From an uncultured Verrucomicrobia subdivision 3 bacterium (lineage in GTDB: Bacteria; Verrucomicrobiota; Verrucomicrobiia; Limisphaerales; UBA8199), in the NCBI GenBank assembly GCA_903913865.1, contig CAIWMU010000037.1, positions 1 to 32,875 on the forward strand: a DNA stretch of 32,875 nucleotides, given 5' to 3'. A program made the position numbers and the translations under genes. Numbering within the stretch: position 1 is the stretch's first letter; each line of letters begins with the position of its first letter. Under the pieces are notes generated by a model. The model ran no database searches and was not told the DNA's origin. It saw only the letters and a list, made by a program, of their open reading frames with translations. Shown here piece by piece: positions 1 to 32,875 of the stretch.

Positions 1-284
1 AGGTGCAGGGCGGCGGCGCTGAAGGCCAGAAGGCCAACCCACTGCCCGTCAACCTCGGCAACATACCTCAGGGTCCTGCCAACGAGGCGGATGCTCTCAA
101 TGTAGTGGTTCTCCTCAAGGAGAAGGTTGAACCGGCCAATCTCGGAATCATCGAGAAGCCGGACTGTGACACGGTCCAAAACGTTGCTTTCGGTGCCTGA
201 AATGTTCAAAATCATGCACCGGAGTATGGAAAAGGAGCCGGCGATTGTCCCGTCAAATCTCATACCCACTCGTCCCTTATTCAT
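1..284 (-). CDS. DUF4338 (DruA-like) domain protein, partial, C-terminus outside window
   Basis: This frame runs leftward off the window edge, so only about 94 N-terminal residues are visible. I translated the reverse complement by hand. The ATG at 284 (Met-Asn-Lys-Gly-Arg) is the first in-frame start after an in-frame TAA upstream. A second ATG lies seven codons further in. Residues matching RFNLLLEENHY and then LVGRTLRYVAEVDGQWVGLL, followed by FSAAALHL, strongly resemble the core of DUF4338. That domain is found in DruA of the Druantia anti-phage system and in proteins associated with insertion sequences. The sequence alone cannot tell whether this is a defence protein or part of a mobile element. 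No other Druantia genes are visible, because the rest lies outside the window. The family match is from memory of the consensus. Confidence 0.72.
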   Translation of the reverse strand, partial: MNKGRVGMRFDGTIAGSFSILRCMILNISGTESNVLDRVTVRLLDDSEIGRFNLLLEENHYIESIRLVGRTLRYVAEVDGQWVGLLAFSAAALH

Positions 285-350
285 CCTGGTCTTCCCAGAT
301 GAATCGGCCCTGCTGGCAGAGGTTGCTGCCGTTAGAGTGTTGTAGATCCC

Positions 351-365
351 AACCCTTTTTGGGTT
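351..365. other. Small inverted repeat between DUF4338 gene and oxidoreductase
   Basis: AACCC-TTTTT-GGGTT forms a 5-bp stem with a 5-nt loop. It lies just upstream of the DUF4338 gene and before the oxidoreductase promoter region. It could be the edge of a mobile segment or a weak terminator. Nothing else supports either reading. Confidence 0.25.
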
Positions 366-405
366 TCCAAATTATGGGAAGATCCAGATTTTGAACTGAT
401 TATGT

Positions 406-434
406 TTGCCAATGTCCCGGCTTGTGTGTAATCG
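406..434 (+). promoter_or_regulatory. Possible sigma-70-type promoter of the oxidoreductase gene
   Basis: TTGCCA at 406-411 and TAATCG at 429-434 are separated by 17 nt. Transcription would start near 441, leaving about 18 nt of leader before the ATG at 459. The -35 is good and the -10 is weak. This is a sequence-pattern guess only. Confidence 0.28.
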
Positions 435-458
435 CTGTTGGAACAACCAATATCATCT

Positions 459-1772
459 ATGAACGAGCACCCGAGCCGACCGGACGGAATCAACAGAAGG
501 AATTTCTTAAAGGCCACAGGAACCGCAGCAACTGCAACCGCCCTGGGGGCGATTGACCTGAGCCGAAGCGCGCATGCCGCCGGGAACGATGTTCTGAAAG
601 TTGGAATGATCGGATGCGGTGGCCGCAATTCGGGAGCCATCGTTCAGGCATTGACTGCAGACAAGGGGGCCAGACTCGTGGCCATGTGCGACATTCTGCG
701 TGATCGGGTGTTGGCCAAGAGGGAGGAGATCAAAACCGCACGCGGCGCGCAGGTCACGGTCGATGACGATCACTGCTTCGCGGGCTTTGATGGCTATCGT
801 CATGTGATCGAGGCATCAGATGTCGTGCTGATTGCCAATGGTGCCAAGTTCCACCCATTCCACGCGATGGCCGCAATCAAGGCAGGGAAGCACGTTTTTG
901 TTGAGAAACCCCACGGGGTTGATCCGGCCGGGGTCCGATTGATGCAGGAGGCTTGTGATCTTGCAAAGAAGAACAAGCTGAGCATTGTTTCGGGGCTGCA
1001 GAGCCGCTTTCATGCCGGATATGTTGAAACGGTGCGACGGATTCAGGATGGGGCAATTGGAGACATCGTTTCCATCGAGGAAAACTTTTTGCGCGCCCCC
1101 TACGGGGTTACAGATCGCAAGCCCGGGTTGACTGAAGTGGAGTGGCAGTGCAGCACGCAATATCACTTCAGGTGGCTTTCAGGGGATGATGTTCCCCAAT
1201 CCCTCGTTCACAATCTCGACCGGGCCAGTTGGGTGCTCGGCAACAAGGTTCCTGATCGATGCCACGGCATGGGGGGACGATCGACGATGACTGAGCCGAT
1301 CTACGGCGATGTTTTCGACCATCATTCGGTGGTCTATCAAATGGCCAATGGCGTCCGGATCTACGCGTTCTGTCGCACGACGGCCGGGTGCTATGATGAA
1401 TCCTCAAGCCTTGTCTTCGGCAGCAAGGGGAAGGCCTCCATCACCGGGGCCCGGATCTGGGGTGAAAAAAACTGGCGATGGGAAGGGCAGTGTGATCCTT
1501 ATCAGTTGGAGCACGACAAGCTGTTTGCCGCGATCCGCTCGGGAGAGCCCATCAACTGCGGCGATTATATGGCACGCAGCACGATGATCGGCGTCATGGG
1601 GCAGATCTCATGCTACACCGGCAAAGAAGTCACGTGGGACGAGGTCAACGCCTCAAATTTCTTCTATGCCCCTCATCCCGCAGACTGCAAAGATGGTATG
1701 GAGCCTCCATCCAAGCCTGGAGCGGATGGATCTTATCCGACTCTGGTGCCCGGACGGACGAAATTGATCTGA
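459..1772 (+). CDS. Tat-exported Gfo/Idh/MocA family oxidoreductase
   Basis: Predicted NAD(P)-dependent sugar or cyclitol oxidoreductase of about 437 residues. The N-terminus has a twin-arginine signal (NRRNFLKATG followed by an Ala-rich stretch ending SAHAA), so the folded enzyme should be exported with its cofactor. A Rossmann glycine-rich motif follows (KVGMIGCGGRNSG), then the family EKP motif (VEKPHGVDP) and a conserved His region (VHNLDRASWVLG). An alternative TTG lies seven codons upstream at 438. I prefer the ATG at 459 because it sits close before the Tat signal. Exported Gfo/Idh/MocA enzymes of this length are abundant in Planctomycetota and Verrucomicrobiota. The substrate cannot be read from sequence. 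The gene is transcribed toward the LamG gene, with a strong hairpin between the two. Confidence 0.88.
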   Translation: MNEHPSRPDGINRRNFLKATGTAATATALGAIDLSRSAHAAGNDVLKVGMIGCGGRNSGAIVQALTADKGARLVAMCDILRDRVLAKREEIKTARGAQVTVDDDHCFAGFDGYRHVIEASDVVLIANGAKFHPFHAMAAIKAGKHVFVEKPHGVDPAGVRLMQEACDLAKKNKLSIVSGLQSRFHAGYVETVRRIQDGAIGDIVSIEENFLRAPYGVTDRKPGLTEVEWQCSTQYHFRWLSGDDVPQSLVHNLDRASWVLGNKVPDRCHGMGGRSTMTEPIYGDVFDHHSVVYQMANGVRIYAFCRTTAGCYDESSSLVFGSKGKASITGARIWGEKNWRWEGQCDPYQLEHDKLFAAIRSGEPINCGDYMARSTMIGVMGQISCYTGKEVTWDEVNASNFFYAPHPADCKDGMEPPSKPGADGSYPTLVPGRTKLI

Positions 1773-1861
1773 GCTTCAATCCTATAGTGAAGGCGCTCGA
1801 AGTTGGCAGACCAGCAGTCGGCGTTGAGCGGTTTCGGGGTTTTTAGAGGCCTAAAACCGGC

Positions 1862-1906
1862 GGGGCAGTCCCTCGCTTCCACTCTGGGAAGCAAGGGGAC
1901 TGCCCC
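1862..1906. terminator. Long hairpin between convergent genes
   Basis: GGGGCAGTCCC pairs perfectly with GGGACTGCCCC. Inside it CGCTTCC pairs with GGAAGC around a short loop, giving a near-continuous stem of about 18 bp. It lies between two convergent stop codons (1772 and 1926), as expected for a bidirectional transcription stop. There is no long T-run. A dispersed repeat sequence is the alternative. Confidence 0.55.
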
Positions 1907-1925
1907 CTGTCCGTCTGTGATCCTA

Positions 1926-4900
1926 TTACCAGCGTACCCGATAGAACTTCTTGCCCGCAGCGCTGGAGGCGGTGTAAGGGGATGTTGCAGCCACCAGAGA
2001 AGACCACGGACCGGCAACATCAGAAGCCTCCTCGAGGAGTCCGGCATTCCAGGTGAGTGAGAGCGTTCCCGGGGTGGGCTTGCTTATGGAAAGGATCGCG
2101 CTTTGTCCTGTCGCACGGAGGTAGTGCCGGGCCACTTGCGCCGGGGACAGCCCGTAGGAGTAGATCGCTGGCTCATCGATACCCCCCTGAAAGAATCTTT
2201 CTGTGACGGTGCTGCGTGAACCTATGGCCCAACCATCGGCAACCGTAAGCGCCCCTACGCTGTTCGTGCTGCGTGCCACCAGCGTCCCGTTGCGGAACAG
2301 ATTCCATGCAACGCCATCGTAGGTTCCCACCAAGTGCACCCAGGTGCCGATGTCATTGGCGGGAACGGCATAATTGACCCCGTAATTCGCACCATCATAG
2401 GAAACAATCTGATAGGCGCCGGCAAAGACGCGCAACGCTAATTCCCGGGTGGGTGAACCACCGAAGCCGTGGGCGATGATGTTTCCATAGCCGCCTCCGG
2501 CATAGTTGGTGAGCGGTTTGATCCATGCCTCAAGGGAGCACTCTCCGGAGATGTTCAACCCGGGGTAATTTTCAAAGGTGATCGACTGGCTGGCACCGTC
2601 TAAATCCAGGGAATAGCCGGTGGCGGGCGTTGCCCCCGGTGTCTGCTGGGCACTGGAGTTTATATATTGGCCCTGGTAGGCGCCAAAATTGTAAAGTTCG
2701 AGAGCAAGGGTGTCCCCCAGCGTCTCGTCCAAAGGAAAGTAGGCAGCCGGGCTGTCGTTCATCACAACAGCGCGGTAGCCGGTCTGTGTGACGGGAACAA
2801 TCGTCAGGGTCACCGGGGTGGTGTTGGTTGCACCAGCACCGTTCGAGATCAGTGCGGAATAGGTGCCCGCATCTCCGGGGGCTGCACTTCGGATCACGAA
2901 AGTGCTTTCGGTGGCTCCGGGAATTGTGGTTCCGTTCCGGGTCCACTGGTAGGCGATCGGGAAACTGCCCTCAGCGAGGGCGGTTAGCCGGATCAACCCG
3001 CCGGCGTAGTTTGTGAGGGACTCCGGTTGCTGGAGGAGGATGGGAGGGGTGTTCGGGCCATATTTGGCGATGCCATAGTGCCTGGCCACTTCGGAGGGGG
3101 AAATGGCCCGCGAATAAATGGCGGCCTCATCGATACTGCCGAGGAAAAAGTCGGCCGGGGATGGCTGGAAGGTTCGTCCGGCACCGATGCGGACCGGCAC
3201 CTCGACAGCGAACACAGGAAGGCTCTGGGAGCCGACCTCGCGACCATCCACATAGAGACGCTTGGTGGTCCCATCGTAGGTTGCCACCAAATGCTGCCAT
3301 TCACCGGGCAGGATAGTGCCGCCACTCAGGTCGTTCCAAAACTCACTCGCAGGGGATGTGGCATAACCAGTGCGGAATTGCCAGGTCACACCGCTTCCCG
3401 CCAGTTCATAACCGCTCGAAAAGTATTGGTTGCGTGAGCAAATGACAGACTGGCGACCTCCAGATGCATCCGCCTTGACCCAGGCCTCAAGGGTGAAGCC
3501 AAAGGGATGCTGGAGTGCCGGAGAGTAGGGTAGTTCAATGTAGTCAACCCCATTGAAGGTGGCTGAGGTGTCTGGATCCTGCGAGACGGCACCGGGGGAT
3601 TGCAGTTCGGAGCCAAAGAAATTGGAGAGGTAGCCAGTGTGGAGGGTGGTTGTATCCTGTGCCACGGTGGATCCATTCTGATCCCCCAACCTCCAATAGG
3701 CAGCCACGGCACCGCTCTCCAGAACTGACCGGGCGTAAAGAGATGATGGCACCGGAACCACCTTCAAGGGGGCCGGGGTGCTGATTGCAGTCTGGCCGGC
3801 AAGCTGCACACGCACCGAGTAGGAGTTGGCGTCCGCCAGGGTCGCAGAGGAAATGGTGTAGCTGGAAGTGGTGGCTCCAAGGATGTCTGCTCCGGCTTTG
3901 AGCCATTGGTAGGTGTAACCGGTGCTCTCAGATGGCATTTTGATAGACCAACTGGCGATCCCCCCCTGTAACACTGTCAACTCGGCAGGTTCCAAAAGAG
4001 GCGTGGACCAGGATAGTGTTGCGCTCGTGCTGAGAACTCCTCCAAATGGATTCGTGATCCCAACGTTGTATCTGCCTATGCTCGCGACCGTCACAGGACT
4101 GATTGTCAGAATCTGGTTGGTTCCGGAGGTCAGGTTCGCATCGTCCCGCTTCCAGCGAAAGGAAAGGGGAGGACTGCCGCTTGAGAGGCCCACAGAGAAC
4201 GAAGCGGTCGAGTTGGTCGCTCCGAGGATTGCTGCGGCATTAACGGGGGACCGACCGATGGCCGGAGCAGTGCCGCTGCCATAAACCATCTGAATGATCT
4301 GGTTGTCGCTGAGGGCTTCGTCATAGATGCGAACATCGTCAAGACCGCCCAGGAAGGTGGCGCCGAAGTTGTGGATCGAAACGCCGAGATGCACAGGATA
4401 AAGGGCGGATGTGCCTGTTCCCGTCAAGAGTGCCTGGGATGGGGCGCTGTTAACCGTGAATGTCTGACGATTCCCATCGACATAAAGGACCAGATTGGAC
4501 ATCCGGGCATTTTCCGGTGCGACGACTGCCACATGGTGCCAATTTCCATCTGCAACCACGGTGTTCCCGACGACCGCAGCACCGGCGATTTCGGTGCGCA
4601 GCTTGCCACCATTAGCGGGATCGACCCGGAAGCTGAACCGGGTGAAATTGGGTGCGGTGGTTCCGTAGCTCAGGAGAGTCCCCAGACCGGCATTCTGGCC
4701 TATCATGCTGGCTGGAACTTTCACCCATGCGCTGAAGGTCCGTGCCAGTCCGCCAGTGGGTGCGTAAACATCGGTTGTGATGTAACCCCCGCTCAGGGCG
4801 GGGAGGGGAACCTGATAATCCAGATAAGCAGTGCTGCCTCCCTCTGTGGCAGGGATGGGAGGAAGCCCTGTGGTCGTCCAGACCGGAATGGCCGTTCCCG

Positions 4901-5078
4901 CGTAAAAAACTCCCGTGTTGCTACCCACGGAGGAAGCGATTGTGTTGGTGCTGGAGTCGAGCGCTCCGTCGTTCAGCCGAAAGTGGGCCAGCAGGGATGC
5001 CGAACCGCTCGACGGAGAAAGAATTGTCGCGCCCGCAAGAAGGGACGCCGTGAATGCTCTTATTGCGTTGTATTTCAT
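1926..5078 (-). CDS. Large secreted LamG/Ig-like domain protein
   Basis: A protein of about 1050 residues with a Sec signal peptide (MKYNAIRAFTASLLAGATIL...SGSAS). Approximate order: LamG/concanavalin-like domain (30-265), two Ig-like domains (275-435), second LamG (440-665), a third Ig-like domain (675-755), third LamG (760-985), and a short C-terminal module. Each LamG copy has the typical W.H.V..YDG...L.VDG core and a G.IDE..IY....S motif. The end (LSLTWNAGLLEEASDVAGPW...SPYT...FYRVRW) is a signature I associate with Verrucomicrobiota exported proteins. I chose the ATG at 5078 over the TTG directly before it. The likely role is binding of glycans or another surface ligand; no catalytic domain is visible. 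It is transcribed divergently from the TPR gene at 5440. Confidence 0.85.
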   Translation of the reverse strand: MKYNAIRAFTASLLAGATILSPSSGSASLLAHFRLNDGALDSSTNTIASSVGSNTGVFYAGTAIPVWTTTGLPPIPATEGGSTAYLDYQVPLPALSGGYITTDVYAPTGGLARTFSAWVKVPASMIGQNAGLGTLLSYGTTAPNFTRFSFRVDPANGGKLRTEIAGAAVVGNTVVADGNWHHVAVVAPENARMSNLVLYVDGNRQTFTVNSAPSQALLTGTGTSALYPVHLGVSIHNFGATFLGGLDDVRIYDEALSDNQIIQMVYGSGTAPAIGRSPVNAAAILGATNSTASFSVGLSSGSPPLSFRWKRDDANLTSGTNQILTISPVTVASIGRYNVGITNPFGGVLSTSATLSWSTPLLEPAELTVLQGGIASWSIKMPSESTGYTYQWLKAGADILGATTSSYTISSATLADANSYSVRVQLAGQTAISTPAPLKVVPVPSSLYARSVLESGAVAAYWRLGDQNGSTVAQDTTTLHTGYLSNFFGSELQSPGAVSQDPDTSATFNGVDYIELPYSPALQHPFGFTLEAWVKADASGGRQSVICSRNQYFSSGYELAGSGVTWQFRTGYATSPASEFWNDLSGGTILPGEWQHLVATYDGTTKRLYVDGREVGSQSLPVFAVEVPVRIGAGRTFQPSPADFFLGSIDEAAIYSRAISPSEVARHYGIAKYGPNTPPILLQQPESLTNYAGGLIRLTALAEGSFPIAYQWTRNGTTIPGATESTFVIRSAAPGDAGTYSALISNGAGATNTTPVTLTIVPVTQTGYRAVVMNDSPAAYFPLDETLGDTLALELYNFGAYQGQYINSSAQQTPGATPATGYSLDLDGASQSITFENYPGLNISGECSLEAWIKPLTNYAGGGYGNIIAHGFGGSPTRELALRVFAGAYQIVSYDGANYGVNYAVPANDIGTWVHLVGTYDGVAWNLFRNGTLVARSTNSVGALTVADGWAIGSRSTVTERFFQGGIDEPAIYSYGLSPAQVARHYLRATGQSAILSISKPTPGTLSLTWNAGLLEEASDVAGPWSSLVAATSPYTASSAAGKKFYRVRW

Positions 5079-5439
5079 CAAGTTAATTTGGTTGTCGGGC
5101 TCTTTATTTTCAGACTCTGCCGTTCATTTGTTGCCCACGTTTGGGCTATTGACCTGCTCAAACTAACACAAAGCTCGACTATATCAATAGAGATAGTCAT
5201 ATTTATGTCTTTAGATCACTATCGCACGTCTCTCATGAACCCGGTCATGAGGCGCGATCTACCGACTTACAGCAGGTAGGGTGATCTGGGCTATTAGCGA
5301 ATTCTAGCAGAACGGGCCGCCGTGGCGTCCATACCCAAAATGGGGGAGGCAGTGGCAACGGGGGATGGATGCTTGTGGCTTTCGCGAGACGGTTCCGCGA
5401 GTGACATCCGGGATCAAAGGAGGTAAACTCCAAGCTGAT
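5079..5439. other. Divergent intergenic region with inverted repeats
   Basis: This is the gap between the divergent LamG and TPR genes. The LamG-proximal part (about 5080-5220) is visibly more A+T-rich than its surroundings and probably holds the LamG promoter. It includes a GACTAT...ATAGTC inverted repeat (5177-5198). A stronger palindrome lies at 5232-5251. I see no convincing gene in it. Confidence 0.5.
5232..5251. promoter_or_regulatory. Palindromic operator-like site
   Basis: CTCATGA-ACCCGG-TCATGAG is a perfect 7-bp inverted repeat with a 6-bp spacer, in the region shared by two divergent genes. ATCGC (5221) and GCGAT (5254) lie slightly asymmetrically outside it. A dimeric transcription factor could bind here; none can be named. 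Confidence 0.35.
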
Positions 5440-5934
5440 ATGGAATCACTGGATTGGGTGGACAGACATCATTGGCTTGCGGCGCAGGGTTGGATGGAGT
5501 TGGGGAATTCCGGTGAGGCCTTGGCGGAGTTTGCGCTCATTTCTTCTGATGCCCGGGAAACTGAACCGGTGCTGCATTTGGAGTGGGAGCTACTGGGCGG
5601 GACAAAACGGTGGCAGGAAGCGGTTGTGGTGGCTGAGCGAATGATATCCGCCCATCCATCGAATGTTTCAGGATGGATCCACTGCTCCTATGGTCTGCAC
5701 GAATTGGGTCGCACGGTCGAGGCCAGAGACAACTTGTTGAAGGGGTTGCCCCGTTTTCCCAAAAATCCGGTCCTTCCTTACAATCTTGCCTGTTACGAAG
5801 CGCAGTTGGGAAACCTGACATCCGCCCGCCGGTGGCTTGGAGTGGCATTCGCACTTCCGGGAGCGGAGGAGTTAAAACTGGCGGCACGCAAAGATCCCGA
5901 TTTGACCCCCCTGAAGGGCGATTGGTTGGTGTGA
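5440..5934 (+). CDS. Small TPR-repeat protein
   Basis: About 164 residues forming helical hairpins of the tetratricopeptide type: WLAAQGWMELGNSGEALAEF, then WQEAVVVAERMISAHPSNV, WIHCSYGLHELGRTVEA and LPYNLACYEAQLGNLTSA. It ends in KDPDLTPLKGDW, the same terminal motif as the second small TPR protein at 15803. The ATG at 5440 is preferred. An AAAGGAGGT sequence lies upstream (about 5417-5425), although its 15-nt spacing is long. An in-frame ATG 25 codons earlier (5365) is possible. TPR proteins mediate protein-protein contacts; the partner is unknown. The upstream intergenic region is shared with the LamG gene. Confidence 0.75.
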   Translation: MESLDWVDRHHWLAAQGWMELGNSGEALAEFALISSDARETEPVLHLEWELLGGTKRWQEAVVVAERMISAHPSNVSGWIHCSYGLHELGRTVEARDNLLKGLPRFPKNPVLPYNLACYEAQLGNLTSARRWLGVAFALPGAEELKLAARKDPDLTPLKGDWLV

Positions 5935-6096
5935 GGGTGAGCAAAATCGGGTTAGTTTTGGGCAAGGGGGGTAGTGACTAAATCTTCTTCATGTGGCAGT
6001 GTGCTAGTAGAAAGAGTTCGAATCGCCCCGCCATCGTGCTGAGATGCGATGAATGGACGGTTGGGTGGTCGGCCTTTGAAATGCAGATTCTGACTT

Positions 6097-7809
6097 ATGA
6101 AGAAAAAACTTAGTTTTGCGGTTCAGTGGTCAAGTGGAGAGCTGGTGCTGCGCGATCCGGCGCAAAACCGTGATGCCGCGTTCACCCATGAAGAACGGCG
6201 GTTGCTGGGTATCGAGGGATTACTTCCCCCGGCTGTGATGAAGATCAGCCAGCAGGTCGAGATGGAACTGGAGCATATTTTCTCCAAGAGTGATCCGCTC
6301 GAACAATACATTGGACTGATCGCCCTGCTGGACCGGAATGAGGTGCTTTTTTATAGGCTGCTCGTGGAGCATATTGAGCGGTTGACCCCGATCATCTACA
6401 CTCCGGTCGTGGGTCTGGCCTGTCAGCAATTCAGCCATATTTTTCGCAGGCCCCGTGGCCTGTTCCTGTGTCCGGATGACCGGGGACACCTGGAGAGCCG
6501 GCTTCGCAACTTCAGCCAGAGGGACATCCGCTTGATCGTTGTGACTGATAACGAACGGATTCTGGGGCTTGGGGATCAGGGGGCAGGGGGCATGCCAATC
6601 CCGATTGGGAAGTTGATTCTGTATTCGGCGGGCGCTGGCATTCATCCCTCCTTCTGTCTGCCAATAAGTCTGGATGTTGGAACGGACAACGCGAAGTTGC
6701 TGGAAGATCCCCAATATCTTGGATATCGCGGGCGTCGTCTGCGCGGTCCGGAATACGACAGTTTCGTCGAAGAGTTTGTGCAGGCGGTCAAGAGTGTTTT
6801 CCCCAGAGCGCTTCTGCAGTGGGAGGATTTCAAAAAGGCCAATGCTTTCACTCTGCTCGAGCGTTATGCCGGGCGTCTACCAAGCTTCAACGATGACATT
6901 CAGGGGACATCCGCCGTCACGCTGGGTGGCGTTTTCTCCGGATTGCGTGTTTTGGGGGCAAAGCTGCCCGAACAGCGTGTTTTGCTTGCAGGCGCAGGAG
7001 CGGCTGGGGTTGGCATCGGCAGGTTGCTGCGGCTGGCGTTCAGGCAGGAGGGAATTTCGGACTCTGAGATCAGGCGCCGGCTTGTCTTTTTCGATAGTTC
7101 CGGTTTGGTCGTCCAGCGTGAAGGGTTGGATCAGCACAAGCGGGAATTCGCCCTTACACCTGAGGACTGTCAGAGCCTTGGCCTTGATGAGTCCTGCTCG
7201 AAATCATTGACAGAGGTCATCAAGAGAATCAAGCCCACCATTCTCATCGGCACCACGGGACAGGCGGGGGACTTCACACCCGCAGGAATCCGGGCAATGG
7301 CAGATGGTTGTGCCAGACCGATGATCTTCCCATTGAGCAATCCGACGAGCCAGGCCGAGTGCACGCCCAGTGAAGCGCTGCTTCATTCTGACGGCCGTGC
7401 CCTGGTGGCCACTGGTTCGCCGTTTGAGCCGGTGGTTTTCAACGGCAAGAAGCATGTGATAGGGCAGTGCAACAACGTGTTCATATTCCCCGGGGTCGGC
7501 CTTGGTGCGTTGATCAGCGAAGCCACCCGCGTCAGCGAAGCCATGTTCCTCGCGGCCGCGCGGACTCTGGCCCAATTCACGACCGACCATTCCACCGGAG
7601 AAGGGGAGTCCCTCTATCCACAAGTGCGCAAATTGCGCGAGGTCAGCCGGTTGATCGCATTCAAGGTGGCACAGACGGCACGCGAGGAGGGGATCGGGCG
7701 CACATTGAATGATGCCGAACTCAGTGCGGAAATCGCCGCATTCTTCTGGAATCCGGCTTATCCGGCACAGGTCAAAGTGCCCGTGGCCACGATCCCTGAG
7801 CACGAGTAA
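6097..7809 (+). CDS. NAD(P)-dependent malic enzyme, large form
   Basis: Oxidative decarboxylation of malate to pyruvate and CO2 in the cytoplasm. At 570 residues it matches the long SfcA/MaeA-type enzymes rather than the shorter MaeB type. Visible motifs are the catalytic Tyr in YTPVVG (Y101), TDNERILGLGDQGAGGMPI with the catalytic Lys in the following GKL (K172), metal ligands in QWEDF (E243, D244) and FNDDIQGT (D266/D267), and the dinucleotide-binding GAGAAGVG (299-306). Cofactor preference cannot be set with confidence. The ATG at 6097 has no strong Shine-Dalgarno. The gene stands alone and ends at a long hairpin facing the CPBP gene. Confidence 0.95.
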   Translation: MKKKLSFAVQWSSGELVLRDPAQNRDAAFTHEERRLLGIEGLLPPAVMKISQQVEMELEHIFSKSDPLEQYIGLIALLDRNEVLFYRLLVEHIERLTPIIYTPVVGLACQQFSHIFRRPRGLFLCPDDRGHLESRLRNFSQRDIRLIVVTDNERILGLGDQGAGGMPIPIGKLILYSAGAGIHPSFCLPISLDVGTDNAKLLEDPQYLGYRGRRLRGPEYDSFVEEFVQAVKSVFPRALLQWEDFKKANAFTLLERYAGRLPSFNDDIQGTSAVTLGGVFSGLRVLGAKLPEQRVLLAGAGAAGVGIGRLLRLAFRQEGISDSEIRRRLVFFDSSGLVVQREGLDQHKREFALTPEDCQSLGLDESCSKSLTEVIKRIKPTILIGTTGQAGDFTPAGIRAMADGCARPMIFPLSNPTSQAECTPSEALLHSDGRALVATGSPFEPVVFNGKKHVIGQCNNVFIFPGVGLGALISEATRVSEAMFLAAARTLAQFTTDHSTGEGESLYPQVRKLREVSRLIAFKVAQTAREEGIGRTLNDAELSAEIAAFFWNPAYPAQVKVPVATIPEHE

Positions 7810-7826
7810 TCCATCGGGGTTCGGGT

Positions 7827-7867
7827 CACACCGGCGGGATGTGTGAAGTTACACACCTTCCGGTGTG
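7827..7867. terminator. Bidirectional hairpin terminator
   Basis: CACACCGG pairs with CCGGTGTG (8 bp). An inner GTGTG/CACAC pair lies around AAGTTA. It sits between the convergent malic enzyme and CPBP genes, 17 nt after the first stop. It has no clear T-tract. Confidence 0.5.
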
Positions 7868-7881
7868 GCCCTGGTCGGTGT

Positions 7882-8766
7882 TCAGTTGTGAATGCCCTTG
7901 ATGCTTTCGAGAGCCCAGGGCAGGAGTGCAAGGCTCGTGGCATCAAACATGCCGTGCGCGATGACGGCTGGCCAGATGGACTTGTGGAAGACCATGATGG
8001 CACCCAAGCCCAGACCGAGAAAACCGGTAAGGGCTATGGCGATCGGTCCCTGCGGCGCATGGCCCAGTCCAAAAATCACGGCGGCAAATACCACTGCAAC
8101 GAGCTGCCCTTTGCGACTGCTGAAGCGCGCAGGCCATAGCCCCCGGACTCCCGCCAAAAAAGCAGATCTCCACAATTCCTCCCGCAGCCCGGCCACCACG
8201 AAACTTACGAGTGTCAACGTGAGCCAAAAATAAACCGGGTTGTTCCGGAGGGATGACACGTCCACCACCGCCTCGACGTTGGGACGGTTGTCCATGAAGT
8301 AATCCTGAAGCGAATGCAGGGAAACCACTCCGGAGGCGATCAGGATTAGGGCCAGGAGGCCGACAAAAACGCCCAGAGCAACCCGCAGGAGAATCGAATA
8401 GCCCACCCCCAGAGGCAAGGGCCAGAAGCCCCCACGCCAATGCAGCAGCAGAAAATCCTTGGGTGCCCGGGAAATCCATACTGCGAGACCGAACAAGGAT
8501 CCAAAAATAGCCAGCTCCGTAGCGCAGGTAGTCAGAAGATATCGGCTGCTCTCGCCAAGTGCCGGCATTCCCGCAGGCGATTTCCCCAAACCTGCCACCC
8601 CAATCAGCAGAGGGTAGAAACCGATCACCAAAAAGTGAACCCACCATCTCCATCGTCCGCGTGGAGTTGGGGATAATAACGGGGGCGGTTCGAGAACAGA
8701 GGATTGCGGATCCACCGGGGAGGGCTGGGGAACTTCCGGGGCTGGGATGGGTTGATGGTCCTCCAT
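7882..8766 (-). CDS. CPBP-family intramembrane glutamic endopeptidase
   Basis: A 294-residue integral membrane protein. It has a Pro-rich cytoplasmic N-terminus (1-36) and then about eight hydrophobic segments. The three CPBP (former Abi/CaaX-protease-like) motifs are present: EELWR (E196, E197, R200), FGLGH (H236) and HGMFD (H271, D275). The family includes Rce1-type prenyl proteases and bacterial bacteriocin-maturation or self-immunity proteins. The substrate here is unknown. It lies 29 nt downstream of the DUF4404 gene on the same strand, probably co-transcribed. Nothing in the context suggests a bacteriocin. Confidence 0.88.
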   Translation of the reverse strand: MEDHQPIPAPEVPQPSPVDPQSSVLEPPPLLSPTPRGRWRWWVHFLVIGFYPLLIGVAGLGKSPAGMPALGESSRYLLTTCATELAIFGSLFGLAVWISRAPKDFLLLHWRGGFWPLPLGVGYSILLRVALGVFVGLLALILIASGVVSLHSLQDYFMDNRPNVEAVVDVSSLRNNPVYFWLTLTLVSFVVAGLREELWRSAFLAGVRGLWPARFSSRKGQLVAVVFAAVIFGLGHAPQGPIAIALTGFLGLGLGAIMVFHKSIWPAVIAHGMFDATSLALLPWALESIKGIHN

Positions 8767-8795
8767 GAAGGAGTCAGGATATGTCTGACCGGATG

Positions 8796-9128
8796 TCAGA
8801 TTCCCAAGTTTGAAAGGTTCTGACTGATCGAATTCACGATCTGGACCAACCTCGGATGGGACTCCTCAAAGCCGACCACAGATGAGCCGAAGCCCTTGAG
8901 GGAGACATCCAGAAGCTCCGGATCCTGCTCGGCCCGGGTGGCTTCTCTCATGGAGGCATCAGCGAACACCACGATTGCGCGGGCGTCCTCCTTGTGGGTT
9001 TTGGTCAATTCCACAATCTCCCCCCTGAGCGTCTCCACCAACGCCAGCAATTCAAGACGCCGATCAGTCGACAAGGACTCGCTGTTTCTGATGCGGCCCT
9101 CAATTTGATCCAAGGTTTGGTCGTGCAT
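8796..9128 (-). CDS. DUF4404-like small coiled-coil protein
   Basis: A 110-residue, highly charged, helical protein. The end (FEESHPRLVQIVNSISQNLSNLGI) matches my memory of the DUF4404 C-terminus (FE.SHP.L...L..I...L...GI). No enzymatic motif is present. The start at 9128 is supported by a purine-rich AGAAGGAT just upstream, one of the clearer ribosome-binding sites in the window. It is first in a two-gene unit with the CPBP protease. The function of the family is unknown. Confidence 0.72.
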   Translation of the reverse strand: MHDQTLDQIEGRIRNSESLSTDRRLELLALVETLRGEIVELTKTHKEDARAIVVFADASMREATRAEQDPELLDVSLKGFGSSVVGFEESHPRLVQIVNSISQNLSNLGI

Positions 9129-9205
9129 ATCCTTCTTCTAAAGCTGAACGCACGGGTGGCTAGCATCAAGAACATTCGGGCGCAGGCCTTAAGAAATGCT
9201 TCAAA

Positions 9206-9220
9206 GTCCCAACTTGGGAC
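9206..9220. promoter_or_regulatory. 15-bp palindrome, possible operator
   Basis: GTCCCAA-C-TTGGGAC is a perfect 7-bp inverted repeat with a single central base. It lies in the 210-bp gap between the divergent DUF4404 and cupin genes, about 78 bp from the DUF4404 start. This is typical geometry for a repressor dimer site. No cognate factor is visible. Confidence 0.35.
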
Positions 9221-9338
9221 AGTTCCGGTGGTGGAATTCACTCCCGCCTCTAATCCGCGACATGTGTTGGATTCATTAGGGTGGCCGCTTTAACGAAAAG
9301 CTGCCATTTCGGGCGTTCCCGGTTGAAACTCTCGCATA

Positions 9339-9716
9339 ATGGAGCGATTATCGAGAATGAGTGAACCATTGATTGATGCGAGCCGGGAGAGAATCCTGAC
9401 TCTCGCCTCCGAAACGCAGTTCGTGCCGAATGGGATCGTCAGCAGGACGATTCTAAGAACCCCGATGGTCCGGGTTGTCCTGTTTGGCTTTGCCGAAGGG
9501 CAGGAGTTGACTGAGCACACTTCAACCCAGCATGCGCTCGTTGAGATTCTTTCCGGCGCGTGCGAGTTCAGTCTGGGCGGAAAAAAGAACCTCCTGAAAG
9601 CGGGCGATTTTGTTCATATGCCACCCCATTTGGCTCACGCAGTGAAGGCAACGGAACAGTTTTCGATGTTGCTGACCCTGTTCAAACCAGCTACAGAACC
9701 TGTGGGAAATCCCTGA
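9339..9716 (+). CDS. Small cupin-domain protein
   Basis: About 125 residues forming a single cupin (Cupin_2-type) barrel. The metal-binding region is recognisable as EHTSTQHALVEILSGACEF (His/His/Glu spacing), followed by the second motif GDFVHMPPHLAHAV with further His ligands. Two starts are possible, 9339 and an ATG six codons later (9357); neither has a strong ribosome-binding site. The next gene, a DUF2249 protein, lies 75 nt downstream behind its own Fnr-type box. Cupin and DUF2249 genes are often found together near nitrogen-oxide or anaerobic-metabolism genes, from memory. The substrate or sensing role is unknown. Confidence 0.82.
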   Translation: MERLSRMSEPLIDASRERILTLASETQFVPNGIVSRTILRTPMVRVVLFGFAEGQELTEHTSTQHALVEILSGACEFSLGGKKNLLKAGDFVHMPPHLAHAVKATEQFSMLLTLFKPATEPVGNP

Positions 9717-9737
9717 AAGTGGCACAGACAGGCCGAA

Positions 9738-9755
9738 CCTTGATCTGAGTCAAGG
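9738..9755. promoter_or_regulatory. Crp/Fnr-family (DNR/FNR-like) binding site
   Basis: CCTTGATCTGAGTCAAGG contains TTGAT-N4-GTCAA, inside a perfect 6-bp inverted repeat (CCTTGA/TCAAGG). It closely matches the Fnr consensus TTGAT-N4-ATCAA and the NO-responsive DNR/NnrR variants. The centre is 9746.5. A TAACCT hexamer at 9776-9781 would put the transcription start at about 9788, that is the box at -41.5 (class II activator position) and a leader of only a few bases before the DUF2249 ATG at 9792. Confidence 0.72.
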
Positions 9756-9791
9756 CGGAGTGAACATTCCCGGAGTAACCTCTGATTTGTG

Positions 9792-10088
9792 ATGATTGAA
9801 AAAACGATTGATTTGAACAAGGTCATGGATGTGCGGGAACTACCGTGCTCCGTGAAGCACCCGTCCATTCTTAAGAGATGGTTCGAACTACCCGTGGGGG
9901 ACTATTTTGTCCTGGTGAACACCCATGATCCAGTCCGGTTGAGGGACCAGTTTCAGGCTCAGTTTTCCGGGGCCATGAGCTGGGAATATCTGCAACAAGA
10001 CTCCGATCTTGTGCGCATCATGATCAAGAAGGTGGCGCAAATTGCACCCATTGATCTGACGAATCCCTGTTCCGGCGACAACCACTAA
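9792..10088 (+). CDS. DUF2249 protein (TusA-like fold)
   Basis: A 98-residue protein with the DUF2249 pattern: DLNKVMDVRELPCSVKHP, then the LPVGDYFVLVNTHDP segment, and FSGAMSWEYLQQDSDLVRIMIKK. The family resembles the TusA/SirA fold and is frequent near denitrification and NO-response genes. Its biochemical role is not established. The preferred start is the ATG at 9792; a GTG lies one codon before. The upstream Fnr/DNR-type box suggests expression under low oxygen or nitrosative conditions. Its stop codon overlaps the stop of the convergent glucanotransferase gene (10085-10088). Confidence 0.85.
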   Translation: MIEKTIDLNKVMDVRELPCSVKHPSILKRWFELPVGDYFVLVNTHDPVRLRDQFQAQFSGAMSWEYLQQDSDLVRIMIKKVAQIAPIDLTNPCSGDNH

Positions 10089-12862
10089 ACGTGAAATTCC
10101 GGATGCTGAGCGCGGCCTGATCGCGCCAGCAACTCCCGCAACTTTTCGTTGAACGCCTCCGCCTCGAGCAGTCGCTCCAGAGGGATGTGCATTCGGTATC
10201 GCCAGTAAAACGGCGTGATCGCCGGGATGTTGATCCGTTCTGCGTCCGGATTCGGACAGCGGAGATCCGGTTCCATTGCGAGCAGGTCCTGAAGTTGAAA
10301 CACGCTCCACATGGCGGGGCTGGACAGGTGCTGGGCCAGAATCTGAGTCGCAACTTCCGGCGTGCATTCAGCCGGACAGGGGACCGAAGTGCCTTTTCCG
10401 GGGACGGCGAAAGACTGTGACAGTTCTTGATTGAAAAATCGCCCTGTTACGGCTTTATCCTCCTGCCACCATGCGCGGATCGGGCTCATGTCGTGGGTTG
10501 ATGGGGTCACAACCGCCAGATATTGAGCCTCCGCCGGTCGTGAGAATTCCATGCCGAGCCGCTTGGGCATACGTTGCACTTCAAGGCAAAGGAGCCCCAA
10601 CCGCCGCATGACCTCTGGCACACAATCCGGAACCATTCCAAGATCCTCCCCACAGATCAGCATGGAAGTTCCCTCCTTCAGCGCGGGAAGCTTGCGCAAC
10701 CCTTCAACCATCCAGAACGGTTCCTGACGGCGGAAGAAGTAATCGTCATAAAGGCTTGAAAGCCGATCGCGGATGAACTGCGGGAGCTGCTGAAACGAGG
10801 AGGTGTCCCGCATGCCGATCCGGAAGTGAAAGTTCCCGTCGGGAGCATCCAGGGGCTGGATCAAAATCACGTTGGCGATGAGATCGAACAACCCCTGGCG
10901 AAGAGCCTGATTTTCCCTGGTCTGAGGCTCTGAATGGAAAAAGAGTTCGACCTGTCGCTGGGTGGCCACGTGCGGATGCAGCCGGAGGATCCCCTGAGAA
11001 TCCCGAAAAACAAACCGATCCATCGCTTGCGTCGCTAGACTTCCAAAGGTTTCATCAAGAACACTCTCCGATATCCAGGGGGAAAGGAGACGGTCACGGT
11101 CACAGGAGATGCCCCACACTGGAAGCTCGTGAAATTGCACCGGCAGGGCTGGAACGAAGTAGCCCAGAATTCCCTCAACCGCATGCAGGGGAATACTCCA
11201 AATGCGGAAGAATCCGAGAATATGGTCGATTCGGAAGGCATCGAAGTAGCGGCCCATCTGTTCAAAGCGCCGACTCCACCATGAAAATCCGTCCTGCTCC
11301 ATGCATGGCCAGTTGTAAGTCGGAAATCCCCAGTTCTGCCCCTTCACAGCGAACGCATCCGGCGGCGCTCCGGCCTGCATCTCGAGGCGATAAAGTTCCG
11401 GGCTTTGCCAGGTATCCGCCCCATGCCGGTTGACTCCGATCGCGATGTCCCCCTTGAGCACGAGTCCTCGTTCATGAGTGTGACTTGCGGCACCTTCCAA
11501 CTGCGTGTGAAGTTGGAATTGCACGAACCAATGGAACGCCACCGCATCATGATCAGGATGGGCGGGATCGGACAGCTGCGCGACGAAATCGGGATCACAC
11601 TTCCGGTGCTCCGGCCATCGGGAGAAATCGGCCGTTGCAAAACGGTCGCGAAGCACACAGAACACAGCATAGGGTGCCAGCCAGTCCTTGTTGGCGGCAT
11701 GGAATTCCTGAAATCGTGCCGTTCTGAAAACCTTCTTGTGCTCCTTTGAAAACCAGACCTTGATGAGTGCGATTTTAGCCTTCATCACCTCCTCATGGTC
11801 CACACATTCAAGCTCGTTGAGCCTGAGCCGCAAAGGCTCCGCATCTGATAGAGCCCGGCGCATGGAAGTTGCAGTGATCTGACGCAGATCAAGATAGGCC
11901 GGGTGCAGGGCGAAGGCTGAGATGGCGGCGTAGGGGTAGGAATCGGTCCAGGTATGGGAGGCGGTCGTGTCATTGACCGGAAGAATTTGAATCATTCGCA
12001 ATCCGGCTCGCGCTCCCCAATCAGCAAGGAGTTTGATGTCCCCGAAATCTCCGATTCCGAAGCTGCCAGCGCTGCGGAGACTGAAGACTGGAATGGCGAC
12101 CCCGGCCCCTTTCCAAGATTCAGCGTGAAAACGTGGAAATCCGTCATTCAGGATCGTGAGGCGCGAGGGGGACTCACCCAGTGGCGTGGCGCGGTTCGGG
12201 CCATCCTCGAAGGTGAAACTGCCATCCTGCAGATTGCGGATGCCATACTTGTATTCGGTGGAACCCCCTGCTTGTGAGAGGTCCACGCTCACCGTAAACA
12301 ACGGGTCACCGGCGTTGGAGATCATCGGCACCGCCCGTGCCGGATCCCATTGTCCCAATTCCGGTGATGCTCCGATCAGGCAGGGTTGAGTGGATCCGTC
12401 AAGCCAGGGGGCCAGGATGTTGAAGGTGTGGGTTCCGAAAATGGGATGTTTGACTTCCTGAGTGGACCCCGGACGGTCGGCCCCTTCCGTCCGGCCCTGG
12501 CGAAGAAGAACCTTTTGGAACGGTTGGGTGAGAAAAGTGTTTTGGGTGAAACTGGCTGAGTTCCAGGAATCACGGATCCCGGCATCACGACCGGCCAGCC
12601 GGGGGAAGTCCAGCAACCGGCCCCTGTGCCAGTCCTTTTCGCAGGAGCCATCAGCCCCCCTCACAAGGTAACCATATTCGATGCGATCCCTTCCAAGGAT
12701 GCTTTCAGGCAGAATCAGGGTGACGCGCCAGATCCCGGGAGCATGGTATTCCATCGGGATCGCCCGGGAGGCATCCCCGGCGCCAAAGATTTCGTGTGCG
12801 CCAGTCAGGAAAAGTTCCTGCCCCGGGCGCGTGTGATAACCAACTTCAAATGTGAGTCTCAT
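10085..12862 (-). CDS. DPE2-type 4-alpha-glucanotransferase (GH77) with two CBM20 domains
   Basis: A 925-residue amylomaltase-like enzyme that would transfer glucosyl units between maltose/maltodextrins and larger glucans. Two starch-binding CBM20-like modules precede the catalytic domain (about 1-115 and 135-245), the second with GASPELGQWDP. GH77 starts at GVAIPVFSLRSAGSFGIGDFGD. Catalytic residues are the nucleophile D546 (FRIDH), acid/base E739 (CGEDLG) and D791 (STHD). The 193-residue distance between nucleophile and acid/base is about 145 longer than I recall for plain MalQ. That is the catalytic-domain insertion typical of plant DPE2 and its bacterial relatives. The start at 12862 is shared with a divergent sugar transporter, linking uptake and processing. 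It has no signal peptide, so it is cytoplasmic. Confidence 0.93.
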   Translation of the reverse strand: MRLTFEVGYHTRPGQELFLTGAHEIFGAGDASRAIPMEYHAPGIWRVTLILPESILGRDRIEYGYLVRGADGSCEKDWHRGRLLDFPRLAGRDAGIRDSWNSASFTQNTFLTQPFQKVLLRQGRTEGADRPGSTQEVKHPIFGTHTFNILAPWLDGSTQPCLIGASPELGQWDPARAVPMISNAGDPLFTVSVDLSQAGGSTEYKYGIRNLQDGSFTFEDGPNRATPLGESPSRLTILNDGFPRFHAESWKGAGVAIPVFSLRSAGSFGIGDFGDIKLLADWGARAGLRMIQILPVNDTTASHTWTDSYPYAAISAFALHPAYLDLRQITATSMRRALSDAEPLRLRLNELECVDHEEVMKAKIALIKVWFSKEHKKVFRTARFQEFHAANKDWLAPYAVFCVLRDRFATADFSRWPEHRKCDPDFVAQLSDPAHPDHDAVAFHWFVQFQLHTQLEGAASHTHERGLVLKGDIAIGVNRHGADTWQSPELYRLEMQAGAPPDAFAVKGQNWGFPTYNWPCMEQDGFSWWSRRFEQMGRYFDAFRIDHILGFFRIWSIPLHAVEGILGYFVPALPVQFHELPVWGISCDRDRLLSPWISESVLDETFGSLATQAMDRFVFRDSQGILRLHPHVATQRQVELFFHSEPQTRENQALRQGLFDLIANVILIQPLDAPDGNFHFRIGMRDTSSFQQLPQFIRDRLSSLYDDYFFRRQEPFWMVEGLRKLPALKEGTSMLICGEDLGMVPDCVPEVMRRLGLLCLEVQRMPKRLGMEFSRPAEAQYLAVVTPSTHDMSPIRAWWQEDKAVTGRFFNQELSQSFAVPGKGTSVPCPAECTPEVATQILAQHLSSPAMWSVFQLQDLLAMEPDLRCPNPDAERINIPAITPFYWRYRMHIPLERLLEAEAFNEKLRELLARSGRAQHPEFHV

Positions 12863-13014
12863 GTGCTTTCACAGGCTGTGCGGAACAACCCTCAAATTAT
12901 GGATCAATGTTAAAAATCCGCCAGTCTGGCGATACAGGTGACGGATTGGGACCGTTTTTTGCCTTTTTGTGATTGCGCCCGGGGCCAAAGAGTGGTGCAT
13001 TGACTGAAATTCCT
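12863..13014. promoter_or_regulatory. Divergent promoter region of glucanotransferase and transporter
   Basis: A 152-bp region separates two divergent starts. It contains CGCCA-GTC-TGGCG (12919-12931), nested in ATCCG...CGGAT. This may be an operator or a hairpin in either leader. No confident -10/-35 pair is visible on either strand. The shared region suggests joint control of both genes. Confidence 0.35.
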
Positions 13015-14310
13015 ATGGAAAAACCGCGATTAAGCGTCTGGCAAATCTGGAACATGAGTTTCGGATTCTTTGGCATACAATTCGGATGGGGACTGCAGAT
13101 GTCCAACATGAGTGCCATCTACCAATACCTCGGCGCAAAAGAGGGGGATATCGCGTTCCTCTGGCTGGCCGCCCCACTGACAGGTCTGATCGTCCAACCC
13201 ATAGTGGGTTATGCCAGTGACCGAACCTGGGGGCCCCTCGGCCGCCGCCGACCCTATTTTCTCGTGGGCGCCATTCTGGCGAGTCTGGCCTTGATCGTGA
13301 TGCCGAATTGTGGGGCCGTTTGGATGGCGGCCGGATTGCTTTGGATTCTGGATGCGAGCATTAACATCACGATGGAGCCCTTCCGTGCGTTCGTCGGTGA
13401 TATGCTTCCGCCAAGTCAGCGAAAGAGTGGTTTTGCGATGCAGAGCCTGCTGATCGGTCTGGGGGCCGTGCTTTCCTCCGCACTGCCGTGGATGCTGACA
13501 AACTGGTTCAAAGTGGGGGGCGGTGAGGTAACTCAGGGAGCCATTCCGCGCACCGTCCAACTTTCCTTCTACATCGGAGCGGTGGTTTTCATGTGCGCGG
13601 TTCTTTATACAATATTCACCACCAAGGAATACCCGCCCGAAGACCTGAAACAGCTCAAGGAATCTGACTGCGGTTGCCTGGGCAAGGCGGCTCGCGAGAT
13701 CATGTCCGGAATTTTCTCGATGCCCAAAACCATGCGGCAGCTGGCGTTGGTCCAGTTTTTCACCTGGTTCGCCCTGTTCTGCATGTGGATTTACTTCGTG
13801 CCCGCCGTTGCAACCAAAGTTTTTGGCGGGGCACCTGGCACCCCTGAATTTCAGGCAGGAAATGAATGGGGCGGCCTCTGCTTCTCCGTTTACAACGGGA
13901 CGGCGTTCATCTTCGCGTTTGTCCTGCTCGCGCTTGTGGGGAAGGTGGGGGCGAAAAGCATTCACCGCATTTCCCTCCTTTGCGGTGGTGCCGGGTTGGT
14001 GCTCGCCTTCCTATTCCCTGAGAAGCATGTTCTTCTCGGTTCGATGGTTCTGGTGGGGATCGCCTGGGCGAGCATTCTCTCGATGCCTTACGCGATGCTT
14101 GCGAATGCGATCCCTGCCGAAAAGATGGGTTTCTACATGGGGGTGTTCAACTTCTTCATCGTCATTCCACAGATTCTGGCATCCCTTGGGTTGGGGTTGC
14201 TGATGAAGAAAGTTCTGGGAGACAACCCCATGAATGCCGTCCTGCTCGGCGGTGCCTCAATGATTGTTGCCGCGCTGTGCGTCAGCGCGGTTTCAAAAGA
14301 GGTGGAATAG
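13015..14310 (+). CDS. SLC45/GPH-like MFS sugar transporter
   Basis: About 431 residues with roughly twelve hydrophobic helices. The N-terminal half has the SLC45-type pattern WNMSFGFFGIQFGWGLQMSNMSAIYQYLGA and the loop PIVGYASDRTWGPLGRRRPYFLVG between helices 2 and 3. Relatives are proton-coupled importers of maltose, sucrose or maltodextrins. The neighbourhood (glucanotransferase on one side, alpha-amylase on the other) makes maltose or a short maltodextrin the likely substrate. The ATG at 13015 is preferred over an in-frame TTG 14 codons earlier, because MEKPRLSVWQ leads directly into the first helix. It ends 4 nt before the convergent amylase stop. Confidence 0.9.
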   Translation: MEKPRLSVWQIWNMSFGFFGIQFGWGLQMSNMSAIYQYLGAKEGDIAFLWLAAPLTGLIVQPIVGYASDRTWGPLGRRRPYFLVGAILASLALIVMPNCGAVWMAAGLLWILDASINITMEPFRAFVGDMLPPSQRKSGFAMQSLLIGLGAVLSSALPWMLTNWFKVGGGEVTQGAIPRTVQLSFYIGAVVFMCAVLYTIFTTKEYPPEDLKQLKESDCGCLGKAAREIMSGIFSMPKTMRQLALVQFFTWFALFCMWIYFVPAVATKVFGGAPGTPEFQAGNEWGGLCFSVYNGTAFIFAFVLLALVGKVGAKSIHRISLLCGGAGLVLAFLFPEKHVLLGSMVLVGIAWASILSMPYAMLANAIPAEKMGFYMGVFNFFIVIPQILASLGLGLLMKKVLGDNPMNAVLLGGASMIVAALCVSAVSKEVE

Positions 14311-14314
14311 CTGT

Positions 14315-15715
14315 CTATTTGCCCACCGTGCGGTGGTAAATCCGCCACTCAAAGCCGTTTAGCCGGAAGAGTGGGAATGCTCCCGGCACGGAGTCTGGCA
14401 TTCCGGATATCTTGAGATGTTTGAATTCCTGATCGTGCATCACCTCCACCCAGCCGACAATCGGCCGGTTTGAGAGGTTCACGGCCACCACAAATTCCTC
14501 CTTGTCATCCAGCCGCATGAACGTGACGAGATTCGCCTCGTCAGAGTTTTTCAACCAGATCACCCGGTCGTTCCGGAATGCCGGATGATCACGCCGCATG
14601 GCGCTGAGATTCCGATATATTTCCCGCAGGGGAGGGCGCTCCTTGGAATGCCAGAAAACGGGCATTTTCTCGAACAACGCCGGGTCGCCCGACTCTGTGG
14701 CATCTCCCGCCTCCATGCCGTTGTAGAGCAGGGGCACTCCGTCCAGGCAGAACATCATGGCTGATGCAGCCAGGGCGCCCTTGATACCAAACCGGGCTAC
14801 GGCGCGGGCCTCGTCGTGGTTGTCTGAAATCCGGAGGTGCAGGGAACCCTGGGGGAACTGCCTGCGGGATTCTTCCCAGGAACGCCTTAGTTCCGTGGCC
14901 GGGGCCCCATTCAGCAAAACGTTGTTCAGAGTGCCATGGAAAGGCCAGGAATAGTCGATGTCGAACGCCTTGAGGAGCAACTCCGGCTTGCTGGCCTCGG
15001 CCAGCATCATGATATCCGGCTTCACTTTATCAAGCTCCACCCTGGCCTGTTCCCAGAAATCGACCGGAACCATGTGGGCCACGTCGCACCGGAACCCATC
15101 CAGATTGAAGCCTGCCGGGTTGACCCAGCTCTTCAGCATCTCGATCATGTATTTGCGCAATCCGGGGTTCTCGTAGTTGAGCCCGGCCACGTCCGTCCAT
15201 TCCGGCACAGGGGGGATGATCTTCCCATCCTTCTGCTTGTAGAACTCGGGGGTTTGAATCATTACGCTGTCCCACGCCGTATGATTGGCCACGATGTCCA
15301 GAATGACCTTTATCTGCCGCTTGTGCGCTTCAGACACCAACCGCTTCAGATCGTCTGCCGTTCCGAATTCCGGGTTGATGCCGTAGTAATCGCGAATGGC
15401 ATAGGGGCTCCCCAGCGTGCCTTTGCGGAGTTTCTCTCCGATGGGCTGAATCGGCATGATCCAAAGGATCGTCACGCCGATGTCCTTGAGCTCGTCCAGT
15501 TTGGCTGTGATGCCGTTAAAATCCCCCTTGGCGGAGAATGCGCGTGGAAAAACTTCGTAAACGACTCCCTCGCGCAACCAATCGGGGGCGGTTCTGGCTT
15601 TTTGGTCCACAATATCAGCAGAGCATGGGATGGATGTCATGGCCACCACAGCTGCGGTGGTCAGGGTTCGAAGCAGTGTTTTTGGTCCAAAGTTCATAGC
15701 TTTCGAAGGAGACAT
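14315..15715 (-). CDS. Exported GH13 alpha-amylase family glycosidase
   Basis: A 466-residue protein with a Sec signal peptide (TLLRTLTTAAVVAMTSIPCSA) and a complete GH13 barrel. Seen motifs: region I DIVANH (140-145), region II GFRCDVAH with nucleophile D211, region III E240 (LAEAS) and region IV SDNHD with D301. A small C-terminal beta domain follows (about 390-466). It hydrolyses alpha-1,4 glucosidic bonds outside the cytoplasm, probably feeding the adjacent transporter. The start could be 15715 or an ATG six codons in (15697); neither has a clear Shine-Dalgarno. Exact specificity (amylase, neopullulanase-like or maltogenic) is not determinable. Confidence 0.9.
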   Translation of the reverse strand: MSPSKAMNFGPKTLLRTLTTAAVVAMTSIPCSADIVDQKARTAPDWLREGVVYEVFPRAFSAKGDFNGITAKLDELKDIGVTILWIMPIQPIGEKLRKGTLGSPYAIRDYYGINPEFGTADDLKRLVSEAHKRQIKVILDIVANHTAWDSVMIQTPEFYKQKDGKIIPPVPEWTDVAGLNYENPGLRKYMIEMLKSWVNPAGFNLDGFRCDVAHMVPVDFWEQARVELDKVKPDIMMLAEASKPELLLKAFDIDYSWPFHGTLNNVLLNGAPATELRRSWEESRRQFPQGSLHLRISDNHDEARAVARFGIKGALAASAMMFCLDGVPLLYNGMEAGDATESGDPALFEKMPVFWHSKERPPLREIYRNLSAMRRDHPAFRNDRVIWLKNSDEANLVTFMRLDDKEEFVVAVNLSNRPIVGWVEVMHDQEFKHLKISGMPDSVPGAFPLFRLNGFEWRIYHRTVGK

Positions 15716-15761
15716 TAGAACCCGGAGGGGTTTTCGTCAACGCACGTCATTCGCGCCATGC

Positions 15762-15790
15762 TTGACTTGGTTGGTCTACTGGCCGACAAT
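15762..15790 (+). promoter_or_regulatory. Likely sigma-70-type promoter of TPR gene
   Basis: TTGACT (15762-15767), 17-nt spacer, GACAAT (15785-15790). The expected start near 15797 leaves a leader of about six bases before the ATG at 15803. Confidence 0.45.
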
Positions 15791-15802
15791 TCGAGTTGTC
15801 GT

Positions 15803-16237
15803 ATGCCGCAAAAAAGAAATACGAAGAACAAAAAGCTAAAGCGCAAAGATCTTCGCGACTTGGACGTGAAAATTACGTTCCTTGAGGGGATAGTGCGGCG
15901 CGACCCACAGTTTGTGGATGCCCTGAAGGTTCTGGGCGATCACTACAGCCAGCGGGGGCGCACTGAGGGGAGCCTGAAAGTTGACCAGCAACTCTCGACC
16001 CTTGAGCCCGCCAATCCCTTGGTTTTCTACAATCTTGCCTGCAGCTACGCCCTGAACGGCGACCTGATCCTGGCCCTCTCATCTCTGGATAAGGCCATTT
16101 CCCTCGGATATCAGGATTTCAAGTGGATGTCCAAGGATCCCGACCTGACGCCAGTTCGCAAGCACCCCCTCTACGTCGGCATCAAGGCCAAAATACGCAA
16201 GCTGCAATTGGGCGACGGGCCATTGACAGGGATCTGA
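15803..16237 (+). CDS. Small TPR-repeat protein with KDPDLTPVR terminal motif
   Basis: A 144-residue protein with a basic N-terminus (MPQKRNTKNKKLKRKDLRD) followed by about three TPR-type helix pairs: DPQFVDALKVLGDHYSQRG, a central repeat around STLEPANPLVFYNLACSYAL, and LALSSLDKAISLGY. It ends WMSKDPDLTPVRKHPLY, a motif shared with the TPR protein at 5440. The ATG at 15803 is preferred over one 15 codons upstream (15758), because the best promoter overlaps that upstream stretch. The role is unknown; such proteins act as protein-interaction scaffolds. It lies divergent to the amylase and 196 nt before the propeller/phosphoesterase gene. Confidence 0.78.
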   Translation: MPQKRNTKNKKLKRKDLRDLDVKITFLEGIVRRDPQFVDALKVLGDHYSQRGRTEGSLKVDQQLSTLEPANPLVFYNLACSYALNGDLILALSSLDKAISLGYQDFKWMSKDPDLTPVRKHPLYVGIKAKIRKLQLGDGPLTGI

Positions 16238-16433
16238 CCCCTGAAGTTCGTCGAGTGCTTGTTGTGGTTGGTGTCTGGCCAGCCTGAATAGTTCTCCCTT
16301 TCAAGCTATTGCAGGGTCCTTGCTTTGGACCTCCTTCTCCAGATGCTTTTCTTCTGTTGATGTCGTTGACCTGACACAAGATTGTAACTTCATTTTGCTT
16401 TATCCGGGAGCCAAACTCGTAAAAGCTTCGTGC

Positions 16434-18971
16434 ATGAATCGATTTAAGTGGTTCCTGCTGGTTGTTGCGGCATGGTTGACTTCCAATTTCTCATCGGCCC
16501 AGACGGGCTCTGGCGAGGTGCATCCCGTTCGTCAGGCTGATCAATCCGTAAACGATTCAGAACTCCGCCAAACGGCAGGATTGAAGCCGAATCAAAACCT
16601 CCTTTTTAATGGCTGGGGTGTGTCCCCGGCGGGGGAACAGTTACCGGTAAGCGACATGGCCCTCAAGCTTGTGGTTTCTCCGGACAAGAAGAAGCTTGTA
16701 GGGGTTCACGGGGGCTTTGGCCGACACGGTGTGACGGTCATCGATATTGCGACTCGCAAGCAACTTCAGTTTCTTCCTCTGGCAAAGGCTTGGAACGGGC
16801 TGGCGTTCAGCCGTGATGGCAGTCAACTGTTTGTCTCCGGAGGCGGATCGGGCAGCATTCATGCCTTCGGCTTTGGGAAGGATGGCGTGGGCAAGGAGGA
16901 GTCCAAGGTGCTTTCTGCCAAGTCCGGTCAGCAGGTCTTCCTGGCAGGGTTGGCAGTGCATCCCACAACCGGCAAGCTCTATGTCTGCAACGAGGGGGCC
17001 CATGAAGTCTGGGTGGTTGATCCCACGACGTTGGAGTTTCAGGCGTCGATTCCGGTTGGATTGCACCCGCATTCATGTGTTTTTGGAAGTGATCGGCGCC
17101 ATCTTTACGTTAGTGACTGGGGCAGCAGGACGGTGAGTGTCGTGGATTCTGTGGCAGCGAGGCGCGTCCGGGAGATTGATGTCGGAATTAGGCCCACGGA
17201 CATGGCTCTCGCACCCGATGGCCGCCTCTTTGTGGCCTGCGCGGGGGATAACACAGTGCATGTCATCCAGACACGAAGTCTGGAAACCGTGGAGGAGGGG
17301 GCAAGTCCCAGCCGTCGCCCGCCAGAGGGCACTCGGGAGATCATCTCCGCATCGCTATATCCCGAATCGCCGGAGGGCAGCACTCCTGACTCTTTGGCGA
17401 TCTCGCCCGACGGGAAGACGCTTTTTGTGGCGAATGCCGACAACAACTGCGTGATGGTGGTGGACATATCCAATTCCTCCTCGGAGCAGGCCGCAGCCAA
17501 CCGTGAATCGGTCTCAGTGGTGGAAGGCTTCATCCCCGTGGGATGGTATCCGACGGCCGTTGCCGTCAGTCCGGACAATCAGACCCTGTTTGTTGCCAAC
17601 GGCAAGGGGCTGTCATCCCGCGCAAATGTGCCCGTGCAGGGTGCTTCACCAAGGAAGCTCCACAAGCCGCCACCCTTCGATTACATCGGTCGCACTCTCG
17701 CTGGATCGATCTCCTTCATCAACCGCCCGAGTGCCCCGGAAATGGCGACCTACACTGAGCAGGTGAGACGCAACTCGCCCTACACTCCGGAACAGTTCCA
17801 ACGAGCGCCGATCAAAAGCGATTCCGTCATCCCCGACAAGGTCGGCGATCCATGTCCGATTAAATACGTCCTTTATATCATCAAGGAGAACCGGACATAT
17901 GATCAGATTTTTGGAGCCTTCCGCGATGCGAAGGGGCGTCCTGCTGGAAACGGCGATCCCAGCCTGACCATGTATGGTGAGAATGTGAGCCCGAACCATC
18001 ACCAGATCGCCCGGGATTACGTGCTTCTGGACAACCTCTATTGCAATGGCGAGGTCAGCGTTGATGGCCACAGCTGGTGCGACGCGGCGATGGCGACTGA
18101 TTTCAACCAGCGCTCCTGGATCCTTTCCTATTCGGGCCATGGGAAGATTCCCGGCAACCACGAAATGGAAACTCCTGCGGCGGGTTACCTTTGGGACCTC
18201 TGCAGGCGTCATGGTGTGAGTTTTAAGAACTATGGCGAGGGTGCCATGCGGGTGCCCTCCGCCTCGCGGGGGCGCTGGGGAAAGGGGCGGGACATGGATC
18301 GGGTGAAGTTCTGGATCGATGATCTGGAGACAGCCGCCCGCAAAGGTTCCACTCCGCCCCGGTTCACGATCATGTCGCTGGGGGAGGATCATACCCAGGG
18401 AACCACGGTTGGCGCCCCAACCCCTGATGCCTGCGTTGCCAGCAACGACATTGGTCTCGGCAGAATCGTTGAGGCGGCAACCCACAGTCCCTTCTGGAAG
18501 GAGATGGCCATTTTTGTCATTGAGGATGATGCTCAAAATGGGCCGGACCACGTCGATGCCCATCGCACCATGGGATTGGTGATCAGTCCCTTTTGCAAGC
18601 GTGGAGTGGTGGATGGCACCCTCTACACCACCGCCAGCATGATTCGCACGATCGAACTCATTCTGGGGCTGCCCCCCCTGACCCAATACGATGCCGCAGC
18701 AACTCCCATGTTCAACTGCTTCAGCAAGACTGCGGAGATCACACCGTACACGACCTTGACGCCAAAAGTGGATCTGGCGGCAAAAAACACGGAGAAATCC
18801 CCCGGTGCAAAAGAATCTGCTCGGATGAACTTCCGGGCCTATGATCTTGCTCCCGAGGATGCGCTGAACCGGATTCTCTGGGCTGCGGCAAAGGGGCCCG
18901 GGGTCCCTTACCCGACGCCAATTCATCGCGCCCTGTTCACTTCGGCACCTGGCCCGGAGCAGGCGAAGTAA
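16434..18971 (+). CDS. Secreted YncE-like beta-propeller / phosphoesterase fusion protein
   Basis: A 845-residue protein with a signal peptide (MNRFKWFLLVVAAWLTSNFSSAQ). The first half (about 60-430) is a YVTN/cytochrome-cd1-like beta-propeller with repeats such as GKLYVCNEGAHEVWVVDP and DGKTLFVANADNNCVMVVDI. The second half belongs to the alkaline phosphatase/phosphoesterase superfamily: YIIKENRTYDQIFG, SVDGHSWCDAAMATDF and IFVIEDDAQNGPDHVDAHR supply the likely metal ligands. This architecture is known as a bifunctional YncE/alkaline phosphatase family protein. It probably acts on a phosphoester in the periplasm or at the surface, but the substrate is unknown. The ATG at 16434 is chosen because it starts the signal peptide directly. 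Confidence 0.9.
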   Translation: MNRFKWFLLVVAAWLTSNFSSAQTGSGEVHPVRQADQSVNDSELRQTAGLKPNQNLLFNGWGVSPAGEQLPVSDMALKLVVSPDKKKLVGVHGGFGRHGVTVIDIATRKQLQFLPLAKAWNGLAFSRDGSQLFVSGGGSGSIHAFGFGKDGVGKEESKVLSAKSGQQVFLAGLAVHPTTGKLYVCNEGAHEVWVVDPTTLEFQASIPVGLHPHSCVFGSDRRHLYVSDWGSRTVSVVDSVAARRVREIDVGIRPTDMALAPDGRLFVACAGDNTVHVIQTRSLETVEEGASPSRRPPEGTREIISASLYPESPEGSTPDSLAISPDGKTLFVANADNNCVMVVDISNSSSEQAAANRESVSVVEGFIPVGWYPTAVAVSPDNQTLFVANGKGLSSRANVPVQGASPRKLHKPPPFDYIGRTLAGSISFINRPSAPEMATYTEQVRRNSPYTPEQFQRAPIKSDSVIPDKVGDPCPIKYVLYIIKENRTYDQIFGAFRDAKGRPAGNGDPSLTMYGENVSPNHHQIARDYVLLDNLYCNGEVSVDGHSWCDAAMATDFNQRSWILSYSGHGKIPGNHEMETPAAGYLWDLCRRHGVSFKNYGEGAMRVPSASRGRWGKGRDMDRVKFWIDDLETAARKGSTPPRFTIMSLGEDHTQGTTVGAPTPDACVASNDIGLGRIVEAATHSPFWKEMAIFVIEDDAQNGPDHVDAHRTMGLVISPFCKRGVVDGTLYTTASMIRTIELILGLPPLTQYDAAATPMFNCFSKTAEITPYTTLTPKVDLAAKNTEKSPGAKESARMNFRAYDLAPEDALNRILWAAAKGPGVPYPTPIHRALFTSAPGPEQAK

Positions 18972-18983
18972 CAGAAGGCTCGA

Positions 18984-19025
18984 CGGGTCGTTCGGCAGAC
19001 TTGTGTTGCCACAAGACCGGACCCG
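18984..19025. terminator. Hairpin between convergent phosphoesterase and def genes
   Basis: CTTGTG-TTGC-CACAAG forms a 6-bp stem. An outer CGGGT/ACCCG pair extends it. It sits between stops at 18971 and 19035. There is no T-run. Confidence 0.45.
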
Positions 19026-19034
19026 AAGCGAGGA

Positions 19035-19601
19035 TCACTTCTTCTTCTGCTTCTTGGTCGCGGCTTGAAGGTCCTCCAACTCAAAACGGAGTTCATCCTT
19101 GTCCTTCTTGTCCATCCGGTCGATGAACAGAATTCCGTTGAGGTGGTCGGTTTCGTGCTGGACGGCACGGGCGAGCAATCCGCCGCAGCGGAATTTGATA
19201 GGTTTACCCTCCAGATCCGTCGCCTTCACGTCGATGGACTCAGGTCTGATGATATCGGCGTAGATCTCCGGAAAACTCAGGCAACCTTCGGGACCCGCAA
19301 CCGGGGCTCCAACCTGGAAAATCTCAGGGTTGATGAGCACCAACGGCATGAAGGTATCAGGGTCGGTCTCCTTCCCGTTGATCTCCAGAGTGGATGGGCG
19401 GTCCTTCATACCTCGCACATCCAGCACAGTGAGTTGCATGGCAACCCCGACCTGCTGCGCGGCCAGTCCGATCCCATGGGACTCGTACATCGTTTCGAAC
19501 ATGTCGGCGACGAGTTGCTTGATCTCAGGGGTGATTGAATCGACCCGCAAACCCTTTTTTCGGAGCACGGGCGTGCCGTATTTGACAACTTCCAGAACCA
19601 T
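19035..19601 (-). CDS. def: Peptide deformylase
   Basis: Removes the N-formyl group from nascent polypeptides. The 188-residue protein has all three family motifs: GIGLAAQQ (43-50), EGCLSFP with metal ligand C107, and HETDH with H149, catalytic E150 and H153. A Lys-rich tail (ATKKQKKK) extends the C-terminus. The ATG at 19601 starts MVLEVVKYGTPVLR, the usual start position for the family. It lies 109 nt downstream of the sugar kinase gene on the same strand; fmt is not visible nearby. Confidence 0.96.
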   Translation of the reverse strand: MVLEVVKYGTPVLRKKGLRVDSITPEIKQLVADMFETMYESHGIGLAAQQVGVAMQLTVLDVRGMKDRPSTLEINGKETDPDTFMPLVLINPEIFQVGAPVAGPEGCLSFPEIYADIIRPESIDVKATDLEGKPIKFRCGGLLARAVQHETDHLNGILFIDRMDKKDKDELRFELEDLQAATKKQKKK

Positions 19602-19710
19602 GGGACAGCTAGTGGGTTGTGTTATTGGTTTCCCGGGCAGGGCTACGCCCGAAACGATCCGGTGCAGACCGGAACCGCTGCAGGGTGCCCCACCCGGGCA
19701 TGAATATCAA

Positions 19711-20829
19711 TCAAGCCGGCCAGTTCCGCATCAGACCAGCCAGATCAGCGGCAGAGGGGCTCTGGGCAGTGCGCACGTAGAAGCCGCTGGTGGCGACACC
19801 GGTTAGCAGGCTTTGCTCTGTGCTGAATCCGAGGAGCTTTCCGAGGCAGAAGCCGGAATTGAAATGATCGCCCGCGCCTGTGGTGATTTTCGGTTTCGGG
19901 GTGAAAGGCCCCTGCACCAGGGCTGTCCCATCGGGGCCTGAAGCGAGGGCAAACGCGGTGGGATGAATCACCACGGTGTCGATCTGCAGCTTCTTATGGA
20001 TTTGCGCGCAGAGGGTCTTCAAGCCTTCCGGGGTGGTGTCGCTGGTTGACAGTCCAAGAACCGCACCGATCTCATAACCCTCCTTCTCGTTCAGCCCGAG
20101 AATGACATCGAAATACTTCTGGAAGTCGTTAATGAGGCCAAGTGCGAGCGAGATGTCCTCCTTCGTGCGCTTTTCAGGATCGGCCAGATCAATGAACAGC
20201 TTCCGCCGGGGACCGCCCAGAGTGGGGCAAACTTCCTTCAGAATACAGGCCCAGATGTCGCTCATGTAGGTGAGCATGGTCCAGTTCACAAACCCAACGA
20301 GGCTGGCACCGTTCACCTTCGCGGTGAACTTCTCAGCGCCGAACCGTTCCTTGATGTTGCCCCAATTCACCTGCTTCAGGGATTGGTGCTTCCCGAGCAT
20401 GATTTTGCCATCCTCGAATTCCAGGGCATCCGTGTAGCCCGGTTCAGCGATCGTGTGAACCTCAGCGCGCTTAGCGAAATCTGCGAAAACGGGATGGAGG
20501 TTGGGATAGCCCAGATTGCCCACATAGGTCACCTGGAGGCCGAGGCTCGCGAGGGCATTGGCCATGATCGGACCGTTGCCGCCGAGCTTTGTCAACTGGC
20601 TGACCAGTTCCACATTCGTGCTCCGTCCCGCGGCACCGGCCATGCGTTCGGCGTAGCCGGAGATGGTCGGGAGGCGGGTGTATTTCTCAGCGTTCTCCCG
20701 CTTGTCAACGACGTGCAGGATTTCATCCACGAACCCGTCCAGACCGATGAAGGCGGAGATGGAGGGGATTCCAGCCGAGGCTGAGTCGAGTTTTGCGGCG
20801 GTTTGCTCGCGCAGTTCTTGAGTATTCAT
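19711..20829 (-). CDS. PfkB-family (ribokinase-like) carbohydrate kinase
   Basis: A 372-residue kinase of the PfkB/ribokinase fold. The N-terminal substrate region is KLGGNGPIMANALASLGLQVTYVG. The C-terminal anion hole and catalytic base are in TTGAGDHFNSGF (D321). The long N-terminal segment with FIGLDGFVDEILHVVDKR is unlike classical ribokinase, so the substrate is uncertain (sugar or nucleoside). It starts 41 nt after the parB stop, so co-transcription is plausible. No Shine-Dalgarno is visible before the ATG. Confidence 0.88.
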   Translation of the reverse strand: MNTQELREQTAAKLDSASAGIPSISAFIGLDGFVDEILHVVDKRENAEKYTRLPTISGYAERMAGAAGRSTNVELVSQLTKLGGNGPIMANALASLGLQVTYVGNLGYPNLHPVFADFAKRAEVHTIAEPGYTDALEFEDGKIMLGKHQSLKQVNWGNIKERFGAEKFTAKVNGASLVGFVNWTMLTYMSDIWACILKEVCPTLGGPRRKLFIDLADPEKRTKEDISLALGLINDFQKYFDVILGLNEKEGYEIGAVLGLSTSDTTPEGLKTLCAQIHKKLQIDTVVIHPTAFALASGPDGTALVQGPFTPKPKITTGAGDHFNSGFCLGKLLGFSTEQSLLTGVATSGFYVRTAQSPSAADLAGLMRNWPA

Positions 20830-20870
20830 TTTAATATGTGGGGTGTATTATTGTTCGTCGGTTCAAGGTG

Positions 20871-21785
20871 TCACTCGGGATCGATGCCAAGCAGGCCCAG
20901 AAGCCTGTCCAGCTCGTCGTCGCTGAAGAATTTGATTTCGAGGGAGCCTTTGCCATCCCGATAGCGCAGGGAAATTCGCGTGCCCAACTTTTCACGAAGC
21001 CGGTTTTCAAGATCGAGGAGATGGAGATCCCGGACAACAGGTGAGGCATCTGCCGGATGCGAGGCACTGCTTTGCAGTCGGGCAACGAGAACCTCGGCCT
21101 GACGGACGGAGAGGGCATCCTTCACGATGCGGTCGGCCGCCGTGGACTGAAGGGCCGCCCCGGATAGCCCGAGGAGGACCTTGGCATGGCCCACGCTGAG
21201 CTTCGCCTCGCGCAACTGGTTCTGGACCACCAGCGGGAGCTTGAGCAGCCGGAGTGAGTTCGCCACAAGTGCCCGGCTTTTACCGACTTTGACGGCGATC
21301 AACTCCTGGGTGAGCTGGAACTGATCGGAAAGTTGCTGATATCCCTGGGCCTCCTCAAGCGGGTTCAGATTCTCCCGTTGGAGGTTTTCGATGAGGGCCA
21401 GTTCCAGAACCGCGCGGTCATCCGCCTCGCGGAGGATCACCGGGACCTCCTTTAGACCTATGGATTGAGCAGCTCGCCAACGCCGTTCCCCGGCTATGAT
21501 TTCAAACTTCCCATCCCGTTCCCGCACGATGAGGGGTTGCACGATGCCCTGCTCACGGATCGAGTCTGCCAGCTCCTCCAGAGCCTCCGGTGCAAAGTAC
21601 TTGCGTGGTTGAAACGGGCAGGGAACCACCCGGTCCAGGCTCGCAAGGATGACACGTTGCTGCGATTCCGCAGCCGTGCTCGAAGACGGTTCCGGGTTGG
21701 TAACTGGGGCCGCCGTGGGGGTCCTGGCTGCCGGGTTTCCACCCAGCAATGCCCCCAGCCCGCGGCCCAATGCTGGCTTTGCCAT
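20871..21785 (-). CDS. parB: Chromosome-partitioning protein ParB
   Basis: A 304-residue DNA-binding CTPase that loads at parS and spreads for chromosome segregation. It has the N-terminal ParA-contact motif GRGLGALL (7-14), the CTP-binding GERRWRA (99-105), ENLQRENLNPLEEA (133-146), an HTH (about 157-182) and a C-terminal dimerisation domain ending LLGIDPE. The frame continues open far upstream, but the ATG at 21785 gives the canonical MAKPALGRGLGALL start. A TTGACA lies 30 nt upstream of it. No parA is adjacent: upstream is a divergent DUF309 gene, downstream a sugar kinase. I saw no parS-like sequence in the window. Confidence 0.95.
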   Translation of the reverse strand: MAKPALGRGLGALLGGNPAARTPTAAPVTNPEPSSSTAAESQQRVILASLDRVVPCPFQPRKYFAPEALEELADSIREQGIVQPLIVRERDGKFEIIAGERRWRAAQSIGLKEVPVILREADDRAVLELALIENLQRENLNPLEEAQGYQQLSDQFQLTQELIAVKVGKSRALVANSLRLLKLPLVVQNQLREAKLSVGHAKVLLGLSGAALQSTAADRIVKDALSVRQAEVLVARLQSSASHPADASPVVRDLHLLDLENRLREKLGTRISLRYRDGKGSLEIKFFSDDELDRLLGLLGIDPE

Positions 21786-21833
21786 GGCTTCAGAGTGACA
21801 GAAGACTGATATGGATGTCAATTTTGTCTCCAA

Positions 21834-21861
21834 TTGCATTTGCGGGCTTTGGGCATATCTT
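21834..21861 (+). promoter_or_regulatory. Possible promoter of DUF309 gene
   Basis: TTGCAT (21834-21839), 16-nt spacer, TATCTT (21856-21861). The predicted start near 21868 favours the ATG at 21897 over the GTG at 21867. Confidence 0.3.
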
Positions 21862-21896
21862 TCCTCGTGAGAACGCCTCAACCGACTGACACCCCC

Positions 21897-22295
21897 ATGC
21901 CTGCCCGCCCCGCCACCGTTTTTGATTCCCGTTACACCGGCTTTTTTGATGCCTTCAACAGCCGGTTGTTCTTTGAGGCGCATGAGATTCTCGAAGAATT
22001 GTGGCTTCCGATCCGGCGGCAGCCCGGGGGCGACTATTACAAGGGCCTCATTCAGCTTGCGGGGGCGTTTGTCCATGTCCAGAAGCAGCGTCCGGGCCCT
22101 GCAATCGCCCTGCTTCGCCTTGCCTGCAGGAACCTGTCCCGCTACCCGGCACTGCATGAAGGCCTTGATCTCCACCGGGTTCTGGCTTTGATCACCCTCT
22201 GGGAGGGGCAGCTGGCATGTAATCCGAAAAATGAGGGTGGCTCGAGGATTGAATTTCCGATACTCCAACTTGAGCGAAGTCCACTGGATGGATGA
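21897..22295 (+). CDS. DUF309 domain protein
   Basis: About 132 residues with the DUF309 signature: FDAFNSRLFFEAHEILEELW followed by YYKGLIQLAGAFVHVQKQRP. The family is all-helical, and the conserved Glu/His (FFEAHE) suggest a binding site, but no function is established. The ATG at 21897 (MPARPATVF) is preferred; a GTG at 21867 in the same frame is possible. It is divergent from parB, and its end overlaps a candidate start of the phospholipase D-like gene. Confidence 0.85.
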   Translation: MPARPATVFDSRYTGFFDAFNSRLFFEAHEILEELWLPIRRQPGGDYYKGLIQLAGAFVHVQKQRPGPAIALLRLACRNLSRYPALHEGLDLHRVLALITLWEGQLACNPKNEGGSRIEFPILQLERSPLDG

Positions 22296-23499
22296 CGGAG
22301 CAGGGGAGCTTTTTGTTCCGTTGCATTCCTGCGCGGGCTCGACGACAATCAATTTGATGTCCAGCGAGGTTGCAAAGGCGAAAGGTTGCGAGTGGTTTTC
22401 TGCCGGGAATGACATGTTTCCTGCGATGTTGGGGGCGATTGGTGCAGCCGGGAAGAGTGTCGATCTGGAGACCTACATCTTTGCCCCCGGGCCTCTGGGG
22501 CTGAGATTCGTTGCAGCCCTCACAAAGGCTGTGCAACGCGGGGTGCGGGTCAGGGTTCTCGTGGATGCCCTCGGTTCCGCAGACCTGCCGGGCGATTACT
22601 GGCATCCATTGGTTGCTGCGGGTGGGGAGGTTCGCCAGTTCAATCCACTTGCACTCCGCCGGTTTGGCATTCGCAACCACAGGAAGTTGCTCGTCTGCGA
22701 CGGGAACACCGCCTTTCTTGGCGGGTTCAATATCGCCCCTGAATATGAGGGGGATGGGGTAAGTTCCGGGTGGTGCGATCTTGGGCTTCGGGTGGCGGGG
22801 GATCTGGTGCCCGCATTGGCCCGTTCATTCGAAGAAATGTTTTCCCGGGCCGAATTCCTGCACAGGAGAATCCTCCCCCTGCGGAACTTCGGGGCGCGTA
22901 AAATGGTGCTCGGCGATGGATCCCAATTGCTCTTGAGTGGTCCCGGTCGGGTCATGAACCCGATCAAGCGTGCGTTGCGGGAGGATCTGGCCCATGCGGT
23001 GAACGTGCAAATCATGGCGGCCTACTTTCTGCCCTCGCGCCGGCTTCGGGGGGATCTGGCGAAGGTGGTGCATCGCGGAGGCACGGTTGAGGTGATGCTG
23101 GGTGGGAAGTCGGATGTGCCTCTTTCCAGGCTTGCGGCGCAAAGTCTTTATCGCCGGATGCTCAGCACAGGCCTCCGGGTTCTTGAATATCAGCCCCAGG
23201 TTCTGCACGCCAAGCTGATCATCATTGATGGCATCATCTATGTTGGTTCCGCAAATTTGGACCAGAGGAGTCTCAACATTAATTATGAGTTGCTCGTGCG
23301 ACTTCAAGACCCTGTGGAGGCGGCCAGAGCCCGCCAGATCTTTGAGGAACGGCGCAAGCAGTGCCACGAAATCACACGGGAACATTGGAAGCGATCGTGG
23401 AGTCTGTGGGGAAGGCTGAAGCAGCGCTGGGCCTATTTTCTACTGGTGCGCATCGACCCGCTGGTCGCGAGATGGCAACTGCGCGGTCTTCCCGACTGA
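22288..23499 (+). CDS. Phospholipase D-like protein, probable cardiolipin synthase
   Basis: About 403 residues with two HKD motifs: HRKLLVCD (H131, K133, D138) and HAKLIIID (H307, K309, D314), each followed by the G.xN segment (GGFN, GSANLD). Residues from CEWFSAGNDMFPAMLGAIGAA align in style with ClsB-type cardiolipin synthases, which lack long N-terminal membrane helices. It would join phosphatidylglycerol with another phospholipid at the membrane. The start is uncertain: 22288 overlaps the DUF309 stop by 8 nt (possible translational coupling), and 22357 would also keep the whole domain. The basic C-terminus (HWKRSWSLWGRLKQRW) may contact the membrane. Confidence 0.88.
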   Translation: MDDGAGELFVPLHSCAGSTTINLMSSEVAKAKGCEWFSAGNDMFPAMLGAIGAAGKSVDLETYIFAPGPLGLRFVAALTKAVQRGVRVRVLVDALGSADLPGDYWHPLVAAGGEVRQFNPLALRRFGIRNHRKLLVCDGNTAFLGGFNIAPEYEGDGVSSGWCDLGLRVAGDLVPALARSFEEMFSRAEFLHRRILPLRNFGARKMVLGDGSQLLLSGPGRVMNPIKRALREDLAHAVNVQIMAAYFLPSRRLRGDLAKVVHRGGTVEVMLGGKSDVPLSRLAAQSLYRRMLSTGLRVLEYQPQVLHAKLIIIDGIIYVGSANLDQRSLNINYELLVRLQDPVEAARARQIFEERRKQCHEITREHWKRSWSLWGRLKQRWAYFLLVRIDPLVARWQLRGLPD

Positions 23500-23626
23500 G
23501 CCATTAGAGGCAGGTCCAATCGCTGGTGTGCTGCGAAGGCTTTCCCAGGGAGAGGGGATGGTCACTTTCAAAGGAGTCAAAATTTATGCGTGCTTTCGTG
23601 CCCGCAAATGATCTACTTTTCGGGTC

Positions 23627-24841
23627 ATGATTATCTGGTTGCTGATGGTAGTGTTATTGGCGTCGGTGGCTGCGTTGGGTTACCGGCAGGGGGCGATCCG
23701 TGTCGCCTTCTCCTTTGTCGGAATCCTGCTGGGGGCCATGGTCGCCGTTCCTCTGGGAAGAGCCATCAAGCCGCTGCTGGGCCTGTTTGGGGTCAAGAGC
23801 CCCATCCTGCTTTGGGTGGTCCCACCCCTGATTGCATTCATTATCGTCTCGATTCTCTTCAAGGTGGCTGCCGCTGTGGCACATCAAAAGGTCGAGGTGT
23901 TTTACAAATACAGGGCAGGGGATCTGCGTCTGGCCTTGTGGGAACGGTTGAATCACCGGATCGGGGGGTGTCTCGGTCTGTTGAATGGTATCGCCTACCT
24001 CATCCTCATCGCATTCCTGATTTTTCCCTTCAGCTATTGGACGGTGCAACTGGGAACGAACGAAAACGAACCGTTTGTGGTTCGGATGTTGAATCGGGCG
24101 GGGACAGACCTCCAGAAAACCGGCTTTTCCAAGGTTGCCCGGAGCGTTGATTCCCTTTCCCCGAATTTTTATGACGTGGCCGATCTGGCAGGGCTGCTTT
24201 TCAACAATCCGCTTTTGGAAGCCCGTCTGAGCCGTTATCCCGCTTTTCTGGGCCTGGCTGAACGTCAGGAGTTTCAGGAGCTTGGAAATGACGGGGAGTT
24301 CACGAACATGCGCGTTCAAAAGGAGCCCTTCCAGAATGTAATGGGGAACCTCCGGGTGCAGGCCATCATCAACAATCCGGAACTGGCCCACCTTGTTCAG
24401 GATACCGTTGTGACGAACCTGACCGACATCCGCACATTTCTGGATACCGGGCGTTCCCCGAAATACGAGTCCGAAAAGATTCTGGGACGTTGGAGATTCG
24501 ATGTGAATTCCGCCTTCTCCGCGCTGCGCCGTGCAAGGCCTGCGGTTTCCGGCAACGAGATGCAACGCATCAAGCGGTGGATGACAGGTGTGTTCGACAA
24601 GACGGTGCTCATCGCCACCACCGAAAAGCTGGCCTACATCAAGAGCCTTCCCAGCCTGAAAATCCCGACTCCGAATGCACAACCCCCGGCCGCGCCCCAG
24701 AACCTTCAAGGGAAATGGGATGAAACGGGTGGCAAATACCTTTTCTCCTTCGCCGCAACCGATCTGGTGGCGTCACTCGAAGGGGGCCGTCTTAGCATGA
24801 ATTCCGAGGGGATGACCTTGGTGTTCGTGCATGAGGATTAA
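23627..24841 (+). CDS. CvpA-family membrane protein with long C-terminal extension
   Basis: A 404-residue protein. The first about 145 residues contain four hydrophobic helices (starting MIIWLLMVVLLASVAALGYRQGAIR) in the CvpA pattern, with GY..G as the family hallmark. CvpA proteins are linked to colicin V production and membrane or stress phenotypes; the mechanism is unclear. The remaining about 260 residues are soluble and unlike standard CvpA (about 160 residues). They include a Pro-rich linker (PTPNAQPPAAPQ) and a small terminal beta-rich module (LQGKWDETGGKYLFSF...EGMTLVFVHED). No Shine-Dalgarno is visible at 23627. Confidence 0.78.
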   Translation: MIIWLLMVVLLASVAALGYRQGAIRVAFSFVGILLGAMVAVPLGRAIKPLLGLFGVKSPILLWVVPPLIAFIIVSILFKVAAAVAHQKVEVFYKYRAGDLRLALWERLNHRIGGCLGLLNGIAYLILIAFLIFPFSYWTVQLGTNENEPFVVRMLNRAGTDLQKTGFSKVARSVDSLSPNFYDVADLAGLLFNNPLLEARLSRYPAFLGLAERQEFQELGNDGEFTNMRVQKEPFQNVMGNLRVQAIINNPELAHLVQDTVVTNLTDIRTFLDTGRSPKYESEKILGRWRFDVNSAFSALRRARPAVSGNEMQRIKRWMTGVFDKTVLIATTEKLAYIKSLPSLKIPTPNAQPPAAPQNLQGKWDETGGKYLFSFAATDLVASLEGGRLSMNSEGMTLVFVHED

Positions 24842-24961
24842 AACCGGTAAGAAGCAGGAAGTTCCAAGCAGTGGAGAGCCCAGTCTGTCATAACGGACGG
24901 GCAAGGTTGTTAGCCAAACATCTCCTTTGTCCTTAAAGGGTCCGAAGGAACTGCATCAGAA

Positions 24962-25450
24962 TCAGCGCGAGTCGGATGGTATGAAGTTCACGGGCAGAAC
25001 CTGTGGAGGCCTGACCTGATCGAAAAGCGATGTTCTCTGTTCCGGTGCAACCAAACCAATACTTCCATCAAACGGGCCACCAGGCAGAACCGCCGGTTGA
25101 CGGTCTGAGACCCGGTTCAGGAACGCTGTGGGGGCGGTTTCCACCACCAGCATGGAGGATTCGGTTGTTGGAGAGTTTTCCTCGGAGACGATGAAGCCGG
25201 CAACGAGCAGTGCGCAAAGCCCTACTGCCGAAGCACCTGCGAACACCGGTTTAGCCTCCAGAATATCCCAGATCCGCTCCACCCAGTTTTTTAGGGAGAA
25301 GGTGGAGGGGGCATCCACGGTTTCCCCGGCACGAATGCGGGCCATGACCTGCCCGGAGAGGCCTTCAAAATAGCCCGGCGGTGGCACCTCATTTCGCTTG
25401 AGTGCCAGCAATCGTCGCAACTCCTGAAAATCATCCTGCTCGGGCTTCAT
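24962..25450 (-). CDS. Putative anti-sigma factor, one transmembrane segment
   Basis: A 162-residue protein. The N-terminus (LRRLLALKRNEVPPPGYFEGLSGQVMARIRAGE) is helical and cytoplasmic. One transmembrane helix follows (about 68-90, PVFAGASAVGLCALLVAGFIV), then an extracytoplasmic tail. It starts only 7 nt after the ECF sigma gene, the standard position and topology for a membrane anti-sigma factor. It lacks the zinc-binding HxxxCxxC motif of ZAS-type anti-sigma factors. The anti-sigma role is inferred from context and topology, not from a recognised domain. Confidence 0.65.
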   Translation of the reverse strand: MKPEQDDFQELRRLLALKRNEVPPPGYFEGLSGQVMARIRAGETVDAPSTFSLKNWVERIWDILEAKPVFAGASAVGLCALLVAGFIVSEENSPTTESSMLVVETAPTAFLNRVSDRQPAVLPGGPFDGSIGLVAPEQRTSLFDQVRPPQVLPVNFIPSDSR

Positions 25451-25457
25451 AAAACTG

Positions 25458-26096
25458 CTATTTCAAATAATCTGACAGGTAACCTTGCAACTGTTGTCGG
25501 GCGTAAAACAACCGGGAACGAACAGTCCCCACATTGCAATCCATGATCTGGGCGACCTCTTCATGGGACAGCCCCTGAACATCATGCAACGTCACAACGA
25601 GTCGATGTACTTCTGACAAATTTTGCATCGCCTCGTTCAATTTTTCCTGCAACTCAGCCAGCCCGGCTTCCCGTCGTGGGGTTTTGTCAGAAACCAGAGC
25701 CACAAGGTCCGGGTCGTGCTCGGCGTTGAAGTCCATATCGTTCAGGCTCATGTGGGACCTGTTCTTCCGCTGTTTGAGGAAGTTGATGGCCTTGTTGACA
25801 GCGATCCGATAGACCCAGGTGTAGAAGCTTGAACCTCCCTTGAACGATCCGATCACTTGAAACGCCTTGATGAATGCATCCTGGGTGATGTCGTTTGCAT
25901 CCTCATGGTTGGAGGTCATGTGATAAACGGTCCCGTAAATGCGCTCCTGATAGCGCCTGACCAGTTCATCATAGGCGGAAAGGTCACCCTGACGGGTCCT
26001 TTCCACCAGCTCAAGCTCATTGTTGGGGGGGGCAGGTTGGGAAGCCGGCTCCTCCTGATCTGCGGGACTGACCTTTCGACGTGATGTCTCGGTCAT
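25458..26096 (-). CDS. ECF (RpoE-like) RNA polymerase sigma factor
   Basis: A 212-residue sigma-70 family protein. Region 2 is AYDELVRRYQERIYGTVYHMTSNHEDANDITQDAF, with SFYTWVYRIAVNKAINFLKQRK for -10 recognition. Region 4 is LHDVQGLSHEEVAQIMDCNVGTVRSRLFYARQQL, a clear HTH. A Ser/Pro-rich N-terminal tail of about 25 residues precedes region 2. It starts 5 nt after the polyprenyl synthase stop and is followed 7 nt later by the putative anti-sigma gene, so the three are probably one operon. The stimulus is unknown; the link to isoprenoid synthesis hints at the cell envelope. Confidence 0.94.
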   Translation of the reverse strand: MTETSRRKVSPADQEEPASQPAPPNNELELVERTRQGDLSAYDELVRRYQERIYGTVYHMTSNHEDANDITQDAFIKAFQVIGSFKGGSSFYTWVYRIAVNKAINFLKQRKNRSHMSLNDMDFNAEHDPDLVALVSDKTPRREAGLAELQEKLNEAMQNLSEVHRLVVTLHDVQGLSHEEVAQIMDCNVGTVRSRLFYARQQLQGYLSDYLK

Positions 26097-26101
26097 ACCT
26101 G

Positions 26102-27148
26102 TCAGACCCCGGTATCAGCGGCGTAGCCCAACAAATCCGTTTGCCGTGCAAGATATTCCGTCAATCCAGCCAACCCGTGAACCCCTTCGGATGGGGGAAG
26201 GGGACTCAGTTCCTTGCGGGATTTGTCCAGAAAGTGGCGCATGACCCGTTTGGACTCGCCGAGGGAATCATAGCGCACGAGAAGCTCTGAAAGGGCGCGC
26301 ATGTTCTCAGGCCGCCAATTTCTAACGAGTTCCTCCAGGAGAGTCCGGTCTGCCGGAGTTCCTTTTTCGTGGATCACGAGGACAGGCAGGGTCAATTTCC
26401 CCTTCTCAAGGTCCGTTCCGAGTGATTTCTTGGCCACGGCCTCGGATCCGAACAGGTCCACGCAATCGTCGTAGATCTGGTAGGCAGTGCCGAAGGCCAG
26501 ACCGAAGCGGCGGAGGGATTGGATCTGGTCAGGGGAGACATCCGAGAGGAATGCGCTCAGTTCGCAGGAGACGGCGAACAGTTCCGCTGTCTTCATCTCG
26601 AGAACCCGAAAATACCGGTCCCGGGTGAACTGGAAATCGCGGCGGTGGCGGGTCTGGATGATCTCGCCGGAGCAAACCGTGTTGGTTGCGGCAGAGACGG
26701 CCCGGCAAACATCGGTGGTGGGAAAGCCTGATGCCAGCTTCAGGGCTTGGGCAAAAAGACAATCCCCGAACAGCACAGCCACCTCGGTGCCCCAATTCGC
26801 AGCGAGCGTCAGGCGACCGCGCCGGATCTCGGCTTCATCCATGACATCATCATGAACGAGGGTGGCGAGATGGATCATCTCAATGATGACCGCGGCGGTG
26901 ACATGGTCCTCTGAAGGCTTTCCCAGAGCTTCGGCGGTGAGGGCGACGAGGGCTGGACGCAGATGCTTACCCTGACCGGTCAGCGCATATTCCGCGTAGG
27001 GGATCAACTCTGCATCGAAAGATTCCACCTCCCTCGACAGTCGGTGACTAACCGCGTCCAAAAACGGCTCGACCGGTTCTATGATCTGTTTCCAGGAATG
27101 AACCGGTCGGTCTGTCTCGGACACTGCTTTAGAATCAGCCGCAAACAT
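26102..27148 (-). CDS. Polyprenyl diphosphate synthase family protein
   Basis: A 348-residue trans-prenyltransferase (IspB/HepT type) that extends farnesyl diphosphate with isopentenyl diphosphate for quinone or carrier-lipid side chains. It has the first Asp-rich motif HDDVMDEAEIRRG (D100, D101, D104), preceded by GKHLRPAL. The second is YQIYDDCVDLFG (D227, D228, D231). The ATG at 27148 is preferred to an in-frame TTG at 27175, because a good promoter ends just upstream of it. The following sigma and anti-sigma genes are nearly contiguous. Product chain length cannot be read by eye. Confidence 0.92.
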   Translation of the reverse strand: MFAADSKAVSETDRPVHSWKQIIEPVEPFLDAVSHRLSREVESFDAELIPYAEYALTGQGKHLRPALVALTAEALGKPSEDHVTAAVIIEMIHLATLVHDDVMDEAEIRRGRLTLAANWGTEVAVLFGDCLFAQALKLASGFPTTDVCRAVSAATNTVCSGEIIQTRHRRDFQFTRDRYFRVLEMKTAELFAVSCELSAFLSDVSPDQIQSLRRFGLAFGTAYQIYDDCVDLFGSEAVAKKSLGTDLEKGKLTLPVLVIHEKGTPADRTLLEELVRNWRPENMRALSELLVRYDSLGESKRVMRHFLDKSRKELSPLPPSEGVHGLAGLTEYLARQTDLLGYAADTGV

Positions 27149-27156
27149 TTTGAAAA

Positions 27157-27185
27157 ACTTTAAGATTGCCAACAAGCCAAGTCAA
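27157..27185 (-). promoter_or_regulatory. Probable promoter of polyprenyl synthase / sigma operon
   Basis: On the minus strand: TTGACT (27185-27180), 17-nt spacer, TAAAGT (27162-27157). Transcription would start about 2 nt before the ATG at 27148. A TTGAA-GCT-TTCAA palindrome lies just upstream (27198-27210). Confidence 0.5.
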
Positions 27186-27316
27186 ACTTCTTATCCATTG
27201 AAGCTTTCAAGGTTCCCAACTCCGCTGGGCCGCCCAACCTAGCACGCTATTGTCAGAGCTGCCAGCTTTTGAGCCGACCACATCCTGCAACAACGCACTG
27301 GATTTGTCGATGCCTG

Positions 27317-27347
27317 AAAAAGGACCCCATTCCCAACGGGAAGATCC
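27317..27347 (-). terminator. Weak Rho-independent-like terminator after gltX
   Basis: On the minus strand TTCCC-GTT-GGGAA, extended by GGA/TCC, is followed by TTTTT. It begins shortly after the gltX stop. The stem is short, so confidence is moderate. Confidence 0.4.
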
Positions 27348-27354
27348 TCTCCGA

Positions 27355-28698
27355 CTACATCTGATCCAGCGCCTTGTCGATGCAGTCAAGACACCTGTCC
27401 TTGCCCAGAATCGCCATGAGATGGTAAAGGCTCGGCCCCGCTGGTTTCCCGCAGCAGGCCAGCCTGGCCGGGTGGACGAGAATGCCGGTTTTAATGCCTA
27501 GTTCCTTTGCAACGGCACCGAACGTGGCACCCACCTGTTCATGGGTGAAGGGTTCGAGCTTTGAAAGCTCGGCCTTGAGACGCTCCAAGCGGGGCTTGTT
27601 TTCCGGAATGAACACCTCTTTTGCAAGCTGGGGATCGATTTCAACGTTTTCCTTGAAATAGAACCCCGCATAGCCTGCGAGCTCGCCGAAGAGTTTGAAT
27701 TTCCCTTTGCAGGTATCCAGAGCGGCTTTGACGTAATCCAGAGGGTAAACGCCCGTATCGAGCCCTGCAGCGGCCAGGGCATGAATGCAAAGCTCGTGGA
27801 ACCGGTCATCGGCCATGTCCCGGATGTATTCCCCGTTCAGCCAACTCAGCTTCGTGAGGTCAAACCGGGCGTTGTGGCGCAGGATTTGCGGGAGATCAAA
27901 AAGGTCGATCACATCCTGAACAGGGATCTTCTCCCTGTTACCCTTGGGTGACCATCCCAGAAGGGACAGATAATTGACGACCGCCTCAGGTGAGTAACCT
28001 TCCTCGGCGTAGGATGTGAGCGAGGCTCCCTTGTCCCGCTTGCTCATTTTGGTGCCATCTAGGTTCAAAATGAGGGGGATATGGGCATATTTCGGCGGTT
28101 CCACTCCGAACGCACGAAAGAGGGCTATGTGCTTTGCGGTGTTGGACAGATGATCCTCCCCGCGAATGACGTGGGTGATGTTCATTTCAAGGTCATCGAT
28201 GACGTTCACCAGATGGAAAACAGGCTCACCATCCGAGCGGACGATCACGAAGTCCGGCTCCACCTCCTCCCGGTCTGTCAGTTCGCGCCGGACATCCCCC
28301 ACCACGAGATCCGGAATCAGGATGGGCTCACGGGTCATTCTGAACCGGATGGCTCCCTTGTCCTCATAGGCGAGGCCACGGGAGAGCAGAGCCTCAACCC
28401 TGCGCTGGTAGTTCTCCTTGCGTTGGCTCTGGAAGTAGGGGCCGTAGTCCCCCTTGCTCGGGCCGGTGGCATCGGCGGTGATCGGGCCTTCGTCCCAATC
28501 CAAGCCCAGCCACCGCAGACCGTTGAGGATCACGTTTACCGCCTCCTGAGTGTTGCGGGCCGCATCGGTATCCTCGATTCGGAGAATAAAGGTGCCACCG
28601 GTGTGCCGGGCATAAAGCCAGTTGAAGAGGGCGGTGCGGGCCCCTCCGATGTGAAGGAAGCCGGTCGGGCTGGGAGCGAAACGAACGCGTGGTTTCAT
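27355..28698 (-). CDS. gltX: Glutamyl-tRNA synthetase
   Basis: A class I aminoacyl-tRNA synthetase of 447 residues that charges tRNA-Glu. The HIGH motif (H16IGG in SPTGFLHIGGARTALF) and KMSKR (K217-R221 in DGTKMSKRDKG) are both intact. RIEDTDAARN and VIRGEDHLSN are also typical. The frame is open 21 codons further upstream, but MKPRVRFAPSPTG at 28698 is the conserved start. It lies 44 nt after the ketopantoate reductase gene on the same strand. Whether it is discriminating or non-discriminating cannot be told from this window. Confidence 0.96.
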   Translation of the reverse strand: MKPRVRFAPSPTGFLHIGGARTALFNWLYARHTGGTFILRIEDTDAARNTQEAVNVILNGLRWLGLDWDEGPITADATGPSKGDYGPYFQSQRKENYQRRVEALLSRGLAYEDKGAIRFRMTREPILIPDLVVGDVRRELTDREEVEPDFVIVRSDGEPVFHLVNVIDDLEMNITHVIRGEDHLSNTAKHIALFRAFGVEPPKYAHIPLILNLDGTKMSKRDKGASLTSYAEEGYSPEAVVNYLSLLGWSPKGNREKIPVQDVIDLFDLPQILRHNARFDLTKLSWLNGEYIRDMADDRFHELCIHALAAAGLDTGVYPLDYVKAALDTCKGKFKLFGELAGYAGFYFKENVEIDPQLAKEVFIPENKPRLERLKAELSKLEPFTHEQVGATFGAVAKELGIKTGILVHPARLACCGKPAGPSLYHLMAILGKDRCLDCIDKALDQM

Positions 28699-28742
28699 AA
28701 TATTAGGGACAGTTTTAACACTGGCACTGAACAAGCATACTC

Positions 28743-29735
28743 CTAAATTCTGGCACGGCAATCCAGCTTGTTCAGAACCGAGCAGAGATTTTCAAGCAGG
28801 GGCAGGGTGGACCCGGCAGCACGGGCCTGCCGGAGGGGCTCGTTAAAGAGGCTATCCAACTCCAGCGGGCGACCCAATTCGAAATCCAGCAACGTCGATG
28901 CTTTATACGGTCCCATGCTCCGGGTGCGCTGGATCTGCTCATCGACCACCGACTTGTCCAAAATATGTCCCAGCGATGCCGCTGCAGAGAGCACTTCGCA
29001 CATCAAATCCCGCACCAGGACGGCCCAACGATCCTCCGCCAGCAACCGATCCGTGGTGAGGCAGGGCCCGGGCTCCAGCCCATGCGGCACCCGGCCTGAT
29101 TTAACCGCCTCGTATCCTGCCGCACTGGCCACCCCCAGCCCGTTAAACGGAATATTCCAGACCAGTTTCTCCCAGTGGGCCCGGGCAAGATCCCCGGAAA
29201 TCCTGAACGGAATTGCCGACCTGGCGAACAGATCGGCCACCTGGCGAACCCGGTCTCCGGGCGGGGCCCTGTGCTGCCCGAGCATCACCAACCCATGATC
29301 CATGTGCCGGATAACTCCGGGTGCGATCCGGTTGATGCACACAAAACAGAGTCCACCAAGGATTTGGTCGGATGAAAAAAGCCGCTCCAACTGCTCCTCA
29401 TTGCCCAAACCGTTTTGGAGGGTGAGAATGGTGGTCCCGGGGCCAACCAGGGGAGTGAGCAACTCCGCGAACCGGTCGTTCGCAGTGGTTTTCAGGGCCA
29501 CAATGACCAGGTCAGCCATCCCGATCTCACACGGTTTTGTGGAGCAGGGGGGATGGATTGTGAAGTTGCCCCCCGGGCTTTGGATTTGGATGCCGTGCCG
29601 CGTCACCGCCGCGTAGTCACTCCTGAGCAGGAAATGAACAGGCAGGCCGGACCGTGCCAGCCGGGCGCCATAATAGCTGCCCACTGCACCGCATCCAACC
29701 ACCGCAATTTTTGGGTTGCTCAACTGAGAATTCAC
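28743..29735 (-). CDS. panE: 2-dehydropantoate 2-reductase (ketopantoate reductase)
   Basis: Reduces ketopantoate to pantoate with NADPH in pantothenate and CoA synthesis. About 330 residues. The Rossmann motif KIAVVGCGAVGSYYGARLA is followed by the catalytic-Lys regions (VALKTTAND and HWEKLVWNIPFNGLG) and the C-terminal SMGPYKASTLLDFELGRPLELDSLF, which matches the family's substrate-binding segment. The GTG at 29735 (NSQLSNPKIAVVG) is chosen because it places the Rossmann fold at the usual distance from the N-terminus. The open frame upstream of it does not look like protein. PanE-like paralogues with other 2-oxoacid substrates exist, so the symbol is tentative. Confidence 0.82.
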   Translation of the reverse strand: MNSQLSNPKIAVVGCGAVGSYYGARLARSGLPVHFLLRSDYAAVTRHGIQIQSPGGNFTIHPPCSTKPCEIGMADLVIVALKTTANDRFAELLTPLVGPGTTILTLQNGLGNEEQLERLFSSDQILGGLCFVCINRIAPGVIRHMDHGLVMLGQHRAPPGDRVRQVADLFARSAIPFRISGDLARAHWEKLVWNIPFNGLGVASAAGYEAVKSGRVPHGLEPGPCLTTDRLLAEDRWAVLVRDLMCEVLSAAASLGHILDKSVVDEQIQRTRSMGPYKASTLLDFELGRPLELDSLFNEPLRQARAAGSTLPLLENLCSVLNKLDCRARI

Positions 29736-30265
29736 TGTCCAACCCAGCAAACCGGATTCCGGCCTTGAAATCAAGACGGCGTCGATGCCGGGCTGCGGCC
29801 TGTGGGGCCCCACATCCAGCGGGGCAGGTTCGAGAGTCGATCCCCTGGCAGCCGGCAGTCGGCCCTGAAGCCCGCGTGCGTGAGGGTTGAGGGTGGGGAT
29901 GCCGGTGGGCTGTTATGTCTTTCTCTCCTGGCAACGTTCCTCCATGGACGGCATGGAATGGAAATAGACCCCCATATTTGCGCAGCCTCAACCCCATCGA
30001 CAAAGGGATTCCCACGGCGCAAACCAGGATTATTCCCACTAGCCGTCCGCAACATGAAATCAATCACATGGGATGCCAACCGCGACCGGGACTTACGGCG
30101 ATAAAGGAACTCATGGACTGCGTGTGCTTGCGGGTATGGCATTTTGGAGAGATTACATAGAACATTGCAAAAGAGCTGAAGGGTTAAACAACAAATCCTG
30201 TTCAAATAACGATTGCGTGAAGCGTGGAAGGGGTTAAAGTGTAAACAACGCAAGCCAAAGATACC
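29736..30265. other. Non-coding stretch before truncated RHS gene
   Basis: About 530 bases with open frames on the minus strand but no recognisable domain. The part from about 30130 to 30250 is A+T-richer than the surroundings. It contains two imperfect copies of GGGTTAAA followed by AAACAAC (about 30180 and 30233). It is probably the relic flank of an inserted RHS segment. Confidence 0.45.
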
Positions 30266-32179
30266 GTGAGTTACACGTACACAAACCGGTTGCGCGCCCG
30301 TTTGACGGTGGTGCTGCCCCATGCCTCACCCTGGGAACAGACCTACGCATACGACGCGGGCAAGCGCCCGACGGGCACCACCTCTCCGGCGGGCGGCTTC
30401 TCGTATGCTTATGTCACGAATCGCCAGTCATTGGTCCAGGTTTTAGCAGTTCAAAACGGAGCGAAGATCACCAATGCCTTTGACAGCGTGGCGCGCCTTG
30501 CCGGCACGTTTTTGCGCAATAGCCAGGGGACTGCCATCGATGTGCAAAGCTACATTTACAATCCCGCGGGACAACGCACGAATGTCACCCGGACCTTGGG
30601 GGATAATGTGACCTATATTTACGACCAGATCGGGCAACTTCAGCGGGTGATTGGCCGGGAGGCCGGGGGCAGCCCCAGCCAGTTGAACGAGCGGTTTGGT
30701 TACAAGTACGATGCCGCCGGGAATCTGAATTGCCGGACCAATTACAGCCTCGAGCAGACGTTCAACGTCAATAGCCTGAATCAGGTGACCACGGTCACCC
30801 GGCCCCCGGGCGGTCAGGGCAATCCGCTCGTGGTGTCAGGCACCACCAGCGGGGGAGCGACCAACGTGAGTATGTCGGGCACCGGCATGACCCCGAGCAC
30901 GCCAGCATTGTACGCGGATGGCACCTGGGCGTTTTTCGGCGCCACACTGGCCGAGGGCACGAACACCTACCCGGCGGTGGCGGTGGGCACTCATGGGCGA
31001 ACGGACACTAACACCGTTAGTGTCTATCTGCCGCAGACGGTGTCATATCGGTATGACCTCAACGGGAACCTGTTGAGCGATGCTCGGCGCGGGTTCGATT
31101 ACGATGATGAGAACCAATTGATCCGGGTTACCATCACGAACTCGACCCGGAGTGATTTCGCGTATGACGGCAGGATGCGGCGTCGAGTGCGGGTCGAATG
31201 CACTTGGGTGAGCGGGGCGTGGGTGACCAACGAGATCGTGCGCTACGTTTATGACGGCAACCTGGTCGTCCAAGAGCGCCATTACGTCCGGCAACCAGCG
31301 GGTGAGATCTTGCAGCAGGTGATCAGCTACACCCGGGGGAAAGATTTGAGTGGCAGTTTGGAGGGCGCGGGCGGCATCGGTGGCCTATTGGCCCGCTCCG
31401 ATCTCTCAACCCTCAACTTTCAACCCTCAACCAGCCATGCCTATTACCACGCCGATGGGAATGGCAACGTGACCTGCCTGATCGATACGAATCAGGTCGT
31501 CGTAGCCAAGTATCTGTATGAATCGTTCGGCAACATCATCAGCCAGACCGGCCCACTCGCGGACGCGAACCTGTATCGCTTCTCCACCAAGGAGTTTCAT
31601 CAGCCGTCTGGTCTGGTTTACTACCTTTACAGGTATTATGAACCAAATTTGCAGAGGTGGCTTAATAGGGATCCAATTGGGGAGAGGGGTGGAAAGAACC
31701 TTTATGGTTTTGTAGCCAATGAGCCGCTCGACAAATATGACCCGTTTGGAGAAGACATTGGTCCGAAAGACCACCCCCCCGTACCTCCGCAATTTGGTAA
31801 GAAACCGTTTGTGACGGGCAGAGATAATTGTCTTTGCTACGCTTTAGACCGCCCTGGGAAACCTCTACAACCGGACGGTGGGAAAGGAGGGAAGAACGCC
31901 ACGAATTGCCAGGACCCGAAGGAGCAGATTAAGAAGAACTACCCAGGGGTGACGGATGTTCCGAGGGGGCGCTTCTTTGGGGAGGGCAAATGCCCACCCG
32001 GCACACATAAGATCGCGGTGTTTTCCGATGAGGGCACTCCTGGCTACCATGTGCAGCGGCAAGATTCAGAAGGTGGCTGGTCTGATATGAGCCTAAGCCC
32101 GGACAGAGCCCCGGCGAAGTGCAAACGGGGTGATTCCGGGACAGATTGTGGAAATTTATGTGCTCCAGACCAGCCATAA
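30266..32179 (+). CDS. N-terminally truncated RHS/YD-repeat protein with Cys/His C-terminal domain
   Basis: 637 residues from a GTG start. YD repeats (YAYDAGKR, YIYDQIGQL, YKYDAAGNL, YRYDLNGNL, FDYDDENQL) surround an inserted Ig-like segment (about 190-250). The RHS-associated core then runs YYHADGNGNVTCL to NRDPIGERGGKNLYGF and closes at DPFG (492-495). After the core comes a unique 142-residue Cys-rich domain. It holds DNCLCYAL (C522, C524), GYHVQRQ (H595) and GGWSDM (W605), a Cys...His layout that suggests a papain-like or amidase-type enzyme; this is inference. There is no signal peptide, and an in-frame stop lies 24 nt upstream of the GTG. The delivery half of the protein is therefore missing. 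G+C falls visibly from about 31610 on, inside the core. Confidence 0.85.
   Translation: MSYTYTNRLRARLTVVLPHASPWEQTYAYDAGKRPTGTTSPAGGFSYAYVTNRQSLVQVLAVQNGAKITNAFDSVARLAGTFLRNSQGTAIDVQSYIYNPAGQRTNVTRTLGDNVTYIYDQIGQLQRVIGREAGGSPSQLNERFGYKYDAAGNLNCRTNYSLEQTFNVNSLNQVTTVTRPPGGQGNPLVVSGTTSGGATNVSMSGTGMTPSTPALYADGTWAFFGATLAEGTNTYPAVAVGTHGRTDTNTVSVYLPQTVSYRYDLNGNLLSDARRGFDYDDENQLIRVTITNSTRSDFAYDGRMRRRVRVECTWVSGAWVTNEIVRYVYDGNLVVQERHYVRQPAGEILQQVISYTRGKDLSGSLEGAGGIGGLLARSDLSTLNFQPSTSHAYYHADGNGNVTCLIDTNQVVVAKYLYESFGNIISQTGPLADANLYRFSTKEFHQPSGLVYYLYRYYEPNLQRWLNRDPIGERGGKNLYGFVANEPLDKYDPFGEDIGPKDHPPVPPQFGKKPFVTGRDNCLCYALDRPGKPLQPDGGKGGKNATNCQDPKEQIKKNYPGVTDVPRGRFFGEGKCPPGTHKIAVFSDEGTPGYHVQRQDSEGGWSDMSLSPDRAPAKCKRGDSGTDCGNLCAPDQP
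31405..31432 (+). repeat. CTCAACC-type tandem repeat inside RHS coding sequence
   Basis: CTCAAC-CCTCAAC-TTTCAAC-CCTCAAC encodes STLNFQPST in frame within the RHS protein, just before the core. The sequence is repetitive at both DNA and peptide level and unlike the surrounding YD repeats. Similar NPQLSTLN-type peptides recur in Verrucomicrobiota proteins as far as I recall. Confidence 0.6.
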
Positions 32180-32397
32180 TCAATTTAGGGTTCGCCGTTG
32201 CATTAGTTGTCATGGTTGCAATCATCTCCGGTTGCTGTCGATATTCTCGCCGAGCAATCGATGGTTCGCGGCTTGATGTCAGACTGACAGCAGTAGATTC
32301 GCCCGGTGAGATTGAGCGAATCATCAGAACGAGTTTGTCTGAGACAATATTCGGCCACAAACATGGCGGATGGCTACACGATGTTTCCCGTAACTAA
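32158..32397 (+). CDS. Lipoprotein N-terminal fragment, candidate immunity gene (frameshifted)
   Basis: A 79-residue frame starting at an ATG that overlaps the RHS stop by 22 nt; another ATG lies four codons earlier (32146). It has a hydrophobic signal (NLGFAVALVVMVAIISGCC) with a lipobox-like ISGC, so the mature N-terminus would be an acylated Cys facing the periplasm. The frame stops at 32397 after ETIFGHKHGGWLHDVSRN. A second frame continues from about 32363 with conserved-looking sequence, so this is probably one gene broken by a single frameshift. Its position directly behind an RHS toxin-like C-terminus is where immunity genes lie. No domain is recognised. Confidence 0.5.
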   Translation: MCSRPAIINLGFAVALVVMVAIISGCCRYSRRAIDGSRLDVRLTAVDSPGEIERIIRTSLSETIFGHKHGGWLHDVSRN

Positions 32398-32662
32398 TGG
32401 TCCAACGCATTGGCTATTCGTCCAGGTGGCCAATGCTCCAAGAGGACTAGCAATGTTTAACTTGCTCTGTTATGAGCAAGAAAGAGCCGGTGAGTGGTTG
32501 CTTAGGGCCTATGTTCCAATAAATGAGTATTACTACACAAATGGCGATGATCGGCTTGTGGCATTTAAGATCGATGATGACAACATCAAAGTAGTTTTCC
32601 GAGGGGCGGTTATTTTCACTGGTGCATGCAAGAAAGAGGTGGCTAAATCGGGACCCGATTAA
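32363..32662 (+). CDS. C-terminal part of the split lipoprotein, or a separate small protein
   Basis: A 99-residue frame overlapping the previous one by 35 nt and shifted by one base. It contains GPTHWLFVQVANAPRGLAMF, then EWLLRAYVPINEYYY and DDRLVAFKIDDDNIKVVFRG, which read like a compact beta-rich domain. It has no signal of its own, which supports being the continuation of the lipoprotein. If translated alone, its start would be the ATG at 32363. The function is unknown; periplasmic immunity against the RHS C-terminal domain is an inference. The sequence is A+T-richer than most of the window. Confidence 0.5.
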   Translation: MADGYTMFPVTNGPTHWLFVQVANAPRGLAMFNLLCYEQERAGEWLLRAYVPINEYYYTNGDDRLVAFKIDDDNIKVVFRGAVIFTGACKKEVAKSGPD

Positions 32663-32742
32663 TGAATTGGTAAAAGGGTCAAACCATAGCATTTGGCATT
32701 TTATAGTTGACTCAAGCTTGGGAATGGTGGCAGGTTTGGACC

Positions 32743-32875
32743 ATGCCGCGCAAACCGCGAGTGCAATATCCTGGAGCGATTTACCATGGGGTCAGCCGGG
32801 GAGATCGGCGCGAAGCCATCTTCGTAAACGATGTCGATCGGCACGACTTTCTCAGGACGCTGGCGGAGGCCTGCC
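32743..32875 (+). mobile_element. REP-associated tyrosine (Y1) transposase, 5' end only
   Basis: MPRKPRVQYPGAIYHGVSRG followed by DRREAIFVNDVDRHDFLRTLAEAC is the conserved beginning of RAYT/TnpA-REP transposases of the HUH superfamily (pattern YPGA.YHV..RG.RR..IF..D.DR..FL). They cut and join single-stranded DNA and are linked to REP palindromes. The catalytic Tyr and the HUH motif lie beyond the window end. A TTGACT hexamer lies 30 nt before the ATG (32707-32712), but no good -10 follows. Confidence 0.85.

Follow-up and report, generated by a model that had tools for sequence, protein, structure and literature searches.

We asked whether the RHS gene at the right end of the analysed stretch of DNA (a contig of 32875 bases, called the window below) ends in a toxin domain, and whether the lipoprotein gene that overlaps its stop codon encodes the matching immunity protein. 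Such a pair, with a periplasmic cysteine hydrolase as the toxin, had been proposed in a preliminary description of the locus. The window belongs to a 6.27 Mb genome in 267 contigs. Ten larger open reading frames (ORFs) were scanned in the rest of the window, and these were mostly for ordinary metabolism and transport (among them oxidoreductase, malic enzyme, glucanotransferase, MFS transporter, amylase, polyprenyl synthetase and ketopantoate reductase). The same genome contains 11 RHS core matches at E <= 1e-10, and a family mate contains 44.

The RHS fragment and its tail

The RHS ORF (30266-32179, plus strand) encodes 637 aa from a GTG start. It represents the C-terminal part of an RHS protein: in the alignment with L081, a 2095-aa RHS protein encoded in the same genome, it covers residues 1504-1971. 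The RHS-associated core domain (TIGR03696; 31517-31750, plus strand; residues 418-495) was recognized with 72.1-75.9 bits against a cut-off of 32.5. As described earlier, the core closes with DPFG, at 31739-31750, and is followed by a tail of 142 residues in which DNCLCYAL, GYHVQRQ and GGWSDM were all present. The window therefore has an RHS core in front of a variable C-terminus, as RHS polymorphic toxins do, while the N-terminal export and delivery region of such toxins was absent from this copy. The L081 protein opens with a signal-peptide-like stretch; in the window fragment we found neither a signal peptide nor an N-terminal region. When the window was searched with two long RHS proteins, no RHS repeats were found upstream of the fragment: the matches were the RHS ORF from 30404 on and one other region, 3554-3928 (E 1e-4), within a laminin-G/Ig gene. 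Judged by these alignments, the window RHS is an N-terminally truncated protein of which only the tip is present.

The tail (31751-32176, plus strand) was assigned to a putative, uncatalogued papain-like family, which we call the NC domain, on the basis of homologues after other RHS cores and of predicted models. In an alignment of 13 rows (A7) the invariant positions were N30, C31, Y34, C85, H104, R107, Q108 and W114 in tail numbering, that is residues 521, 522, 525, 576, 595, 598, 599 and 605 of the RHS protein. In an alignment of 12 rows which included non-RHS members (A2) they were N30, C31, Y34, P45, H104, R107 and W114. The preliminary description had named Cys522 or Cys524, together with His595, as catalytic. 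Cys522 (codon 31829-31831, plus strand), the predicted nucleophile, and His595 (codon 32048-32050, plus strand) were invariant in both alignments, but Cys524 was not conserved in A2 and is ruled out as the nucleophile. We did not observe a conserved third catalytic residue: past His595 no Asp, Asn or His was invariant in A7, while Arg598, Gln599 and Trp605 were. The pattern NC..Y, YH..R and W, written as a regular expression, matched once in the window and in 0 of 200 shuffles. The window sequence is itself a row of A7, of A8 and of the RHS core profile, and its scores against these are not independent; it was left out of the tail search of the order and of the partner profiles.

The lipoprotein gene in the window

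The frame that starts with ATG at 32158 shares its first 22 nt with the end of the RHS ORF. The hydrophobic region that ends in its lipobox Cys is INLGFAVALVVMVAIISGC (peak hydropathy 3.35), as is expected of a bacterial lipoprotein, and the lipobox ISGC lies at 32224-32235. A rule that combines a lipobox with a hydrophobic stretch had this ISGC as its sole match in the window, compared with a mean of 0.1 matches in 40 first-order Markov shuffles. The overlap and the lipobox thus agree with the preliminary description, but the proposed extent to 32662 does not: the lipobox frame (32158-32397, plus strand) closes after 79 aa, and a single lipoprotein frame from 32158 to 32662 does not exist.

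The body of the lipoprotein was found in another frame, at 32297-32662 (plus strand). With a profile built from the downstream partners of three homologous tails (L008, L010 and L011), this frame-2 segment ranked first of 637 six-frame window segments (E 8.7e-11) and the lipobox frame ranked second (E 0.041). After five more intact relatives were added (8 in total), the values were 6.2e-29 and 5.8e-4, respectively, and 4 for the next segment. Further, an intact ORF from another locus (L097) aligned with the N-terminal half in the window (38% over 48 aa, E 9.5e-6) and with the body half (47% over 108 aa, E 2.3e-35). Since the two halves match successive parts of intact L097, we treat them as one protein. 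The comparison places the frame change at about 32340-32370 and indicates a lipoprotein gene that is split, by mutation or by an assembly error. Just 3' of the lipoprotein body there is a remnant of a second RHS core (RWLNRDPINE...; 32631-32726, plus strand), with E 8.7e-4 among the 637 window segments.

These observations bear on the possibility that the module in the window has decayed to a truncated RHS tip with a dead immunity gene, while the family may be a toxin elsewhere; we consider the chances for and against this to be balanced. The start of the window RHS, which corresponds to about residue 1500 of the long relative, the distribution of the lipoprotein over two frames and the RHS core remnant behind it all speak for decay. 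On the other side, the toxin ORF is open and has kept every invariant residue, and a lone frameshift may be a mistake of the draft assembly. In addition, tip cassettes are reusable through recombination, which also argues against decay. Our own reading, from the gene structure, is that the window probably contains a displaced RHS tip cassette whose two genes have ceased to function together; an assembly error at the frameshift would change this.

Distribution of the NC domain

We observed that the tail recurs behind other RHS cores, at some of them with a homologous downstream partner. With the window tail as the only query, matches at E <= 0.01 were found in 7 of 293 genomes of the order, two of them by chance, and the tail-family profile matched 8 of 320 genomes of the order; the query's own genome is included in the counts of this section. 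In five of the eight the domain was RHS-borne (G000, G035, G201, G217 and G227), in two it was fused to an SGRPNP domain (G041 and G191) and in one it carried a LysM-like insert (G088). Matches were found in 6 of 387 genomes of the phylum (one by chance and one uncertain) and in 4 of 274 genomes of the class of a Parabeggiatoa genome; a search of 60 relatives of G409 gave no match outside G409 itself, which has three copies. Named genome contigs contained 5 tail-family loci. Four scans of viral contigs gave 1, 1, 8 and 5 loci, which overlapped between scans, and one record of a phage collection was matched when the L013 protein was the query. Three plasmid records carried an L015-type domain (weakest E 3e-3); no plasmid match was found to the window tail or to the L009 tail.

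In total, there were 11 distinct RHS-borne copies: the window, L008, L009, L010, L011, L012, L014, L019, L020, L022 and L023. L008, L010, L011 and L012 come from Verrucomicrobia MAGs of the same order, and the host of the window is accordingly taken to be a verrucomicrobium. The NC domain was also present in non-RHS proteins, several of which adjoin or are fused with an SGRPNP domain, in a phage member near a holin, and in giant-virus-like contigs (L013, L024 and L026) without visible toxin context. In L049, a distant member with a LysM-like insert, Pfam LysM scored 19.4 bits against a cut-off of 20.9. The window tail differed from the 14 other RHS tails that were parsed in relatives, none of which (0/14) had the NC motif. 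The mention in the preliminary description of other proteins with NC.YAL, YH.YRQ and WS patterns was therefore correct, as the searches recovered such homologues.

Each locus that had been obtained repeatedly entered the count a single time (L002 = L008, L003 = L011, L006 = L010, L007 = L012, L030 and L086 = L009, L021 and L025 = L013, L035 = L028, L036 = L022, L037 = L029, L038 = L024, L039 = L026, L040-L042 = L014/L020/L019; L043-L046, L090-L092 and L094 were also repeats). Inspection of L004, L005 and L018 revealed no NC domain, and these three were discarded as chance matches; L017, a partial, broken and uncertain match, was left out of the count. L028/L035, with the domain in two frames, and L047, with an internal stop, were left out of the alignments.

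Profile searches and predicted fold of the tail

No profile or sequence of Pfam, NCBIfam, PHROGs, PADLOC or the PDB matched the tail above cut-off. The NlpC/P60, CHAP and Pfam papain-toxin profiles were matched neither by the window tail (threshold E 5) nor by any of the 13 A7 members (threshold E 1). DUF7689 (PF24738) resembled most of the NC domain below its curated cut-off of 22.6 bits (13.8 bits, E 0.1 for the window; 15.5 bits, E 0.029 for the phage protein L034). With respect to curated models, the NC family is new by this comparison, as none matched above cut-off.

Structures were predicted for the window tail, with middling confidence (pLDDT 64.8, pTM 0.64), and for the L022 tail, with good confidence (pLDDT 85.8, pTM 0.83). 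Both models have two helices, the first of which starts at the NC pair (tail residues 30-36 in the window), and strands, with the conserved His on one of these (103-108 in the window). A Cys near the N-terminus of a helix with a His on a following strand, as predicted here, is the arrangement of clan CA.

Foldseek returned nothing at E <= 0.001 for either model (best E 0.22 for the window and 0.12 for L022), and a viral structure library gave nothing convincing. The best VIA-align matches were weak (Z 5.5, rmsd 3.9, 103 aligned residues; Z 4.5, rmsd 3.7, 104 aligned residues). The 50 rows for each model consisted mainly of papain-fold cysteine enzymes, where the folds of the PDB entries are presumed in part from their titles. 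They included staphopain, C39 peptidases, Josephins, phytochelatin synthase, NlpC/P60, CHAP, Tae1, Tae3, Tae4 and ubiquitin proteases. One entry in the list for the window model, the putative isomerase 1ri6, was clearly not papain-fold, and the titles of others (YopQ, Citrobacter CdiA-CT and 'bacterial peptidase') leave the fold undecided. Because low Z values may reflect only a common arrangement, we placed weight on the consistency of the neighbour class.

The invariant NC and H..R residues together with these neighbours suggest that the tail is probably a papain-like Cys/His enzyme. The preliminary assignment to a papain-like or amidase enzyme is supported to that extent, but each match is weak; NlpC/P60, CHAP and papain-like folds, which had been named for comparison, were all present among the neighbours, in lists whose best values were E 0.12 and Z 5.5.

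Pairing of the tail with downstream genes

A downstream ORF was taken as a partner if it had at least 70 aa and started between -60 and +90 nt from the RHS stop. By this rule 10 of 11 RHS-borne NC tails had a partner, and in all ten (10/10) the N-terminus was hydrophobic (peak hydropathy 2.38 to 3.74). At L019, where the RHS frame is cut short, no downstream ORF was in range. As a control we took RHS proteins of relatives that have other tails; 14 ends were parsed from 30 loci, and the ORF floor was 80 aa. Two of the 14 had no ORF, with fewer than 90 bases left there, and a hydrophobic N-terminus (peak above 2.0) followed 7 of the 12 other tails. The difference between the NC tails (10/11) and the control was not significant (one-sided Fisher p = 0.095, with ORF floors of 70 and 80 aa, respectively), so the excess at NC tails is only suggestive. 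The same control (7/12) rules out a lipoprotein neighbour alone as proof of a periplasmic toxin, and it makes the location of the partner weaker evidence than its homology.

The L008, L010 and L011 partners can be aligned to one another, and together with that of the window they form one family. Its weakest relative is the L010 partner, which had no blastp match to the window halves. The L022 partner is a distant homologue (18.0 bits, E 6.2e-7 among 6 sequences). Thus, five of the 11 RHS-borne NC tails have a homologous partner: the window, L008, L010, L011 and, distantly, L022. The partners at L009, L012, L014, L020 and L023 matched the window-type partner with E 0.011 or worse, and other immunity families would therefore be needed there. 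In a Pfam search with matches considered to E 1, the only partner with a match was that of L009, and this lay below threshold.

The partner profile identified 9 of 313 genomes of the order, in 4 of which the gene lies beside an NC tail and in 5 elsewhere. Around the five lone partners (10.3-19.5 kb each) we did not find any RHS core or NC domain at E <= 1e-3, although two of them lie close to a limit of the fetched sequence: L100 is 0.3 kb before the end of its contig, and L101 is 2.6 kb after the start. Polymorphic toxin systems commonly leave behind immunity genes that lack a toxin, and the lone copies would fit an immunity role. The downstream lipoprotein family is best read, from its genomic occurrence, as a putative immunity family. 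The pair proposed in the preliminary description is thus supported for the family, by a homologous tail and lipoprotein in three other genomes of the order, by the distant L022 partner and by the lone partners, but the lipoprotein gene in the window is split.

Comparison with known systems and alternative functions

That papain-like toxins occur in RHS proteins (PMC3482391, PMC12136450), and that lipoproteins serve as immunity proteins (Imm65), is already known from these sources. Zhang et al. (2012, PMC3482391) described papain-like polymorphic-toxin domains (Tox-PL1, PL-2, PL3, PLOTU, PLC39, PLDMTX, NLPC/P60, TGase and UCH), often in RHS proteins. The signatures in their toxin table are NC,H,D (NC-H-DxQ in the text); C,NxxH,DN; C,[DE]H,[DE],R; and C,H,D. 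Tox-PL1 also has NC followed by H, but the NC domain, with NC..Y, H..R and W and no conserved Asp, differs from the types given there (PMC3482391), and verrucomicrobia do not appear in those papain-like entries (PMC3482391). The same source pairs Imm65, an immunity protein with a signal peptide and a lipobox like the partner in the window, with Tox-JAB-1 (PMC3482391). Like the peptidoglycan enzymes Tae1, Tae3, Tae4 and NlpC/P60, which were among the neighbours of both models, the NC domain is small and predicted to be papain-fold; unlike them, it has no sequence-profile match to their families, and the structural Z was 3.6 or less. A literature text search found no mention of the NC-domain motif strings or of DUF7689.

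The papain-like toxin Cpe1, which is paired with an adjacent immunity protein (Cpi1), targets GyrB/ParE and has RHS proteins among its carriers (PMC12136450), raises a different possibility. The tail could be a cytoplasmic protease of this kind, caught by the lipoprotein on entry, and the C39 peptidases and the papain-like toxin 9l5u among the structural neighbours, as well as Cpe1 itself as a papain-like interbacterial toxin (PMC12136450), are in its favour. We consider this unlikely, as the partners start with a hydrophobic segment in 10/11 loci, unlike in Cpe1-Cpi1 (PMC12136450), the match to 9l5u is weak (Z 4.0), and several common cysteines would suggest an oxidizing compartment. Cpe1 matched ComA with a DALI Z of 16.3 (PMC12136450), compared with Z 4.4 for the window tail model.

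It is more improbable still that the tail, rather than being a toxin, serves for processing or adhesion at the end of RHS proteins, next to a lipoprotein of other function: the non-RHS members, several with SGRPNP, and the giant-virus-like contigs would agree with this, but the domain sits at the variable RHS end with a downstream gene that overlaps or lies close, and that gene is homologous in four genomes from four families of the order and occurs elsewhere without RHS.

Proposed function

We consider it fairly probable that the NC domain represents a new papain-like RHS toxin family which acts in the cell envelope and is accompanied by a lipoprotein immunity family, the pair in the window being probably inactive. 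The tail would supply the toxic activity of an RHS polymorphic toxin, as a small cysteine hydrolase with a Cys522-His595 dyad and the papain fold suggested by the models. It would be delivered outside the cytoplasm, into the envelope of a rival neighbour cell, which is the presumed site of action. There, its putative enzymatic activity would be directed through Cys522-His595 at a peptide bond, of peptidoglycan or of an envelope protein. In kin cells the lipoprotein, anchored in the periplasm, would neutralize the toxin by binding and intercepting it before it acts.

Periplasmic action on peptidoglycan, as suggested in the preliminary description, is plausible, but the structures matched by the models do not separate an amidase from a protease. 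We lean slightly to peptidoglycan because of the Tae/NlpC-like size and fold, the LysM-like insert in L049 and the phage member near a holin, all of them weak indications. Peptidoglycan as the substrate is a tentative proposal, held with a little less than even confidence, and an envelope protein cut by a protease is about as likely.

It is also conceivable, with rather less confidence, that the enzymes with the NC..Y, H..R and W pattern form one unnamed compact papain-like superfamily that serves as a shared weapon. Its members would be used at RHS tips against envelopes, with exported immunity; others, of further bacteria and of plasmids, would lie beside or be fused to SGRPNP, a possible built-in inhibitor, while a phage member lies near a holin and those of giant-virus-like contigs stand alone.

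In summary, these results provide the RHS genes of Verrucomicrobia with a candidate family of toxin domains and one of partner proteins, and the intact pairs in L008, L010 and L011 make the proposal directly testable. Should SGRPNP also act as an inhibitor, a single enzyme fold would be matched by two or more partner families that are unrelated to each other.

Results and Discussion

We observed that NC-domain proteins outside RHS contexts recur with a partner that carries an FSGRPNPTW-like motif or a relative of it. At L015, L016 and L087 this SGRPNP-type partner has its own gene beside that of the NC-domain protein, and its sequence opens like a signal peptide; at one further locus (L028, identical to L035) its gene is likewise separate and lies upstream. 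At L031, L032, L047, L048 and L088 it was fused N-terminally to the NC domain. No Pfam family scored above cut-off for the three partners tested. The partner may be an inhibitor or a prodomain of the same NC-domain enzyme.

The NC domain itself can be interrupted. At locus L049 (contig G088:C99) a LysM-like insert splits it between the His and W motifs; the insert matched Pfam LysM with an E-value of 0.001 and 19.4 bits, just below the cut-off of 20.9.

Further, NC domains were found in phage and virus-like sequences. An Anaeroplasmataceae phage (PV036447.1, 55180-57378; L034:845-3043) encodes a protein with a trypsin-like domain (sub-threshold) and an NC domain. A holin gene lies near it, and the gene next after it is lipoprotein-like. 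A stand-alone NC-domain protein is encoded on viral contigs L013, L024 and L026, which look like giant viruses, judged from the gene content of L013.

Among the RHS-borne copies, an open frame of 235 aa (L008:3722-4429) joins the NC domain to a minimal RHS core end (RWATRDPIEEEGG) and also contains a stretch resembling a signal peptide; this mini-RHS might be exported independently. One genome, G409, holds three RHS-borne copies (L014, L019 and L020), two of them followed by a protein with a hydrophobic N-terminus; the third copy is degenerate.

At the right end of the window (32743-32875) a transposase-like protein begins (MPRKPRVQYPGAIYH...) and is interrupted by the contig end. We take it to be of the REP-associated type; its 44 aa gave no Pfam match.

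In the host's family, one 6.9 Mb genome (G119) contained 44 RHS core matches, several of them sharing contigs. Its RHS repertoire is large.
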